NCBI RefSeq assembly: GCF_003003795.1
Contig: NZ_PVWK01000123.1
Coordinates: 1-64,000 of the forward strand
Direction of reading: 5' to 3'
Length of the DNA: 64,000 nt
Source: Stenomitos frigidus ULC18
Lineage (GTDB): Bacteria > Cyanobacteriota > Cyanobacteriia > Leptolyngbyales > Leptolyngbyaceae
Shown piece after piece: positions 1 to 64,000 of this stretch. A program made the translations under genes and the position numbers. The notes beneath the pieces were generated by a model. That model was not told the DNA's origin and searched no databases. It was given only the letters and a program-made list of their open reading frames with translations. Positions within the stretch are counted from its first letter, which is position 1, and each line of letters starts with the position of its first letter.

Positions 1-133
1 ATGATGCATCGTCATATAAACTTCCCAGTTCGTCGCGCATCCGCATGTAGACGTTGCCTTTAGCAAAGGCTGCCTGAGCAACACGAGCGGTTTCTTCAGG
101 CACTGGAGGGATCGATTGGGGTTGAAGCGACAT
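1..133 (-). CDS. IS1182-family transposase, N-terminal part (runs off window)
   Basis: The reverse strand from an ATG at 133 encodes MSLQPQSIPPVPEETARVAQ and continues with AAFAKGNVYMRMRDELGSLY. I recognise this as the conserved N-terminus of cyanobacterial IS1182-type (DUF772-containing) DDE transposases. Only 44 codons are present because the gene continues past the left edge, so whether the element is intact cannot be judged. The start is the first ATG before the conserved block. Confidence 0.75.
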   Translation of the reverse strand, partial: MSLQPQSIPPVPEETARVAQAAFAKGNVYMRMRDELGSLYDDAS

Positions 134-705
134 GGCAATGGCTCCTCGTTTTGAAGCTCTTTTATTCATGCTCGCTAAACCCAGCACCCAGGTCCAACCA
201 GTTCAGTTTTTCTACAGATTTCACTGGTGCCTCTCCCCTTGTTGCCAATGAGCATCGGTGACATTGTCCTTGTGGTGTTAAGCAATGTTTCGCCAACGGT
301 ATCCTTTAGTGGGAGGCTTTAGCTGCTACACACCTTCTGATAGCGAGGTTGTTAGCCGTGAAAGAGCTTGTCGGAAGAACGATAGCACGAGAGATTCTGA
401 GGTAACAGATCTTTTACGACGATCTAGGCGATGACGGGTTAACTTGGGCTTTCAGCCCTTCAGGAACCTATGCACTTTCAGTGCATAGTGGTTCAGTTGG
501 GAGATTTAATAAGGATGAACGAGAAGGAGAGGAACAGGGATAGCATTTCGCAATTTAAGCACATGCGGAAGTGCCGTTAAAAACTGTTTTCAGTAACTCA
601 TATGCATCCCTCAAGGGCATATCTCTAGAAAAAATTTGTAGCTTTTCCACTTCTTACGTTAAAAATGAGGGGTAATATGCACGTACTAACTCAAACCAAA
701 CTTGT
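134..705. other. Non-coding stretch upstream of IS transposase and pentapeptide gene
   Basis: No convincing gene is visible. Positions 468-488 form a perfect inverted repeat with 9-bp arms (CTATGCACT) around TTC, just after a GGGCTTTCAGCCC hairpin near 445-458. These may belong to the end of the neighbouring IS element, but a terminal repeat cannot be confirmed with the other end outside the window. Confidence 0.5.
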
Positions 706-727
706 ATGGCTGATCGTCAACACTTAG
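677..727 (+). CDS. Possible 16-aa upstream ORF overlapping the pentapeptide gene start
   Basis: ATG at 677 follows GAGGGGTAAT, a good ribosome binding site. It opens a 16-codon frame (MHVLTQTKLVWLIVNT) ending at 727, in a different frame from the ATG at 706, which has no clear Shine-Dalgarno of its own. The overlap would allow translational coupling of the larger protein. This is inference from position and the RBS only; the peptide resembles nothing I know. Confidence 0.25.
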   Translation: MHVLTQTKLVWLIVNT

Positions 728-2535
728 CGTTTCTTATGCAAGGTGAGTCTGCTTGGAAACGGTGGAGGAGTAATCATCGCCAGACTCAGCCGGATTTATC
801 AAATGCCAACCTCAGCGGCAAAGACCTCACTAAGTTTGATTTAAGAGGAACTAATTTAAGAAAAGCCAACCTTTTTGGAGCAAATCTCAAAGGCGTAAAT
901 TTAAGTGGTGCAGATCTAAGTCAAGCGGATTTGAGTGAAGCAAATCTCAGCCATGCGAACTTGAGTCATGCAAATTTACATTGTGCAAATCTCTTTGAAG
1001 CAACTCTGTCTGAGGTAAACTTTAGCCAAGCCAATCTTACTGAAGCTAGATTTGTTGGTGCGAATTTTATTGATGCAAATCTCAGTCAAGCGAACTTTAG
1101 TGGTGCTAATTTAAGCAGAGCAATTTTTTACGGCGCGACCTTCAACGGAGTAAATTTCAGCCAAGCTAATCTCTCTAAAGCGAATCTTAGTCAGGCTAAT
1201 CTCTCTGATATTAATTTAAGTCGAGCTAATCTTCTGGGAGCGAACTTACATGGGGTTAACTTTAAAGCTGCAAATTTGATGCAAGCAGTTTTAGGAGGAA
1301 CAAAGCTTGAAGGATTAGATTTGAGCAATGCAAATCTAAACAATGCAAATCTTTTCACAGCTAATCTTCATGCTGCCAACCTAGCTCATGCAGATCTGAG
1401 CAATTCCAATCTTGGTCAAGCTAGGCTTGAAGGGGCAAATCTGAGTGAAGCAGATCTAAGCCATGCAATTCTTAATTTAGCAAATCTTGATGAAGCAAAT
1501 CTCTGCGGGGCAAATCTCAGTTATGCAAAGCTACAGAGAGCGAATCTGTGCTCAACTAATCTTTGTGAGGCAAATCTCGAATCGTCGGATATGCACTCAG
1601 CATATCTTTATGATGCCAATCTAGCTAATGCAAATCTCAGCTACGCGGATCTAAGCGAAGTTAAACTTACCAAAGCTGAACTCAGTAGCGCAAACTTAAG
1701 CCGAGCGAATCTCAGAAAAGCTGATCTTAGTTTTGCTGAAATTAATCATTCAAATCTTACCTATTCGGATCTTAGTTGGGTGGATTTCAGTTGGGCGGAT
1801 CTGACTGATTCTGATCTAAGCAATTCAAATTTACGTGGAGCAAGATTGGTTGGATCCAATCTCACAAATGCAAACCTTAAAAGTTGTGCAATTTGGGGAG
1901 TTTCTGCCTGGGATCTAAAACTTGATGGAACTGTTCAATCTAATTTGAATATTGCTCCTAGCGATAGTTCTATCATCACGATTGAAGATATAGAGATTGC
2001 TCAATTTCTTTACTTAATTCTTGACAATCCTAAAATTTGCAAAGTAATTGATACTGTTGCCAAAAAGGTTGTTCTTATACTCGGTCGATTTTCAAAAGAG
2101 AGGAAAGTTATTCTAGATGCTATTCGGAATAAGTTGCATCAATTAGGCTATGTGCCGATAGTTTTTGATTTTGAAAAACCAACAGAGCGAGACTTCACTG
2201 AGACAATTCAAACACTTGCTGGACTGTGTCTTTTCATTGTTGCTGATATTACCAATCCAAAATCTAGTCCACTTGAACTGCAAGCAACCGTTCCAAACTA
2301 TATGATTCCATTTGTGCCAATTATTCATGAAGGAGAAGAGCCATTTGCCATGTTCAAAGATTTGAAACAAAAGCATGGAGAATGGGTCTTGGATGTATTA
2401 AAGTATGATTCTTGCTCAAATTTAATTAAGGTAATTGAACAAGCGATCGTTACGCCAGCTCTAGAGAAGCATCAAGAATTGGTAATAAAGAAGGCTGCGG
2501 ATTTGAACAGCAGGCATGTAAATGATTTCTTGTAA
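706..2535 (+). CDS. Pentapeptide-repeat protein with C-terminal TIR-like nucleotide-binding domain
   Basis: 609 aa. Residues about 28-400 are an almost uninterrupted run of A(N/D)LSx pentapeptides, which fold into a right-handed quadrilateral beta-helix. The N-terminal stretch (AFLMQGESAWKRWR) is typical of cyanobacterial pentapeptide proteins and supports the start at 706. From about residue 453 a separate alpha/beta domain begins with KKVVLILGRFSKER, then GYVPIVFDFEKP, LCLFIVADITNPKSSPLEL and PFVPIIHEGEEPF. This alternation of hydrophobic strands and helices resembles TIR-like predicted nucleotide-binding domains. No catalytic residue can be assigned. The gene is more AT-rich than the urease genes downstream and stands alone on its strand, which suggests an acquired or fast-evolving gene. 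A role in signalling or defence is possible but unproven. Confidence 0.8.
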   Translation: MADRQHLAFLMQGESAWKRWRSNHRQTQPDLSNANLSGKDLTKFDLRGTNLRKANLFGANLKGVNLSGADLSQADLSEANLSHANLSHANLHCANLFEATLSEVNFSQANLTEARFVGANFIDANLSQANFSGANLSRAIFYGATFNGVNFSQANLSKANLSQANLSDINLSRANLLGANLHGVNFKAANLMQAVLGGTKLEGLDLSNANLNNANLFTANLHAANLAHADLSNSNLGQARLEGANLSEADLSHAILNLANLDEANLCGANLSYAKLQRANLCSTNLCEANLESSDMHSAYLYDANLANANLSYADLSEVKLTKAELSSANLSRANLRKADLSFAEINHSNLTYSDLSWVDFSWADLTDSDLSNSNLRGARLVGSNLTNANLKSCAIWGVSAWDLKLDGTVQSNLNIAPSDSSIITIEDIEIAQFLYLILDNPKICKVIDTVAKKVVLILGRFSKERKVILDAIRNKLHQLGYVPIVFDFEKPTERDFTETIQTLAGLCLFIVADITNPKSSPLELQATVPNYMIPFVPIIHEGEEPFAMFKDLKQKHGEWVLDVLKYDSCSNLIKVIEQAIVTPALEKHQELVIKKAADLNSRHVNDFL

Positions 2536-2792
2536 ATCAGTGATTGGTATCTTGCCCTTTCTCACTCCATAAAAACTTTGCTCGAAAGAATAGCCGAGTC
2601 GGTCAAGATATCTGTTTCGAGGGAGTTTCGGAAACGAGTTGAGGGCTGTAAGCTGTTAGTCATTTGAATTTTCGAGACGATCTAATCTGGCAAAGGGTTT
2701 CAGCCTTCTGAATACCCAGTTTAAATGTTGAACAGCTTACTAAGTCATAGCAATACAAAGCCCATTGATCAGTCCGCAATTTGGGCAGAAAT

Positions 2793-4523
2793 CTAGAACA
2801 AGAAGTAGCGTTGTGCCATGGGGAGGACGGTGGCGGGTTCGCAGGTGAGGAGTTCTCCGTCGGCGCGGACTTCGTAGGTTTCGGGATCGACTTCCATTTT
2901 GGGTGTGGCATCGTTGAGTTTCAGGTCTTTCTTCGTGAGCTTGCGGATGCCGGAGACCGCAACAGCTTTCTTTTGCAAACCGAGTTGGTCGGGGATGCCT
3001 TTCTTGAGCGCAGCTTTGGAGACGAAGGTGAGGGAGGTTGCCGCGATCGCGCCGCCAAAACTAGCAAACATCGGGCGCATGTGAACTGGCTGCGGGGTGG
3101 GAATGCTGGCGTTGGCATCGCCCATTTGCGCCCAGCCGATCAAGCCACCTTTGATGACCATTTCGGGCTTCACGCCAAACATAGCCGGTCGCCACAGGCA
3201 CAGGTCAGCCAGCTTACCAACTTCGACGGAACCAACATGGTTGGCGATACCGTGGGTGATCGCGGGGTTGATCGTGTACTTGGCGATGTAGCGTTTGGCG
3301 CGGAAGTTGTCGTTGCGGTTGTGGGATTCGACGGTGCCTTCGGTGTGGGGAGCCAACCAGCCGCGATCGAACTTCATTTTGTGGGCGGTTTGCCAGGTGC
3401 GGATGATGACCTCACCGATGCGTCCCATTGCCTGTGAGTCAGACGACAGCATACTGAAGGCTCCAATGTCGTGCAGGATATCTTCAGCGGCGATCGTTTC
3501 GCGACGAATGCGGGATTCAGCAAAGGCAACATCTTCGGCGATCGCGGGATCAAGGTGATGGCAAACCATCAGCATATCCAGATGTTCATCCAGCGTGTTT
3601 TGGGTGTAGGGACGTGTGGGATTGGTGGACGAGGGCAAGACATTGAGTTCGCCGCAGATTTTGATGATGTCGGGTGCGTGTCCGCCACCTGCACCTTCGG
3701 TGTGATAAGTGTGAATAACGCGATTTTTGAACGCCGCGATCGTGTCCTCGACAAAGCCTGCTTCGTTCAACGTATCGGTGTGGATAGCGACCTGCACATC
3801 ATAGTCATCGGCAACACTCAGGCAGGTGTCGATCGTCGCAGGTGTCGTGCCCCAGTCCTCATGGAGCTTCAGACCGATCACGCCTGCTTCCACCTGTTCC
3901 ACCAATCCTTCTGGCTTTGCGCTGTTGCCCTTACCCGTAAAGCCAATGTTAATGGGAAAGGCATCGGCCGCTTGTAGCATCCGGTAAATGTTCCAGGGGC
4001 CGGGTGTACAGGTGGTGGCGCTCGTTCCTGCAGCTGGCCCGGTGCCACCACCCACGAGCGTCGTGACACCAGACGCGATCGCTACTTCAATTTGCTGGGG
4101 ACAGATAAAGTGAATATGGGTATCAATACCACCTGCGGTGAGAATCATGCCTTCACCCGCAATCACCTCGGTACCGGGCCCAATGATGATCGTCACATTG
4201 TCTTGAATATAGGGATTCCCAGCTTTGCCGATCGCGTGAATTTTGCCGTCCTTAATGCCAATATCGGCTTTAACAATGCCCCACCAGTCGAGAATGAGCG
4301 CATTGGTAATCACTGTATCCACTGCACCATCGGCATTTGTAATGGGTGACTGCCCCATGCCGTCGCGAATGACCTTGCCGCCGCCAAACTTGACTTCATC
4401 GCCGTAGGTGGTGTAGTCTGCTTCGACTTCAATGATCAAATCGGTATCGGCTAACCTGACGCGATCGCCCACAGTGGGACCAAACGTTTCCGCATAGGCG
4501 CGGCGATTCATTCTGTAACTCAT
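2793..4523 (-). CDS. ureC: Urease subunit alpha (UreC)
   Basis: 576 aa, the usual length. It is the catalytic subunit of nickel urease (urea to ammonia and carbamate, EC 3.5.1.5), acting in the cytoplasm. All nickel ligands are visible: His136 and His138 in DTHIHF, the carbamylated Lys219 in GLKLHEDWG, His248, His274 in HTYHTEG and Asp362. The mobile-flap CHH (321-323) is also intact. The ATG at 4523 follows GGAGTCCCC, a suitable RBS. It lies at the 3' end of the minus-strand urease block but is separated from ureB by about 2.8 kb carrying a P450, a DUF2237 gene and a DUF1579-like gene. With 168 bp upstream it may have its own promoter. No ureE, ureF or ureG is in the window. Confidence 0.97.
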
Positions 4524-4691
4524 GGGGACTCCTCACTCCAATTCTGTAACCGATCAAACATTGTGCAACCCTAGCGATCGCATCACGATCCGCGTTTGCC
4601 ATTGGGGCTTCAGCTTCCTTAGAATACCGCTCTAGCCGTCTTTAGCGAGTTAAATCGACGACAGAATCGGCGATAAACTGTTGGACAAGCA

Positions 4692-5297
4692 TCAAATTGG
4701 TTCACTTGCTTTGCGGCACGTTTCCTTCAGCACAGGTTGCCAGTCTTTTTTCACCAGATCTGCTTGTTCGTAGGCGGCTTCAAACGCGCGATCGCCCGTT
4801 TTCACGATCGTTTGTCGCAGCCCATTTCTCTGGGTGCCGCGCACCACGCTGCCTTCCCAGACCCACTTGTCATCAGACCAACCCTCTGATAGCAGATTAA
4901 TAAATTGACCATCACCTGTCAAAATGGTGCGTCCAAAGCGCTTGGTCAGGGTGTTGTAGCCTAGCGTGTCGTGAGTGATGGCAATATTTTGCTTCGTTGA
5001 CACCTGCCCCAAAAACCAGAAGTTGTTGAGTTCGCGCTTGATTTCCCAGGTAAACGGTTCTGCGGGTCTGTTAGCAGGAGCACCCACTGGTTTGACCACA
5101 CACAACCACTTGCCCTGAAAGTATTGCAGTTGTTCTAATTGAGGATCGGGCTTGGGCAACGCAGACGTGGGTGGTTCAGCCGCATAGGCAGGGAAGACTG
5201 CCAGAGTGAGGGCGATCGCAGACGCAACTAGACAGACGCGATCGCCACATGTGGAACCGCAGTATGCGTGAGGGCGGCAAGTCTTGCAAGCAAGCAT
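4692..5297 (-). CDS. Putative secreted DUF1579-like protein
   Basis: 201 aa. A hydrophobic segment (VCLVASAIALTLAVFPAYA, about residues 21-39) ending in AYA-A looks like a signal peptide with a long, Cys-rich n-region, so the protein is probably exported. The mature part (LQYFQGKWLCVVKP, then FWFLGQVSTKQNIAITHDTLGYN) has the layout of DUF1579-type proteins, which begin with a short 'leG.W' motif and end in a set of beta strands. Function unknown. It lies on the urease strand between DUF2237 and ureC, 33 bp downstream of the DUF2237 stop, so co-transcription is likely. The DUF1579 assignment is tentative. Confidence 0.6.
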   Translation of the reverse strand: MLACKTCRPHAYCGSTCGDRVCLVASAIALTLAVFPAYAAEPPTSALPKPDPQLEQLQYFQGKWLCVVKPVGAPANRPAEPFTWEIKRELNNFWFLGQVSTKQNIAITHDTLGYNTLTKRFGRTILTGDGQFINLLSEGWSDDKWVWEGSVVRGTQRNGLRQTIVKTGDRAFEAAYEQADLVKKDWQPVLKETCRKASEPI

Positions 5298-5330
5298 AGA
5301 ATTTCCCTGATTAAATTTCTGCTGAGGGCT

Positions 5331-5708
5331 TTAGTTCACTGATAGATCCAAAGCGTGTTCCTTCAAGACCGCCAGTGGTACCACATTGAGAGTGGCCTCA
5401 TGGGTTGCAGACAGCAGAATTGGGGGTGCTGCGCCTGCATCCAACGCTTCTTTCCAGCGTGCAACGCATAAACACCAATGATCACCAGGCTTTAACCCTG
5501 GAAAATTATATGCCGGGACTGGCGTACTCAAATTATTGCCTCTAGCTTTTGTGAAGGCTAAAAACTCTTCGGTCACTTGAGCGCATACTACATGCGTGCC
5601 CAAATCTTGCGGCCCTGTTTCGCAGACACCATTACGGAAAAAGCCGGTCATGGGATCGGTGCAGCAAAGCTCAAGTTTTTTTCCCATCACATTCTTTGCG
5701 TCTGTCAT
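5331..5708 (-). CDS. DUF2237 family protein
   Basis: About 125 aa from the ATG at 5708, which is preceded by GGAGCAGGAGC; an upstream in-frame start at 5768 would add 20 residues that do not fit the family. The sequence KNVMGKKLELCCTDPMTGFF and the later GDHWCLCVARWKEALDAG and PPILLSATHEATL are characteristic of DUF2237, a small bacterial family with conserved Cys residues and no established function. It sits downstream of the P450 on the same strand with a gap of about 90 bp. The family is widespread in cyanobacteria, often as a single-gene unit, so its position inside a urease cluster may be accidental. Confidence 0.8.
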   Translation of the reverse strand: MTDAKNVMGKKLELCCTDPMTGFFRNGVCETGPQDLGTHVVCAQVTEEFLAFTKARGNNLSTPVPAYNFPGLKPGDHWCLCVARWKEALDAGAAPPILLSATHEATLNVVPLAVLKEHALDLSVN

Positions 5709-5799
5709 GCCTCTGCTCCTGCTCCACCGCTTGGCTGTATCGATCGTACGACTAATGGATGGAAACACGATCGTCCACCATTTTATAATCCATTCAACT

Positions 5800-7188
5800 T
5801 CAGCTCAAACTCGGTTCCAATACGGATGGCTGGTGAGTCTGTTTGCCTTTGACGATCAGATGCACGCCCCCTTTGGGTCGTAAGAGTGCGCCACCTCTCG
5901 CAGGTTGGACAGGCTGATCGTCTGCCAAGGCAAATTTCCAGTGCTGCAACAGTGTGACGAGCACCAGCTTCATTTCAAACTGGGCAAACGCCATGCCAAT
6001 GCAGCGACGATTGCTCCCGCCAAAGGGCAAATACTCATACGGCGCAAAGGAATGCTCTAGAAAACGTTCTGGTTTGAACTGGTTGGGTTCTGGGTACAGC
6101 TCTTCACGGTGATGGGTCAAATAAATGCAGGGAACCAGCAACGTTCCCGGTTCAAAGTGGTGACCCATAATCTCGATCGGTGCTTTGACCACACGATTGA
6201 GTGCCAACATTGCCACAGGATAGATGCGAAAGGTTTCCTGGCAAATGGCATTCAAATACGGCAAGCGCATGATGGCGTTGAGATCGGCTGGGTTTTCTAA
6301 CGTGTTCAACTCTTGCTGCAAGCGCTCATGCACGTGTGGCAAGGAGTGAACCCAATACATCGCCCATGCCAGCATCGTTGCCGTCGTTTCATGACCCGCA
6401 ATGAGAAGCGTCATTAACTCATCACGCAGTTCCACATCGGTCATGGGCTCTCCGGCTTCATCGCGTGCGGCCATCATTAACGATAAGATGTCGCTGCGAT
6501 CGCCATCCGGCTGCGATCGACGCTCTTGAATCTCGGCATAGATTAAATTGTCGATCGCTTTCAGCTTTTGGAGGAATCGCCCCCACGGACTCCAGGGTCC
6601 AAAATCTCGCTGCAACACGGGGAAGAGAAACAATAGCCCCTGAAGTAATGGCTGACCGGGGTTTAACTGTTCCAGGAGTAACGTTTGAAGTGCCTGGGCT
6701 CGCGTTCCTTCCTGTAAGCCAAACACGGCTTTGAGAATAATTTGGAAGGAAATCTGCTGCATGAGGGAGACGGCAACCAGATGGTCATCGATCGCCCACG
6801 ATGCCGTTGCTTGCAGAGTCAACTCGCGAATGAGTTGACCATAGGCAGTCATCCGTTCGCCATGTAGCGGTGGCGTTAACAGCCGTCGTTGCCTGCGGTG
6901 TGGTTCGCCTGCGATCGTCAGCAATGACTGTTCGCCCAACAGCGGTGAACGAATACCCGCATCGGCTCCTGAATCGAGGTTTTTGGGATCGGTGGCAAAA
7001 ATCTCTTGAATTGCACGCGGATGGCTGACAAACACCTGCGGCGAAAACAAGGGTCCAATTTTGACAGTAAAGATATCACCATACTGTTGTCGACAGGTTT
7101 CCATAAAGGCGAGTGGGTCTTTAAGCCACTGCACCGTTTGCATCATTGGACTAACCTCAGGACCGGGGGGCAGTTGAGTCGTAGGCAT
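5800..7188 (-). CDS. Cytochrome P450, CYP110-like
   Basis: 462 aa. A soluble heme monooxygenase with all hallmarks: I-helix AGHETT (264-269), K-helix ExxR as ETFR (318-321), the PERF region (FKPERF) and heme loop FGGSNRRCIG with axial Cys396. Overall it resembles the cyanobacterial CYP110 family, whose members oxidise fatty acids, alkanes or terpenoids; the substrate here cannot be read from sequence. The ATG at 7188 follows AAGGATTTAGCCACT, a usable RBS. No ferredoxin or reductase gene is adjacent, so redox partners must be encoded elsewhere. It splits the urease structural genes (ureB upstream, ureC downstream), an unusual place for a P450. Confidence 0.93.
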   Translation of the reverse strand: MPTTQLPPGPEVSPMMQTVQWLKDPLAFMETCRQQYGDIFTVKIGPLFSPQVFVSHPRAIQEIFATDPKNLDSGADAGIRSPLLGEQSLLTIAGEPHRRQRRLLTPPLHGERMTAYGQLIRELTLQATASWAIDDHLVAVSLMQQISFQIILKAVFGLQEGTRAQALQTLLLEQLNPGQPLLQGLLFLFPVLQRDFGPWSPWGRFLQKLKAIDNLIYAEIQERRSQPDGDRSDILSLMMAARDEAGEPMTDVELRDELMTLLIAGHETTATMLAWAMYWVHSLPHVHERLQQELNTLENPADLNAIMRLPYLNAICQETFRIYPVAMLALNRVVKAPIEIMGHHFEPGTLLVPCIYLTHHREELYPEPNQFKPERFLEHSFAPYEYLPFGGSNRRCIGMAFAQFEMKLVLVTLLQHWKFALADDQPVQPARGGALLRPKGGVHLIVKGKQTHQPSVLEPSLS

Positions 7189-7287
7189 AGTGGCTAAATC
7201 CTTCGGTATTGGTCAATGCAAAGCGTTACTGACCTTATATTTTCCTGCGAGAAAAGACTCTAATGTATGGATTCTAGCAATCAGCCC

Positions 7288-7644
7288 TTACTTTTTCTTT
7301 TTCCCTTCATTTTTCTTCTTTCCGTCGCTTTTCTTTCCGTCCAGGGCTCCATCAATTTTGTTGTTGAGGCCATAGACTTCGCGGCTACCTGCAAGGGCAA
7401 CCAGCGTCACGTCTTTTTCGTCGCCTGGTTCAAACCGTACCGCTGTACCTGCGGGAATATTCAAACGCATCCCACGAGCCCGATCGCGATCGAATCTCAG
7501 CGCTTGATTAACTTCGTAAAAATGGAAGTGGGAGCCGACTTGAATCGGTCGATCGCCGGTATTTGCCACAGCTAGCGTCGCTGTTTCGCGTCCTGCATTT
7601 AATTCAATCTCGCCGTCTTCAACAAACAGTTCACCTGGGATCAT
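7288..7644 (-). CDS. ureB: Urease subunit beta (UreB), with lysine-rich tail
   Basis: 118 aa starting MIPGEL, the family's usual N-terminus. The ATG at 7644 follows GGAGTGACT, while the GTG at 7650 would only add two residues. Conserved blocks [20 protein letters not shown] and [15 protein letters not shown] are intact. Small structural subunit of the urease trimer, with ureA 32 bp upstream and ureD before it. The end is odd: after [10 protein letters not shown] the usual short terminus is replaced by about 18 residues, mostly Lys, Gly, Asp and Glu ([17 protein letters not shown]), encoded by an A-rich low-complexity stretch. This tail is probably disordered and exposed. Confidence 0.95.
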
Positions 7645-7676
7645 AGTCACTCCATTAGTTGATTTTTAGCGAACGT

Positions 7677-7979
7677 TTAGCGAATGGGATCGTGTACAGT
7701 AACGAGTTTTGTACCATCAGGAAAGGTCGCTTCAACCTGTACTTCATGGATCATTTCAGGAATGCCTTCCATCACATCACTACGCGATAGCAATGTTGTA
7801 CCGTGGCTCATTAATTCAGAAACCGTGCGTCCGTCCCTGGCACCTTCTAAAATGGCAGCCGAGATGTAAGCGATCGCTTCAGGGTAGTTCAGCTTTAGCC
7901 CACGCTCTTTGCGGCGTTCTGCCACCAGGGCGGCCGTGAAAATCAGTAGTTTGTCTTTTTCTTGTGGCGTTAGTTGCAT
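7677..7979 (-). CDS. ureA: Urease subunit gamma (UreA)
   Basis: 100 aa, exactly the family length. It starts [26 protein letters not shown], contains [21 protein letters not shown] and [20 protein letters not shown], and ends [10 protein letters not shown] as in other UreA proteins. Forms the urease heterotrimer with UreB and UreC. The RBS AAGGATTGAACA precedes the ATG. It lies 14 bp downstream of ureD and 32 bp upstream of ureB, so the three genes almost certainly form one transcript. Confidence 0.97.
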
Positions 7980-7993
7980 TGTTCAATCCTTAC

Positions 7994-8827
7994 CTATGAC
8001 ACTCCCCACACTCTTGGTACGCAACCAGAGCAGCCTAAGAATGATAAGCGGATTAGTCGCCAAACTTCAACAAACCACTGCCGTACTGCCGTTGTTGAAT
8101 GTCCGCGATAGCGACACAGCAAGCCCGATTGCAACCGGGTCACGCCAAAGTCACCCATGTCATTTGTCCACAGCGATCGCGCCTTTTCGATGAATTCAGC
8201 CTCCACTGCCTGTCCCACAAAGGCAAAACTACCGACCACAGGGCACCCCCCTAAGCCGTGAGTGCCATGAAAGGACGCCTCACTGCCAGGGAGCCATTGG
8301 CGATCGATCCACAAGGGCTGCCCCTCCTGCCAGATTTCAGTCTGCGATCGCCAGTTCCCCTGCAAAAACTGTTCGCCCCTGGCACTGCGCCCAAAGCGAG
8401 TGATCTCCCAGCCCAGCCAGGTAGCACCAGGAGCCAGTTCGATGCGCATGTCCTGCTGATACATTGCCTGTTCAAAGACGATCGTTTCCTGCGGTAGCCA
8501 CTCGAGACGAGCGCCAGTCGCGACTTTGACATGAGTAGTTTGTCTCGCCTCTAAGCCATTCGTGCGATAGATTTTGCCCGCCGAAGCCGTGGTGATCAAC
8601 GCCTGCGTCTGTGGTTGCAGTTGGATATCAAGCGAGAGCCGATCGCCGCCCACAATCCCACCGGCCGTGTGCAAAATCACGTTGTGGCAAACCGCTTTCC
8701 CTTCTGGATAGAGCGATCGCTGGATTTTGAGGGGTGCCTGTGCTTTGGATGAAGCCACGTGGGTGGAGTCTTCACGATTGGCATAGATTAACTGTAAACT
8801 GCCATGCCATCCGGAATCGATTGTCAT
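7994..8827 (-). CDS. ureD: Urease accessory protein UreD
   Basis: 277 aa. UreD (UreH) is a scaffold in the UreDFG complex that loads nickel into apo-urease. Diagnostic parts are HNVILHTAGGIVGGDRLSLDI near residues 48-68, the TTASAGKIYR motif, LEWLPQETIVFEQA and the C-terminal VWRLIRLSFLGCSGCVPRVW. It is the first gene of the ure run, 38 bp downstream of the LRR gene on the same strand, so it either has a promoter inside that gene or is read through from it. The partner genes ureF and ureG are not in the window. Confidence 0.95.
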   Translation of the reverse strand: MTIDSGWHGSLQLIYANREDSTHVASSKAQAPLKIQRSLYPEGKAVCHNVILHTAGGIVGGDRLSLDIQLQPQTQALITTASAGKIYRTNGLEARQTTHVKVATGARLEWLPQETIVFEQAMYQQDMRIELAPGATWLGWEITRFGRSARGEQFLQGNWRSQTEIWQEGQPLWIDRQWLPGSEASFHGTHGLGGCPVVGSFAFVGQAVEAEFIEKARSLWTNDMGDFGVTRLQSGLLCRYRGHSTTAVRQWFVEVWRLIRLSFLGCSGCVPRVWGVS

Positions 8828-8865
8828 AAAAAGAAGACTTCAAGGTGAAAGAACGGAGCAATGCC

Positions 8866-9966
8866 TCAAAAGCGGCAAATTGATTCTGGCTTTACAGGGC
8901 AATCCAGGCTGGCCAGCGGATTATCTTGCAAGTAAAGCACATTGAGGTTGGTTAACGGCTTTAAGGGATTTAAATTACGAATCCGATTACCGCCCAGATA
9001 AAGCGTGGTCAGCTTGGGAAGCGTGCTGAGCGAACGAATATCAGCGATTTGATTCCCTCCCAACGCTAAGCTAGTCAGATTTTGCAGCGTTTTTAACGGG
9101 CTAAGATCAGTAATTTGATTACCGCTCAGGTCAAGCGCGGTTAAATCCTCTAACGCTGTGAGTGGGCTGAGGTCAGCGATTTTTTGAGCTGACATGGAAA
9201 GCTCAGTCAAACTAATTAATGACTGCAACGGACTAATATCTGTGATTTGATTGAAGCTCAAATCGAGCGTGCTTAACTTTGATAGCGCTCTTAAAGGGCT
9301 CAGATTAACAATTTGATTAGAGACTAAATCAAGGCTAGTGAGATTCACCAAAGATTGCAACGCACTCATGTCTGAAATACGGTTGTTACCAAGATACAGA
9401 GCGTCCAGGTTGCGTAACGGCTTGAGTGGACTGAGATCAGAAATCTGGTTATAGCTGAGATACAGTCGGGTCAATTTAGTCAGAGAACTCAAGGGCTTTA
9501 AATCAGCAATTTGATTGTTGCCCAAATAGAGCTCATTCAGCTCTGTCAGCACTTGTAAAGGGCTAATATCGTTGATTCTGGTATCGCTTAAATCCAGCGT
9601 AGCGGTACTCGAAAGAATTTCACTTGCCTGATAGCAATCACGAGTGCGCGATCGCTTCATCAGCACATCAACCGTATGTCTTGCCGTAGCAGGAAGCGTT
9701 GTTTTTTTGAGGCACCAATCAGCAAACGTCTTCAACTGATTCCGTTTCACCTGATTACCAGGTGCAGCTTGTGACTGTGCTGCTGGGGGAAATGCCAGAA
9801 AAGAAAGTGCAGAGAGACTCAAGCATCCGATGAGCAGGCAAACAGTGAGCTTAACTGCTGGTTGATGATAGCGCCTGTAAAGCGATGAAGGGCAACGTTT
9901 TAGGTGCTTCCGTAAGATCACAATACCTTCATGGCTCCAATGACGCTGGCAAAATGATGTTGGCAA
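8866..9966 (-). CDS. Secreted leucine-rich repeat protein (internalin-type LRR)
   Basis: 366 aa. A hydrophobic signal segment (KLTVCLLIGCLSLSALSFLAF, about 39-59) is followed by PPAAQSQAAPG, so export is likely. From about residue 128 to the C-terminus there are roughly ten 22-residue repeats of the form LTELNELYLGNNQIADLKPLSS, the internalin-like or SDS22-like class used for protein binding. A Cys-bearing cap ends the protein (SLDCPVKPESICRF). A GTG start 16 codons in (preceded by GAAGGTATT) would give a more normal signal peptide n-region, so the start is uncertain. It lies immediately upstream of ureD, but a functional link to urease is not evident. Confidence 0.85.
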   Translation of the reverse strand: MPTSFCQRHWSHEGIVILRKHLKRCPSSLYRRYHQPAVKLTVCLLIGCLSLSALSFLAFPPAAQSQAAPGNQVKRNQLKTFADWCLKKTTLPATARHTVDVLMKRSRTRDCYQASEILSSTATLDLSDTRINDISPLQVLTELNELYLGNNQIADLKPLSSLTKLTRLYLSYNQISDLSPLKPLRNLDALYLGNNRISDMSALQSLVNLTSLDLVSNQIVNLSPLRALSKLSTLDLSFNQITDISPLQSLISLTELSMSAQKIADLSPLTALEDLTALDLSGNQITDLSPLKTLQNLTSLALGGNQIADIRSLSTLPKLTTLYLGGNRIRNLNPLKPLTNLNVLYLQDNPLASLDCPVKPESICRF

Positions 9967-10413
9967 ACAGTCTAAACAATTAGCCCACTAAAGACAACCA
10001 GCAATACCAGCGCCCAACAGGTCTATACAGTTCTACAGCACTGTCGCACGCTTGCTCATACCCATCCTTTCCTGACCCTAATGGCAGTTTGGTAATCCTG
10101 TCATCAGGCTGAACCAGCCTAAGCAGAAAGACCTGACTGTGGATGATGAGCGATCGCAGCAAATGTGATAAAAGCTACAGATTGCACTCAGGCTTGACAC
10201 TAGAGTCTAAACGTTATCTGAACCTTTGAATGCTGATTCAGAGGCAATCATAGTGGGTTACTGCGGGTTTTAGCCCCAGGCATGTGCAGATTTGATTTTG
10301 CTCGCTTGTTGCTACTAGAGGCATTAGCAGGAGTTGAGAACAGCGATCGCTGCAATCTGTTTGGTGAACCGTGCAGAATTTTGTTGAAGTAGGTAGGTGC
10401 GTAGGAGCGTTTT
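9967..10413. other. Intergenic region between LRR gene and formamidase
   Basis: Divergent intergenic region of about 450 bp. Apart from the NtcA-type promoter described separately (10165-10206) I see no gene. The RBS for fmdA (GTAGGAGCGTTTT) lies at its right end. Confidence 0.6.
10165..10206 (+). promoter_or_regulatory. Putative NtcA-activated promoter of the amide gene cluster
   Basis: GTG-N8-TAC at 10165-10178 (GTGATAAAAGCTAC) is followed by exactly 22 nt and then TAGAGT (10201-10206). This matches the class-II cyanobacterial NtcA promoter (GTA-N8-TAC, 20-24 nt, TAN3T) with one deviation, GTG for GTA. It lies about 210 bp upstream of fmdA on the same strand. NtcA, the global nitrogen regulator responding to 2-oxoglutarate, would induce the genes under nitrogen limitation. 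The prediction rests on pattern and spacing only. Confidence 0.6.
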
Positions 10414-11619
10414 ATGCCTAAAACATTATTTCAAGTCGATCTAACGAAGCCGATGGATCAGCAAGATCTGCCGGGACATAATCGCTGGCACCCGGATATT
10501 CCAGCAGTCGTGTCTGTTAATCCTGGCGATGTCTTTCGGATTGAGTGCAAAGATTGGACAGACGGTCAGATTAAAGATAATGACAGTCCCGATGACATTC
10601 GTGATGTCGATTTAACGGTCGTTCACGTTTTGAGTGGACCGATCCACGTGAATGGCGCAGAACCTGGCGACATTCTGGTCGTCGATTTGGTTGACATTGG
10701 TGCCCTTCAAGGCGACGAATGGGGTTTTACAGGCATTTTTGACAAGAAAAATGGGGGCGGTTTTTTGACCGATCATTACCCCGATCCAGCGAAAGCGATT
10801 TGGGATTTTCAGGGCATTTACACCACCTCTAGACACATTCCAGGCGTTAAGTTTGCGGGCATTATCCATCCTGGTTTGATTGGTTGTGCGCCATCCCATG
10901 AGCTGTTGGCAAAGTGGAACAAGCGGGAAAAAGAACTGGTAGACACGGCTCCCGATTTGCGGACGTATGGCGCTGGTCTTTCGGGCGACAAGCCAGTACT
11001 GGCAGCGCTACCCAATCCCACCAACGCGATTCTTGGACAATTGCCCAAGTCTGAGTTCGAGCGCGTGGCAGCTGAAGGCGCACGCACCGTTCCACCCCGT
11101 GAGCATGGCGGCAACTGCGATATCAAGAACCTGTCCAAGGGCACCCGCATTTACTTCCCGGTCTACGTGGAAGGTGGAAAGCTATCCATGGGTGATATTC
11201 ACTTCTCTCAAGGGGATGGTGAAATTTCCTTCTGTGGCGCGATCGAAATGTCGGGCTACATTGATATTCACGTAGAGATCATCAAAGGTGGTGTTGAGAA
11301 GTATGGCATGATTAATCCCATCTTCAAGCCCGGTCCCGTTGAGCCTCGCTTCTCGGAATACCTGGTGTTTGAAGGTATTTCGGTGGATGAGTTCACTGGC
11401 AAACAGTACTACATGGATGTCCATATTGCTTATCGGCGTGCGTGCTTGAACGCGATCGAATATCTGAAGAAATTCGGCTATACGGGCGAACAAGCCTACC
11501 TGCTACTGAGCTGTGCTCCGGTGGAAGGTAGAGTGAGCGGCATTGTGGATATTCCCAACGCCTGCTGTACAGTAGCCATTCCAACGGCAATCTTCGACAA
11601 ACCCATTCTTCCTGTGTAA
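10414..11619 (+). CDS. fmdA: Formamidase (acetamidase/formamidase family)
   Basis: 401 aa. It hydrolyses formamide (and less well other short amides) to formate and ammonium (EC 3.5.1.49). The N-terminus MPKTLFQVDLTKPM, HNRWHPDIP, GDVFRIECKDWTDGQIKDND, the GPIHVNGAEPGD turn, the HPGLIGCAPSHELL segment and EHGGNCDIKNLSKGTRIYFPV are those of the FmdA_AmdA family described from Methylophilus. Length is normal. The RBS is GTAGGAGCG ahead of ATG at 10414. The next gene, fmdB, encodes the family's usual zinc-ribbon companion, and amiE follows. The upstream NtcA-type promoter suggests nitrogen control. Confidence 0.93.
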   Translation: MPKTLFQVDLTKPMDQQDLPGHNRWHPDIPAVVSVNPGDVFRIECKDWTDGQIKDNDSPDDIRDVDLTVVHVLSGPIHVNGAEPGDILVVDLVDIGALQGDEWGFTGIFDKKNGGGFLTDHYPDPAKAIWDFQGIYTTSRHIPGVKFAGIIHPGLIGCAPSHELLAKWNKREKELVDTAPDLRTYGAGLSGDKPVLAALPNPTNAILGQLPKSEFERVAAEGARTVPPREHGGNCDIKNLSKGTRIYFPVYVEGGKLSMGDIHFSQGDGEISFCGAIEMSGYIDIHVEIIKGGVEKYGMINPIFKPGPVEPRFSEYLVFEGISVDEFTGKQYYMDVHIAYRRACLNAIEYLKKFGYTGEQAYLLLSCAPVEGRVSGIVDIPNACCTVAIPTAIFDKPILPV

Positions 11620-11755
11620 AAAGAGTTTTTAGTTGTTAGTTGTTGGTTTTTAGAGGTGGATTTGGAACCTGATGGTGTTTGGAGAAACGATCTTCAGTCT
11701 CAATCCTCTGATCAACTAACAACTAACAACCAACAACCAACAACTATTAACCAAA
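11620..11755. repeat. Heptanucleotide STRR block in opposite orientations between fmdA and fmdB
   Basis: On the left, TTAGTTGTTAGTTGTTGG starts near 11627; on the right, CAACTAACAACTAACAACC and CAACAACCAACAACT run from about 11717 to 11747. The two blocks are the same 7-bp repeat (AACTAAC or AACCAAC) in inverted orientation and could fold into a long imperfect stem in the fmdA-fmdB transcript. This kind of short tandemly repeated heptamer is known from filamentous cyanobacteria. Confidence 0.7.
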
Positions 11756-12022
11756 ATGCCTCTTTACGAATTTAAATGTGACGACTGTGGTGTGTTTGAT
11801 CAGTGGCGATCGATTGCAGAATGCAACGATCCGGCTAGCTGTCCCACCTGTCAGGGTGCAACCAGACGCCTCTTTTCAGCACCCGCTTTGTTATCCGGAT
11901 CCCTGCGGTTGAAAAAGGAAAGCCCAGAACCGCAGCTCGTGCAACGATCGAACGATCGTGAGCCAGAGCGTCCTAAAGCCCAAACGCATAATGGTGGACG
12001 TCCTTGGATGATTGGTCATTAG
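11756..12022 (+). CDS. fmdB: FmdB-family zinc-ribbon regulatory protein
   Basis: 88 aa. The N-terminal zinc ribbon is complete: MPLYEFKCDDC (Cys8, Cys11) and CPTC (Cys29, Cys32). It is followed by RRLFSAPALL and a charged, low-complexity tail ending GGRPWMIGH. FmdB-type proteins accompany formamidase genes and are called putative regulators; their biochemical role is not established. It lies 136 bp downstream of fmdA. The upstream spacer is filled by heptad repeats and shows no strong RBS (ATTAACCAAA precedes the ATG). Confidence 0.9.
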   Translation: MPLYEFKCDDCGVFDQWRSIAECNDPASCPTCQGATRRLFSAPALLSGSLRLKKESPEPQLVQRSNDREPERPKAQTHNGGRPWMIGH

Positions 12023-12062
12023 CTTGCCATTGGGTTTATGGAGCTATGTTCGACACGGTTTT

Positions 12063-12104
12063 GTAGCCAATGCTACAAGGTAGTCTTTATGGAGCCGATA
12101 AACT
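12063..12104 (+). promoter_or_regulatory. NtcA-activated promoter of amiE
   Basis: A perfect NtcA box GTAGCCAATGCTAC (12063-12076) is followed by exactly 22 nt and TAAACT (12099-12104), a TAN3T -10 element. This is the canonical class-II NtcA promoter and lies about 105 bp upstream of the amiE start. Box, spacing and -10 all fit, so I consider this a strong prediction of nitrogen-starvation induction. Confidence 0.75.
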
Positions 12105-12209
12105 GCTAATTCGATAGCTAAAGCCTCTTGTCAGTGCTTTAGATTGTCCTGCACGCAAGAGGTTTGTGTGGACAAATTTGCATCGAGCAAAGATTATTAG
12201 GAGGCCTTC

Positions 12210-13292
12210 ATGTCTTATCACGGTGATATTTCGTCCAGCAATGATGCTGTCGGTGTTGCAGTCGTCAATTACAAAATGCCACGCCTTCACACGAAGGAAG
12301 AAGTGTTGGCAAACTGTAAAAATATTGCCTCCATGATTGATGGGATGAAGGTTGGTCTGCCAGGGATGGATCTGGTGATTTTCCCGGAATATTCCACCCA
12401 CGGCATCATGTATGACGCCAAAGAGATGATGGAAACCGCTTCATCCATCCCTGGGCCAGAAACGGACATTTTTGCTGAGGCGTGTATCCGCAACAAAACC
12501 TGGGGCGTCTTTTCACTCACCGGCGAACGCCATGAAGACCATCCCAACAAGGTGCCTTACAACACGCTGATTCTGATGAACGACGAAGGTGAGATCGTTC
12601 AAAAGTATCGCAAAATCATGCCCTGGACGCCGATCGAGGGTTGGTATCCCGGCAATTGCACCTACGTGTCAGACGGTCCCAAGGGTTTGAAGATTAGCCT
12701 GATTATTTGTGACGACGGCAACTATCCCGAAATCTGGCGCGATTGCGCCATGCGAGGCGCTGAACTGATTGTGCGTTGCCAGGGTTATATGTACCCTGCG
12801 AAAGAGCAGCAAATCATGGTGTCGAAGGCGATGGCATGGATGAATAACGTCTATGTTGCAGTGGCAAATGCGGCTGGTTTCGATGGCGTTTACAGCTATT
12901 TTGGACATTCCGCGATCGTGGGTTTTGATGGTCGCACCTTGGGCGAATGTGGTGAAGAAGATATGGGCGTGCAGTACGCGGCGCTCTCTAAGTTTGCCAT
13001 TCGTGACTTCCGCAAGAATTCCCAGTCTCAGAACCATCTGTTCAAGCTGCTGCACCGTGGCTACACAGGCATGATTAACTCTGGTGAAGGGGCTGAAGGT
13101 GTGCAAGAGTGTCCTTACGAGTTCTACCGCACCTGGGTTAACGATCCTGCGAAAGCAAAGGAAATCGCCGAATCCATCACTCGACCCACCGTGGGCGTCA
13201 AGGAATGCCCGATCGAAGGGTTGCCCACCGAAAAGCTTGCTGAAACGCCACTGGTTGTGAAGGAAAAAGAAACGGTCTTACTGAATAACTAA
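12210..13292 (+). CDS. amiE: Aliphatic amidase
   Basis: 360 aa. Nitrilase-superfamily amidase (EC 3.5.1.4) that hydrolyses short aliphatic amides such as acetamide to the acid and ammonium. It is very close to Pseudomonas AmiE along its length. The catalytic triad is present: Glu60 in FPEYS, Lys135 in KYRKIMPW and Cys167 in [40 protein letters not shown] is the typical N-terminus, and AGGAGGCCTTC precedes the ATG as a very strong RBS. It has its own NtcA promoter and ends in a good terminator (13327-13358), so it can be transcribed alone. A degraded second copy lies at about 59.7-59.9 kb. Confidence 0.96.
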
Positions 13293-13326
13293 CCCTCTTG
13301 CATTCCATCATTGCTGTCTTTCACCG

Positions 13327-13358
13327 AGCGTCCACATAAACATGTGGGCGCTTTTTTG
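13327..13358 (+). terminator. Rho-independent terminator of amiE
   Basis: Stem AGCGTCCACAT / ATGTGGGCGCT with loop AAAC, followed by TTTTTT. It starts 35 bp after the amiE stop. Confidence 0.85.
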
Positions 13359-13418
13359 ATTGTTTGATGGATGCCTTCGATCGCTGCAAAGGCTTTCGTG
13401 ATGAGCAGTACCTAAAAC

Positions 13419-13445
13419 AAAGCCCCAGAGACTTCTCTAGGGCTT
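13419..13445 (-). terminator. Probable terminator of the DoxX gene
   Basis: Read on the minus strand: AAGCCCTAGAGA, loop AG, TCTCTGGGGCTT, then TGTTTT. It lies 50 bp past the DoxX stop codon. Confidence 0.7.
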
Positions 13446-13495
13446 AACGGGAATGCGAATTTGACATTGTCTAAGAGCGCTAGTTCTGCCCGACC

Positions 13496-14029
13496 TCAAG
13501 CATTGACCTTTTGGTCAGTACTCACAGTTCCGTAAGCCTTCTCCAGGCGCATGATTTGCTTCGCTTGTGCAGACAACGCGGTTACATCGAGCCAATTGAC
13601 GATCAGTGCATCCGTTGAAAACAGACCACCACCGTTAACGGCAAAGAATAAGAAGCAAGCCGCATACACTGCAGACAGTTCCAGATAGGGAATGCTGAAG
13701 CCAGCCACCAAGACGTGGTGGTACATTGCCACACACATAGTTGAGAACAAGCCAAAAGCCGCAGGGCGAGTCAATAACCCCAGCATTAGCAAGGGTGCAC
13801 CGATGATTTCAGTAAAGGCAGCAACATAGCTAAAGAAGATTGGAAAGGGCAAGCCAATCACCTGAACGTACGCTTGAGCAAAGCTCTCAATATTAGAGAG
13901 CTTGTCGAAACCGTTATGAATGATCATGGTACCCAAGATCGCACGAAGAAGGGCGAAGGATGATTGTGATAGCAGATTGGGCGTCACGTTAGGCTTGAAG
14001 ACAGCCGTCAGAAGCGAAATCTTGGACAT
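13496..14029 (-). CDS. DoxX family membrane protein
   Basis: 177 aa from MSKISLLTAVF at 14029, preceded by GCAGGAATCAAATTC; an ATG 15 codons upstream is possible but less likely. Four hydrophobic helices and the motifs LLRAILGTMIIHNGFDKL and FTEIIGAPLLMLGLLTRPAAF identify the DoxX family of integral membrane proteins. Members are loosely linked to quinone redox or sulfur-stress functions, and the specific role here is unknown. It is convergent with amiE, and each has its own terminator between them. Confidence 0.85.
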   Translation of the reverse strand: MSKISLLTAVFKPNVTPNLLSQSSFALLRAILGTMIIHNGFDKLSNIESFAQAYVQVIGLPFPIFFSYVAAFTEIIGAPLLMLGLLTRPAAFGLFSTMCVAMYHHVLVAGFSIPYLELSAVYAACFLFFAVNGGGLFSTDALIVNWLDVTALSAQAKQIMRLEKAYGTVSTDQKVNA

Positions 14030-14519
14030 GAATTTGATTCCTGCAATGATTACTTGTGCATAAATTCGAAGCACATATATTAATAATTCTAACCTATTTG
14101 ATTAAGTTATGTAAACGTTAAACAACGGTCGCTCATAGATTCACGTGAGTTATACGATCACATTCCATCTCAGTAAAAGAGTGGTTCCACAACCAAAGCC
14201 AGTCATCTGTCTGAAGCGATACCGCTTTAAGGCACGATCGCGACAGATCAACCGCTCTGGTAGGGGCATGACAATGCCATGTCCTGCTAAAAGCTGCCGC
14301 AGGCTCAACTCAAATTGGCATCAACTCAAATTGGCATCAAACAGTTCAACTCAAGCTGGTTTAAGCCAGTCTAAAAATGAAAAAGAGTGCGGGTTTCGCC
14401 TTAGACGGCAAACGCCTACACTCTTTGCCACAAATCTCATTTTTAGAAGCGCGAATGAACTAACTTCTACAGCTAGGGTCTTTCTAGGTGATGCACGGCT
14501 GTGCGCCCGTATTCGAAGA
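14030..14519. other. Intergenic region with terminator and short direct repeat
   Basis: Contains the minus-strand terminator at 14382-14426 and a tandem duplication of CAACTCAAATTGGCAT near 14306-14337. A 174-codon plus-strand frame crosses it, but its composition is not protein-like and it overlaps the hydrolase gene. Near 14490 there is a piece (GCACGGCTGTGCGCCCGTA) of the GTAGGGGCGCAC palindrome family seen elsewhere in the window. Confidence 0.5.
14382..14426 (-). terminator. Probable terminator of the membrane hydrolase gene
   Basis: Outer stem AAAGAGTG / CACTCTTT, with GC-rich inner sequence, followed on the minus strand by TTCATTTTTAG. It starts about 95 bp beyond the hydrolase stop. 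Confidence 0.55.
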
Positions 14520-16685
14520 TCACTTCATGGGTGGCATTGGCTTTACAGGTTGCGCTTGCGTCAAGATTTTAGCTCTAGCCTCACCACGTGGGCGACCCAG
14601 CACATCAACGCGGTAGCGCTCTGGAGACGCTGCAACTTGAATTTTCCGTTTTTCGCAGAGCCAGGATAAGGCTTCCACTGCTATTTTCCGTCGATCGATG
14701 TCTGGTAGTTGTTTAGCCTGTTGTAACTTTGCCGTCAAAGCCGCTGGCATGTCACTACTTTCGGTGAGTTCGATCGGCGGTTGGAACACTAACGAGTCTA
14801 ATAACCCTTGAAAGCCCAAAAACGCTAGACGGTAAATGAGCAGATTACTCAGGCGACCATAGAAGTAGCCGCCATGCACATCGACTCCAACCCCTTTGCC
14901 TGGATCGCTGGAGAAATCAACATACGCTTTGAGCAGCGTCGCGTAATCGAAAAACTTGAGCGGCGATCGCTGTCCTTCGCAAATTAAGACATTGATCTCC
15001 TGGTTATCGCGTTTGGGGTATACCGTAACGTCTCGATATTCAGTGCAGTCGAGGTATGTAAACAAGTCTGCGATCGACTCAGGGTCTGATTTTGCTGTCG
15101 CAAGCGACTCCTCATCCACTTTGCTGCTTCGTTTTTTAAGGGCTTCTCGCTTCTTAACCGCCTCTTGCCCGATGCTCCGAGTATCGCGATCGAGCGTCTG
15201 CACGCCAATAAAATCAAGGAGTGGCGAAGGAGTGTCGTTCACTAGCTCTTGAAGGTTGACAATCCCGTAAGCATTCTGTCTAAACGGATTATGTTTGGTT
15301 GAATCCAGATTGACGGTCACGTTTCCTAGCCGAAAACCTTGAGTGCGGGTACTGGCTGGAAAAGAGAAATAGTTCGCCGTAGTTGACGCTATCCGCAAAG
15401 CTAGATCACCTTCATTGCTAAAAAGATACGCCTCCTCAAACCGTCTGAGCGAAGAACGCAGAAAATTGGTACGGCCAGAAACAATGGTTGATAGGGGTAT
15501 ATCGGGAGAAATGAGAACTAAGCGCCCCAAGGCAAACGTGCGCCCGATGTAAGCCGGTGGCAGCTTCTCTAAACTCTGCGAGTCACCAATAGCAGCCGGG
15601 TCAAAAACATCAGAAAGAATACGAATCACCTGAGTCGTGACAAAGCCACCCATACTGTGGCCGACGAAGGTAAGGCGAATGCGTTTTTCCTTATCCCAAT
15701 AGGCGGCGGCAGCCTGAAACGCGGCTGTGGTATGCGCTGGTTTTTCAGCACAGACAAAGCTAGCGTAGATTTTCAGGAAAACTACATCTTCCAGGGACGC
15801 GAGGCTACTCTGCTTCAATGCAGGCAGCAACAGAGAAAAAGCGGTTTCGTTATAAACGCTGACCAACCCTGGCTGAGTCTCGATCGCTTCCCAGGTTTTC
15901 CTCACTGCTTTTGCCAGCACATCAGGCGCGAGATTGAAGCCTTCACCCGCTTCTTTTTGCACCGTTTCAAACAGTGAATCATTGAGGTGGCGTTTGACCA
16001 TACTTAAATCAAGCTGCCGAATAAATTCGACCAGATCGGGAACACCAAAATTATTCGCCCGATAGTGATCCCGAAAATAAACAATAATGCGAAGAATAAA
16101 TAACGTTACAACGAACATTGCGGCAGCAATGCCTATCATCAACACGATCGCAGCAACGGCATCGATCACAGGCGAAGCAAAGATTAAGAGCACCAGTAGG
16201 CCGATCGCAGCGACCAAAAAGCCTCCCCAAAGCACTAGCTTCAGCGCTAAAGGTAACCCTTTGTTTGCGTTCTTGACACTAGAAGGAACGCTCTCTGAAG
16301 GCCACCGATAGCCTAAATAGACAAAACTATGCGGCTTTCCAAAAATGGCTGGATCGTGTTGGTTCAGGTATTCCCATGTTCTCTGCCAACCCTCACGGAC
16401 ATAATCTCTACCCTCGACCTCTTTACCACCCTGATTAACTTTTTCGATGCCCGTATTGTAGCCGTGAATCTGAATCACAAGACCGGTATAGCTTGTGTTT
16501 AGCTTTGTGTTCTGATACAGGCTTTCAACCACATCACCAATGGTCGGTAAAAAGCCGTCGGGTTTACATTCGTCTTGTTCAATATTGGTTGGTGCTGTAC
16601 TACGCACAAAGAAACCAGGCACCGTTGACTGACTGCCCAGTGGCTGCTCATGCTTCAACTCATCAACCCAGACATCCATTTTCAA
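14520..16685 (-). CDS. Membrane-anchored alpha/beta hydrolase (lipase-like)
   Basis: 721 aa. An alpha/beta-hydrolase core is visible: IQIHGYNTG (about 71-79, oxyanion region) and the nucleophile elbow FVGHSMGGF with Ser344. Between them two hydrophobic segments (about 146-170 and 175-203) anchor it in a membrane. Residues about 510-540 are Lys/Glu-rich and probably a linker. The acid and His of the triad cannot be assigned with certainty; DVHGGYFYG (about residue 620) is a candidate for the His. The natural substrate is unknown. It stands alone with terminators on the 3' side. Confidence 0.7.
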   Translation of the reverse strand: MKMDVWVDELKHEQPLGSQSTVPGFFVRSTAPTNIEQDECKPDGFLPTIGDVVESLYQNTKLNTSYTGLVIQIHGYNTGIEKVNQGGKEVEGRDYVREGWQRTWEYLNQHDPAIFGKPHSFVYLGYRWPSESVPSSVKNANKGLPLALKLVLWGGFLVAAIGLLVLLIFASPVIDAVAAIVLMIGIAAAMFVVTLFILRIIVYFRDHYRANNFGVPDLVEFIRQLDLSMVKRHLNDSLFETVQKEAGEGFNLAPDVLAKAVRKTWEAIETQPGLVSVYNETAFSLLLPALKQSSLASLEDVVFLKIYASFVCAEKPAHTTAAFQAAAAYWDKEKRIRLTFVGHSMGGFVTTQVIRILSDVFDPAAIGDSQSLEKLPPAYIGRTFALGRLVLISPDIPLSTIVSGRTNFLRSSLRRFEEAYLFSNEGDLALRIASTTANYFSFPASTRTQGFRLGNVTVNLDSTKHNPFRQNAYGIVNLQELVNDTPSPLLDFIGVQTLDRDTRSIGQEAVKKREALKKRSSKVDEESLATAKSDPESIADLFTYLDCTEYRDVTVYPKRDNQEINVLICEGQRSPLKFFDYATLLKAYVDFSSDPGKGVGVDVHGGYFYGRLSNLLIYRLAFLGFQGLLDSLVFQPPIELTESSDMPAALTAKLQQAKQLPDIDRRKIAVEALSWLCEKRKIQVAASPERYRVDVLGRPRGEARAKILTQAQPVKPMPPMK

Positions 16686-16780
16686 CCCTCATGACGTGAC
16701 TAAACGTGAGCGTGACCTTGCTGCCTTGGAATACGACAGCTAAGAATCTAGAACAAAGCACCAGAAGCGTCTACAGGTTA

Positions 16781-16885
16781 GGACTGACGCAGGCCTGAGA
16801 TCCTGATCCCATTGCCTCTCTTCAAAGGAGTCACTTCTGGAAGCCCCTTTTTGAAAAGAGTTGGGGATCTTTTTTGCATCAGTCC
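16781..16885. repeat. About 105-bp element with 11-bp terminal inverted repeats
   Basis: GGACTGACGCA at 16781 and TGCATCAGTCC ending at 16885 are inverted repeats with one mismatch. The interior can fold further (GATCC...GGATC and CTCTTCAAA...TTGAAAAGAG). GGACTKACGCA-type ends are familiar from small non-autonomous elements in cyanobacteria. The lone copy here lies between the hydrolase and hisA. Confidence 0.5.
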
Positions 16886-17053
16886 GGTTAAGAAGATTGT
16901 TTGGATTTTAGCCTACGCCTATGCTGATTTTTTTCGCTAGCAATATCAATTAAAGCAGCCTTTGATTGTGATTCACCTCGTCATACAGTACTGTAAATTG
17001 GTTTACATGACTGGCTCACATAGCTGGTTTACATGGCGCGTGAGGGCAGAGCA

Positions 17054-17827
17054 ATGGAGGTTATCCCGGCGATCGATCTGCTGGAGGGACGCTGTGTACG
17101 ACTCTATCAGGGCGATTATGCTCAGGCAGAGACGTTTGACGAAAATCCGGTCTCAGTCGCACGTCAGTGGGCAGAGCAAGGCGCAACCCGTTTGCATGTA
17201 GTCGATCTCGATGGTGCAAAGGCAGGGCATCCAGTCAATTTGCAGGCTATTGAGGCGATCGTTCGTGCCGTTGATGTGCCCATTCAAGTGGGTGGCGGCT
17301 TGCGCGATCGTGCCAGTGCAGCAGCGCTCCTTCAGCTAGGTGTGCAGCGAATCATTTTAGGCACCGTTGCGGTCGAACAGCCCACGTTGGTGCATGAACT
17401 GTGTCAAGCCTTTCCTGACCAGGTTGTCGTTGGGATCGATGCGCGTAATGGCATGGTTGCGACACGAGGCTGGCTAGAAACCTCTGAAGTGGCGGCGATC
17501 GACTTAGCACAGCAAATGACCGCATTCGGGATTGCGGCGATTATTTACACCGATATTCATCGTGATGGGACGTTGCAAGGCCCCAACTTGACGGCGCTGA
17601 GAGAACTAGCCAGTGGCGTTGCCGTGCCAGTGATCGCCTCTGGTGGCATGAGTTCGGTTACAGATTTGCTCAGCTTGCTGGCGCTGGAACCATTGGGTGT
17701 GACGGGGGCGATCGTGGGTCGGGCACTCTACACAGGCGATATTGTTCTTAAAGAAGCCCTGCGTGCAGTGGGTCAGGGGCGCTGGCAAGATATTCCCCCT
17801 GACTTTGGCTCCTCAGCGTTGGCGTAG
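17054..17827 (+). CDS. hisA: ProFAR isomerase HisA (histidine biosynthesis)
   Basis: 257 aa from [22 protein letters not shown]. The ATG at 17054 follows GAGGGCAGAGCA and matches the family start; an upstream ATG at 17033 adds seven unrelated residues. A (beta/alpha)8 barrel enzyme catalysing the fourth step of histidine synthesis (EC 5.3.1.16). Phosphate-binding motifs VGGGLRD and IASGGMSS and the two catalytic aspartates (Asp8, Asp129 in GIDAR) are present. It is isolated from other his genes, as usual in cyanobacteria. Confidence 0.96.
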
Positions 17828-17913
17828 TGAGATGAATTTGTAGTATGAGAACCTGGCACTGCCATGTCTCTACAGGCTGGCAGATTGACAGATTGTTTAA
17901 TTGACGTGGTGCT

Positions 17914-18738
17914 TCAGTTAAGCGTAATGGCAGTCACTTCCGGGGGGCAAAACAACCGACCCGGTAAGTACGTCCCTAACCCACGATTCACGTAAAGGCG
18001 ATTGCTGCCCACGTCATGTAGCCCTTGAGCCCATTCCCAGTGCTTAGAGACTCGATGGCATTCTTTCATCCACGGCACAAACCGTCGTGTGCTTCGTGGC
18101 AGCTTGCTGTAGGTCGTTGAAATCAACTGTGACACATTGCCGATGCCGGGCAGCACGACCTGCCCACCATGAGTGTGCCCAGAGAGTTGCAAATCAACAC
18201 GCCATTGCTGTAAAGGAACGGCCGTATCGGGATTATGCGACAGCACGATGCGAGGAATGCTGGGCTCGATCGCGCGCATAACTGGCAAAGGGTTAAACGA
18301 AGCCGACCAAAAATCAGCTAACCCTACCAGTGCAAGCCCAGTTCCCAGCGGGTAGGCAACGTCGTTCCACAAGACCTGAATGCCAATGCTGGTGAGGGCT
18401 TTCGTGACTTCAGTGCGCGATCGGCGATAGCAAATATCATGATTGCCTAAAACAGCATAGACACCAGCCCGACTTTCAAGGGCTTTGAGCCAGGGGATCA
18501 AGTGATGAATCGCAGCCGGATCAGCGGTCACAAAATCGCCAGTCAGGACAACCAGATCAGGCTCAAGGGCATTGCTAGCCTCGATCGCCTCTGCCAGCAT
18601 GCGCTCAGACAGCCGAATCCCATCAAAATGAAAATCAGAAAATTGGGTCAGTGTGGTGCCTTGAAGCGAAGCGGGTAAATCGGCGATCGTCAGTTGTAAT
18701 CGTTCTACCGTCAGCGGTCCTGTCAACAGTTTATGCAT
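17914..18738 (-). CDS. Metallophosphoesterase (YkuE/YaeI-like)
   Basis: 274 aa. Calcineurin-like fold with the full dinuclear metal signature: SDFHFDG (Asp35, His37), LTGDFV (Asp68), LGNHD (Asn99, His100), LSHNPD and LSGHTHGGQ. This group includes membrane-associated phosphohydrolases such as Bacillus YkuE; no transmembrane segment is evident at the short N-terminus. The substrate is not predictable. Convergent with hisA and 48 bp downstream of the polysaccharide co-polymerase stop on the same strand. Confidence 0.9.
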   Translation of the reverse strand: MHKLLTGPLTVERLQLTIADLPASLQGTTLTQFSDFHFDGIRLSERMLAEAIEASNALEPDLVVLTGDFVTADPAAIHHLIPWLKALESRAGVYAVLGNHDICYRRSRTEVTKALTSIGIQVLWNDVAYPLGTGLALVGLADFWSASFNPLPVMRAIEPSIPRIVLSHNPDTAVPLQQWRVDLQLSGHTHGGQVVLPGIGNVSQLISTTYSKLPRSTRRFVPWMKECHRVSKHWEWAQGLHDVGSNRLYVNRGLGTYLPGRLFCPPEVTAITLN

Positions 18739-18786
18739 ACGCTCTTTAAGCAGGATATCTCCAGCCTAGCAGTTGTTCACAGGGGC

Positions 18787-20625
18787 TCAGGCAGCGACCT
18801 TTGCCCGTTGCATCGTTTCAATCCGGGTGGCTGCGGTTAACAGGAACAGGGTCGTTTTTTGCTGCTGCAAGGGCCTTTCAAGCACAGGTACGGTCAGCAA
18901 TGAGAAGGACGCAGAGGGTTCTGACGCACTAAATGGTTGCCAGGATTGCACTGGCGCAGGTTGTAATTGCCAGGCTTCGGTTTGCCATGAGTCTGCTTGC
19001 CATGAGTCTGCTTGCCATGAGTCTGCTTGCCATGAGTCCACTTGCCAGGAGAATTCTGGCTGCCTAAACGATCGCCGTCGCCGTAGCAGTTTTGTGGGTA
19101 TGGTCTGCTCTGCAATAGACATAACAAAAACGACCAGAAAAAACGACAGCAAAAACCCTAAACTCAAGCGAAATTCGGGATCAGCGAGGGTAAAGCCACG
19201 AGAAGCTTGCTCAACAGCAGGTGCTTCAGTGAGTTGCCAATGAGTCCGCGCCTGGACAACTTGCCGGAGTGCCGCGCGTTTGGTTGTGTACAGGTTTAGA
19301 TTATCAGTGGCAAACTTTAACTCCAGATTAAGTTCGTCATATTGCCGTGCCAGTGCCGCCCATTGCTTGATTTGCTGCTTGATCTGCCCCTCCGTTTGCA
19401 CGATCGCCTGCTGACTGATCGCCAAGACCTGCACCTGAGTGGCCGCTGTCACCCCTTCTAAGAGAGTTTGCTGGCGCATCACCTCTGCATAGTTGGTCGT
19501 CTTGTCGGCTTGAAAGTCGGCGATCGCCTGCGCCATTTGAACGGCGATCGGTTGCTGTGCCGCCTGCGTCATCTGGGCAGACACCTGTTGATAGCGTTGT
19601 TTGAGCGTTTGTAGCGTCGCGCCATCTGGCTGTGGACGAGCCAGTTCGATCGTAAGCTGATGGGCGATCGTTTGAAATTGGGACAACAAATCCTGATAGC
19701 GATCGTTCTGTTGCAGCGCCTGCTCTATCAGTCCAGTCGCGGGCTGTCTAGTCGCGGATTGCCCAGGCTGCCTGGTTTCCGCTTGTCCCGCTTGTTGCTG
19801 TTCTGCTCGCTTTTGTAAAATGGCAGCTTGCGTACGTGCTTCCGTCAAACGAATTTGCAGGTCTTGCCGCTGATGGGTCAACACACCCAAACGCTGGGAC
19901 AACTGCTGCCCCAGCACCGTCGGTTCACTGATGCCATGCTGCTGCTGGAGCGCCTGGAGGTTTTGCTTTGCGACTGTGGCCTGCTGCTGTAGTTGGGGTA
20001 GCCGTCGCTCAACGAAATTCAGTTCACGACAGAGTTCAGTTCGGCATTCTTGACTGTATTGCAGGTAGGCTTTCGATACGGTTTCTAGCACCGCCTGCAC
20101 TTTTTTGGGGTCAGTGTCCTGGTAGGTAATCTCTAGCGTTTTCTCGCCATCGCGGTGCGCAATGTCTAGCTTCTGCGAAAGCGTTTCGTAATTAAGGTCG
20201 ACATACTGCGACTGGAGCTGCTGCACCACGGGTGAGAGCAGCTTGGGACTCCACAATACCTGCATTTGGGTATCGTAATCAACACCGGGTGCGGCTAGAG
20301 TGGCCTGGTTAGCAGCCGTTTGGACAGGTGTCTGCTTCGCGGGCTCGATCGTGCCAGCCGGTTCGACCAGTAGCTGAAATTTGCCCTCATACGTGGCAGG
20401 TTGGTCAGCTAACTGGATGAGACTAGTGCCTGCAACGGTCGCGATCGCGGCGCCTGCCAATGCCCCCGTTCGACGATTGAACAGGTGGGGGAACCAAGCG
20501 TCCTCGATCGACGGGCTGTGGTCTACCCGTGGCTCCGGCTCCGCAACTAACGCCTGGATGATAGACTCAGCCTCGGGCACAGTTGGGAAAAAAGAGTTGA
20601 TGTCCATTGACGTTGTACGCATCAT
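18787..20625 (-). CDS. Polysaccharide co-polymerase (Wzz/GumC-like), no kinase domain
   Basis: 612 aa. The layout is N-terminal cytoplasmic part, first membrane helix (LAGAAIATVAGTSLIQLA), periplasmic Wzz-type domain with long Gln-rich coiled coils (about 190-460), and a second helix (LSLGFLLSFFLVVFVMSIA). Such proteins set chain length and couple polymer synthesis to export. The start ATGATG follows GAGGGTGG. The C-terminal tail is unusual: four near-identical WQADS-type pentapeptides and flanking WQ/SWQ units (about residues 535-575), encoded by a 15-bp tandem repeat. It lies 32 bp downstream of the kinase-bearing paralogue, an apparent duplication followed by loss of the kinase. Confidence 0.85.
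   Translation of the reverse strand: MMRTTSMDINSFFPTVPEAESIIQALVAEPEPRVDHSPSIEDAWFPHLFNRRTGALAGAAIATVAGTSLIQLADQPATYEGKFQLLVEPAGTIEPAKQTPVQTAANQATLAAPGVDYDTQMQVLWSPKLLSPVVQQLQSQYVDLNYETLSQKLDIAHRDGEKTLEITYQDTDPKKVQAVLETVSKAYLQYSQECRTELCRELNFVERRLPQLQQQATVAKQNLQALQQQHGISEPTVLGQQLSQRLGVLTHQRQDLQIRLTEARTQAAILQKRAEQQQAGQAETRQPGQSATRQPATGLIEQALQQNDRYQDLLSQFQTIAHQLTIELARPQPDGATLQTLKQRYQQVSAQMTQAAQQPIAVQMAQAIADFQADKTTNYAEVMRQQTLLEGVTAATQVQVLAISQQAIVQTEGQIKQQIKQWAALARQYDELNLELKFATDNLNLYTTKRAALRQVVQARTHWQLTEAPAVEQASRGFTLADPEFRLSLGFLLSFFLVVFVMSIAEQTIPTKLLRRRRSFRQPEFSWQVDSWQADSWQADSWQADSWQTEAWQLQPAPVQSWQPFSASEPSASFSLLTVPVLERPLQQQKTTLFLLTAATRIETMQRAKVAA
18982..19041 (-). repeat. 15-bp tandem repeat (x4) inside the co-polymerase gene
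   Basis: Plus-strand unit TTGCCATGAGTCTGC at 18982, 18997 and 19012, then a variant ending TCCAC at 19027. On the coding strand it encodes repeats of Trp-Gln-Ala-Asp-Ser (last copy Val for Ala). A 15-bp unit keeps the frame whatever the copy number. Confidence 0.9.
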
Positions 20626-20657
20626 CCACCCTCAAACGGCATCATCAGTTTTCAAGT

Positions 20658-23042
20658 TCAATTTTCAAGTTCAATCGGTGCAGTGCCTTTTTGCGGCTGG
20701 GCTCTGGGTTGGTAGTAGTAGCCGTAGGGCATAATCACCTCGGTGGAACCATTGGCAACCAGCCCTAAAAGAGTCGTCGAGGAGAGCTTCACCTCCTCAA
20801 TGGCTTGTGCGACCGAGGGACGCTTTGTTTTGCCAAGGCGGACTACCAGTGCAAGACCATTGGTTTGCGCGGCCACCAGGCTACCGTCTGCCAAACCCAC
20901 CAGCGGCGGCGTATCGTAAATCACCAGGTCAAACACCATTTGGAACCGTTCCATCAACACCCGCATTTTGCCGGATGTGAGTGCCTCGGTAGGGTCAACG
21001 GCTGCCAGACCAGCCGTGAGCACCATCAGGTTTTCGCGAATCGGGAATGGTTGCAGGGCATTTTTGACGTTGACGTTGCTGGTAATCACATCACTCAGCC
21101 CACACTGATTGGCTAACCCCATGACGTGATGGACTTGAGGATGGCGGAGGTCGGCATCCACCAGCAGCACTCGTTGTCCCATGGCGGCAGCGGCCTGTGC
21201 TAAGTTAACGGCGATCGTGGTCTTTCCATCACCTGGTTCGGCTGAGCTAATGGTGAGTGACCGAATCGGCGCATTCAGCGGCAGTAAGCGAATGTTTTTG
21301 TAGAGCGATCGAAACGCTTCCAAGAAGGGCGAAGAGGCTGTAAGAGACGTTGCTAAGGCTGGCCTGGAAGGGAAGTATACAGGCATGCCACCGATTTCCT
21401 CCAAGCCATCTAATGCCGCTGGATCGCCAGTCTGATGAGGTGTCGCCACTCTGCGCTTCCGTTTCATAAACGGTAGTTTCGTCAACCACGATTGCGGTGT
21501 GTGCTGCCGTTCTGCATCTAGTGGAATGGCTCCTAGTAGCGCCAACCTAATGGCCTGTTTGAGTTGATTAGACGTGTGGTAAGCATTGCTACTGCCATCG
21601 GCAAGGAACCCAGCACCAATCCCCATCATGAGGCTTAAAAACACGGCCAGTGCCAGGTAGTTCGGCAGTGTGCTCTGACTCACATTCTGCGGTTCACCCG
21701 TGAGTGGGTCGGACGCTAGCACAGGTGGCGAGACCAGTTCCCACGGCACTTCCTTTTGCGCCGCATCAATTTGCAGCGCTTCCCGTTTGGTTAAAAACTC
21801 GGTCAGGCTATCGGTTGCCACTTTGAGCTCCCGATCGAGATCGGCAAACTGTCGTGCGAGTGCAGGATACGCCTGAATTTTTTGGTCTACTTCACCTTTG
21901 GCACGATTGATTGCCTGGTTACGCGCCTGGAGAATCTGGATGTCATCCCCTGTCTTGCCCAACACGCGCTGCGACTCTTGCTGCAGTAACTGCTCCATAT
22001 TGCGCTGTTTAGCCCGCAACGCCTGAAGCGTGGGGTTCGCCTCGCGCGATCGCGCTGACTCCAACGCGATCGCGCTTTGAATTTCCTGATATTTGCTCAG
22101 CAGCGCCTGATACTGCGGCGACCCTGCTAACACCGTTACCGTATTGGCTCTGGCAGACTGTTGGGCGAGCGTGCTGAACTGAGTCTGTTTTTCTGCCAGG
22201 TTTGCCGAGGCTTCAAACTGTTGCTGTTGCAGAGCACCCGCCTGCCCCGATGCCTGTGTGCCCTGGAGATCGGGGTTGATGATAGCGTTTTGTTGCCGAA
22301 ACACCTGTAGTTGTCGTTGCAACGTGTTCACCCGTTGCCGTAGCTGGGGCAGTTGATTATCAATAAACTTGATGCCCTGACCAATGTTAGTTTGGCGTTC
22401 TTGCAGGCTGTACTTCAAATAGGTAGTGGCCAATTCTTTCACAACAGCCTCGGTCAACGCTGGATCAAAGTCCTGATACGTGAAGCCCAAAATTTTGGTG
22501 CCTTCAGTATCTTTCGTGGCGTTCTTTGGCAGTATGCGTCCAATTTTCAAATTGCTCACCAGCCGATCGTAGGTCAGGGTTGGGTACTTGACCTGCAAGG
22601 TTTGAAGAACGGGTGCCAGAATTTTGGGGCTTTGTAGAATTTGAATCTGCGTCGGATAGTCCAGGGCAGTCGGCGCTGTTTGCAGGGCTTCTCCCGGTCG
22701 TTGCTGCGAATCTAGCGTCAGCCGTTTGAGCTGTGCATCGGCTGTTACGGGTTCTACCAGCAGCTGAAACGAGCCCGCATACTGCGGTGGTTTGCGAGTT
22801 GCACCCCAGATCGCGAGTGGGATAGTGACAACTGAGAGGGCGATCGCCACGCCCAGGACAACATTGAGTCGCCGCCGCAGGATGATCAGAGGTTGAGCAA
22901 GATTAAACGTACTCTCCTCCGACTCAAACGATGCAGTCGAAAAATTGGCTGGTAGAGCTTGTAGGGGTCTACCACCATTTCTGGACGATAAGTTGGGGGA
23001 GGGTTGAATTTCCATGGGGCACCGTATGGATTCTTGATTCAC
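20658..23042 (-). CDS. Tyrosine autokinase / polysaccharide co-polymerase (Wzc-like BY-kinase)
   Basis: 794 aa from a GTG at 23042; an ATG at 23015 is equally possible, and neither has a clear RBS. N-terminal Wzz domain with a membrane helix near residue 60, long coiled coil (about 200-420), second helix (YLALAVFLSLMMGIGAGFLA), then a cytoplasmic bacterial tyrosine kinase. Walker A SAEPGDGKTT (about 600-609), Walker A' LLVDADLRHP and Walker B VIYDTPPL are intact. Autophosphorylation usually uses a C-terminal Tyr cluster; here Tyr773 and Tyr775-777 (YGYYY) are candidates. Controls polymer length and export together with the Wza-like protein encoded upstream. Confidence 0.93.
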   Translation of the reverse strand: MNQESIRCPMEIQPSPNLSSRNGGRPLQALPANFSTASFESEESTFNLAQPLIILRRRLNVVLGVAIALSVVTIPLAIWGATRKPPQYAGSFQLLVEPVTADAQLKRLTLDSQQRPGEALQTAPTALDYPTQIQILQSPKILAPVLQTLQVKYPTLTYDRLVSNLKIGRILPKNATKDTEGTKILGFTYQDFDPALTEAVVKELATTYLKYSLQERQTNIGQGIKFIDNQLPQLRQRVNTLQRQLQVFRQQNAIINPDLQGTQASGQAGALQQQQFEASANLAEKQTQFSTLAQQSARANTVTVLAGSPQYQALLSKYQEIQSAIALESARSREANPTLQALRAKQRNMEQLLQQESQRVLGKTGDDIQILQARNQAINRAKGEVDQKIQAYPALARQFADLDRELKVATDSLTEFLTKREALQIDAAQKEVPWELVSPPVLASDPLTGEPQNVSQSTLPNYLALAVFLSLMMGIGAGFLADGSSNAYHTSNQLKQAIRLALLGAIPLDAERQHTPQSWLTKLPFMKRKRRVATPHQTGDPAALDGLEEIGGMPVYFPSRPALATSLTASSPFLEAFRSLYKNIRLLPLNAPIRSLTISSAEPGDGKTTIAVNLAQAAAAMGQRVLLVDADLRHPQVHHVMGLANQCGLSDVITSNVNVKNALQPFPIRENLMVLTAGLAAVDPTEALTSGKMRVLMERFQMVFDLVIYDTPPLVGLADGSLVAAQTNGLALVVRLGKTKRPSVAQAIEEVKLSSTTLLGLVANGSTEVIMPYGYYYQPRAQPQKGTAPIELEN

Positions 23043-23130
23043 AGCATCGATCGCAATCTAAAGGGGCATGGCTGCTTCCAGTTGCCTGACTCAGATTGCT
23101 GTAGACAATCGCCTCAGCATTGGGACAGTA

Positions 23131-24603
23131 TTAGGGCAAACCAAAAATGTTTAAGAAGCTTGCCAGCGGGAAGAGCGGGTTGAGGATATTGCCGACCGTA
23201 TCGGTGAATGAAGTTAAACCAGACCGACCCACGATGATCACATCGTTGTTTCGCATCGCTGGATTGGTTTGATCGTTGATGCCTTTAGCAAAATCGATCG
23301 CCACATCCCGGCGTGTCACGGTGCCATCAGGATTGAGACGAATCAGTTCGACTGATTTTTTGCGAGCGCGACGAACGTCGAACCCACCCGCAGCCAGCAA
23401 AGCCTGGTTGAGTGGAGTGTTGGGTGGAACCTGTACCACACCGGGTTGTCGCACCTCACCCACGACGTTGACGCGGATAATGTCAGGTGAAAAGCTGGCG
23501 CTGGCAATCTTTGAGGCTTCGGCAGCGCTGATGGCCGTTGCAGTGGGAATGGAAATGGTATCCCCTGTTTGCAGAATGGCATCTTGCTGCACATCACCCG
23601 TTTGCAACAGCTTCATCAGATCGACCGCGATGAGCTGTTCGCCACCCGCACGGGTCAGGCGACGAATCTGCACGTTTCGAATATCCGCCAACGGCTTAAT
23701 GCCACCAGCGATTTGAATCGCCTGAGTGATGGTGGGTGGCTTATCAAGATTATTCGCTACAGCAGCCGTGCTACCGAGCGCCCCAGCCACTGCATTTTTG
23801 GAGTTAGCCCCCGCCACCACATAAGAACCAGGGCGAAACACTTCACCCACGATCGCAATATTGACGGGTTTCCCTTTCTCAGCCGCAAAGGTCGTATCTG
23901 CCAGCTGCAACGATTCGGCAAGATTGGGATTGGGGTTAGCCGCAATAAAGATGGAATCACCATCCCGCAGGGTCAAATCGGCTTGCAAATTACCCGACTG
24001 GAAGTAATTCCAGAGGTCAACGGTAATGACCTGGGGTGCACCCACACGCTGAGGGCGGCGAATTTGCACTTGTCGAACATCTGCTGCCTGGGTAATGCCG
24101 CCAGCCGTTTGCAGGGCGCGGGTAAGGGTCGGAAACTGAGTGCCACCATCCTGAGCTGCAAGTGGAATGGTGTATGTACCGGGGCGTCCCACTTCGCCCA
24201 GAATGCCGACGCTGAGCGGTCGTGGTGTCAGCAGTGTCACGGTGATGCCAGCACGCTTAAAGAAGCGGGCATACCGTTTAGAAAGCTCTGCCTCTGCCTG
24301 TTTAAGCGTCATCCCTTTGACCGAGAGGGTGCCAATTAGCGGCACGTTGAGGGTGCCATCGACTAACACCTGCCGTCGGCCGTTCTCGCCACTGAACTCA
24401 GGCGCATCAAACACATCAATCTGTAAGCGATCGCCCGCTCCCAACGTGTAGGAGCTTTCCGATACGGTGGGGCTATTGTAGGTAGGTGCACTGGGTGACG
24501 GCAACATCTGAGTCGCGCTGTAAGTCGGAGCGGCTGTCAAACCACCTGCGAGGAGCGTCAGACTGGTGGCCGCTAGGGTTAAGCGGAGATGAGTAGAAAT
24601 CAC
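23131..24603 (-). CDS. Polysaccharide export protein (Wza/Gfc-like, SLBB domains)
   Basis: About 490 aa from the GTG at 24603, preceded by TGGAGAGTATTGC. From there a normal signal peptide is read (VISTHLRLTLAATSLTLLAG, then GLTAAPTYSA); an upstream in-frame start at 24789 would place 62 non-signal-like residues first. YTLGAGDRLQIDVFDAPEFSG begins the Poly_export domain, followed by three SLBB-type beta-grasp repeats (SVGILGEVGRPGTYTI, NIAIVGEVFRPGSYVV, RVNVVGEVRQPGVVQV). Forms the periplasmic/outer-membrane export channel for the polymer made by this locus. First gene of the export trio, co-oriented with the two co-polymerases. Confidence 0.9.
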   Translation of the reverse strand: MISTHLRLTLAATSLTLLAGGLTAAPTYSATQMLPSPSAPTYNSPTVSESSYTLGAGDRLQIDVFDAPEFSGENGRRQVLVDGTLNVPLIGTLSVKGMTLKQAEAELSKRYARFFKRAGITVTLLTPRPLSVGILGEVGRPGTYTIPLAAQDGGTQFPTLTRALQTAGGITQAADVRQVQIRRPQRVGAPQVITVDLWNYFQSGNLQADLTLRDGDSIFIAANPNPNLAESLQLADTTFAAEKGKPVNIAIVGEVFRPGSYVVAGANSKNAVAGALGSTAAVANNLDKPPTITQAIQIAGGIKPLADIRNVQIRRLTRAGGEQLIAVDLMKLLQTGDVQQDAILQTGDTISIPTATAISAAEASKIASASFSPDIIRVNVVGEVRQPGVVQVPPNTPLNQALLAAGGFDVRRARKKSVELIRLNPDGTVTRRDVAIDFAKGINDQTNPAMRNNDVIIVGRSGLTSFTDTVGNILNPLFPLASFLNIFGLP

Positions 24604-25352
24604 GCAATACTCTCCAGGAAAAAACAATCGGTGCAAAGTCGCCGGTTTACGCTTGGCGCTAGCACGCAAGACCGCTAAGGTTGGATGGAAGTTCCATCGT
24701 TTTTTAACCGGATCTCTGCCATCGGCCGCAGCGGAGCCCTCTCGTTTAGTGGTTGAGTTTTGCATTGGAGTGATCGCCTCTGTAGACACCTGTGACCATC
24801 GGGTTAGAAACCGTAGGGAACCCTCTCCTTAGTCTTTACAGTAAAGACAGCCTTGATCAGGATCTTTTAAGCAACGTCATGCTGGGGCGCAGAAGGCTCG
24901 AAATATAGATGAGTAGGGCGTTTGGAGAAGCACTACACGAATGTCACAACAACGTCACCCAAGCGTCTTGAGCTTTTCTGGTGCAGCAATCTGGTTTCAA
25001 TCGAGGTTTTGATGCGGTGCTTTGGAGGCTCGATCGCACCCTAGGACTGGTTAAAAAATAACTGCATACGTTTGGATTAGCGGTCAGCTATCAGCTATCA
25101 GCTATCAGCTTTTCTCTAATGGCTGACCGCTGACGGTTGACCGCTACAGTCCATGACGTTGTTTCTTTACAGCCCCCTAGCAGCGTAAAGAGGCCATTCA
25201 AGCTGACCGGATGCATTGACGAGGTCAAAATGTCTGTGGAGGCACCGCTTTCTTTGCTGTTTGGCTGATCGAAGAGAGAAGAGAATGATCAGTCAATGGT
25301 GCCAACGAGTGCAGCTACACTTTAAGAATAACTTGACGTGTGAAATCATCCG
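24604..25352. other. Long intergenic region with palindrome and MITE copy
   Basis: About 750 bp without a gene if the Wza-like start is at 24603. Contains GTCTTTAC-A-GTAAAGAC (24832-24848), a possible operator, and the MITE-like element at 25044-25176. It separates the export genes (minus) from the MntA/HepT pair (plus), so promoters in both directions are expected here. Confidence 0.5.
25044..25176 (+). mobile_element. MITE-like element, copy 1
   Basis: Begins GGACTGGTTAAAAAATAAC and ends GTTGTTTCTTTACAGCCCC, which are imperfect terminal inverted repeats. The interior holds runs of CAGCTAT and GCTGACC heptads. CCTAG flanks both sides (ending about 25044 and starting about 25175), a possible target-site duplication. 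Copies 2 and 3 lie at 53094-53219 and 56284-56393. No coding capacity. Confidence 0.75.
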
Positions 25353-25709
25353 ATGGTCGTTCCGTTTGATACCCGACTATTAGACGAAGTCCTAGTGGAA
25401 CAGCAAGAGAACCGTGAGCAGGAGCGCCAGCAGGTCTTGCAGCAGGTTTTGGCGTGGCTAGAGCAGTCTGGAAGCCACTATGGCATCGACAGTGCTTATA
25501 TTTTTGGTTCAGTGTTGCGACCAGGGCGATTCCATGACGGTTCAGATGTGGACTTGGGCGTTGAGACGATGCACTCAGTGAAGCAGATTGAGGCGATCGC
25601 GGCTCTATCTATGGCGTTATTACGGGAGGTCGATATCGTCGATTTGCGCTATTGCCATTTCGCTCATCGTGTTCGAGAAGCAGGGCTGCTATGGATGCGC
25701 GACAGTTAA
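25353..25709 (+). CDS. MNT-type nucleotidyltransferase antitoxin (MntA-like)
   Basis: 118 aa. Minimal nucleotidyltransferase: AYIFGSVLRPGRFHDGSDVDLGVE carries Gly52-Ser53 and Asp65/Asp67 (GS-X11-DVD; the family usually has X10). A Gln/Glu-rich helix precedes it. In MntA/HepT modules the antitoxin AMP-ylates a Tyr of the HEPN ribonuclease and silences it. The start and strand fit: the toxin gene begins inside its last codons (19-bp overlap), implying coupled translation. The pair is inserted in the minus-strand exopolysaccharide locus. Confidence 0.85.
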   Translation: MVVPFDTRLLDEVLVEQQENREQERQQVLQQVLAWLEQSGSHYGIDSAYIFGSVLRPGRFHDGSDVDLGVETMHSVKQIEAIAALSMALLREVDIVDLRYCHFAHRVREAGLLWMRDS

Positions 25710-26155
25710 CCGTCTTTACAGCCGACGTACGATCGCAGATCCAGTTGATCCAGCGGGTCGCTCAATTAGTTGAGTTGCGGGCACAAGGGTTGCAGCGAGA
25801 GGATGCAGCACGTTTGGAGAGTGTCGCGTATCAGGTGCACAATTTTTATAATGCCGTTGAAGATTTACTGAAGACGATCGCCGTTCAGTTTGAAAATCAG
25901 GTGACAGACACCTCTCGTTGGCACCAGTTGATTTTGCAACGCATGACGCAAGAGATTCCAGCAGTGAGGCCGGCGTTTTTGTCTCAGAATAGTTTTGAAG
26001 CGTTGAATGCCTTACGAGGGTTTCGACATTTCTTTCGCCATGCGTATGGGGTGCCGATTGAGTACGAGCAGCTGTTTGCCAATTTAAACCGAGTGAGAGC
26101 TGTACTGCCAATATTGGAACAGGATGTGAAACAGTTTTTGCAACAGTTGCAATAG
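25691..26155 (+). CDS. HEPN-domain ribonuclease toxin (HepT-like)
   Basis: 154 aa from ATG at 25691, overlapping the antitoxin. All-helical protein with the HepT active-site motif R-X4-H-X-Y as RHFFRHAY (Arg112, His117, Tyr119), where Arg and His cleave RNA and Tyr is the AMP-ylation target in characterised pairs. Slightly longer than typical HepT (about 135-145 aa). Operonic with the MNT gene; together they form a complete type VII toxin-antitoxin module. Confidence 0.85.
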   Translation: MDARQLTVFTADVRSQIQLIQRVAQLVELRAQGLQREDAARLESVAYQVHNFYNAVEDLLKTIAVQFENQVTDTSRWHQLILQRMTQEIPAVRPAFLSQNSFEALNALRGFRHFFRHAYGVPIEYEQLFANLNRVRAVLPILEQDVKQFLQQLQ

Positions 26156-26326
26156 TACCAATGGTCTCTACCGCCAGCTTGATTGCCCGACCGCAGTGAA
26201 CACAAGACTTTTATCTTCAAGTAGAATAATAGAGTTGAGGATCGTCTGAAACCATTGTTTGACGAAAGGCCTTGCTCCCAAGGTAGGGAGGCACGACCTT
26301 ACGTCTTTACAGAGATAAAACATTGC

Positions 26327-27718
26327 TCAGAAATGGCTGGCAGTGCCTATCCCATCAAGTTGTTGCTGATAAAGCTGCTGATAATGAGCGCGCTTCGCAA
26401 CTTGCCATTCATGCCACTGCAAGCCAATTAAAGCAGCGACTGACAGCATAAACCCTGGCTCCTCCATCAGTGTCAGGATAAACCCGTTGACGATGACGTT
26501 GAGCAAGATAAATCTGCAACTGTCAGTCGGGCAGAGCCGAGTCCATGCCAGAAACCACAGATAAAGATAGCTAAGCAAGCCTAGAAAGCCTAAATCACCC
26601 CAAACACCAGCGAAGCCCCAGAAGGGAGAAAACATTGTGGAATCCAGGTAGTTGCCATTATAAGTCGCCCAAATCACGTCGGTCACTGGGTGAGTAGTGG
26701 CACCAAAGGGTTTTAGTAGCGCTTCATAGTCTTTGAGCAGCCAGCCACCCAACCGCCCAACAGTGTGGCCAGGGCCGAGCCCCAAAAACCAATTCAAGGC
26801 TGATTCATAATAGGTTGGAATAATCCGAAGCGGCCCCGTTTTAAGTAACGTCGCGTCGCCATTGGGCCCATAAATATCGCGGTTAATCCAGGCTTTATAA
26901 GCGCCAAAGGCATCAACATTTTGAATACACCACCAGAGAATAGGAAGCACGATGCTTGCGGCGATCGCGTACTTAATGACCAGCACAATATTCTTACTAC
27001 GGCTCACGATTAACAGTAGCCAGGCTGCCACCGCCACTAACAGCACCTGTTTTGCATCCGCAACCTGAATTTGTAGAAGCGTAGCAACCACCACCGCAAG
27101 CCTTAGCCATAGCGGAGCCGTTTTAACACGAAGAAAGAAGTAGATACAAAAGATGAGGGACACATTCGCTGAAACGACATGCCCACCGTAGGACAGGTAA
27201 AAGACTCCCTGAACGTTGTCCTCTACGGTCAATTTTGTATGGTCAAGAATATGTGCATCAATGAGAACCCGTTCGACCAGCGCCAGCAAGAGATTGGCAA
27301 AACCAAAGCCCAACAGCCACCCTTTAAACCGCTTCAAATCTTTGGCTGAAAAGGGGATGCAGGTGATGGTGAGCAGCAGCAGAAACGGTTCTGTTAATAG
27401 CAAAAAATCGACGAGCGCATTAATGGCTCCTGCACCATTCAGAATCGCACTGGCTACAGTGATACCAAAGAGGATCAGCAGACCCATAAACAGCGCTTTA
27501 CTGGTCGAGATCTGCTGTCGATGTTTGACGCGCGTTTGCACCAGCACAATGCCGCAAGCGAGTGGAACCACCACAAAGTGCAAAAAGTTGATTGCAGCGG
27601 GTGCTCCCATGGAGCTGAGAAGCCTGGGAAAGAAAGCGGTAGCGAACGCAATAAGGACAAGCGTTGAGCCTTTGATCAGTCCGCTCTGTTCTTGATATGT
27701 GCCTGCGTCTGTGTTCAT
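26327..27718 (-). CDS. Polysaccharide polymerase/ligase-like membrane protein (Wzy/WaaL type)
   Basis: 463 aa with about 11-12 hydrophobic helices and one larger loop (about residues 255-340), the layout of O-antigen polymerases and ligases. Sequence conservation in this class is weak, so identification rests on topology and on the surrounding glycosyltransferases. It would polymerise repeat units on the periplasmic side. The start at 27718 (MNTDAGTYQEQSG) lies about 150 bp downstream of the GT4 stop codon. First gene downstream (minus direction) of the glycosyltransferase run. Confidence 0.65.
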   Translation of the reverse strand: MNTDAGTYQEQSGLIKGSTLVLIAFATAFFPRLLSSMGAPAAINFLHFVVVPLACGIVLVQTRVKHRQQISTSKALFMGLLILFGITVASAILNGAGAINALVDFLLLTEPFLLLLTITCIPFSAKDLKRFKGWLLGFGFANLLLALVERVLIDAHILDHTKLTVEDNVQGVFYLSYGGHVVSANVSLIFCIYFFLRVKTAPLWLRLAVVVATLLQIQVADAKQVLLVAVAAWLLLIVSRSKNIVLVIKYAIAASIVLPILWWCIQNVDAFGAYKAWINRDIYGPNGDATLLKTGPLRIIPTYYESALNWFLGLGPGHTVGRLGGWLLKDYEALLKPFGATTHPVTDVIWATYNGNYLDSTMFSPFWGFAGVWGDLGFLGLLSYLYLWFLAWTRLCPTDSCRFILLNVIVNGFILTLMEEPGFMLSVAALIGLQWHEWQVAKRAHYQQLYQQQLDGIGTASHF

Positions 27719-27868
27719 TGAGCCCTTTCTGGTGATCTACTTGCCATCTTCGGATAGGGATACATCAGTGCCATATCCCTACTTCTTTATTAGTGAGTCG
27801 GTCGCGCGGATCAGGAAAGTACCCGTGAAGTTTCAGCAGCTTTTCTGTGGCATCGGTGTGGTAGCCGC

Positions 27869-29062
27869 TTATTGCGTCAGCATTAGATTAGTGTCCGGGA
27901 GGTTAGTGTCAGCACTTGCATAAATCGCCATCAATTGATGATAGTTTTTTGTCGCCGTGTATTTCGCTTCAAATTCAGCCCTTGCGTTCTGACGCATGTG
28001 TGCCAACTTGGCCGGGTTTGCTAGCAACCATTCCACCTTGGCTGCTAACGCCTGTGGGCTCGCCGGTTCAAACAAAAGCCCTGTACGACCCGATTCCACT
28101 AGCTCGGCAATGGCACCAATGTCTGAAGCAACCACAGGCGTACCTTTGGCAAAGGCTTCGATCGCCACCCGGCCAAACGTTTCGTACCATTTAGAGGGGA
28201 AGACCAAACACATCGCGTTGCCCATGAGGGCGTGCACCTCTGTCATGGGTTTCCGTCCTAACCAGGTAACATGAGGCATGCGTTGGGTTGCTTCGACCAC
28301 TTGATCGGCTAAGGGGCCATCGCCCACAATTTTGAGCGGCAGGGGATGTTCTAATTGTGCCCAGGCAGCCAGGAGTGTGTCTAAGCCTTTCTCAACCGAG
28401 AGCCGACCGACATAGAGGGCATAGCCGCCCTGACCCTCACCCACACCCGGATCAGGATCAACAAAATTGGGCTTAACGAAAATTTTGTGGGCGGGTAAGC
28501 CCCCTTCAATGAATTTCTGGCGCGCAAATTCAGTCAGAGTGATGTAGCGATCGACCGTCTCTGTCCAGGTTTGCTTGGCCCGGTGAAAGGCCAGCATGGC
28601 GGTCACGCCGGCACTCGCGAGGCGATTTTCGCGGTAGCACCCATGCAAGACGCCAGGATAGGGTACAGCTTTGCCAAGGCAGTCTTCACATACGCTGCCG
28701 TTGCGGAAGAACAGCGCATTGGGGCAGAGCAAGCGATAATTGTGTAAGGTTTGCACCACCGGAACCCCCTGCTCACGCGCGGCATAATAAACCGATGGTG
28801 AAATCAGGGGAAAGAAGTTTTGCACATGCATGACGTCGTAGGTCTGTTGCGCTAGACGCTGCTTGACGGCTTGATAGGCGTCTTGAGACCACACCGTTTT
28901 GATTGCCATTTGGGCTTTGCTCAAGCTAGCAACGCGATCGTTCGTTTCTTCATAGGCATCGACCTCATGCCCTGCATCTTTTAACAGCTTGATCTCGGCT
29001 TCATAGCACTCATCTTCACCGCCGCGAATTTGGTAGAGATTGTGGACGGCTAAGATGTGCAT
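27869..29062 (-). CDS. Glycosyltransferase family 4
   Basis: 397 aa. GT-B fold: N-terminal MHILAVHNLYQIRGGEDECY with glycine-rich loop, and C-terminal nucleotide-sugar site LYVGRLSVEKGLDTLLAAW, KIVGDGPL, VFPSKWYETFGRVAIEAFAKGTPVVAS (the E-X7-E motif). RLLCPNALFFRNGSVCEDC in the N-terminal half is typical of a GT4 subgroup with a Cys pair. Retaining transferase; sugar unknown. It overlaps the upstream GT2 gene by 47 bp, indicating one transcript. The C-terminal tail (NLPDTNLMLTQ) is low in conservation. Confidence 0.9.
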   Translation of the reverse strand: MHILAVHNLYQIRGGEDECYEAEIKLLKDAGHEVDAYEETNDRVASLSKAQMAIKTVWSQDAYQAVKQRLAQQTYDVMHVQNFFPLISPSVYYAAREQGVPVVQTLHNYRLLCPNALFFRNGSVCEDCLGKAVPYPGVLHGCYRENRLASAGVTAMLAFHRAKQTWTETVDRYITLTEFARQKFIEGGLPAHKIFVKPNFVDPDPGVGEGQGGYALYVGRLSVEKGLDTLLAAWAQLEHPLPLKIVGDGPLADQVVEATQRMPHVTWLGRKPMTEVHALMGNAMCLVFPSKWYETFGRVAIEAFAKGTPVVASDIGAIAELVESGRTGLLFEPASPQALAAKVEWLLANPAKLAHMRQNARAEFEAKYTATKNYHQLMAIYASADTNLPDTNLMLTQ

Positions 29063-30074
29063 ATTGAGGACTCCTATCGAGTTCAGGATGGCTATTGCCA
29101 GCGCTTGTACTGACCTGTTTCAAAGCCCGCCGCGCTTCAGGAGAGAATTTCTGCTGCCAGAGGCGCTGAATGGCATAGGTGGGGTGGGTGGCGATCGCAA
29201 GGCTCAAGTAAAACCCGCCACGCCAATACTTCTTTTCAGCAACATGTAGACCGGCTTTGCGGTAATAAAACTGTCCCCAGAGATGCACTTTTTGACTAAA
29301 TTGAGCGATGAAGGGGGTATTGGCCTCTGCCTGCTTGAACGCATCCAGTACCGGCAATGGCGTTCCATTCAGGCGTGCATGGTGACGCGCCACAATGTAT
29401 CTGGAGAAAAACTGTTGGGCGAAAAATTTCTCCATCGACGAGCTTTTTTGATGCATGCGATAGAGCAGCAATGGCTCTGGAACCGTAAGAATGGGGCCAT
29501 ATTCTGTGAGACGGCTCAAAAGATCGAGATCTTGAGCAAGGGCTATTTGAGAGTCATAACCACCAACGGCTAATAAAGCATCCTTTTTATAGAACATCGT
29601 TGGATGAATCACGAAAGGAATTTCACCTGCCTCTTTCAGGCTGTAGAATTCGTGTTCGGTCAATGGTCCTTGCCGCTGTAAGCTCAGCACTTCACCAGTT
29701 AAGCTTAGGTGATGCACATACGACCCCCAAACCACCACATTGGGGTTAGCTATAGCCGCCTTCATTTGTTTTTCCAGACGAGTTGGCACGGCAATATCAT
29801 CGGCATCCATACGTGCAATCCAGCCATACTTTGAAGCTTTGATACCTGTGTTTAACGCCTGACAAATGCCGCCATGTTGAATTTGAATTAAGCGTAGTCG
29901 CTGATCGCGATAGCGATGGCGTTGAATGATCTCAACGGTGTCATCGATCGAGCCATCATCTACGATAATCAATTCTAACTCTTGAAACGTTTGATTGAGA
30001 ATACTTTCGATCGCTTCAGCAATGAATGCAGAGGCATTATAAGAAGGCATTACGACACTAATCATGAGATTCAA
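29016..30074 (-). CDS. Glycosyltransferase family 2
   Basis: 352 aa. GT-A fold with the family-2 signature: SVVMPSYNASAFIAEAIESI, ELIIVDDGSIDDT and the metal-binding ARMDADD (DxD). Inverting transferase of the exopolysaccharide assembly pathway; donor and acceptor unknown. Its 3' end overlaps the next gene by 47 bp. The start MNLMISVVMP at 30074 has a weak RBS. Confidence 0.92.
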   Translation of the reverse strand: MNLMISVVMPSYNASAFIAEAIESILNQTFQELELIIVDDGSIDDTVEIIQRHRYRDQRLRLIQIQHGGICQALNTGIKASKYGWIARMDADDIAVPTRLEKQMKAAIANPNVVVWGSYVHHLSLTGEVLSLQRQGPLTEHEFYSLKEAGEIPFVIHPTMFYKKDALLAVGGYDSQIALAQDLDLLSRLTEYGPILTVPEPLLLYRMHQKSSSMEKFFAQQFFSRYIVARHHARLNGTPLPVLDAFKQAEANTPFIAQFSQKVHLWGQFYYRKAGLHVAEKKYWRGGFYLSLAIATHPTYAIQRLWQQKFSPEARRALKQVSTSAGNSHPELDRSPQYAHLSRPQSLPNSRR

Positions 30075-30477
30075 CCGTGCTTGGTGAATGTGGAGTAAGC
30101 CAAAGATTGACTTTACATCTACTTAGCTTGGATTGAATTTATCGCAATAACCACAACAGATATCTAAGGAATGGACGGTTTAAACATTGGAAATATTCGT
30201 TTATTAAAGTAACTAAAAAACTCGAATTACAGCACTCAAATAGAATATTAACGGCTGAATTAAAGCAGGCAAAGCTCACTCTGAAAATCACCTCTCACGA
30301 CCGCTTAAAACCTATTTTCAGCACGCTTCAACTGGGAGCATCCCTGCAAGTTTGCCCTCATCCCCCACCCCCTTCGCCCGTTTTAGGAGAAGGAGGTGGG
30401 GGATTAAAAATCCCTCTCCCAGGGCGAGAGAGGGATTTAGGGTGAGGGCTACAAAAGTGGGATGCACCCGCTTCAAC
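30075..30477. other. Intergenic region with dispersed palindromic repeat
   Basis: About 400 bp, AT-rich on the left. The only structure I see is the repeat at 30353-30455, described separately. Confidence 0.5.
30353..30455. repeat. Dispersed double-hairpin repeat (CCCTCA...TGAGGG type)
   Basis: Outer arms CCCTCA and TGAGGG enclose two hairpins: CCCCCACCCCCTTC / GAAGGAGGTGGGGG, and AAATCCCTCTCCC / GGGCGAGAGAGGGATTT. This is a well-known kind of intergenic palindromic repeat in cyanobacteria. Recognised from memory of the family, not from a search. Confidence 0.75.
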
Positions 30478-31491
30478 TTACATGCTTTTTCCACCACTAG
30501 CAGTACGGCGAGGTTTCTCAAGTTCATCCCAGGCAGGATTAATCAGCGAGTAATAGCCAATTTTTTTAAGAAAGCCCTTAATATTTTGCTCTAGCTGATA
30601 TCTACCTGGGGTAAATTCTGTGAGTGGAGACAATTTAGAAGGCTGATCTAATCGATTCCCACCTTTCAACCGTCCTGATTCACAGGCTTCCTTCAACCAC
30701 CACTTACAGGGGCCTGTCGCATGAAAACACTTCGCCTGCTTCATATTTTCCATCTCTAGAAGGCGAGTAACCGGAAAACCGCTTTTAATCAACAGGCGTT
30801 TCCAGTGATCGTTATACCAGCAGTGCCAGCGCTGGGTGTCCAAATAGGCTCCACCAAATTTCATCGCCAGGGCTGACCAAACAATCGCCTCAACAAACAT
30901 AGAGTTGGGAATCGCTTCGCCACCCAATTCGCCTAACAACCAATTTAGCCAGGTTAGCTCAACGGGTCTTCGCCATTGAGCTACACCAATATCAACGTGG
31001 TGTGCCAGTTTAACAGAAGCATTAAAAGCGGCTCGCACTGTTTCTAATGGTTGCAAGCAGCTAGGCGGTTGCCACATTAAAAGCAATGTTGTCTCTGGAG
31101 TAGACTCAAACGTAAATTTATTTGGGAAATAAAGATCCGGATCAAGAATAATCATCTCTTCACCAACTGCCGCGAAGAGTAACGGATCGGTGATTTTACG
31201 CCAGCAAGGATGTCCATTTCTGAATGCTTGCAGATGAGGTAGATCGCGAAACTGTTCAGCAGCATGATCATCTGCTTCACGTTTGCTAAAAATCTGGTAT
31301 TGATGATTTTGTGGGTTAGCAATCGTTGTTAGTGCATGAGCAAGATCTTTTTTATCCTCTTCTGAATCTGTAATTAACTTAATATTGAGCGCCTCTAAGG
31401 CGTTAGAGAACAACGTCTCTAAGCAAATGCTGGCGTAGGGCAACGATTTTGGCGATAGTATTAAGAAGACGCTTCGAAGATCAGTCATCAC
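30478..31491 (-). CDS. Probable glycosyltransferase (GT-A-like), exopolysaccharide locus
   Basis: 337 aa. N-terminal SVFLILSPKSLPYASICLETLFSNA and the motif EEMIILDPDLYFPN (a D-X-D on a strand end, about residue 115) look like a nucleotide-diphospho-sugar transferase of the glycogenin or GT8 type. No family can be named with certainty. It lies between GT2 and GT4 genes on the same strand, which supports the role. An alternative is a sugar-modifying protein. Confidence 0.55.
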   Translation of the reverse strand: MMTDLRSVFLILSPKSLPYASICLETLFSNALEALNIKLITDSEEDKKDLAHALTTIANPQNHQYQIFSKREADDHAAEQFRDLPHLQAFRNGHPCWRKITDPLLFAAVGEEMIILDPDLYFPNKFTFESTPETTLLLMWQPPSCLQPLETVRAAFNASVKLAHHVDIGVAQWRRPVELTWLNWLLGELGGEAIPNSMFVEAIVWSALAMKFGGAYLDTQRWHCWYNDHWKRLLIKSGFPVTRLLEMENMKQAKCFHATGPCKWWLKEACESGRLKGGNRLDQPSKLSPLTEFTPGRYQLEQNIKGFLKKIGYYSLINPAWDELEKPRRTASGGKSM

Positions 31492-31573
31492 TTGAGCCTC
31501 ACTGTTAGTTAATAGCCGTAGAACTTAATTTCTTAAACAAGAAAATTTAAGGACTTTGAACGGTTAAACATTG

Positions 31574-31616
31574 AGTCACAAGGCAACAAAGACTAAGTCT
31601 TTGTTGCCTTGTGACT
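31574..31616. repeat. 43-nt perfect palindrome at a gene end
   Basis: Two 21-nt arms beginning AGTCACAAGGCAACAAAGAC are perfectly complementary around one central A. It starts in the stop codon of the GT4 gene at 31615 and has no T-run on either side, so it could act as an mRNA-stabilising or bidirectional hairpin rather than a standard terminator. Confidence 0.85.
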
Positions 31617-32922
31617 ATTCCGGCTTGGTTGTTTGCAACCCGACCGCTGCTGATGGAGCGGTTTGGCGGTGAAGCGGCTTGGAGACTATTGCCGCTTGAG
31701 TCGCCACATCTTCATACAGTTGAGCCAACGATCGCCCAACCCGTTCCCAGGCAAAGACTTGCTCAACGCGTTGACGGGCAGTTTTGCCCATTTGCACTCT
31801 CAAGTCGACATCGGTTGCCAGGCGCTGCATTGCCACTGCTAAATCGGTAACGGCCTGGTCGGGGGTATCCGCTGCCACCTTAAAGCCCGTTTCCTCTGTC
31901 ACCTGAACGGCTGGGCCACCCAGATCGAGACAAATGACTGGACGGCTGGCTGCCATTGCCTCCAGGCAGACCCAACCGCCAGAATCGTGTAGGCTGGGAT
32001 GCACTAGCGCGATGCACTCGCCCAACTTCTCTAGGCTTTGCTGACGCGGTAAACGTCCGAAAAATTCGACGCGATCGCCCACACCCAACTCTGCTGCCAG
32101 GGCTTGTAGGCGTTCTCGCTCAGGACCCTCACCACAAAGCCAATATTCGGCGTCGGGTAGGTTGGCAGCTGCAAAGGCACGCACGCCCAGGTGAAAGCCT
32201 TTCCAATGTAAAAGTCGGCCCATGCTAATGAATTTGACCGGGTAGCTGCTGGCAGGCATCGGGTATTGAGCCAGTCGCAATAGTTCCTCATCAGGCAACC
32301 CTGTTTCGGAAATGATCTGCACCTGTTTGGCGCCCAATTGACGCAACCGTTGAGCGGTGTCTTCGGTCGTGGCTCGCACAACCGTACTGCGGCGAACGGT
32401 CAGGCGCGTAAAGGGATCATGTTCACCGATGCCACGAAACCAGGCACGTGCCGTTTCGTACACTTTGGCACGCAGGCTGAAGTCGTTCCAAAACGGTTTG
32501 GGTGCCGACTCACCGCCGCCTACAGGCCCCCAAATAAAGGGAATGGGCAGCAGCGAGAGAAAGCTAGGGGTGGAATGGCGCACAAAGGTGACGTGGTGAG
32601 CGATATCAAACCCAATCTCGCGGTGCAGCCGACGAGCCACGAAGTAGGCCTGAATTTGCCAGAGATAGTAGTGAATTTGCATCGCACCAGACTGTCCCCA
32701 ACGCATGCTGTCCTTCCAGAAGGGGAGTGTGCAGTAGACCACATGCAGGCTCGGCACTGGGTGACGCGCTAACTCAGCGTCGATGACGGCTCCGCTTTCA
32801 TCAGGGCGGGTCAACACCCAAACGTCATGGTATTTGGCAACTTCCCGTGCCACGTTCCAACCAACGCCAGGTTCAGACCCTTTGCCCGGTTCACAGGAGT
32901 AGGCGGAGATGAGGATGTTCAT
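31615..32922 (-). CDS. Glycosyltransferase family 4
   Basis: About 435 aa from MNILISAYSCEPGKGSEPGVGWN, a typical start for this GT4 group; an in-frame extension to 33009 is encoded by GGAGTGA-type heptad repeat DNA and is unlikely to be translated. N-terminal acceptor domain and C-terminal donor domain (FISMGRLLHWKGFHLGVRAF, WLCGEGPERERLQ, HPSLHDSGGWVCLEAMAASRPVI). Retaining sugar transferase of the exopolysaccharide pathway. The palindrome at 31574-31616 immediately follows. Confidence 0.9.
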   Translation of the reverse strand: MNILISAYSCEPGKGSEPGVGWNVAREVAKYHDVWVLTRPDESGAVIDAELARHPVPSLHVVYCTLPFWKDSMRWGQSGAMQIHYYLWQIQAYFVARRLHREIGFDIAHHVTFVRHSTPSFLSLLPIPFIWGPVGGGESAPKPFWNDFSLRAKVYETARAWFRGIGEHDPFTRLTVRRSTVVRATTEDTAQRLRQLGAKQVQIISETGLPDEELLRLAQYPMPASSYPVKFISMGRLLHWKGFHLGVRAFAAANLPDAEYWLCGEGPERERLQALAAELGVGDRVEFFGRLPRQQSLEKLGECIALVHPSLHDSGGWVCLEAMAASRPVICLDLGGPAVQVTEETGFKVAADTPDQAVTDLAVAMQRLATDVDLRVQMGKTARQRVEQVFAWERVGRSLAQLYEDVATQAAIVSKPLHRQTAPSAAVGLQTTKPE

Positions 32923-33025
32923 GAGAGTGGGGAGTGAGGAGTGAGGAGGCAGGGGATCTGAGGAAAGACGGGGAGCGGGGGAGGCTGTTAGTGACGTAAG
33001 GCTTTGCAACCGTTAGATAGCCGCT

Positions 33026-34219
33026 TTAGAGGTTGGATATGGCGGTGGGGCGATCGCTCACACGACCTTGAGTGAGGGGCATACTCACGGTGGGTAAGGT
33101 GCGATCGCGGTTGGCTCTTAGCAACTGTTCATAGACCTGGGCAACTTGGGCAGCGGTGTTTTCCCAGGTAAACTGTTTGGCGCGATCGAGCCCTTTGACA
33201 ACCAGGCTTTGGTAAAACGCCGGGTCGTTGTGCAAATGAGTAACAGCATTGGCGATCGCCTGACTGTCGTTGGGATCGACTAAAATCCCGGCATCACCGG
33301 CTACTTCGGGCATAGCGGAACAGTTAGCGGTAATGACGGGCGTGCCGCAGGCCATGGCTTCGAGGAGCGTCAGCCCAAAGCCCTCATGTAGGGACGGTGC
33401 CACCAGCACATCGGCAGCGCTGTAGATTTTGACCAGCGCGGCTTTATCAGGATTACCAAGGTAGCGAATATAGGGTTCTAAGGCCCGATCGCGGATGAAG
33501 GCTTTTTGCTCGTCGGTGAAGTCGGCGCTCACTTTCCAGAACTGAACGGGCAGCCCCTGTTTCACCAGACTGGCTAGCGCTTGCAGAATGGCGATCAGGT
33601 TTTTACGGGGATGGTTTGACCCAACGTTGAGCAGACAGATGGTTTCAGCCGATGCACCCTGCTGCTGCCGCAACGCCTCGGTTTGCTGGGGAGTGGTGGG
33701 CTGAAAGATAGGCTCAACCGCATTGGGGACGACGGTGATGTGAGATGGATCGATGTCTAACAGTTGGGTCGTGTCGTAAGCGGTGACCGCGGAAACGGTG
33801 ACGACATGATTTGCCTGGCTCATGCCTCTGACTGATCGCTGCCATAATCCAGTGCTGACAAACGGCACTTGCACAGAGCCTTGCAGGTTGTCGCGGTAAA
33901 AAAAGTTGATTAAGTCATGACAGGTGACCACAACGGGTATCCCACGTTTTTTGACCCAGCGCACGATATGAGCTTCGCTGTGGTCGATGATGTGCACCAG
34001 ATCGGCAGGTTGCTGAGCTACGGCATGGGGAAACCGCCAGAAGCGTTCGTAGGCTTTTTGGGCTCGCAGCACGATCGATCGACTCCGGCGATCGGCCGGA
34101 TGGGGCACTAGCTCGGTAATCTCCCAATCAGGACGCACGATCGTCAGTCCGGCGATAAGACCGTCTGCATAAGTATCCATACTGAAGTTGGGCATGGGGC
34201 GCACAATGGCAACGCGCAT
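33026..34219 (-). CDS. Glycosyltransferase family 4
   Basis: 397 aa. The ATG at 34219 (MRVAIVRPMPNFSMD) follows GGAGGAACC, a near-perfect RBS, so longer starts (34294) are rejected. GT-B fold with HIIDHSEAHIV, LLNVGSNHPRKNLIAILQAL and the donor-site APSLHEGFGLTLLEAMACGTPVI. It probably adds a mannosyl- or glucosyl-type residue, but the sugar cannot be read. Part of the same co-directional run of glycosyltransferases. Confidence 0.9.
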   Translation of the reverse strand: MRVAIVRPMPNFSMDTYADGLIAGLTIVRPDWEITELVPHPADRRSRSIVLRAQKAYERFWRFPHAVAQQPADLVHIIDHSEAHIVRWVKKRGIPVVVTCHDLINFFYRDNLQGSVQVPFVSTGLWQRSVRGMSQANHVVTVSAVTAYDTTQLLDIDPSHITVVPNAVEPIFQPTTPQQTEALRQQQGASAETICLLNVGSNHPRKNLIAILQALASLVKQGLPVQFWKVSADFTDEQKAFIRDRALEPYIRYLGNPDKAALVKIYSAADVLVAPSLHEGFGLTLLEAMACGTPVITANCSAMPEVAGDAGILVDPNDSQAIANAVTHLHNDPAFYQSLVVKGLDRAKQFTWENTAAQVAQVYEQLLRANRDRTLPTVSMPLTQGRVSDRPTAISNL

Positions 34220-34282
34220 CGGTTCCTCCGGGAGATAAGCAGGGGCATGAGCAGAAACAGTAACCGGGGATTCGTCTTCCCT

Positions 34283-34310
34283 GTAGGGGCGCACGGCCGT
34301 GTACCCCTAC
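34283..34310. repeat. GTAGGGGCGCAC palindrome (dispersed repeat)
   Basis: A 28-nt near-palindrome: GTAGGGGCGCACGG and CCGTGTACCCCTAC. Relatives lie at 58077-58104 (perfect) and as fragments near 14490, 45731 and 48443. Intergenic, between two glycosyltransferase genes. Confidence 0.75.
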
Positions 34311-34328
34311 GTGATATGGCTAAAGGAT

Positions 34329-35600
34329 TTATGGTGTGGAAACCTCCTTTGCAGTCACCGCAAGGGGTTCGGGCAGCGGGGCAGCAAGTATCTCGGTGTT
34401 GGTTAGCGGCTGACCGTTGATCCGCGCCATTAGCGTTAGAAAGGCATTGAGTTCACAATCCAGGTCTTGCTGCGCAAAGACGGCTTTGGCGTGCTGGCTA
34501 TAGATTTGACGTGTGGAGGCATCCGTCAATGCCAGAATGGCGTCTGTTAGCGCAGTGCCATCACCACTGGGGTAGACCAGACCGTTGTAGCGGTGCTGAA
34601 CGGTATCGCGATAGCCCCAGTTGCCGCAGCGATCGCTCAAAATCGCGGGACACCCTGCCGCCATGGCTTCGGAGACGACTAAGGGATGGGGATCAATCCA
34701 GGAGGTGGAGACGAAAACATCTAAGGCAGCATAGTAGAGCGGTAGTTTGCTCTGATTCACAAAGCCAACGTTAAGCACTTCGCCATGCAGCTCGGCCAAC
34801 CGTTGGTTGATGGCGGGTTCCAGGTCGCCACCGCCAATCATAATGCCACGCACTCTCGAATCGCGTTGGTGTGCGGCAGCAATCGCATCGATGAATTCAA
34901 AGGGGTTTTTGCGATCGATGTATTTGCCGACAAACCCATAGAGAATGGTTTGATCATCCCAGCCGAGCTGCTGTCGAATGATGGGAATCTCGTCCTGCTG
35001 ACTGGCGATGGTTTGTTCAAACCGCTCGCGATCGACAGGATAGCAACCACGCACGATGTGATCGCGACTCACCCCGTAATGGCGCAGATAGATTTCATTA
35101 TGGTCGCCGCTTGCAATCCAATAATCGGCTAACCCATACATCCAGGGATATAAGACGGCTGTGGCAAGCTTTCGCGCATAGCTGGTGTCACTGTCGGTGA
35201 TGATGGTGGCATCGTTCTGCATCAAGATGGGAATTTTGCGGAGCTTGCAGAGCAGGACGGCTAACCGATAAGACAGGGTATAAAAACTGGAGATAAAAAC
35301 GGCATCAAAGCTTTGTGGGGTCAAGCGATCGATCAGGGCTGGGTTGAATAAGCCGCGCTCAATGCTGGAGGCAATGGTGCCGTTGATGGTTTTGAGGTAC
35401 TCATACTCATAGCCACTGGTCAAATCCACATCCCACGGTTGGCTGCTACCCAGTTGTCGATCGCCCCCAACCTGGTTTTCGTTGCACAAATAAAGAGCCG
35501 TGACCGAAACACCGGGTTGCTGGTTGAGTTTGCGCCACAGAGGTGCGTGGTGCTGGGTGGGATGGGTGAAGACGACGCCTAAGCGAAAGGGTTGAGTCAT
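34329..35600 (-). CDS. Glycosyltransferase (GT4/GT1-like)
   Basis: 423 aa. MTQPFRLGVVFTHPTQHHAPLWRKL opens a GT-B N-domain. The C-domain shows ILYGFVGKYIDRKNPFEFIDAI, GIMIGGGDL and VSTSWIDPHPLVVSEAMAAGCPAI, with the E-X7-E-like donor site partly preserved. The 5' end overlaps the stop of the upstream GT2 gene by 4 bp (ATGA), a sign of translational coupling. Specific activity unknown. Confidence 0.87.
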   Translation of the reverse strand: MTQPFRLGVVFTHPTQHHAPLWRKLNQQPGVSVTALYLCNENQVGGDRQLGSSQPWDVDLTSGYEYEYLKTINGTIASSIERGLFNPALIDRLTPQSFDAVFISSFYTLSYRLAVLLCKLRKIPILMQNDATIITDSDTSYARKLATAVLYPWMYGLADYWIASGDHNEIYLRHYGVSRDHIVRGCYPVDRERFEQTIASQQDEIPIIRQQLGWDDQTILYGFVGKYIDRKNPFEFIDAIAAAHQRDSRVRGIMIGGGDLEPAINQRLAELHGEVLNVGFVNQSKLPLYYAALDVFVSTSWIDPHPLVVSEAMAAGCPAILSDRCGNWGYRDTVQHRYNGLVYPSGDGTALTDAILALTDASTRQIYSQHAKAVFAQQDLDCELNAFLTLMARINGQPLTNTEILAAPLPEPLAVTAKEVSTP

Positions 35601-36610
35601 AAGGGTTTGCGGTTGGAGGTCTCAAGCTTGCGACTGGGTTGGTAGAGGCTACTCGCAACAAGGAACTGTGAGATGGCACGCAGCAGTTTGACTATCAATG
35701 TTTTTCGGGTGTAGTAGATTGCCAGCAGATAGATTTTCAGCTTTTCCAGAGCGGTGCTACAAGACAGATAGTCTTGAATGGTTTGGGTATTTTCACGATC
35801 GCTGTCTACAAGACGCCAAGTGATGCAAATGGCTAACGAGAGCAATTTATTGGCAAACTTACGAAACTCGGGAAATTCTCGCCTCAGCCAAGATCCTGTA
35901 TAGGCATACTCTCTGGCGGTTAAATGCGCTTTTTGGGGCTGCATGGTCACCATGTTTGCATCGTGTATTCGCTGGAGGGTGAGGGAGTCGGCTAACATAA
36001 ACCCTTGGCTCAGCCCAACGGCAACAAACTTCACGTAGTTGTCTCCGGCGCGGAGTGCTTTTGAGGTCGGCATAGGGAGAATTTGAGCCAGGAGCGATCG
36101 CCGGAAACAGAGGCAGGACGAGGGAGGCAAGTTGGGAGGCATTTTGCCTGCTGTCAGCAAAGCGCGAAAGTCACAGGCCTGGGTGACATAGTTGACGGTG
36201 GTTGTGCCAGGCAGGGAGTGATTGTCTTGGTCGATGAGTGTAAGGCTATGGAAACACCAGCCAATGTTATCGGAGCGTTGAAAAGCAGCAACAATTTCGG
36301 CAATTTTATGGGGCAGAAAAACATCATCCGCATCCAGAAAGCAGATGATGTCGCCGTGACTGGCGGCGAACCCAATGTTGTAACAAGAGGCTTGTCCCCC
36401 ATTCTCTTTGGCAATGGCAACAATTTTCTCGCCGTAGCTAGCAATGATTGCTTGAGAGGAATCTTGAGAGCCATCATCAATGACAATGACTTCAACGTTT
36501 TTATACGTCTGACTCAAGGCACTGTCGATCGCGTGTGCTAGAAAGCGATCGTAGTTGTAGTTGTTGATAATAAGACTGACTAAGGGAATCACGTTAATTG
36601 AGGTTTGCAT
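35597..36610 (-). CDS. Glycosyltransferase family 2
   Basis: About 337 aa from MQTSINVIPLVSLIINNYNYD at 36610; a GTG at 36664 would add 18 residues, and the RBS does not decide. GT-A signature PLVSLIINNYNYDRFL, EVIVIDDGSQDSSQ and ICFLDADDVFLP (DxD). Its sister gene directly upstream has the same NYNYEQF/NYNYDRF style, so the two are probably an old tandem duplication. Stop and next start overlap by 4 bp. Confidence 0.9.
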   Translation of the reverse strand: MQTSINVIPLVSLIINNYNYDRFLAHAIDSALSQTYKNVEVIVIDDGSQDSSQAIIASYGEKIVAIAKENGGQASCYNIGFAASHGDIICFLDADDVFLPHKIAEIVAAFQRSDNIGWCFHSLTLIDQDNHSLPGTTTVNYVTQACDFRALLTAGKMPPNLPPSSCLCFRRSLLAQILPMPTSKALRAGDNYVKFVAVGLSQGFMLADSLTLQRIHDANMVTMQPQKAHLTAREYAYTGSWLRREFPEFRKFANKLLSLAICITWRLVDSDRENTQTIQDYLSCSTALEKLKIYLLAIYYTRKTLIVKLLRAISQFLVASSLYQPSRKLETSNRKPL

Positions 36611-36672
36611 CTTTAATTTATTGCTAGTGGCACAATGACCAGTCATCATTGCAAGCATTGACACAACGCGTG

Positions 36673-37740
36673 CTAACCAAAAAGCTGCACCATTTTCCGA
36701 AGCGTATTCATCAGCCGTCCTCGGCTGTCTGCATAAATGAGATTATTTGCCATCTTTTGAGCCGCTGGCTTTGGTGCCAGAAGCATTGCCAGGTGCCAAA
36801 AAGCTAATAAAACGCCAACGTGTTTACGACGATGATTCATCGTGATGTTATGCAGGAACCCACGCACGCATAAAACGGCCAGATTGTCGTTTGGATAGGG
36901 GTGCCTTGGGGCGTCTAGTTTACGTGAAATAATGCGAGCGGTTAAAAAGCCACCCTTGTCCTGTGTTGGGTCATAGGCTAGATCAGGATAAAGGGCTGCT
37001 ACAAGCGACTTTTTCCGAACATGGATTGCATTCATCCGGGCAAGATACTCACGCATATCTTTTGGATGCACTTCGCGCGTCGCTTTACCAACATTATTTT
37101 TGCCATGCACTCTGTAGTGGGCACCGACTTCATCCAGAGATACGATCGCACCTGTTAGCACAGAGAGCTCATTGAGGTAGATATCAGCACAGACACGAAA
37201 TGGCGGTTCTGGCATCGGCATGATTTGCTGAAGGGCGGCAGCCGAGAACACGATGCCACTGGTCGGTGGATAAATATAGCCTGCAGACTTTAAAGCTGCC
37301 TGCCTGAGATCACCTGTTGGCATAGCCCAATGTTTCGCTGGCACAATTTCTTCATTGGGTTTGCCATCTTTATCAACGATCTGCAACCGATACTGCACTT
37401 TTGCGACGTCAGGCATCGACTGGAAAGCTTCGACCACTCGTTGAAATGTGTCGGGTAGCAACACATCGTCGCTATCTAAAAACATCACAATTTCACCGTT
37501 GGCAGCAGCAAAACCAGCATTCATAGCTGACGCCTGCCCACCGTTTTCTTTCAAGATGCTGGTAATACGACTACCAAATGATGCAATCACATCGCGCGAT
37601 CGATCAGTGGAGCCATCATCAACCACGATGACTTCAATCGGTTGATAGGATTGGTTCAGAGCACTATGAATCGTTTCGCTAATAAACTGTTCATAGTTGT
37701 AATTACTGACGACAATGCTGACAAGTGGCTGAGGTTTCAT
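36673..37740 (-). CDS. Glycosyltransferase family 2
   Basis: 355 aa. MKPQPLVSIVVSNYNYEQFISETI, EVIVVDDGSTDRSRDVI and IVMFLDSDDVLLP are the GT2 nucleotide-sugar and metal-binding motifs. A C-terminal basic region (HRRKHVGVLLAFWHLAMLLAPK) may associate with the membrane. Exopolysaccharide assembly; substrate unknown. Confidence 0.92.
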   Translation of the reverse strand: MKPQPLVSIVVSNYNYEQFISETIHSALNQSYQPIEVIVVDDGSTDRSRDVIASFGSRITSILKENGGQASAMNAGFAAANGEIVMFLDSDDVLLPDTFQRVVEAFQSMPDVAKVQYRLQIVDKDGKPNEEIVPAKHWAMPTGDLRQAALKSAGYIYPPTSGIVFSAAALQQIMPMPEPPFRVCADIYLNELSVLTGAIVSLDEVGAHYRVHGKNNVGKATREVHPKDMREYLARMNAIHVRKKSLVAALYPDLAYDPTQDKGGFLTARIISRKLDAPRHPYPNDNLAVLCVRGFLHNITMNHRRKHVGVLLAFWHLAMLLAPKPAAQKMANNLIYADSRGRLMNTLRKMVQLFG

Positions 37741-37959
37741 TGCTCTCCTGAAATGATGCGAAATTAAAGGATGATCTTTTTACTAGAATCAATTAATTTC
37801 TGAAAGGTGGCCAGAAGCCTTGGTTTAAGAAGCCTTTGATGTTAGTGTTTGAGTCATGTTCTAGCCATTGTGAGCGATCAGTGGACGAGGAGGATGAATG
37901 TAGGAATAATCCTAGTCTTGCAAAGTTTTAAAGGTGCCATTCCTGCCACCTTTCTCATA

Positions 37960-38826
37960 CTAAAATCGTCTTTCAGCAAGCACTCTAGCCGTGACTCGAA
38001 GACGGCTTTGAGCAACTTTCGCTTGAACTTTTGGGATAATTTCTTCAGGTCTTTTGCAGAAGTAGCGAACGCGTTCTAAAGTTCTATCCAATTCGTAGAT
38101 GGCTGTTACTGCTAGCCTCTGATGCCATGGAAGCTGCTTTCGATACTTCCGAATTAAGCGTTGCACACGACGCGGACCCTCACCGCTGCTGTGATCTCTA
38201 GCCGTCTTGGTGCCTGGACTAACACAAAAATTTCCCCAGGTTTCATTAACATATTTAATGTTGGCTATTTGAACAGCCCGAAACAGGAAATCATGATCCA
38301 TTGCGTAATGTTCGCTAACGTCATAAAGACCTGCCGTCTGATGCAAAGACGTATGGTAGAAATAAGCGGATGGGTTCACTGGATACTGATTAATACGTCT
38401 GCCTAAAAGCAGGTCTACGAGCTTTAATTTGCTCGGTTGATTGACTCCATAAAATCCGTTTGGGTCCCAAATATTGCAGTTTCCCACCAGCAAGCTCGGC
38501 TCTGGCAACGCTTTAAATAGCTCTGACACACGGTTTAGAACGTTTGGCTCGTAGTGGTCATCAACATTTAAGATTGCTAGGACTTCTCCCTTAGCCATCG
38601 CAATGCCCTTGTTCATTGCATCGGATTGTCCCTGGTCTTTCTCGGAGAGCCAGCGAATGTGCGCATACTGCCCGGCGTAGCGTTTGACGATATCTACTGT
38701 CTTGTCTTTCGAGCCACCATCGACAATGATGTGTTCGATGTCGGGGCACTGCTGATCAATGACAACCTGCATGCAGGCTTCAATAAAGCGTTCACCGTTA
38801 TAAACCGGTGTGATAACACTAAGCAT
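37960..38826 (-). CDS. Glycosyltransferase family 2 (WcaA-type)
   Basis: 288 aa. MLSVITPVYNGERFIEACMQVV, EHIIVDGGSKDKTVDIV and LAILNVDDHYEP (the DxD region as VDD) are the features of the WcaA-like group that transfers a sugar to a lipid-linked intermediate. First gene in transcription order of the whole glycosyltransferase run, so the promoter of that run should lie in 38827-39185. Confidence 0.9.
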   Translation of the reverse strand: MLSVITPVYNGERFIEACMQVVIDQQCPDIEHIIVDGGSKDKTVDIVKRYAGQYAHIRWLSEKDQGQSDAMNKGIAMAKGEVLAILNVDDHYEPNVLNRVSELFKALPEPSLLVGNCNIWDPNGFYGVNQPSKLKLVDLLLGRRINQYPVNPSAYFYHTSLHQTAGLYDVSEHYAMDHDFLFRAVQIANIKYVNETWGNFCVSPGTKTARDHSSGEGPRRVQRLIRKYRKQLPWHQRLAVTAIYELDRTLERVRYFCKRPEEIIPKVQAKVAQSRLRVTARVLAERRF

Positions 38827-39185
38827 AGTGACGAGAGGCTGTAGGTCAATGGGGAAAGCAGCTTCTGCCGGGTCTTTGACGGTGCGATCGGGTCATCACC
38901 CTCATGACACACTCGAAAGACGAAAGGCAGGGCTTGCGTTACCCACTAACCAATACTCCGTAAAGATCTATGATCAGGAAAGCCAAGCTATTTGCTGCAT
39001 TTTTTGAGCGTTCTTGAAGCTAGAGACCACATCTTTTAGAGGAGGGAACTCTGCATCGATCAAGACCGTCCTCAGATTCCTGCTGCTGAGAAACCCCTGG
39101 GAACGGTGTCAGTTAGTGGCGCGATACAGCGTTGCCTGAGGCAGCCCATGTCATCTAATTGTCTTTGGGATTGGGCTCAGTATCT
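38827..39185. other. Intergenic region upstream of the glycosyltransferase run
   Basis: About 360 bp without a supportable gene. It should hold the promoter for the minus-strand glycosyltransferase genes, but I see no convincing -35/-10 pair or operator. Confidence 0.4.
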
Positions 39186-39419
39186 TCAGAGTGATTGGGT
39201 AGTGCTATTTAGGCAAAGGCAAAGCAAAAAAGGCTGAAAGAGGCATATCCATGCCGCAATGCTTCCGAGCATACCGATTATTCTCCAGCCTTCCCAAAAT
39301 GGCATTACCCGACAACCTAAGCGTGCGGTTGCTAAAGCCGCTTCGCAGCCAGCGTGTCCGGATCCCAAAACAATGACATCAAAGGCATCCAAAAAATCAA
39401 CGGACGATCGCACGGTCAT
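39186..39419 (-). pseudogene. mnmG: 5' remnant of mnmG (gidA)
   Basis: Codons 1-38 (39306-39419) read [21 protein letters not shown] followed by [16 protein letters not shown], unmistakably the FAD-binding N-terminus of MnmG, the tRNA-U34 carboxymethylaminomethyl-modifying flavoenzyme (about 630 aa). Where the next strand and NLDRIAWQPCNPA should follow, the sequence turns into unrelated residues ([15 protein letters not shown]) and stops at 77 codons. The rest of the gene is absent from the window. A rearrangement breakpoint therefore lies near 39300; an intact copy is presumably elsewhere because the gene is nearly universal. Confidence 0.8.
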
Positions 39420-39705
39420 AACGGGCTCAGTAGGTTGGGAATCTCCATCTCATTTTAGCAGTTATGTCAGTGCTCTTTATACGGTTGTTAAGCGTTGTAG
39501 CTATTGAAGTCGGTTAAGTTGCAAACCTGTCTCACCAGCCACCGATCGTTGGGGCCGTAGAAAACATTTTTGGAGGGCAAATTCTCTGCCTTTATAGGCT
39601 GAATACCTGCTGTAGAATTGATGTAGGCACTGCTTATTGACTCCTTGATCGTATTTGTCAACAATGCAGAAGTTTCAGTGAAAGCTAATAGTTAGCTTTT
39701 TGAAG

Positions 39706-40350
39706 TCATATGCAACAAAATTTTGAAAGGATTGATCGGGCGGGTCCAACAATTTCCTGGCATAGCCCTGAATACTTATAGTTTGTTGACTCTTGCAGAG
39801 CCTTTATATATGACTGATTAAGTTCTGGGTGAAACTGAACACCAAATAAGAGCTTGCTTTTATGGCTAATGATCTGAACTGGGCAATCCTGAGAATAACC
39901 CAGGTTTAAAAACTGTTTGGGCAAGTTAATAACTGATTCAAAATGAGCAGCATTTGCCTCAATTTGCTTTGGCAAGAACCCAAAGAAAGAATGTTTAACC
40001 TTGAGATTAACTTTGACAGGACCAATTTCTTCATATTGACGCAGAATTTCTGCTCCATAGGTGTAAGCCAAAAATTGCATACCAAAGCAAATACCTAAGA
40101 AGGGTATGTTTTGGCGATCGCATTCCCAAATGATTCGACGCGCCTCACAAAACCATGGTTGTTCACCTTCGGAGATGTTGACTTCACTGCCTCCCAAGAT
40201 GACATGAGTGAAACCTTCTAATTCAAGCGGCTTATCGTGCTCATGAAAGTTGTGGTAAGCGGTGGGTTCTCCAATATGGTTCCAAATGGCTTCCCGCTCA
40301 GCTTTGTCAAGCCCAGGTGCCATTGCTTGCAGTAATAAAATATTGTTCAT
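39706..40350 (-). CDS. Class I glutamine amidotransferase (GMP-synthase-like)
   Basis: 214 aa from MNNILLLQAMAPG at 40350, with the good RBS AAGAGGTAACA. Triad visible: Cys88 in GICFGMQ, His174 and Glu176 in FGVQFHPEL. Stand-alone domains of this type transfer glutamine amide nitrogen in a partner enzyme or hydrolyse gamma-glutamyl compounds; no synthetase partner is adjacent. The gene and the kilobase next to it are clearly more AT-rich than the GT and urease regions, which suggests horizontal acquisition. Confidence 0.85.
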   Translation of the reverse strand: MNNILLLQAMAPGLDKAEREAIWNHIGEPTAYHNFHEHDKPLELEGFTHVILGGSEVNISEGEQPWFCEARRIIWECDRQNIPFLGICFGMQFLAYTYGAEILRQYEEIGPVKVNLKVKHSFFGFLPKQIEANAAHFESVINLPKQFLNLGYSQDCPVQIISHKSKLLFGVQFHPELNQSYIKALQESTNYKYSGLCQEIVGPARSILSKFCCI

Positions 40351-41439
40351 TGTTACCTCTTTAGTAAATTCCAGCATCGGCTTAGCACCACTGGTTTGAG
40401 CAATGGTGAAGGCTGCGTGCTGCGTACTGAATTAGAACGGTAGGCATTTTTTCACCATGCGCTACCACTACAAAGCCTTGATATGAGTCAATCTTTCGGC
40501 GTGCTATCCGGTTGCCTAACAACTACTTGAGGCAACTTTTTTTCAATCGCGAGTTGTTACTTATGACAAATAAATTTATGTCTGCTTACAGCAATACTAT
40601 TGATGGAAAATTGAAAATTAATTTCCCATACAGCAGCTATTAATGATATCAAAAGTACAAATTCAAAGCTGTAGCTTTGAACGACTGATGGTATTAGCAG
40701 CAATTATAAGGACATGGAATGGTTGATCAAAAACAAACCAATAGCAACAAATGTACTGACGAGCGCAATACGTAGCCGAGCTTGATTAGTAATGGCTATT
40801 CGTTAACGAATAAAGATAGGGTCAATTAAAGATAGGGTGGATGCATCCAGAACTATGCCCTTGATTGATGAGGAGTACTACTAAGATTCAGTCCCAATTC
40901 ATGGTGCAGTCGTCACTGTAGTTCCTTATCTATTCCTTATCTATAAGAGAACTCATTACCTATTAGGAGCTATAGGAATTACCACGCCATCAAGATTAAC
41001 AAGATTCAGTAGAGCCCCGAAGTATCTACCAACCTTCGTACAGTAAATACTCTCTGCAATAAAATAAATATACGGTATAAAAGTGTGACTATCTTTGCGT
41101 GTTCATACTGAATCATGATTTCTTGATTGAATAACGTGACACTGTATTTTTTTGGTAAATCTAGCCTTACAAAGGCGGATGTCTTTATTCTCTACAGAAT
41201 AAAGATAGTTGGGGTTTCAAAGTTTTGGCGGCACGAGCGTCATCATCTGAGGTTTTTTGTCTTTTGCAAATTCCGTACGTCTTTTATGAAGGGGCACCAG
41301 CTCTGAGTGACGTTTAAACACAGGCTGATGATGGAGTAATCTGGTTCATAGCAGCATCCGAAAACATATCAACCATGTACGTTCTGATACTCTTACGTTG
41401 CTCTAGCCTTGCTAGCGTTAGGTAGTGGTTGTAGGTAAG
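40351..41439. other. Gene-free AT-rich kilobase with several palindromes
   Basis: No frame of 60 codons or more on either strand. Structures seen: GTTGCC...GGCAAC followed by seven T (40511-40543, plus strand, terminator-like without an upstream gene); TTCAAAGCT-GT-AGCTTTGAA (40662-40681); the 16-bp perfect palindrome TATTCGTTAACGAATA (40797-40812); two copies of TAAAGATAGGGT immediately after; TTCCTTATCTA twice (near 40922-40945); and TCTTTATTCT-CTAC-AGAATAAAGA (41182-41205). It may be a degraded element or a regulatory/sRNA region. Confidence 0.6.
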
Positions 41440-42270
41440 ATGCAGTATATGGTACGAACGATCGTGGGTTCAGTGGCAACCCTTTGGCGTTATCCAGTGA
41501 AGTCGATGCTGGGAGAGGAACTGGAGGTTTCAGAAATCACTGAGCGTGGATTGCTGGGCGATCGAGCGTATGCGTTGCTGGATGTGCAAAGCGGTAGGGT
41601 TGCCAGCGCCAAAAACCCGAAAAAATGGGCAAAACTGCTGGAATTTCAGGCAGCATTCACCGAGTCTCCTGTGCAGGAAGCCCTGCCTCCAGTCAAAGTA
41701 TCCCTTCCCGATGGTGGCTCCATTACCAGTGAGGCGATCGAAACTAGTAGCATTCTCTCTGGCTTTCTGGGTCGAGACGTGCAGCTACTGTCCTCGGCAC
41801 CGCAGACATCGAGCCTGGATCAGTATTGGCCGAACGTGGAAGGAACGGCCTATCAGGAAAAAATCACCGAACTGTTTTTGCCCCCTGGTACGTTTTTCGA
41901 TTCGTGCTCCGTTCATGCGATCACAACCGCAACCCTGGCGCGGCTCCAGGAGCTTTATCCAGACGGGCAATTTGACTTGCGCCGCTTTCGCCCCAATCTG
42001 TTGATCAAACCAGTGTCGGATGAGGCATCGTTTGTTGAGGATGCCTGGGTCGGTAATGTACTGGCGATCGGCGATGAAGTACGTCTCAGTATTGATACGG
42101 CCTGTCCTCGCTGTGTGGTGACAACGCTGGCACAGGCTGGTTTACCAAGTGACCTGGGCATCTTACGCACAACGGCTCAGTACAATAACGTCATTGCAGG
42201 CATCCGTGCCTCGGTTTTGCAGAGCGGCACCATCCGTCGCCATGATCCAATTTGGCTAGAGTCGCCATAA
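41440..42270 (+). CDS. MOSC domain protein
   Basis: About 276 aa (ATG at 41440; GTG at 41425 and ATG at 41449 are alternatives). The N-terminal MOSC_N barrel (VGSVATLWRYPVKSMLGEELEV, GLLGDRAYALLD) and the C-terminal MOSC domain (RFRPNLLIKP, GNVLAIGDEVRLSIDTACPRCVVTTLAQ with the sulfur-carrying Cys) match molybdenum-cofactor sulfurase C-terminal-like proteins, which act on N-hydroxylated or sulfur-bearing substrates. Specific role unknown. Single gene, followed 178 bp later by the TIR-WD40 gene on the same strand. Confidence 0.88.
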   Translation: MQYMVRTIVGSVATLWRYPVKSMLGEELEVSEITERGLLGDRAYALLDVQSGRVASAKNPKKWAKLLEFQAAFTESPVQEALPPVKVSLPDGGSITSEAIETSSILSGFLGRDVQLLSSAPQTSSLDQYWPNVEGTAYQEKITELFLPPGTFFDSCSVHAITTATLARLQELYPDGQFDLRRFRPNLLIKPVSDEASFVEDAWVGNVLAIGDEVRLSIDTACPRCVVTTLAQAGLPSDLGILRTTAQYNNVIAGIRASVLQSGTIRRHDPIWLESP

Positions 42271-42448
42271 CAGCTTGTTCGGCTAACTAAACTTGTAGTC
42301 TTGCTGACTCTCAGCTGTGACGGGGGGTGAAACTTAACCCGATTGGGTGTGTATTTCTACAGCATGGAAAGGTATAACTCTTCTTATAAAAGTTTTCTGT
42401 CAAGATCCGTCTGGTATGAGCAACAGCTAGACCGTCGCAGGGGTGTTT

Positions 42449-45244
42449 ATGTATGAGGCATTTATTTCCTATTCCCGTAAAGACAGAGCCTTTGTAGAGA
42501 ACCTTTACACTGCCTTGACTCAACACGATCGCAAAGTCTGGGTCGATTGGGAGGATATTCCACACACGGCAGATTGGCGACAAGAAGTTTACGATGGCAT
42601 TGATGCGGCTAACAATTTCATTTTCATCCTCAGCCCCGACTCCATTGCGTCAGCCGTGTGTGGAGAAGAGTTGGAGCGAGCAGCCACCAGTAAACGGTTG
42701 GTGCCCATTGTTTGTCGAGATGTGGCTCCCAACGACGTGCATCCAGCGTTAACGAAGCTCAACTGGATCTTTTTTCGGGAAACGGACGCGTTCGATCAGG
42801 CGTTTCAATCCTTGACAGCGGCACTGGATAATGATCTTGCCCATGTCAAAGCACACACACGCTTGTTAACCCGAGCGTTGGAGTGGGATCACAAAGGGCA
42901 AGAAGGGAGTTTACTGCTGCGCGGTCAGGACTTGAGAAGTGCTGAAGACTGGCTGGTGCATGGAGAGGGCAAGATGCCTGCTCCAACCTCGTTACAACGC
43001 ATGTATGTGGGGCAAAGCCATCAGGCAGAAGCGGCTCGTCAGCGCAAACTACTGTTAGGTGTGACCGCAGGTGGTGTGATCTCGGCATTACTTGCGATCG
43101 CTGCTGGCATTGGTTGGAACGAAGCGAATCGGCAGCGGGTTGTGGCTGAGCAACAAATGCTGAGTGCCGAAAGCGGATCGACCCAGTTGCTCTCTGCTGC
43201 TGGGCAAGGCTTTGATGCTTTGATGACTAGCCTTAGAGCGGGTATGCAATTGCGGCAAGCAAGCTGGAGAAAAGAGAATGATCCGCTTTCAACGCAAGTG
43301 GTTAACGCCTTTCAAGAATCTATTTATGGGGTTCGTGAAAAAAACCGCCTTATGGGGCATGGCGGCGTTGTGTATGGCGTTAGCTTTAGCCCTGATGGAA
43401 AAACGATCGCCTCTGCCAGTGATGATCACACCATCAAACTTTGGAATCTGGATGGTTCACTCCGACAAACGCTGAAAGGGCATGAGGGGGAAGTCCATCA
43501 AATCAAGTTTAGTCCGAATGGTAAAACCCTTGCCTCCGCTAGTGCCGATCACACCGTCAGGCTTTGGAACCCAGATGGCACCTTCCGACAAACGCTGGAT
43601 GGGCATACGAATGCCGTTTACAGCGTGGCGTTTAGTCCTGATAGCCGGATGATTGCCTCCGCGAGTGCCGATGGTACGACCAAACTTTGGGATCAAGATG
43701 GAGTGCTTTTGCAGACGTTGGTCGGGGCTCGCAGTGCAAGGAAGCCTATTGCCCCTAACAATCATGCTGACAGCCATCACGGCAATCTCTCCTTTGAATC
43801 GTCAGGTGAAGTGCGCGATGTCAGTTTTAGCCCCAATGGTCAAACCATTGCCACCGCAGATGGTGACACCATCCAACTTTGGAGTCGGACTGGCAAACTA
43901 CTGAAAACAATCGCGGGCTACAACCGACCCGTTTTAAGTGTGAATTTTAGCCCCGATGGGCAGAAGCTAGTAGCAGCCAGTGAAGATGGCACCATTCAGT
44001 TTTGGACGCTGGGGGGCACCTTGTTGGCGAAGCTCTTTGAAGGGAATGTCATCCACCAGGCGAAATTTAGTCCTGATGGCAAAACCATTGCTTCAGCCGG
44101 TGGCGATACGCTAGTCAAACTATGGAATCGGGATGGTACTCTGCTGCAAACGTTTCAAGGGCACCAGGATGGCGTCTACGACCTTAGCTTCAGCCCGGAT
44201 GGGCAGACGATCGCCTCCGCCAGCGCAGACGGCAGCATTCGTATTTGGCAGCGCAATGGCATCTCACTGCAAACCTTAGAGGGGCACCGTGGGGACGTTT
44301 ATAATGCTGTGTTTAGCCCCGACGGCCAGGTCATGGTTTCTGTGGGTGCGGATAAGGTTGTCAGGCTTTGGCAGCGCAATGGTACGCCTATTAACACGCT
44401 GCAAGGACATACAGATTTAATTCATGGCGTTGCGTTCAGCCCGGATGGTCAAACCATTGCTACTGCAAGTTGGGATGGCACTGCAAAGCTCTGGAGCCGT
44501 AAAGGAGCGTTGCTCAAAACGCTTAAGGGGCACACTGGACGAGTGTTTGGGGTGGTTTTCAGCCCGGATGGGGAGATGGTCGTCACCAGTAGCGGCGATG
44601 GCACGATCAAAACGTGGGATCGGAACGGCAAACTGTTGAAAACGCTGCGAGGACATACGGACGTCGTACACAACGTTAGCTTTAGCCCGGATGGTCAGTT
44701 CATGGTTTCGGCCAGCCATGATAAAACAGTGCGGCTGTGGAGTCGAGACGGTCGCATGATTAAAGTCTTCAGAGGACATACCAATTGGATTCATGCGGTT
44801 GCCTTCAATCCAGATGGACAGACGATCGCGTCTGCTAGCCATGACCGAACCATACGACTGTGGAATCGGGATGGCATGGCCTTGCACACCCTGGAGGGGC
44901 ACAGCGACAAGGTGTTAGGCATTGCCTTCAGCCCTGATGGGCAGACGATCGCCTCTTCCAGTGCAGATAAGACTGTGCGGTTATGGCGCACCGATGGCAC
45001 ACCCATTGCCATTTTGCGGGGACATGGAGACTCGATTCATGGCATTAACTTTAGCCCCGATGGCAAGACGCTGGCGTCTGCTAGCAATGACAATACGGTG
45101 ATCGTATGGAATCTAGAAAACCTCAATGATTTAGAGGGTCTTCTTGCTAAAAGTTGCCATTGGCTACAGGGCTATTTACAGAACAATCCAACCGTTCCGG
45201 CAAGCGATCGCGCCCTCTGCAACGGCATTAAGACTGCGTCCTAA
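42449..45244 (+). CDS. TIR - transmembrane - WD40 (14-blade) protein
   Basis: 931 aa from ATG at 42449, six bases after AGGGG; the GTG at 42443 is an alternative. Residues 1-125 are a TIR domain (EAFISYSRKDRAFVENL, KVWVDWEDI, FIFILSPDSIASAVCGEELERA), where Glu74 in C-x-x-E-L occupies the place of the catalytic Glu of NAD-cleaving TIRs. A Lys/Arg-flanked helix at about 201-223 is a probable membrane anchor, followed by a helical linker to about residue 300. Then come 14 WD40 repeats (GHxxxVxxVxFSPDGxxIASAS...LW), enough for two seven-bladed propellers. Many blades retain high DNA similarity, so copy number may vary. There is no STAND ATPase. Signalling or abortive-infection defence is plausible. 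Confidence 0.92.
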   Translation: MYEAFISYSRKDRAFVENLYTALTQHDRKVWVDWEDIPHTADWRQEVYDGIDAANNFIFILSPDSIASAVCGEELERAATSKRLVPIVCRDVAPNDVHPALTKLNWIFFRETDAFDQAFQSLTAALDNDLAHVKAHTRLLTRALEWDHKGQEGSLLLRGQDLRSAEDWLVHGEGKMPAPTSLQRMYVGQSHQAEAARQRKLLLGVTAGGVISALLAIAAGIGWNEANRQRVVAEQQMLSAESGSTQLLSAAGQGFDALMTSLRAGMQLRQASWRKENDPLSTQVVNAFQESIYGVREKNRLMGHGGVVYGVSFSPDGKTIASASDDHTIKLWNLDGSLRQTLKGHEGEVHQIKFSPNGKTLASASADHTVRLWNPDGTFRQTLDGHTNAVYSVAFSPDSRMIASASADGTTKLWDQDGVLLQTLVGARSARKPIAPNNHADSHHGNLSFESSGEVRDVSFSPNGQTIATADGDTIQLWSRTGKLLKTIAGYNRPVLSVNFSPDGQKLVAASEDGTIQFWTLGGTLLAKLFEGNVIHQAKFSPDGKTIASAGGDTLVKLWNRDGTLLQTFQGHQDGVYDLSFSPDGQTIASASADGSIRIWQRNGISLQTLEGHRGDVYNAVFSPDGQVMVSVGADKVVRLWQRNGTPINTLQGHTDLIHGVAFSPDGQTIATASWDGTAKLWSRKGALLKTLKGHTGRVFGVVFSPDGEMVVTSSGDGTIKTWDRNGKLLKTLRGHTDVVHNVSFSPDGQFMVSASHDKTVRLWSRDGRMIKVFRGHTNWIHAVAFNPDGQTIASASHDRTIRLWNRDGMALHTLEGHSDKVLGIAFSPDGQTIASSSADKTVRLWRTDGTPIAILRGHGDSIHGINFSPDGKTLASASNDNTVIVWNLENLNDLEGLLAKSCHWLQGYLQNNPTVPASDRALCNGIKTAS

Positions 45245-45322
45245 CCGATCGTCTACGCCGCGAGACACATTCATCTTCTCCAAAGTGCGATCGATGGCAT
45301 AACAACTCCCATCGATCGCTGG

Positions 45323-45685
45323 CTATAAGCCCCGATCGCGCTCCAGATCACGGATGACTTTCTCGTAAACCCAGACTGGGGAACGATCGGGGTTCTGCTC
45401 TTGAGTCTGCTCCACCAGATGTTTTGCCAACGTTTCGTTACCGTTGAGCAACATCACCAGGCGGCGATGAAGGGGCGCAACCTGCCATTCTGTTGCGGCC
45501 GACGAGCGCTGAGTTTGCGTTACCACCTGTTCACCCCGCACAATCAGCTCATCCACCGTTTGCTGCACCTCAGTCTGCAGCGCTGAAAGGCTTTCATCCA
45601 GATGCTCGATTTTTTCGATCGTGTACGAGGCCAATCCGGCTCCAAAATAGAGGGTTTTCTGAAACAGATCGTTCAAGCTATCCAT
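45323..45685 (-). CDS. Small helical phasin-like protein
   Basis: 120 aa. MDSLNDLFQKTLYFGAGLASYTIEKIEHL, then amphipathic helices with a long coiled-coil-prone stretch (LDESLSALQTEVQQTVDELIVRGE), resembles the phasin/polyhydroxyalkanoate-granule-associated type that is common and uncharacterised in cyanobacteria. The C-terminal LVEQTQEQNPDRSPVWVYEKVIRDLERDRGL is conserved in such cyanobacterial proteins. No signal peptide. Function not established. Confidence 0.6.
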   Translation of the reverse strand: MDSLNDLFQKTLYFGAGLASYTIEKIEHLDESLSALQTEVQQTVDELIVRGEQVVTQTQRSSAATEWQVAPLHRRLVMLLNGNETLAKHLVEQTQEQNPDRSPVWVYEKVIRDLERDRGL

Positions 45686-45749
45686 AAAATGCCGGGTTCA
45701 GTTGCAACATCCTTATTCTGCCCTCAACCTAGTAGGGGCGTCATCCCCT

Positions 45750-45777
45750 GTCGAGAGACAATTATTGCCTCTCGACG
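45750..45777. repeat. Short palindrome GTCGAGAG...CTCTCGAC
   Basis: Perfect 8-bp arms around ACAATTATTGC, adjoining a fragment of the GTAGGGGCG repeat family. It lies between the phasin-like gene and DUF2330 and may be the remains of a dispersed palindrome. Confidence 0.5.
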
Positions 45778-45797
45778 ATTGGGCAGGACGATCAGCA

Positions 45798-47174
45798 CTA
45801 TTGACCCACTAAACTAGACAGAATTCGTTGCCAAAAGGGACGCGCATCCCCTTCGATTTGAGGCAGCTTTTTACGAATGTCTTGAATATTCCATCCAGTC
45901 AGACGAGATAGATTTTGGGCCTGTTGTTCAAAGCGACGCGGGAGCGATCGACGATACTGATACGCTGCCTGACATTTCGGCTTTCCATCAAAGGCATGAC
46001 GCAACACATAGCGACCCTGGAATGTGTCACGATTGCCCGTTTCCTGAAACATTAAGTCTTCGGGAAATTTGTCGCGAGTGTAGCGAACGTGCAGGCGGGT
46101 GATGAAAACGCTGGAGGACGGAAACGGACGACGGAAATTACCTGATGGCACGGGCATAGCGTCGCTGTTGGGATTATCGAGCCAGAAGACACCGGCTTGC
46201 TTCAACTCAGTTTGCGATAGCGGTTCTGCCGAACAGGGGTCGCAGTTTGACATATCCCAGGCGTATTCCATAAAGGCAACTTTGCGATCTTCGCGATCGT
46301 AGGCCGTCTGGAACATGGCTTTGTAGAAAGCGCTAAATTCGTTTTTGACAAAGACTGGAATCTCCGAATCCGACGGCACTTTGACGGTGCGGTAATTGGT
46401 CACTTCCGTTTGCCCTTGCGGTGACAGAACGTAGATCAATAAATCCTGAGCGGCTTTTGCATTGATCATCCCCAAGCGAATTGGCAACATAAAGCGTGGC
46501 GACTCATAGGCGATTTGGAGCGGTCGCAGAGATTGATAACCGGCTTTATCGTACTCATCGAGATTGACCTTCGCGACAAAGAACTTCAGCTTCTGCCGGA
46601 TGTAGGGCTTCAGCAGTTGGTTCGCGCCTCTAGGAATTTTGTAGCCGTTTTGGGTGAGCCAGGTTTGCAGTCCATCTGATTCCTTGGCGCTCAAGAGTAG
46701 AATGTCGTATTCACCCACGGTGTAACGCGCCTCTACCGTAACGCCCAGAGAGTCCTTACGTGCTCTATTTTCTTCCCTAGCCATGCCAGCTGCTGCGGAA
46801 GGAGCGGGAACAGCCCGATCGTACATTGCCTCGTTGCAGGGATCTTCATCAAAATATTCCACCAGTCGTGGTGCACTAAAGGCATCCAGTCGCTCGATGA
46901 TTTTGGGGTCAGCAACTTTGATTTGATCCTTTCGCAGCACGACAGGAACAGGCACCACGATCGCAAAATCCTTCACCTCACCCTGAAAGTCGTTCGCCAT
47001 CGTCAGTACAGTGCGATTGCCTGAATGCGCGATCGCCACCTGCGATGCCTGGTTATATAACTTGGCATCTGCCTTGGCTACGTAAAAGCCACAAAACGCC
47101 CACGCACTGGGAGCGACCAGCAGACAAACAAGACAGGTGAAACATAAAGTAATGAGAATACGTAAAGGTTTCAT
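45798..47174 (-). CDS. DUF2330 secreted protein
   Basis: 458 aa. A signal peptide (MKPLRILITLCFTCLVCLLV, APSAWA) is followed by FCGFYVAKADAKLYNQASQVAIAHSGNRTVLTM, the DUF2330 hallmark. Two Cys pairs (DPCNEA, SNCDPCSAEP) may form disulfides. Periplasmic or outer-surface protein of unknown function. In cyanobacteria this gene often neighbours the RnfD-like membrane gene, as here (68 bp downstream of it), suggesting a joint role. Confidence 0.88.
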   Translation of the reverse strand: MKPLRILITLCFTCLVCLLVAPSAWAFCGFYVAKADAKLYNQASQVAIAHSGNRTVLTMANDFQGEVKDFAIVVPVPVVLRKDQIKVADPKIIERLDAFSAPRLVEYFDEDPCNEAMYDRAVPAPSAAAGMAREENRARKDSLGVTVEARYTVGEYDILLLSAKESDGLQTWLTQNGYKIPRGANQLLKPYIRQKLKFFVAKVNLDEYDKAGYQSLRPLQIAYESPRFMLPIRLGMINAKAAQDLLIYVLSPQGQTEVTNYRTVKVPSDSEIPVFVKNEFSAFYKAMFQTAYDREDRKVAFMEYAWDMSNCDPCSAEPLSQTELKQAGVFWLDNPNSDAMPVPSGNFRRPFPSSSVFITRLHVRYTRDKFPEDLMFQETGNRDTFQGRYVLRHAFDGKPKCQAAYQYRRSLPRRFEQQAQNLSRLTGWNIQDIRKKLPQIEGDARPFWQRILSSLVGQ

Positions 47175-47242
47175 GGTGATTAGTTTTGAGTTTTGAGTTG
47201 ATTTGGCGTTCAGCCGTCAGCGGTTAGCACGAGGGTTTTGAG

Positions 47243-48304
47243 TTACGAGATTTGAGTGGCAAGTACAGTCATTTCTTGCTCCTCTGTTCCCCCTGCGCTT
47301 TCTACTGCCTCCATTCCCTCCGCGCCCTTCCCAAGAGACTCACCCCAAACAAAGCGATCGGCAGGAAACAAGGCATCAATCAGAATGCTGAGGGGTGCCA
47401 GCGCGAAGAGTGCCCAGAAGACAGCAGTCGAAAGGAACAGGTAGTTGCGCAGGGAAAACGTGAGCAGCGCGATCGCCATTGCCCAAAGCACTCGTCCAAT
47501 CCGGGCATTCGGAATGGTGCGCGGGTCAGTGATCATAAACAGGGAAAACATCAACAGCGAGCCACTCATCAAGCGATGCGCCCATACATCCCACGTCCAG
47601 CCCAGCAAGACGTTGCGAACGGCCTCCAGAACGGCATAGCTGCCCAGAAACGCCACCGTCGTATCCCACCGACCGACTCGCCCCACAACTAAACCACCAC
47701 AGCTTAAAAACATCAGTGCGTACCAGCCTTCTTCACCCCATTGCCCTGGCGACACCCACGCATCTGGCGCAAGCGTGAGTGCGGTCACAATGCCAAAGTT
47801 GCCGGGATTAAAGACATGCTTCCCGTTTACCCGGATGAGAAACTTGCTGGCGATCGCCGCTACACACGCCAAAACTATCGTGCTGTAGTGATCGGCGCGA
47901 ACCAGGATGCTCAGCCCCAATGAGGTGACGAGGGCACTGGGGAGAGAGGAGAGGAAGGAGGAAGGAGGGATGAAGGATGAGGGATGAAGGATGAAGGATG
48001 AAGTTTTGAGTTTTGAGTTTTGAGTTTCGAGTTTTGAGTTTTGAGTAGTGCTTTGCGCTGCTGCGCTAGAGAGTTCAGAGTGATCGCTGACGGCTGACGG
48101 CTGACCGCTGACCGCTGACCGCTGATGGCTGACCGCTATCATCACCCACTGCGTTGTCACACAGGTTGCGATCGCCACTGCAATCATGGTCGGTTGTAGC
48201 GTCCAATCGCGTGTCCCCAAACCCACAACCAGAAAAAGCCCCAGGAAGAGAATTTGATACGTGCGGGCATCATTCCATACGCGGGTATCATTCCATAACA
48301 GCAT
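47243..48304 (-). CDS. RnfD/NqrB-like membrane protein carrying an in-frame repeat insertion
   Basis: 353 aa. Hydrophobic protein with about 8-9 helices; NPGNFGIVTALTLAPDAWVSPGQWG, HRLMSGSLLMFSLFMITDPRTIPNARIGRV and the PADRFVWGE end are those of the RnfD/NqrB family (FMN-binding subunits of ion-translocating oxidoreductases; the family FMN-Thr lies in a sequence of this type). Between TQWVMIAV (about residue 57) and LPSALVTSLGLSILVR (about residue 121) there is a hydrophilic Ser/Thr/Gln-rich segment encoded entirely by heptanucleotide repeats (see 47945-48135). The frame stays open. The start region also has a small in-frame duplication (WNDTRV/WNDART). Pairs with DUF2330. Confidence 0.82.
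   Translation of the reverse strand: MLLWNDTRVWNDARTYQILFLGLFLVVGLGTRDWTLQPTMIAVAIATCVTTQWVMIAVSHQRSAVSGQPSAVSDHSELSSAAAQSTTQNSKLETQNSKLKTSSFILHPSSFIPPSSFLSSLPSALVTSLGLSILVRADHYSTIVLACVAAIASKFLIRVNGKHVFNPGNFGIVTALTLAPDAWVSPGQWGEEGWYALMFLSCGGLVVGRVGRWDTTVAFLGSYAVLEAVRNVLLGWTWDVWAHRLMSGSLLMFSLFMITDPRTIPNARIGRVLWAMAIALLTFSLRNYLFLSTAVFWALFALAPLSILIDALFPADRFVWGESLGKGAEGMEAVESAGGTEEQEMTVLATQIS
47945..48135. repeat. Three STRR heptad families inside the RnfD-like gene
   Basis: On the plus strand: GAAGGAT/GAGGGAT heptads (about 47953-48000), TTTTGAG heptads with one TTTCGAG variant (about 48002-48050) and GCTGACG/GCTGACC/GCTGATG heptads (about 48085-48135). Together about 190 bp, all within the coding frame and encoding a polar loop. 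The same TTTTGAG and GCTGACC heptads occur elsewhere in intergenic DNA and in the riboswitch. Confidence 0.9.
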
Positions 48305-48500
48305 CGACAGCCCTCAGTGAAGAACGTTGGATGGCTGCTATTATGACTTTGTTAAAAAGAAATCCCTGAATCGTTACAAATTAAGTAACACGTTGGGTAA
48401 CAAAAATTGGCATTGCGGCGTTGCAAGATGAATGGCGTAGGTAGGGACGCACGGCTGTGCGCCTGTATGGGGAATGCAGGAGTGATTAAAGGCTTGTTCC

Positions 48501-49565
48501 TTACTCCGATCGCTCAACAACATTCTCCAAAGGGTCGTCCAGTAAGGGGGCCGTCTCCGCCCGCACCGATCGCATCCAGGCGGCAATCATACCCGCAATG
48601 GGAATCGCAAGAAACACTCCCAACAAACCCGCGACTCGCTCACCAATAAACAAAGCCAGAAACAAAAGTACTGGATTGAGTTCCAACGCATCTCCCATGA
48701 CTTTGGGATGCACAATATTGTCTTGAATTTGTTGGAGTACGACGCAGGCAATGACTACTTTGAGGGCGATCGCGCCCCCTTGAGACGCCAGAACCAGTAA
48801 GGTGATGATCACAACTCCAAGTGTTGCCCCAACGCCAGGAATGGCATCAAGTACGCCAACAATCACCGCCAGAATCAGTGCATAGTGAATGCCTAAAAGC
48901 GAAAAGACAAGGAACGTAGCGATCGAGAGAAACAGCATCAACAGCAGTTGCCCACGCAAGAAGCCAAGAAAACTGTGTCGGAAGGTTTGGGCAAAACGAT
49001 CGCGAGACGCTACAGGTACCAGCTTGAGCAATAGCTGCCACAGCTTTTCACCATCAATCAGCATATAGAGACTGATGACTGCCCCAAAAATGCCAGTAAA
49101 GACGCTGGAAAAGATGCTTTGCACAATGCCTAAGCCAGAAGCCAACCCTGTTTGCAGCGTTCCGATGACGTTACTGAGATCCAATTGGTTGAGCAAGTCT
49201 CGGAAGGGCAGGAAGGTTGGCTGCTTCAACGCCTCTTTCAGCTGAGTTAGCAATCCTTGTCCCTGATTCAGCACTTCCAAGCCGACAAGCGTGATCAACC
49301 CCAGCAGTAAGGCAACGGCTCCGATGAAGGTGAGCGCGATCGCCAACCCTCTGGGGATAAAGCGCTCTAGCCAAGCCACCGGATAGTTTAAGAGTGCGGC
49401 AAAAATGCCTGCAGCGGTAAAAAGGGCGATCGTGCCATAGAAATAATTAATCAGCAGGACAGTGACCCAACCACAACCAAACAGCAACAGGTAGTGGAGC
49501 AGCGTAGAGTTACTGAAGGTTTGCCATAGTTGAGCCAAGGGCTGGGATGAGGGTGGCGGACGCAT
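48501..49565 (-). CDS. AI-2E family transporter (PerM-like)
   Basis: 354 aa. About eight membrane helices in the typical pattern: three near the N-terminus (LLFGCGWVTVLLINYFYG, IALFTAAGIFAALLNYPVAWLERF), a soluble middle, then LGIHYALILAVIVGVLDAIPGVGATLGV, a strongly conserved block, and QIQDNIVHPKVMGDALELNPVLLFLALFIG. Some members export AI-2 or act as Na+/H+ antiporters; the cargo in cyanobacteria is unknown. Start MRPPPSSQ at 49565. Confidence 0.9.
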   Translation of the reverse strand: MRPPPSSQPLAQLWQTFSNSTLLHYLLLFGCGWVTVLLINYFYGTIALFTAAGIFAALLNYPVAWLERFIPRGLAIALTFIGAVALLLGLITLVGLEVLNQGQGLLTQLKEALKQPTFLPFRDLLNQLDLSNVIGTLQTGLASGLGIVQSIFSSVFTGIFGAVISLYMLIDGEKLWQLLLKLVPVASRDRFAQTFRHSFLGFLRGQLLLMLFLSIATFLVFSLLGIHYALILAVIVGVLDAIPGVGATLGVVIITLLVLASQGGAIALKVVIACVVLQQIQDNIVHPKVMGDALELNPVLLFLALFIGERVAGLLGVFLAIPIAGMIAAWMRSVRAETAPLLDDPLENVVERSE

Positions 49566-49718
49566 GGTATGTGGCGATAGGTGAATGGCAATGGGTGCAT
49601 AGAGTTGAGTATCTCAGACCCAAGACCTTTCTGAAAGCACACCTATATGGCAGCAATGGCCGCTTCAGCTCATAAGCTATAGCATCCATAACGCTCTCAA
49701 TCATGCAAGCAGGGTCAT

Positions 49719-50609
49719 TTAATTCGCTCTGTAGGCGGTCGGCGTCATGGCTGTCCATTGCCGGAACTGTTTGCTCAGATGACTGTGGCTACTGAATCCA
49801 CACAAAAGGGCAATATCCAAAATTGATTGGTCGGTTTGTTTCAACAGTTGCTTTGCCCGTTCAATCCGTTGCCGCAGTAGGTACTGATGAGGCGGTGTGC
49901 CGATCGATTGCTTAAACAAATGGCTGAAATGAAACTGGCTCATGCCTAGCAATGACGCTAAATCTGCAAGTTTAATGTCTTGATCCAGATGGTCATTGAT
50001 GTACTCCAACACTTGCAACAGTTGACGCTCAGGCAAACCACCCTCGTAAGTGACAAGGTGAGGTTTAGACACCGCATACTGTCTTAGCAAATGCACTGCC
50101 AGGACGTTTGCCAGCGATTCAATATAAAGCCTGCCACCTAAATTTTCGTGCTGGAGTTCGGCAAACAGCATCATGCCGATCGCCTCAATCTGTGGGTCAC
50201 GAGTCCGAAATTCGGGCATTAATTCAAGGCGATCGGGATTGATGTCAATGGTTTCTGTTGCAACGCGTTGGATAAACCGAGACGTCAGGCGAATCTGCAA
50301 GTAGTGGTCAGCACTATCCCAACGAGCAAAAAACGGCATCTTGGCAGGCGTGATAGAAATATCGCCTTTCCCATACAGTCCTGCGTAGGTCTTGCCTCCT
50401 CTGATCTGCAGCAAACGGACTGGACGCGGTGCAAGAGACAAACAAATCGCATGTTCATCGCTGTAGTGCGCGCTTCCCTCACCGGCAGGATGTTGAAATT
50501 GCTCGACCAAAATATTTTCCCAACCGTGCGTTCGGCTAGATAAGACGGGTAGGCACATTGATTCAGTTGCATGAGTGGCGGGAGTCTTCATCAGGCAGAC
50601 CCAAGGCAT
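49719..50609 (-). CDS. AraC-family transcriptional regulator
   Basis: 296 aa; starts at residues 7 and 18 are also possible. A C-terminal double HTH is clear: LEYINDHLDQDIKLADLASLLGMSQFHFSHLFKQSIGTPPHQYLLRQRIERAKQLL and SILDIALLCGFSSHSHLSKQFRQWTAMTPTAYR. The N-terminal half is a putative ligand-binding domain (GKGDISITPAKMPFFARW). It is divergent from the azoreductase gene at 50788 with 178 bp between them, so it is a good candidate regulator of azoR, possibly responding to quinone or electrophile stress. Confidence 0.92.
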   Translation of the reverse strand: MPWVCLMKTPATHATESMCLPVLSSRTHGWENILVEQFQHPAGEGSAHYSDEHAICLSLAPRPVRLLQIRGGKTYAGLYGKGDISITPAKMPFFARWDSADHYLQIRLTSRFIQRVATETIDINPDRLELMPEFRTRDPQIEAIGMMLFAELQHENLGGRLYIESLANVLAVHLLRQYAVSKPHLVTYEGGLPERQLLQVLEYINDHLDQDIKLADLASLLGMSQFHFSHLFKQSIGTPPHQYLLRQRIERAKQLLKQTDQSILDIALLCGFSSHSHLSKQFRQWTAMTPTAYRAN

Positions 50610-50787
50610 TTAGTTTTGATTGTACCGAACTCACGCCATTTAGCTTGATCCTGTTGTCTCACCTTCAGGGAAACATCCGCTACACCACCTGCAAATCGAT
50701 CGCAAGATTTTGATAGTGACACAGGAATCAGATAGCCCAACAGAAGTAAGTTTCCTATGCTGAACGAGTCATTAATCAGGAGGAACT

Positions 50788-51429
50788 ATGGTACACATTC
50801 TGCAGATTGATTCCAGTCCAAGAGGCGAGCGATCGCACTCTCGCCGTATGACCAGAGAGTTTGTGGAGCGGTGGAAGCAAGCCCATCCTACCGACACGGT
50901 CACCTATCGGGATGTTGGTCGTCACCCTGTGCCACATGTGGATGAACCGTGGATTGCAGCCGCGTACACTCAACAACCAGAGTTGTTAACCCCACAGCTC
51001 CAAGAGGCCATTCGCATCAGTGATCAGTTGGTGGATGAATTCTTAGCGGCGGATGTCTATGTCATCGGCATTCCTATGTACAATTTCAGCATTCCCAGTA
51101 CGTTCAAAGCGTATATTGATCAGATTGTGCGTCCGGGACGAACTTTTGCGTTGGAGCCAGAGAATACCGCATGCCCTTACCAACCGCTTGTATTGGGCAA
51201 GAAAATGGTGATCATTACGGCACGAGGGGATTCTGGTTTTGAACCCGGTGGTCGCAACGAGAAGATGAATCATCAAGACCCCTATTTAAGAACGATCTTT
51301 GAGTTTATGGGCATCACTGCTATCACCTTTATTCATGTTGAGAATGATGAATTAGGTGGTAAAAGTTTGGCGCAATCGATCGCCTCTGCCCGTGACCAGG
51401 TGGCTCAACTCGTGGGGCAGCCGTTGTGA
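50788..51429 (+). CDS. azoR: FMN-dependent NADH-azoreductase
   Basis: 213 aa. Flavodoxin-like quinone/azo reductase (EC 1.7.1.17, 1.6.5.-): FMN-binding QIDSSPRGERSHSRRM, IGIPMYNFSIPSTFKAYIDQIVRPGRTF and ITARGDSG are diagnostic. Two-electron reduction of quinones, azo dyes and related compounds protects from thiol-reactive stress. Strong RBS AGGAGGAACT. Divergently paired with the AraC regulator. Confidence 0.93.
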   Translation: MVHILQIDSSPRGERSHSRRMTREFVERWKQAHPTDTVTYRDVGRHPVPHVDEPWIAAAYTQQPELLTPQLQEAIRISDQLVDEFLAADVYVIGIPMYNFSIPSTFKAYIDQIVRPGRTFALEPENTACPYQPLVLGKKMVIITARGDSGFEPGGRNEKMNHQDPYLRTIFEFMGITAITFIHVENDELGGKSLAQSIASARDQVAQLVGQPL

Positions 51430-51639
51430 TCCGCTTTCATCTGCTTTTGCTGCAAAAGCAGTCAGTCGTAGGAGTCGGTTGGGACGATAGGCTACTGGTG
51501 AAGCGATCGCTTCACGACAAAACCAATCTCTTAGACCAATTTAATTTAATCCACAATCCTTATTAAGCGTGGCGATCGCTTGTTCGCTAATTTGTTCATG
51601 CAAGACCATAACGTTGAGCGGTAATCCGAAGGAGGCTTG

Positions 51640-52128
51640 ATGACCAGTACAACCCACTCACTTTTCGCCTTGAAGCTTTTTTCAGCCTTAGGCTGCGGGC
51701 TGGCAGCCGGAGTCTTCTTCGCCTTCTCCTCTTTCGTGATGAGCGCTCTTGCCCGCTTGCAGCCAGCACAGGGCATTGCCGCCATGCAGTCGATCAATAT
51801 TACGGTGATCAATCCGTTATTTATGATCGTGCTGTTTGGCACGGCGGCAGCTTGTCTCTTTCTGGCGGTTGCCTCGCTGTTAAAGTGGCAGCAACCGGGT
51901 GCCGCCTACTGGCTGGTTGGCAGTCTGCTCTATCTTTTCGGCACCATTCTCGTGACGATGATATGCAATGTGCCGCTCAATGAGGCGCTGGCGATCGTCC
52001 AAGCAGACAGCACTGATGGCGCCAACCTATGGAGCAACTATCTTGCTAATTGGACGTTTTGGAATCACGTTCGGACGGTCGCATCACTCGCCGCTGCCGC
52101 TACATTTACGATCGCGCTGGGTCGATGA
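51640..52128 (+). CDS. DUF1772 membrane protein
   Basis: 162 aa from ATG at 51640, preceded by GGAGGCT. Four hydrophobic helices and SALGCGLAAGVFFAFSSFVMSALARL and the C-terminal NWTFWNHVRTVASLAAAATFTIAL are typical of DUF1772 (anthrone oxygenase-like) small membrane proteins. Function in bacteria unknown. It lies 80 bp upstream of the ArsR gene on the same strand, separated by that gene's own promoter. Confidence 0.85.
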   Translation: MTSTTHSLFALKLFSALGCGLAAGVFFAFSSFVMSALARLQPAQGIAAMQSINITVINPLFMIVLFGTAAACLFLAVASLLKWQQPGAAYWLVGSLLYLFGTILVTMICNVPLNEALAIVQADSTDGANLWSNYLANWTFWNHVRTVASLAAAATFTIALGR

Positions 52129-52148
52129 CGGATCGATAAAATCAGGAC

Positions 52149-52204
52149 TTGACATTCCTGGATAGTACATTTAACCTATTATTTAATTAACTGCACGGTT
52201 AAAT
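52149..52204 (+). promoter_or_regulatory. Putative ArsR promoter and operator
   Basis: TTGACA (52149-52154) is followed 17 nt later by TAACCT, a plausible but weak -10. An inverted repeat ATTTAACC (52169-52176) / GGTTAAAT (52197-52204) overlaps the -10 and ends five bases before the ArsR ATG. This is where an autorepressor of this family would bind. Confidence 0.5.
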
Positions 52205-52208
52205 ATAG

Positions 52209-52553
52209 ATGTCGACCGATCAACTGAGCGTCACTTTTGCCGCCCTTGCTGATCCCACACGGCGCGCGATCCTGGCTCATCTTGCCAGGGGTGAGGCGTC
52301 GGTCACTGAATTGGCGAAACCTTTCCAGATGAGCCTTCCGGCCATTTCCAAGCATCTCAAGGTGCTGGAGCGTGCCCAACTGATCACACGCGGTCGGGAA
52401 GCGCAATGGCGACCCTGTCAGATCAAAGCAGACTCACTCAAGGATGCGGCTGAGTGGCTTGAGTCCTATCGGCAATTCTGGGAGGAGCGGTTCGATCGGC
52501 TGGATGATTACCTGCACGAATTACAAACTCAGGAGAAATATGATGACCCATAG
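52209..52553 (+). CDS. ArsR-family transcriptional regulator (AHSA1-linked type)
   Basis: 114 aa. Winged HTH: ALADPTRRAILAHLARGEASVTELAKPFQMSLPAISKHLKVLERAQLI is the standard ArsR DNA-binding helix set. It lacks the Cys motif of metal sensors and belongs to the subgroup genetically linked with SRPBCC/AHSA1 proteins. The next gene starts within its last codons (14-bp overlap), so it is translationally coupled to an SRPBCC protein. Likely autorepressor through the upstream inverted repeat. Confidence 0.93.
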   Translation: MSTDQLSVTFAALADPTRRAILAHLARGEASVTELAKPFQMSLPAISKHLKVLERAQLITRGREAQWRPCQIKADSLKDAAEWLESYRQFWEERFDRLDDYLHELQTQEKYDDP

Positions 52554-53037
52554 CAATAGTTTGGGGACTCAAGACGATCGCACGCTTGTGATCACCCGTA
52601 TCTTCAATGCGCCGCTTGAACTGTTCTATCAGGTCTGGACCCAACCGGAACACATCGCACAATGGTGGGGGCCTAAAGGCTTTACAACCCGTGTAGAGGC
52701 GCTAGATCTAACGCCAGGTGGCCAGTGGCGCTACGTCATGATTGGGCCAGATGGCACAGAATACCCGGTCAAAGGCGTCTTTAGCGAAATTGTGCCCTTT
52801 GAACGCATTGTCACCAGTGATGAATTTGATGAAGGTTTCGAAGAGGTTGTGAAGGTTGATTTACCGCAGGGAATAGTTATGACGGCACTTTTTGAAGCGT
52901 TGGGCAGCAAGACCAAACTCACGCTCCAGATCGTGCATGCGTCTGCTGACGATCGCCGGAAACATGAGGAAATGGGAGTGATCGGTGGGTGGAACTCCAG
53001 CTTCGACTGCCTAGACGAGTACTTAGTGACTCTGTAA
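52540..53037 (+). CDS. SRPBCC family protein (AHSA1-like)
   Basis: 165 aa from MMTHSNSLG at 52540 (RBS AGGAG), overlapping the ArsR stop. LVITRIFNAPLELFYQVWTQPEHIAQWWGPKGF and WRYVMIGPDGTEYPVKGVFSEIVPFERIV define the START/Bet v1-like AHSA1 fold with a hydrophobic ligand cavity. Ligand unknown. It forms a two-gene ArsR/SRPBCC unit. Downstream the expected next gene of such clusters is wrecked (53220-53312). Confidence 0.92.
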   Translation: MMTHSNSLGTQDDRTLVITRIFNAPLELFYQVWTQPEHIAQWWGPKGFTTRVEALDLTPGGQWRYVMIGPDGTEYPVKGVFSEIVPFERIVTSDEFDEGFEEVVKVDLPQGIVMTALFEALGSKTKLTLQIVHASADDRRKHEEMGVIGGWNSSFDCLDEYLVTL

Positions 53038-53093
53038 AGCCTACGTTCCTCAGAACAGATTGTGCACACTATCAAGGAAACTGGAGCCACTAT

Positions 53094-53219
53094 GGACTTG
53101 TTAAAAAATAACTGCATACGTTTGGATTAGCGATCAGCTGTCAGCTATCAGCTTTTCTCTAATGGCTGACCGCTGACGGCTGACCGCTACAGTCCATGAC
53201 GTTATTTCTTTACAGCCCC
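53094..53219 (+). mobile_element. MITE-like element, copy 2
   Basis: GGACTTGTTAAAAAATAAC ... GTTATTTCTTTACAGCCCC. It is identical to copy 1 over most of the outer 35 bp on each side and differs in the number of interior CAGCTAT and GCTGACC heptads. It starts inside an ATGG (53092-53095), just where a gene downstream of SRPBCC would be expected to begin. Confidence 0.8.
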
Positions 53220-53312
53220 TGTTCAGAGCCATCGAAACGAGTCATGGACGCCATACTTCAAATGGACAAGCTTGATATTGACACGTTGGTGCGTGCCTAC
53301 GAACAACCATGA
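53220..53312 (+). pseudogene. C-terminal remnant of a PhnB-like VOC protein
   Basis: An open frame immediately after the MITE reads PSKRVMDAILQMDKLDID followed by TLVRAYEQP and a stop at 53310-53312. This is the characteristic end of PhnB/3-demethylubiquinone-methyltransferase-like VOC proteins, which commonly accompany ArsR/AHSA1 genes. The body of the gene is missing, so the MITE insertion was accompanied or followed by a deletion. Confidence 0.7.
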
Positions 53313-53378
53313 TTGAAGCTCTGGATAGCCTTGCTGCATATCCGGTATGAATCTGTACTGCAATTTGGGAGAAAGCAA

Positions 53379-53855
53379 ATGAACCCAACAACCAATGATG
53401 TGGCGACTCGATCATTAGATCAGGAGCTTGTGATCACACGTGTATTTGATGCACCACGCAGCCTCTTATTCAAGGTTTGGACAGAGCGTGAGCACCTGAT
53501 GCACTGGTGTGCGCCACGCAATTTCACAATCCCGTTCGCCGAGGCAGACTTCCGGCCGGGTGGTGCTTGGCGCACCTGCCTGCGATCGCCGGAAGGTAAA
53601 GACTACTGGGTGCAGGGCATCTATCGCGAGATTGTCGAGCCAGAACGCCTTGTCTTTACCCATGCGTGGGAGGACGAAGACGGTAAGTCTGGTCATACAA
53701 CGATCGTGACGGTAACATTCACAGACCGTGATGCCAAGACAACGCTGACATTCCATCAAGCGCTCTTTGAGTCCGTTGAAGGACGTGATGCACATCGATC
53801 GGGCTGGTCTGAATGCTTGGATTGTCTTGAAGCGTATCTGGCAACGGTTGATTAA
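53379..53855 (+). CDS. SRPBCC family protein (AHSA1-like), second copy
   Basis: 158 aa from MNPTTNDVATRSLD at 53379 (GGGAGAAAGCAA before ATG); the frame extends further upstream but without homology. LVITRVFDAPRSLLFKVWTEREHLMHWCAPRNFT, FRPGGAWRTCLRSPEGKDYWVQGIYREIVEPERLVFTHAW are standard AHSA1 blocks. Paralogue of the protein encoded at 52540-53037. Ligand unknown. Confidence 0.92.
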   Translation: MNPTTNDVATRSLDQELVITRVFDAPRSLLFKVWTEREHLMHWCAPRNFTIPFAEADFRPGGAWRTCLRSPEGKDYWVQGIYREIVEPERLVFTHAWEDEDGKSGHTTIVTVTFTDRDAKTTLTFHQALFESVEGRDAHRSGWSECLDCLEAYLATVD

Positions 53856-54224
53856 GTCTCGGGTTTGTAGGAGAACATGTGATGTCATCAGCGTTGTGAG
53901 AACGGTTGAGGTGTGAGAACAGATGGGTTTGGCATCCCTTCTCACATCACTCCTGATTGATTCGCTTTGATGAGGTTCTACTGGAGCAAGGTAAAGTTAG
54001 TGAACGACCAATTTTACCCGCATCCATCTTTTCCTCTCACTGTCGTATATGCCTCTCAAATACGCTTAGTGGCAGACACCGCAACTTAATTAGGGCATCC
54101 TGCTGAAGTTGAATTTCATGGGTCAACATATATGGTAAAATTAGTACAATTGAACTATATCTGATGGCGAGAGATATCACTTCACGCGATCGCATCTCTC
54201 AATCAATGATCCAAGGAGTACAGC
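53856..54224. other. Intergenic region, nothing recognisable
   Basis: About 370 bp. A weak hairpin GTGTGAGAA...TTCTCACAT lies at 53911-53946, and an AT-rich part at 54120-54170 may carry the promoter of the following VOC gene. No gene seen. Confidence 0.4.
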
Positions 54225-54635
54225 ATGAAATTGAATTCTTACTTGATGTTCAACGGACAATGTGAAAAAGCGTTTAAGTTCTATGAGCAGTGTCTGGGTG
54301 GCAAAATCGAAGCAATGATGACCTACGGGGGGTCGCCCGTGGCAGAGGAAATGTCACCAGAATTGCGCGACAAAATTATGCATGCCAACCTGGTTGTGGG
54401 CGACCAAGAGCTGATGGGTTCTGACAGTCCACCTGAGCTTTACGAAGAAACCAAAGGCTTTTCTGTGTCGATCAATATTAACGATCCAGTCGAAGCAGAG
54501 CGTCTATTTCATGCCTTAGCCAAGAACGGAGCGATACGGATGCCGATCCAAGAAACCTTTTGGGCTGCCCGTTTTGGGATGCTCGTCGATCAATTTGGCA
54601 TTCCCTGGATGGTCAACTGCGACAAAGCCGCTTAA
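54225..54635 (+). CDS. VOC family protein (PhnB-like)
   Basis: 136 aa. MKLNSYLMFNGQCEKAFKFYEQCLGGKIEAMMTYG, DKIMHANLVVGDQELMGSD and the closing FGMLVDQFGIPWMVNCDKAA identify the PhnB-type glyoxalase/bleomycin-resistance fold. Despite the PhnB name there is no evidence for phosphonate metabolism. RBS AAGGAGTACAGC. Part of the set of small plus-strand genes. Confidence 0.9.
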   Translation: MKLNSYLMFNGQCEKAFKFYEQCLGGKIEAMMTYGGSPVAEEMSPELRDKIMHANLVVGDQELMGSDSPPELYEETKGFSVSININDPVEAERLFHALAKNGAIRMPIQETFWAARFGMLVDQFGIPWMVNCDKAA

Positions 54636-54695
54636 CCGTTCGATGTACTAAATCGCCAACTGCTGCTAGAAACGTTAAAACAACAGGAGTTAACC

Positions 54696-55178
54696 ATGAA
54701 ACCCGAACTACAGAGCGAACATCAATGGTTGCAGAAGCTCGTTGGTGAGTGGACGTATGAGACCGAGGCGAAGATGGGACCGGATCAACCACCTGAAAAA
54801 TCTACAGGAACTGAGAGTGTGCGATCGCTGGATGGACTCTGGATTTTAGGCGAAGGACAAGGCGAGATGCCCGGTTGCGGTACCGTGACCACCTTAGTAA
54901 CTCTGGGCTATGACCCACAAAAAGAATTATACGTCGGCACATGGATTGGGTCGATGATGACCTATCTCTGGGTCTATAACGGTGAGCTAGACTCGACAAA
55001 AAGGGTTTTGACACTTACCACCGAAGGACCCAGCATGGCTGATGATGGAAAGATGGTGACGTACAAAGATGTGATCGAATTTAAGAGTGACGATCATCGC
55101 GTGCTAACGTCTCATGTGCTGGGCGATGACGGTCAATGGCAGGGGTTTATGACGGCAAACTATTGGCGGCAGCCATAG
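54696..55178 (+). CDS. DUF1579 family protein
   Basis: 160 aa. EHQWLQKLVGEWTYETEAKMGPDQPPEKSTGTESVRSLDGLWILGEGQG, TLVTLGYDPQKELYVGTWIGSMMTYLWVYNG and TANYWRQP are DUF1579 signatures (beta-barrel of unknown function). ATG at 54696 follows AACAGGAGTTAACC. It lies 60 bp downstream of the VOC gene, probably co-transcribed. Confidence 0.9.
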   Translation: MKPELQSEHQWLQKLVGEWTYETEAKMGPDQPPEKSTGTESVRSLDGLWILGEGQGEMPGCGTVTTLVTLGYDPQKELYVGTWIGSMMTYLWVYNGELDSTKRVLTLTTEGPSMADDGKMVTYKDVIEFKSDDHRVLTSHVLGDDGQWQGFMTANYWRQP

Positions 55179-55253
55179 TGACAGGCCAAAGCTAAAGAGT
55201 GTGGAACATAGGAGGCTGAAGTTGATGACATACTATCGCTCGGAGCTAAGCTC

Positions 55254-55652
55254 ATGACACATGAAGTCGATTGCTTTAGTCTCAGTTCCACCTATGTCGT
55301 GCTTGGTGACGATGGTAGCGCCATTCCAGTAGCAGTGAGTGATCGCTTTTTTGAAGCGCTTGAGCACAAATTTGGTGACTTCAAGGGCAAGAGACTCCTT
55401 TCACACTTTACGTTTCATCAAGACTGGGACACTTGGGAAATGCATCCAGCCGGAGATGAATTTGTTTGTTTGCTGTCTGGACAGGTCGATTTGATTCTGG
55501 AGCAAGTGGGAGCCGAAAAGACGGTTCGACTGAGTACCCCAGGTTCGTACACCCTTATACCACAGGGTATATGGCATACTGCCAAAGTGCATACGCCCTG
55601 CTCCATGCTGTTTATTACTCCCGGTGAAGGCACCCAGAATCGACCGCTTTAA
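55254..55652 (+). CDS. Cupin-domain protein
   Basis: 132 aa. A single cupin barrel: TWEMHPAGDEFVCLLSGQVDLILEQVG (motif 1; one metal His is visible, with Glu) and PGSYTLIPQGIWHTAKVHTPCSMLFITPGEGT (motif 2 with His). It probably binds a divalent metal and a small molecule; substrate unknown. Follows the DUF1579 gene by 75 bp. Confidence 0.88.
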   Translation: MTHEVDCFSLSSTYVVLGDDGSAIPVAVSDRFFEALEHKFGDFKGKRLLSHFTFHQDWDTWEMHPAGDEFVCLLSGQVDLILEQVGAEKTVRLSTPGSYTLIPQGIWHTAKVHTPCSMLFITPGEGTQNRPL

Positions 55653-55768
55653 CCCTGTTGCATGGCACTCTACCGTCTCTTGGTATAGCCGTTTTTTGAT
55701 TCAAATGTGAACTTACACGCGTGTTGATTTTGACCCAGATTTTAGTCCATCAGATAGAGGGTTCAAAG

Positions 55769-56179
55769 ATGTCAGACGTGACTATTGATGCTAATCCCAG
55801 CATTCTTTCCCACATTTCTATTGGTACGAATAATTTTGAGCAAGCCGTTGCCTTCTACGATCGTGTCTTACCCACGCTGGGCTGTAAGCGCATCATGGAA
55901 CATCCCGGAACCGTCGCCTATGGCAAGCAGTATCCAGAGTTTTGGGTTTGTATGCCGCTCGACGGTCAAACGGCCACCGTTGGCAACGGTACCCATATTG
56001 GCTTCATCGCGCCTACCAAAGAGGCAGTGCATGCGTTTTATGAGGCAGCATTAGCGGCGGGTGGCATAAACGAAGGCACACCAGGCGGTAGACCAGACTA
56101 TGGTGAACCGTACTATGGGTGTTTTGTGCGTGATCCAGATGGTCACAAAATTGAAGCGTCTCATTGGGAGGAGACGTAG
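55769..56179 (+). CDS. VOC family protein (glyoxalase-like)
   Basis: 136 aa from MSDVTIDANPSILSHISIGTNNF at 55769 (RBS AGAGGGTTCAAAG). FEQAVAFYDRVLPTLGCKRIMEHPG, HIGFIAPTKEAVHAFYEAALAAGGINEGTPG and YYGCFVRDPDGHKIEASHWEE are typical of the YcbL/lactoylglutathione-lyase-like branch with His and Glu metal ligands. Substrate unknown. Last gene of the small-protein set before MITE copy 3. Confidence 0.9.
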   Translation: MSDVTIDANPSILSHISIGTNNFEQAVAFYDRVLPTLGCKRIMEHPGTVAYGKQYPEFWVCMPLDGQTATVGNGTHIGFIAPTKEAVHAFYEAALAAGGINEGTPGGRPDYGEPYYGCFVRDPDGHKIEASHWEET

Positions 56180-56283
56180 TTTATGCCGTTATGTCGGCTG
56201 TTGAGGCCATATCAGCCAACAAATGGCACCAGAGTAAGCCTGTGATACCAGTTGATTGACGCCTCAAACAGCCACACTAAAGA

Positions 56284-56393
56284 GACTGTAAAGAAATAAT
56301 GTCATGGACTGTAGCGATCAGCTATCAGAAAAAAGCTGATCGCTGATCGCTGATCGCTCATCCAAACGTATGCAGTTACTTTTTAACAAGTCC
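56284..56393 (-). mobile_element. MITE-like element, copy 3
   Basis: Reverse orientation: GACTGTAAAGAAATAATGTC on the left and GCAGTTACTTTTTAACAAGTCC on the right match the ends of copies 1 and 2. The interior is shorter (GCTGATC heptads). It is the most diverged of the three. Confidence 0.75.
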
Positions 56394-56418
56394 AAAATCT
56401 GAGTCACTGATTCGTTTT

Positions 56419-57273
56419 TTAGCCAGCTCTAAATGAATCTAAAATGCGTTGTCGCAATGTTTCTGGTAGACCATGCCTCGCCGACTCTTCTGTTGTTTGG
56501 GAATCCTTGGACAACGCGTCTGCAACTTTATCCAAGACATCAAAAACCAGGGGCACTCCCAGATGGATTTGTTCTAAGGTTTCTCGTTGGGCGAAGACGT
56601 CTTGAGGGGTTCCTTCCAACACGAGTTGTCCTTCATTGAGCACGAAAATCCAGTCGGCCCAGCAGTAGGCCAAATCCAGGTCGTGCGTTGATAGCGCGAT
56701 CGTGGTTCCTGCGGCTTGAATTTGGTGCAACTTTGCCATCAGGTCACGGGTATGGAGTCGATCGAGATAGGCAGTTGGCTCATCCAGAAGCAATAGTTTG
56801 GGCTGGAGCACCATCACATCAGCCAGAGAGACGCGCTTCTTTTGTCCTAAACTCAGGTGATGCACTGGGCGTGATGCCAGTTCAGACAGGTTGAAATGAG
56901 CGATCGCCTCACTGACCTTTCGATTGACTTCGGCATCCGGTAAGCCTAAATTACACAGTCCGTAGGAAATATCTTCTTCTACCGAAGATGCTACCAGCTG
57001 TTGCTCTGGGTCTTGAAACACTAATCCCACGTGCTGACGCAACGCCATTAATGAGGCGCGATCGTACTGCAAGGGTGCCCCTTGCCAGCGGATAACGCCC
57101 CGTTGAGGTTTGTAGAGGCCATTAGCCAGCAAGAATAGCGTTGTTTTACCGCAACCATTGTGACCCAGCAGCACACAGCGTTTGCCAGCGGGAAGGCGCA
57201 GCGTCAGGTTCTGAACGGCAGGCTGAGGGCTGCCAGGATAGGTATAGTCAATGTGCTCAAAGGCCAACAGCAT
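56419..57273 (-). CDS. cbiO: Cobalt ECF transporter ATP-binding protein CbiO
   Basis: 284 aa. ABC ATPase with Walker A GHNGCGKTT (about 37-45), Q-loop VFQDPEQQLVASSVEEDISYG (the DPEQQ form of ECF ATPases), signature LSLGQKKR and Walker B LLLLDEPTA, plus the STHDLD His switch. It energises cobalt uptake by the CbiMNQO complex. It overlaps cbiQ by 17 bp and is the last gene of the riboswitch-controlled operon. Confidence 0.94.
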   Translation of the reverse strand: MLLAFEHIDYTYPGSPQPAVQNLTLRLPAGKRCVLLGHNGCGKTTLFLLANGLYKPQRGVIRWQGAPLQYDRASLMALRQHVGLVFQDPEQQLVASSVEEDISYGLCNLGLPDAEVNRKVSEAIAHFNLSELASRPVHHLSLGQKKRVSLADVMVLQPKLLLLDEPTAYLDRLHTRDLMAKLHQIQAAGTTIALSTHDLDLAYCWADWIFVLNEGQLVLEGTPQDVFAQRETLEQIHLGVPLVFDVLDKVADALSKDSQTTEESARHGLPETLRQRILDSFRAG

Positions 57274-58060
57274 ATTGCCACCCTGCTAGTGCCGCTAAGA
57301 ACGCGCAGCCAAAGAAAGCCTCTAAACTGTAACGCCTGGATGGTTGATAGCGGCGGGAATGACAAACGCGAAAGTCGCCCGTAAAGCCACGCGATTCGAG
57401 GGCAAGCGATACCTGGCGGTAGTTTTCTAGCGTTCGCCGCAACAACTGCCCAACCAAAAGACCCAGGCTTTTCATCCAAAGCCGCCAGGTGCGGTAGCCA
57501 CAGCGTGATTGCTGTGCCGTCCAAAGTTCACTGGCAGTGCGCAGCAGCACAAAAATAAAGCGATACATCAACAGCAGCAATTCTATGAGCAACGTTGGAC
57601 AGCCTAAGCGACGAAGCACGTCCAAAATTTCGGTAAAGGGAACGGTGAGGATGATGAAGTAGATGCAGGCAGTTGAGGCGATCGCCCGTGCAGCCAACTC
57701 CCCAGCTTGATGGATACCGTGATGACTGAAATACAAGTAGTAACTGCCCCAGGGAGCCCCTTGCCACACATCCGCCTGCACTGACGAGAGGTTGGCTAGA
57801 CCGACGCCACTGATGATCAAGGCAGGCAAACTAGTCAACCAAAAACCAATGGGGATGGAAAGCAGGCGAAAGTAGATGGGAGCCGGAATTTTGGCATAGA
57901 TGACGGTCCAAACGCTGAGCCAAACGGCGATCGCAAGCTGGATGGGCGCACGGGTACAGTAGGTGAGTAGTAAAAGGGCGATCGCAAACAGCAGCTTATG
58001 TTCGGGTGGCAGTTGCCGCAGGCGATTGGTGTATGCCAACGTATCGATTTGCAAAGTCAT
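57257..58060 (-). CDS. cbiQ: Cobalt ECF transporter transmembrane protein CbiQ
   Basis: 267 aa. About 5-6 helices with the two conserved coupling motifs of ECF T-components: LEILDVLRRLGCPTLLIELLLLMYRF and ALESRGFTGDFR, which contact the ATPases. Start MTLQIDTLAYTNRLRQLPPEHK at 58060. It follows cbiN after 115 bp that contain a dispersed palindrome. Confidence 0.92.
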   Translation of the reverse strand: MTLQIDTLAYTNRLRQLPPEHKLLFAIALLLLTYCTRAPIQLAIAVWLSVWTVIYAKIPAPIYFRLLSIPIGFWLTSLPALIISGVGLANLSSVQADVWQGAPWGSYYLYFSHHGIHQAGELAARAIASTACIYFIILTVPFTEILDVLRRLGCPTLLIELLLLMYRFIFVLLRTASELWTAQQSRCGYRTWRLWMKSLGLLVGQLLRRTLENYRQVSLALESRGFTGDFRVCHSRRYQPSRRYSLEAFFGCAFLAALAGWQYAVGL

Positions 58061-58076
58061 GAACCATTTTGTAATG

Positions 58077-58104
58077 GTAGGGGCGTTCCATGGAACGCCC
58101 CTAC
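58077..58104. repeat. GTAGGGGCG perfect palindrome (dispersed repeat)
   Basis: A 28-nt perfect palindrome with arms GTAGGGGCGTTCCA / TGGAACGCCCCTAC between cbiN and cbiQ. It could form a hairpin within the operon mRNA. Same family as 34283-34310. Confidence 0.85.
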
Positions 58105-58175
58105 GTAGGGTCGATTTCAGGTGCTGGCAACGTGTCCTTGCAAGGATGGGCTTTTTGAATATGTTGCTGCATGGC

Positions 58176-58478
58176 TCAACCTTGCTCGTCTTTTTTGCGT
58201 TTCTCCGATCGCCCTTTGTACAATCCCAGAATGTAACCCGTCACGCCTGCACCCACACCCGCTTGAGCCGCGAATAAGAACGTTTGCACTTCAGGGCCAG
58301 AATCTTTAATGATGGGTTCAAACCAGGGTTTATAGTTTGGATGATCGTTCTCGATCGCGGAGACAAAATTGCCATCGGTAGCACCAAACTGTCTGCCCTG
58401 GAGTACCAACAGCGGTCCAAAGGCTAGAACCAAAACCCCAATCACTAACAACCAGTTACCGCATCGTTTAGGCATCAT
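58176..58478 (-). CDS. cbiN: Cobalt transport protein CbiN
   Basis: 100 aa. Two membrane helices (WLLVIGVLVLAFGPLLVL and an FLFAAQAGVGAGVTGYILGLY helix) flank a periplasmic loop with FGATDGNFVSAIENDHPNYKPWFEPI, the CbiN family pattern. CbiN activates metal uptake through CbiM. It starts one base after the cbiM stop codon. Confidence 0.93.
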   Translation of the reverse strand: MMPKRCGNWLLVIGVLVLAFGPLLVLQGRQFGATDGNFVSAIENDHPNYKPWFEPIIKDSGPEVQTFLFAAQAGVGAGVTGYILGLYKGRSEKRKKDEQG

Positions 58479-59237
58479 TTACGACTCCTGTTCCAAAAGC
58501 TTGAGTGTTTGCAATTCCTGTTTGCCATATTGTTGCAGCCAGCCCCAAACCAACACGGTCAGCAATCCTTCACTAATGGCTAAGGGCAGTTGAGTGATAG
58601 CAAAAATGCCTGCAAACTTAATGAATGAGGCAATAAAGCCACCCTGCACAGCCGGAAAGGCCAAGGCCAGTTGTACAGCGGTCATCAGATAAGTCAGCAA
58701 ATCTTCCAATGTGGCAGCCAGAAACACTGCCAGCTTTTGCTTGCCTGTTTTCATCACTGTTTTGTAAACCACATAGGCAACCAGTGGGCCGACGATCGCC
58801 ATGGAAAACACGTTTGCACCCAACGTCGTAATGCCACCATGCGCGAGTAGAACGGCCTGGAACACCAACACCAGGCTACCCAATACCGTCATTGTCAATG
58901 GACCAAACAGAATTGTGCCTAGCCCAGTGCCTGTGGGATGTGAACAACTGCCAGTGACCGATGGAATCTTTAAAGCAGAGAGGACAAAGGTGAAGGCACC
59001 TGCCAATGCCAACAAAAGCTTTAATTCAGGATTTTGTTTTGTAATGCGGGTGAGCGATCGCAGCCCCACCAGAAAAAACGGTAGTGATACCGCCCACCAA
59101 AACACTGCCCACTGCACAGGCAAAAAGCCTTCTGCAATGTGCATTGCAGACGCAGGCGTAGCGGAACCCAACAGCAAATAGCAACTCAAGCCAGCCATTA
59201 ATCCCAGGTTGACCCATTTCCGATAGCGTGTCTTCAT
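58479..59237 (-). CDS. cbiM: Cobalt ECF transporter S component CbiM
   Basis: 252 aa from [16 protein letters not shown] at 59237 (RBS GCGAGGTACAGG); a start at 59273 would lie within the riboswitch. A signal-like leader is cleaved before MHIAEGFLP. The new N-terminal Met-His-Ile is needed for Co2+ coordination in this family, so the A-M junction of [11 protein letters not shown] is diagnostic. [22 protein letters not shown] carries the further metal-binding His. Controlled by the cobalamin riboswitch, which fits cobalt rather than nickel uptake. Confidence 0.94.
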
Positions 59238-59274
59238 CCTGTACCTCGCAGATAAGACGATGTTGTAGGGCAAT

Positions 59275-59445
59275 TCGGCAGGCGTTCTGACTTAAAGAGT
59301 GTTAAGTGTTCGTTTCTAACCTTCGAGTTGGACTAACTCAAAGCTCAAAACTCAAAACTCAAAACTTTTTTCACAGTTGCGGGACAGCGGTAGAATCGCA
59401 CTACACTTTCCCTGTTACCTCCGACGGTTGCTCCCCGTCAGAACC
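59275..59445 (-). ncRNA. Cobalamin riboswitch of cbiMNQO
   Basis: On the minus strand: GGAGGTAACAGGGAAAGTG, then GCGATTCTACCGCTGTCCCG and CAACTGTGA, and, closer to cbiM, AAGTCAGAACGCCTGCC (the B12 box). These are the conserved elements of the AdoCbl riboswitch in the right order. Between CAACTGTGA and the B12 box the peripheral arm contains about five AGTTTTG/GTTTTGA heptads (59338-59368). With sufficient cobalamin it would shut off the cobalt transporter. Outer boundaries are approximate. Confidence 0.9.
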
Positions 59446-59508
59446 GAGTCGTGGACTCAGCATACATGATTAGTAAGATCTTAGAAACGTTTGCAAGGGA
59501 GTTCTGCC

Positions 59509-59940
59509 TCAGATGTTACGGCTGAAGTTTTTGCCGCATTTGAAGTGCATAGTGCTCCTTGGTTTTTCCTTGTCTGAGGTAGAGTGACGCTGCTTGCTGG
59601 CAATCGGCGCTTCCAGATGGATGGGAGTGAACGCGGCCTCAGTCGAGGCTGCTTTAATGAGTGGAACCTCGACTGGTGAATCAAACAAACGTGCAATGAA
59701 CGTACGCAATAACCGAAAAGGTTCTTCACCGGGGATTGTTGCCGCTGTTTCCATCATTTCTTTGGCGTCATACATGATGCCGTGAGTGGAATATTCCAGA
59801 AAAATCACCAGATCCATCCCCGGCAATCCAACCTTCATTCCATCAATCATTAAGGCAATCTTGTGACAATTCTCAATGACTTCTGCATTGTGTGCAGGCG
59901 CGGCATTTTGTAGTTAGCCATAGTTATAAGACTACCCATC
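59509..59940 (-). pseudogene. amiE: Frameshifted, truncated amiE remnant
   Basis: On the minus strand from about 59925, NYKMPRLHT is followed after a one-base frameshift by [20 protein letters not shown], then [30 protein letters not shown] and TIPGEE. This matches residues 20-85 of the intact amidase at 12210-13292; DNA identity over 129 bp (59722-59850) is about 87% by hand count. The catalytic FPEYS has become FLEYS. After PGEE the frame continues 70 codons of unrelated sequence to 59509. Neither Lys nor Cys of the triad remains, so it is non-functional. Confidence 0.85.
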
Positions 59941-59956
59941 TCGTCCGATCGGGTAC

Positions 59957-59985
59957 TTGACTCAACCTGAAGCCTCTGTTAGCTT
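59957..59985 (+). promoter_or_regulatory. Possible promoter of the aroF leader
   Basis: TTGACT, 17 nt, TAGCTT: a good -35 with a weak -10, placed about 50 bp before the first leader peptide. Only the position makes it plausible. Confidence 0.3.
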
Positions 59986-60032
59986 CAAAGAATCGAGAGC
60001 AATCTCTCAACTATCTCAGCAGGTCTTGGCAA

Positions 60033-60089
60033 ATGGCGAGCGCTAGCTTTTTCTTTTATTTTTGGTATCCATCGGTTCACCTGGAGTGA
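60033..60089 (+). CDS. aroF leader peptide 1 (aromatic-rich)
   Basis: 18 codons: MASASFFFYFWYPSVHLE and TGA at 60087-60089. Seven consecutive aromatic codons (Phe-Phe-Phe-Tyr-Phe-Trp-Tyr, 60048-60068) lie directly before a region that can pair with the terminator-proximal strand. AGCAGG lies upstream as a possible RBS. Such codon runs act as sensors of charged tRNA in attenuation control. The reading frame, codon run and RNA structures agree. Confidence 0.85.
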   Translation: MASASFFFYFWYPSVHLE

Positions 60090-60146
60090 CGACCGTTCTT
60101 GATGAACGCGTCCAGGTGAACCGCAGAGACAACTCTGCGGTTTTTT
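60073..60146 (+). terminator. Attenuator 1 (antiterminator/terminator pair)
   Basis: Antiterminator: CGGTTCACCTGGA (60073-60085, inside the last leader codons) pairs with TCCAGGTGAACCG (60111-60123). Terminator: AACCGCAGAG (60119-60128), loop ACAA, CTCTGCGGTT (60133-60142) and T-run 60141-60146. The two share 60119-60123 and are mutually exclusive. A ribosome stalled on the aromatic codons leaves the antiterminator free; one at the stop codon masks 60073-60085 and lets the terminator form. Confidence 0.85.
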
Positions 60147-60193
60147 CGTTTTAAGTTCTTGTGAGAAAGCAGAAAGAGAGACCGAAAAAAGCA

Positions 60194-60256
60194 ATGGCAT
60201 CGTCAATGAGTTGGTTTTACGGCTTTTACTTTTGGACCAGGCACTGTTCCGGGTAA
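60194..60256 (+). CDS. aroF leader peptide 2 (aromatic-rich)
   Basis: ATG at 60194 (or 60206) and stop TAA at 60254-60256. The peptide is MASS followed by MSWFYGFYFWTRHCSG. Seven of eight residues from Trp to Trp are aromatic (codons 60212-60235). It shares MAS and the nucleotide stretch CTTTTAYTTTTGG with leader 1, so the two probably arose by tandem duplication. The start cannot be fixed from the RBS (AAGAGAGACC lies 13 bases or more upstream). Confidence 0.85.
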   Translation: MASSMSWFYGFYFWTRHCSG

Positions 60257-60311
60257 AGTCTGTTGCGCCTTCGTTCGTACAGCCCGGAACCTAGAGGTTC
60301 CGGGCTTTTTG
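60246..60311 (+). terminator. Attenuator 2 (antiterminator/terminator pair)
   Basis: Terminator: AGCCCGGAACC (60281-60291), loop TAGA, GGTTCCGGGCT (60296-60306) and TTTTTG. Antiterminator: GTTCCGGG (60246-60253, within the Cys-Ser-Gly codons and just before the stop) pairs perfectly with CCCGGAAC (60283-60290), the terminator's 5' arm. Same logic as attenuator 1. Confidence 0.87.
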
Positions 60312-60347
60312 TTTGCAATCACATCATCAAACTTTAGGAGTAGTCTC

Positions 60348-61211
60348 ATGTTAGATGCCCGGTTAGTCAAGAAGTCTCATGCCAACCATCGCACCGTTGT
60401 ACAACTGTCTGAACAGGTGGCGATCGGTGGCAGTACTGTTATCGTAATCGGTGGCCCCTGTACGGTGGAAAGCGCTGAGCAAATGGAGCAAGTCGCCAGT
60501 CAGTTAGCAACGGCTCCCATTCATGCTCTGCGAGGCGGTGTGTACAAACCACGCACCTCTCCCTATGCGTTTCAGGGGATGGGTGTGGAGGGGCTGCGCA
60601 TTCTGGCAGAGGCACGATCGCGCTACGGAATGCCTGTGGTGACAGAGGTGATGTCGATCGCCCAAATGGCACCGGTTGCGGCCTATGCCGATATGCTCCA
60701 GATTGGCAGTCGCAATATGCAAAACTTCGAATTGCTGAAAGCGTTGGGGCAAGCAGGCAAGCCCGTGTTGCTAAAACGGGGACTCTCAGCCACTATTGAA
60801 GAATTCGTGATGGCAGCAGAATACATCATGGCGCATGGTAATCCCCATGTGGTGCTGTGCGAACGCGGCATTCGGAGCTTCGACACCTACACCCGCAATG
60901 TACTGGATCTGGGGGCAGTTATCGCCTTGCGTCAGTTAACCCATTTGCCTGTCATCGTAGATCCCAGCCACGCAGCGGGTAAGCGCGAACTGGTTGCCGA
61001 TCTCGCAAGAGCCGCTGTTGCCTGTGGAGCCGATGGCTTGATTGTTGAATGCCACCCTGAGCCTGACCAGTCTGTATCGGACGCGCGCCAGGCTCTTTCG
61101 TTAGAGGCAATGGTGGCTCTAGTGCATAGCCTGGAGCCGATCGCACGGGCAGTGGGACGCACCTTGAGCAAGGATAGTCTTGCGGAGCCAAAGCAGTTGG
61201 TTACGGTTTAA
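60348..61211 (+). CDS. aroF: 3-deoxy-7-phosphoheptulonate (DAHP) synthase
   Basis: 287 aa from MLDARLVKKSHANHRTVV at 60348 (RBS TTTAGGAGTAGTCTC); an upstream TTG at 60309 lies in the terminator. First enzyme of the shikimate pathway (PEP plus erythrose-4-phosphate, EC 2.5.1.54). The Bacillus-like short type (AroA-I-beta): VIVIGGPCTVESAEQ, GVYKPRTSPYAFQGMG, LLKRGLSATIEEFVMAAEYIMAHGNPHVVLCERGIRSFDTYTRN, PVIVDPSHAAGKRELV and GLIVECHPEPDQSVSDARQAL. It has no extra regulatory ACT or chorismate-mutase domain, so control may rest on the two attenuators upstream. Aromatic amino acid starvation should increase expression. Confidence 0.95.
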   Translation: MLDARLVKKSHANHRTVVQLSEQVAIGGSTVIVIGGPCTVESAEQMEQVASQLATAPIHALRGGVYKPRTSPYAFQGMGVEGLRILAEARSRYGMPVVTEVMSIAQMAPVAAYADMLQIGSRNMQNFELLKALGQAGKPVLLKRGLSATIEEFVMAAEYIMAHGNPHVVLCERGIRSFDTYTRNVLDLGAVIALRQLTHLPVIVDPSHAAGKRELVADLARAAVACGADGLIVECHPEPDQSVSDARQALSLEAMVALVHSLEPIARAVGRTLSKDSLAEPKQLVTV

Positions 61212-61387
61212 AGCGAGGGTGCTTGAACAAGCAACCGGTTTTCTGGAGCAGCGTATGCCTCTGCAAGTATCTACAAGAAACGGGGTTTTGAGCCCAGCAG
61301 CGCTAATGTAGGCCATGCCTGAACGCTGCCGTAGATGTTCGAGTGCAGAAAAACCGGGCACACTAAGCTAACTCCACTGGTTTTCTT

Positions 61388-61696
61388 ATGCGCCCTCAAC
61401 TCTCACAAGGTCAGATTCGCCCTCAAATCAGCACGATGCCTCGCCAAAAAACTGAGGCCGCTGCTTATCTGGACATCTATAAGCTAGTGAACGAGCGGAC
61501 ACGCTTACAGAAAGAATTGGAATCACTCAGTGAGCGGCGCGATCGCGTTGAAAAACGCCTGGAAGTCTTAAACAGCGAAGTGGCAAAGCTTGAGATCACG
61601 GCTCATCAGTTGCGTGATGGGGTGCCCTTGGGGAAGGCGATCGTCCAGCCGCCAGCAAAGCCAGAGGACTTCAATACCTTTTTGTTTGAATACTAA
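61388..61696 (+). CDS. GvpV-like gas vesicle protein
   Basis: 102 aa. TMPRQKTEAAAYLDIYKLVNERTRLQKELESLSERRDRVEKRLEVLN is the coiled-coil core I recognise from cyanobacterial GvpV, and the ending FNTFLFEY fits as well. GvpV is an accessory protein of gas vesicle assembly. No gvpA, gvpC, gvpN or other gvp gene is present in the window, so it is an orphan here. ATG at 61388 has no clear RBS; a later Met (TMPRQK, residue 17) is a possible start. Confidence 0.6.
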   Translation: MRPQLSQGQIRPQISTMPRQKTEAAAYLDIYKLVNERTRLQKELESLSERRDRVEKRLEVLNSEVAKLEITAHQLRDGVPLGKAIVQPPAKPEDFNTFLFEY

Positions 61697-61919
61697 GGGT
61701 CGTGGTTCAGTTAATCCACGATCCTAACCATTTTTCTAGGTGCTCACTCCCCATTTCGTCGATGTCACTTTGTTGACGATCGTTGCATTCTAAAGACAGG
61801 CGGTGATAGCCAAAAGCCAGTGAGCGAACCGTTTTTGCTTGGCAACAGCTTGGCAACAGCATTGAAGCACAAAGCACTCATGGCTGACGGCTGACCGCTG
61901 AATGAAATGGAGAATAAAT

Positions 61920-62735
61920 ATGACCAATGTCTTATCTGAGGGGATGAGCCCGTTACTGGCGCTTTCGAATGACCTCGCAGCGATCGTGGAACAGACAGGT
62001 ACATCGATTGTTTCCGTCAATGGTAGACGACGGCGATCGTCCAGTGGCGTTTATTGGCGACAGGGGATTGTCGTCACGGCTGAACATACGATCGGTCGCG
62101 ATGATGAGATGGCTGTAACTTTGCCAGACGATCGCACCTTACCAGCAACCCTGGTCGGCCGCGATGCTGTCACTGATCTAGCCGTGTTGAGACTGAGTGA
62201 TGAGGCACAGGCAGTCGCTTCCTTGGAGGTGGCAGCGATCGGGGATTCAACGCTAAAAGTGGGGCATCTGGTGCTGGCAATCGCGCGTAGTGGTGATAGC
62301 GGCGTCAGTGCCAGTATGGGGGTAATTAGTGCCATTGGCGGCACTTGGCGAAGCTGGCATGGTGGACGCATTGATCAGTTCATTCGTCCGTCTGTAACAC
62401 TCTATCCAGGCTTTTCAGGAAGTGCGCTCGTGAATACGCAAGGGCAGATTGTAGGCGTCAACACAGCTGGCCCCCGTCACATGGCATTGACCATTCCTGC
62501 TTCTACTGTCGATCGAGTGGTCGATCGCCTTCTGCAAGGTGGCAGTTCTGAGCGGGGCTTCCTGGGGCTGGGCATGCTGGCAGAAGGTTTGGGCAACAAA
62601 GCGATCGCCCGTCGCTTAACCCTTTCTGAGCATACGGTCAAGTTTCACATTCGCTCGATCTTCAGCAAGTTCCATGCGTCTAGTTGTACAGAAGCCGTTA
62701 TTTTAGGCGCTCGTCAGGGTCTGATTTTGTTGTAG
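61920..62735 (+). CDS. Trypsin-like (S1C) protease fused to a LuxR-type HTH
   Basis: 271 aa from MTNVLSEGMSPLLALSNDLA at 61920 (RBS TGGAGAATAAAT). Residues 20-205 form a HtrA-like chymotrypsin fold with the triad His56 (VVTAEHTI), Asp86 (TDLAVLRL) and Ser166 (PGFSGSAL). Where HtrA proteins have a PDZ domain starting RGFLGLG, residues 219-271 read LAEGLGNKAIARRLTLSEHTVKFHIRSIFSKFHASSCTEAVILGARQGLILL-like, in separate blocks the C-terminal half of a NarL/LuxR HTH. The N-terminal helix of that HTH (LTPREVEVL) is missing, so the junction may be a deletion fusing two neighbouring genes. There is no signal peptide, so it is cytoplasmic. Confidence 0.85.
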   Translation: MTNVLSEGMSPLLALSNDLAAIVEQTGTSIVSVNGRRRRSSSGVYWRQGIVVTAEHTIGRDDEMAVTLPDDRTLPATLVGRDAVTDLAVLRLSDEAQAVASLEVAAIGDSTLKVGHLVLAIARSGDSGVSASMGVISAIGGTWRSWHGGRIDQFIRPSVTLYPGFSGSALVNTQGQIVGVNTAGPRHMALTIPASTVDRVVDRLLQGGSSERGFLGLGMLAEGLGNKAIARRLTLSEHTVKFHIRSIFSKFHASSCTEAVILGARQGLILL

Positions 62736-62762
62736 GTCGGCAAGAAACTGTGTCTTTAAATG

Positions 62763-62822
62763 GGCGGTCAGCGGTCAGCCTTTAGAGAAAAGCTGATAGC
62801 TGATAGCTGATGGCTGATAGCT
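62763..62822. repeat. Heptad repeat identical to the MITE interior, without ends
   Basis: GCGGTCAGCGGTCAGCC and AGCTGATAGCTGATAGCTG around TTAGAGAAA are the reverse complement of the interior of MITE copies 1 and 2, but no terminal inverted repeats flank it. A short relative also lies at 61880-61902. Confidence 0.8.
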
Positions 62823-62835
62823 AGAAAGCTATGCT

Positions 62836-63900
62836 CTAACACGCTTCTAAAACATGAGCGGTTTCACGATTAGGGCGAGCTGCCTGCCCTGGGTACGGTT
62901 CAACGGCAAAGGGTTGGTCTGGTTCGCTGAGGAGGTGACGATCGCATGCGCCAAACAGTTCTGCTTCTGTACGAGCTTGTCGCATATCGCTTAAAAAGGC
63001 ACCCGTCGCATCCACTCCCTGACCAATGTAGTTGAGATACATCTTCATGTGGCTGACGCGCGCACGTTCTGGTATGGACGGCATAGCTGTCGCACAACGC
63101 AGGCGTTCAATATAGTCGCGCACCGCAGGTAGCATGATATTTGAAACGGGTTGACCGCTCAAGTGTTGGCGAGTTTGCTGAAAAATCCAGGGGTTGCGGA
63201 TCGCGGCACGACCGATCATGACGCCGGCGGCTTCCGTTTGAGACAGAACAGCCGCAGCGGCAACGGCAGACGTGACATTACCATTGGCTAAAACGGGACA
63301 CTGCACCCGTTGCACCGCATGAGCGATCAAGTCGTAATGCACGTCGCTATGGTACATCTCCTTCACCGTGCGACCATGCAAGCTCAGCAAGTCGATATTG
63401 TGCCGGTTGATGAGGTCAAGAATCCGATCGAAGTTGGCAGTGTCATCAAAGCCAACCCGCATTTTGACGGTGAAGCGTCCGTTTACGGCCTGGCGCAACT
63501 CGCCCAACATACTGTTGAGCTTGTCAGGATCGCGCAAGAGTCCGCCACCCACATTTTTGCGATAAATGCGAGGCGCAGGGCAGCCTAGATTCAGGTCGAT
63601 GCCCGCGATCGGATAACGGCTCAGTTCACCAGCCACACGCATCAGGTCGGGAATGCTCTCGCCGATAAGTTGCGCAAAAACAGGGCGACCAGACGTGTTC
63701 TCTGTAATCGATCGCAGAATGTTTTTATGCAGCCCCGAATTGGCATAAACGCGAAAATATTCCGTAAAGAAGTAGTCGGGGCTGCCATAGTGAGCGATCA
63801 CACGCATAAAACGGAGATCCGTCACGTCTTGCATGGGCGCAAGCGCCGTGAACGGGAGCCCTGAAGCGATCGGTGGAGGCAGGCGGTGAACGGGTGGCAT
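62836..63900 (-). CDS. dus: tRNA-dihydrouridine synthase
   Basis: 354 aa. FMN-dependent reductase of tRNA uridines (EC 1.3.1.-). TIM barrel with LAPMQDVTDLRFMRVI at the N-terminus, PVFAQLIGESIPDLMRVAGEL, GIDLNLGCPAPRIYRKNVGGGLL (catalytic Cys in LGCP), FTVKMRVGFDD, LSLHGRTVKEMYHSDVHYDLI and VMIGRAAIRNPWIF. Which Dus subfamily (B-like or another) is not certain. Start MPPVHRLPPP at 63900; weak RBS. It runs convergent to the protease-HTH gene. Confidence 0.92.
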   Translation of the reverse strand: MPPVHRLPPPIASGLPFTALAPMQDVTDLRFMRVIAHYGSPDYFFTEYFRVYANSGLHKNILRSITENTSGRPVFAQLIGESIPDLMRVAGELSRYPIAGIDLNLGCPAPRIYRKNVGGGLLRDPDKLNSMLGELRQAVNGRFTVKMRVGFDDTANFDRILDLINRHNIDLLSLHGRTVKEMYHSDVHYDLIAHAVQRVQCPVLANGNVTSAVAAAAVLSQTEAAGVMIGRAAIRNPWIFQQTRQHLSGQPVSNIMLPAVRDYIERLRCATAMPSIPERARVSHMKMYLNYIGQGVDATGAFLSDMRQARTEAELFGACDRHLLSEPDQPFAVEPYPGQAARPNRETAHVLEAC

Positions 63901-64000
63901 TGGCGCGGTCAGTTGAAGTGCCGAGGGGTCTAAACGAGAGACACTAGGTAGACTGAGTCATCCTAGCAGTAATCGATTCCCCTTGCCTCCACCTCTTTAT
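63901..64000. other. Right edge, no gene seen
   Basis: The last 100 bp hold no supportable feature. They are upstream of dus and may contain its promoter. Confidence 0.4.

Follow-up and report, generated by a model that had tools for sequence, protein, structure and literature searches.

The fmd cluster of Methylophilus methylotrophus has the gene order fmdCDEF-fmdA-fmdB. The cyanobacterial locus described here shares with it an fmdA gene followed by the small zinc-ribbon gene fmdB; related cyanobacteria also have a urt-type ABC transporter beside these genes. Different from the Methylophilus cluster, this locus has no adjacent transporter, it includes an aliphatic amidase gene (amiE) that has a promoter of its own, and it is proposed to be under NtcA control. 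On the regulatory side, urtA, nirA, ntcB and glnA have been named as genes with canonical NtcA promoters (PMC3898017). The promoters of fmdA and amiE resemble these class II promoters in having a GTA-N8-TAC-type box, 22 nt to a TAN3T element, no -35 element and a nitrogen-assimilation gene downstream; what differs is that the putative targets, namely fmdA, amiE and an exported FmdA paralogue, are not named as NtcA targets in the papers searched, and that fmdA has GTG in place of GTA. The strongest NtcA ChIP-seq region of Anabaena PCC 7120 contains a GTG box, GTGTGTCTTGATAC, followed after 22 nt by TATGCT (PMC3898017). It has the same GTG, N22 and TANNNT as the fmdA promoter but belongs to another gene, and it was bound in vivo there, whereas the fmdA site is known from sequence. 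Since the top region in Anabaena has a GTG box at 22 nt, the GTG is no obstacle at fmdA.

The window, that is, the whole stretch of DNA that was analysed, is 64 kb long. Within it, fmdA is located at 10414-11619 (+) and its product is assigned as formamidase by NCBIfam NF045496 (FmdA, 673 bits against a cut-off of 500). The string GTGATAAAAGCTAC-N22-TAGAGT occupies positions 10165-10206, 249 nt 5′ of fmdA, and consists of a putative NtcA box (10165-10178 (+), extended form TGTG-N8-TACA) and a -10 box (10201-10206 (+)) that recurs in relatives as TAGAGT or a near variant at N22 or N23. The box has the weaker GTG form, yet TAC is present and the core agrees with GTN10AC. Six of the seven genus members have GTG at this place; the remaining one, the sister species G034, has GTA, and so do most other genera. 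From the -41.5 rule, transcription of fmdA is predicted to start near 10212-10213. A TTGACA at 10194 is situated just 1-2 nt 5′ of the -10 box and is absent in the genome G039, and the promoter listing contains no sigma-70 -35/-10 pair that uses the -10 of fmdA or amiE. The 200-nt leader of fmdA gave no riboswitch match in Rfam.

The aliphatic amidase gene amiE is located at 12210-13292 (+) (NF009802, 711 bits against a cut-off of 427). An assignment of AmiE as an AmiF-type formamidase was rejected, with the AmiF model giving only 266 bits against a cut-off of 406. The string GTAGCCAATGCTAC-N22-TAAACT is found at 12063-12104, 147 nt 5′ of amiE. Its putative NtcA box (12063-12076 (+)) is a perfect TGTA-N8-TACA, the -10 box TAAACT (12099-12104 (+)) follows at N22, and class II geometry predicts a transcription start near 12111. 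A terminator-like stem-loop of the intrinsic type, with a 12-pair stem and then the T run TTTTGATTGT, is present 3′ of amiE at 13326-13353 (+). The sequence-only reading of this DNA had given both strings and had called the genes fmdA and amiE; the strings are exactly there and both names are upheld by scores above cut-off. It had also pointed to the identical 22-nt spacing of the two promoters, which is true and is simply the canonical class II geometry.

Between the two genes lies fmdB (11756-12022 (+)), which encodes an fmdB-type zinc-ribbon protein (TIGR02605, 63.5 bits against a cut-off of 31.3) and follows fmdA in nearly all the cyanobacterial loci examined. The interval between fmdA and fmdB (11624-11754 (+)) is occupied by heptamer repeats, AGTTGTT and CAACTAA, whose arrays at 11624-11653 and 11713-11754 are inverted to one another and form a long hairpin (MFE -43.5 kcal/mol, z -4.4). 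An attenuator or an RNA-processing site is a possible role for this hairpin.

We consider it highly probable (about 0.9) that fmdA(-fmdB) and amiE are two adjacent units, each with its own NtcA-dependent class II promoter. Upon nitrogen limitation, 2-oxoglutarate would rise, and NtcA together with PipX, known as its helper from model cyanobacteria, would bind the GTR-N8-TAC box about 41.5 nt 5′ of the start, where it would replace the -35 element. The bound NtcA would recruit RNA polymerase to the TANNNT -10, with starts at about 10213 and about 12111. Formamidase and aliphatic amidase would then hydrolyse formamide and short-chain amides, supplying glutamine synthetase with ammonium, and the promoter of its own would keep amiE under nitrogen control whether it is positioned behind fmdB, before fmdA or elsewhere. 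What is shown is the sequence of the sites, their conservation, the identity of the genes, the presence of NtcA and the recurrence of this architecture at known targets in the genome; NtcA binding, activation, start sites and physiology at the two genes are what we infer. In Arthrospira PCC 8005, both the protein and the mRNA of FmdA rise under nitrogen limitation (PMC4509649). In a literature search with Giner-Lamia 2017 and Su 2005 outside its reach, no paper described either fmdA or amiE as being under the control of NtcA, and an earlier prediction is possible.

Could both matches be coincidental? An 8-base pattern this degenerate might have been picked out by eye, and the genes might be transcribed from other promoters. 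The counts in this DNA are at the level of chance or below it. In the 64-kb window, the relaxed pattern GT-N10-AC-N22-TANNNT has 4 matches against 3.7 expected from shuffles, and in the whole genome (6.98 Mb) the exact GTA pattern has 18 matches against 40 for the reversed control, with no enrichment. The claim therefore rests on conservation and on the genes behind the matches. For conservation, the upstream DNA of 36 amiE and 79 fmdA orthologues from the class was compared. Within 300 nt of upstream sequence, GTR-N8-TAC-N22-TANNNT is present in 12 of the 12 amiE regions of the same order; each of these has TARACT or TATGAT as its -10 at exactly N22, while the distance of the pattern to the start codon varies from 71 to 262 nt. 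The corresponding pattern with N22 or N23 is present in 15 of the 18 fmdA regions of the order, with a TCAC variant in one further region. Box, 22-nt spacing and TANNNT -10 are all conserved, while the spacer itself diverges in sequence. The background of GTR-N8-TAC-N22/23-TANNNT, taken from unrelated DNA and the window, is about 0.003 per 300 nt; the binomial P counted by genus is about 6e-11 for amiE and 1e-14 for fmdA, values that treat genera as independent and are hence optimistic. Even with shared ancestry ignored by these P values, the margin of the footprint over background is very large. Across the class, 23 of the 36 amiE regions have the pattern at N22, and no other spacer length between 8 and 40 reaches a count above 5; for fmdA, 16 have it at N22 and 11 at N23, and 22-23 is the only peak. 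When all 64 triplet dyads were ranked, GTA came first for amiE (22 genomes against a mean of 0.13) as well as for fmdA (19 against a mean of 0.48), and an unbiased 4-mer dyad scan of fmdA upstream regions from 45 genera placed TGTA-N8-TACA second, behind the HIP1 repeat GCGATCGC. At any reasonable background rate this footprint refutes coincidence, which we regard as the least probable of the readings considered.

The other two rivals each concern one of the sites. The fmdA site might be bound by a SyCRP1-type cAMP receptor protein, which recognises TGTGA-N6-TCACA, so that only amiE would be controlled by NtcA. Six of the seven genus members do have TGTGA as the left half of the fmdA box, other CRP-family proteins are encoded in the genome, and CRP-activated cyanobacterial promoters likewise have TANNNT about 22 bp downstream (PMC2633013). 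However, every genus member has CTACA or TTACA as the right half and none has TCACA, and the GTA found as the left half in G034 and in most other genera suits NtcA but not CRP. A CRP site was rejected on its right half-site and on the relatives, and is very unlikely. At amiE, the palindrome at 12058-12081 was called as a stem-loop with a weak T-rich tail and might be the terminator hairpin of fmdB, in which case transcription of amiE would depend on read-through or on a promoter that has escaped notice. The relatives, however, keep only GTA...TAC and its distance to the -10; the stem is not preserved (GTAGTCATCGTTAC, GTATTCGAGATTAC), the tail is not T-rich, and the box is also present where amiE is not behind fmdB. 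With a stem that is not conserved, the terminator reading was rejected, and this explanation is a shade less plausible still than CRP binding at fmdA, though a little ahead of coincidence.

The genome encodes NtcA itself (contig C80, 101878-102456; TIGR03697, 391 bits against a cut-off of 245), and the genes behind its other likely sites speak to the NtcA reading of fmdA and amiE. Among the 18 exact matches, ten are not inside a long ORF and are followed within 400 nt by the ORF of a recognisable gene. Of these ten genes, eight are nitrogen-related: nirA, glnA, urtA, an ntcB-like LysR gene, a cytosine permease gene, an amino-acid-type permease gene, amiE and a gene for an FmdA paralogue; the other two encode a penicillin-binding protein and a MOSC-like protein. 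The LysR regulator is read as NtcB-like, NCBIfam giving only general LysR matches. The match to the NtcA class II consensus in box, spacing and -10, on which the sequence-only reading was built, is therefore borne out, each of the three being conserved and the same architecture being found at nirA, glnA, urtA and the ntcB-like gene. The paralogue is a distant FmdA of 432 aa with a twin-arginine (Tat) signal, and GTA-N8-TAC-N22-TAGGAT is positioned 84 nt 5′ of its gene (contig C73 of this genome, G000, 7180-7221 (-), locus L204); it is a candidate exported amidase of the NtcA regulon. All in all, fmdA and amiE are very probably additional members of the known NtcA regulon, ordinary in kind.

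Two further sites were noticed in the window. GTACGTTCTGATAC-N22-TAGCGT at 41377-41418 (+) is 49 nt 5′ of an ORF that resembles a MOSC-domain protein (281 aa, no NCBIfam match) and may be either an NtcA target or a chance match. A perfect TGTA-N8-TACA, TGTAAATTGGTTTACA, at 16992-17007, 26 nt 5′ of a hisA-like ORF, is probably due to chance.

The order fmdA-fmdB-amiE is found in most of this genus and also in genus g9. In two relatives (G018 and G019) the order is amiE-fmdA, and in G034 the two genes are on different contigs; in all three, each gene keeps its box. In another (G004), amiE is present without fmdA and keeps its own box. Because each copy of amiE and fmdA keeps its own box through rearrangement, amiE appears to be separately promoted, and its status as a transcription unit with its own promoter is supported; the separate control of amiE that had been suggested earlier holds up in these unlinked and order-reversed copies. 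A single fmdA-fmdB-amiE operon lacking an amiE promoter was rejected, given the conserved box and -10 before amiE in 12 of 12 cases, unlinked copies included. amiE may also be reached by read-through from the fmdA promoter. In G212, urtABCDE-fmdA-fmdB is contiguous and a box precedes urtA. For many fmdA genes outside the order, no canonical box was found within 600 nt, so their control is different or acts through an upstream gene.

The window also bears on the history of amiE. In G034, fmdB and the DoxX gene have no amiE between them, and amiE is found next to cbiM. In the window, a decayed amiE remnant of 56 codons (59719-59886 (-)) is found beside cbiM (58479-59273), with 93% identity to the G034 enzyme over 54 residues and 80% to the intact AmiE of the window. 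In the protein tree, the fmd-linked AmiE enzymes (the genus without G034, together with g9; support 100/99) form a clade apart from the G034 enzyme, and the -10 of the surviving copies is TARACT in the fmd-linked clade and TATGAT in G034. Most simply, this would reflect an ancestor that possessed both copies, followed by loss of different copies in different lineages. A cobalamin riboswitch (Rfam RF00174) is located at 59260-59463 (-), just 5′ of cbiM.

The leader of fmdA contains a second dyad, TGAATGCTGATTCA (10227-10240 (+)), with the consensus TGAAY-N4-RTTCA, 20 nt 3′ of the -10 box. Its role may be that of a repressor operator or of a 5′ RNA hairpin. A tentative refinement of the NtcA explanation, compatible with it, is that fmdA takes two inputs: NtcA would activate, and a second regulator (or a leader RNA hairpin) at the dyad would gate transcription, possibly sensing amide, while amiE would answer nitrogen status alone. 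We regard this as possible though rather doubtful. TGAA-N6-TTCA is enriched at fmdA (16 of 79 upstream regions against 1.2 in shuffles), its distance downstream of the NtcA -10 is fixed, at 18-20 nt within the order and at 1 nt in Gloeomargarita-like genomes, and no TGAAY-N4-RTTCA dyad is found at amiE upstream regions. On the other hand, most genera lack the dyad, as does one member of the genus, and it could be a 5′-UTR hairpin. TGAAY-N4-RTTCA occurs at only 21 places in the whole genome, mostly inside genes, and the sites examined give no coherent target set and no second intergenic target that would point to a regulon.

The nearby urease genes had been cited in favour of a nitrogen-scavenging regulon, a view that is supported in one respect but not in another. 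A head-to-head arrangement of ureD and fmdA, in some cases separated by an LRR gene, recurs in this genus and in further genera of the order, and also in Microcoleus, Pseudanabaena, Phormidium and others; the neighbourhood is therefore a conserved nitrogen locus. By contrast, scans of the window gave no convincing NtcA box with a -10 facing the urease/LRR side, and a facing box was found in only 1 of 11 divergent ureD-fmdA pairs of relatives. The urease genes themselves (2793-8827 (-)) are interrupted: a cytochrome P450-like gene and two more ORFs stand between ureD-ureA-ureB and ureC. Rfam gives a match to 5_ureB_sRNA at 4082-4372 (+), antisense to ureC; its probable cause is the conservation of the urease coding sequence and not a real antisense RNA.

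Taken in this way, a large group of filamentous cyanobacteria would have amide hydrolysis, by cytoplasmic formamidase and aliphatic amidase and probably by the Tat-exported FmdA paralogue, as part of its nitrogen-scavenging regulon, and the evolutionary evidence for NtcA control of the amide genes is strong enough to act on. The fmdA promoter has, in addition, a second conserved element that has been undescribed so far. The gene amiE, for its part, would be a mobile gene that carries or regains its NtcA switch through rearrangements.
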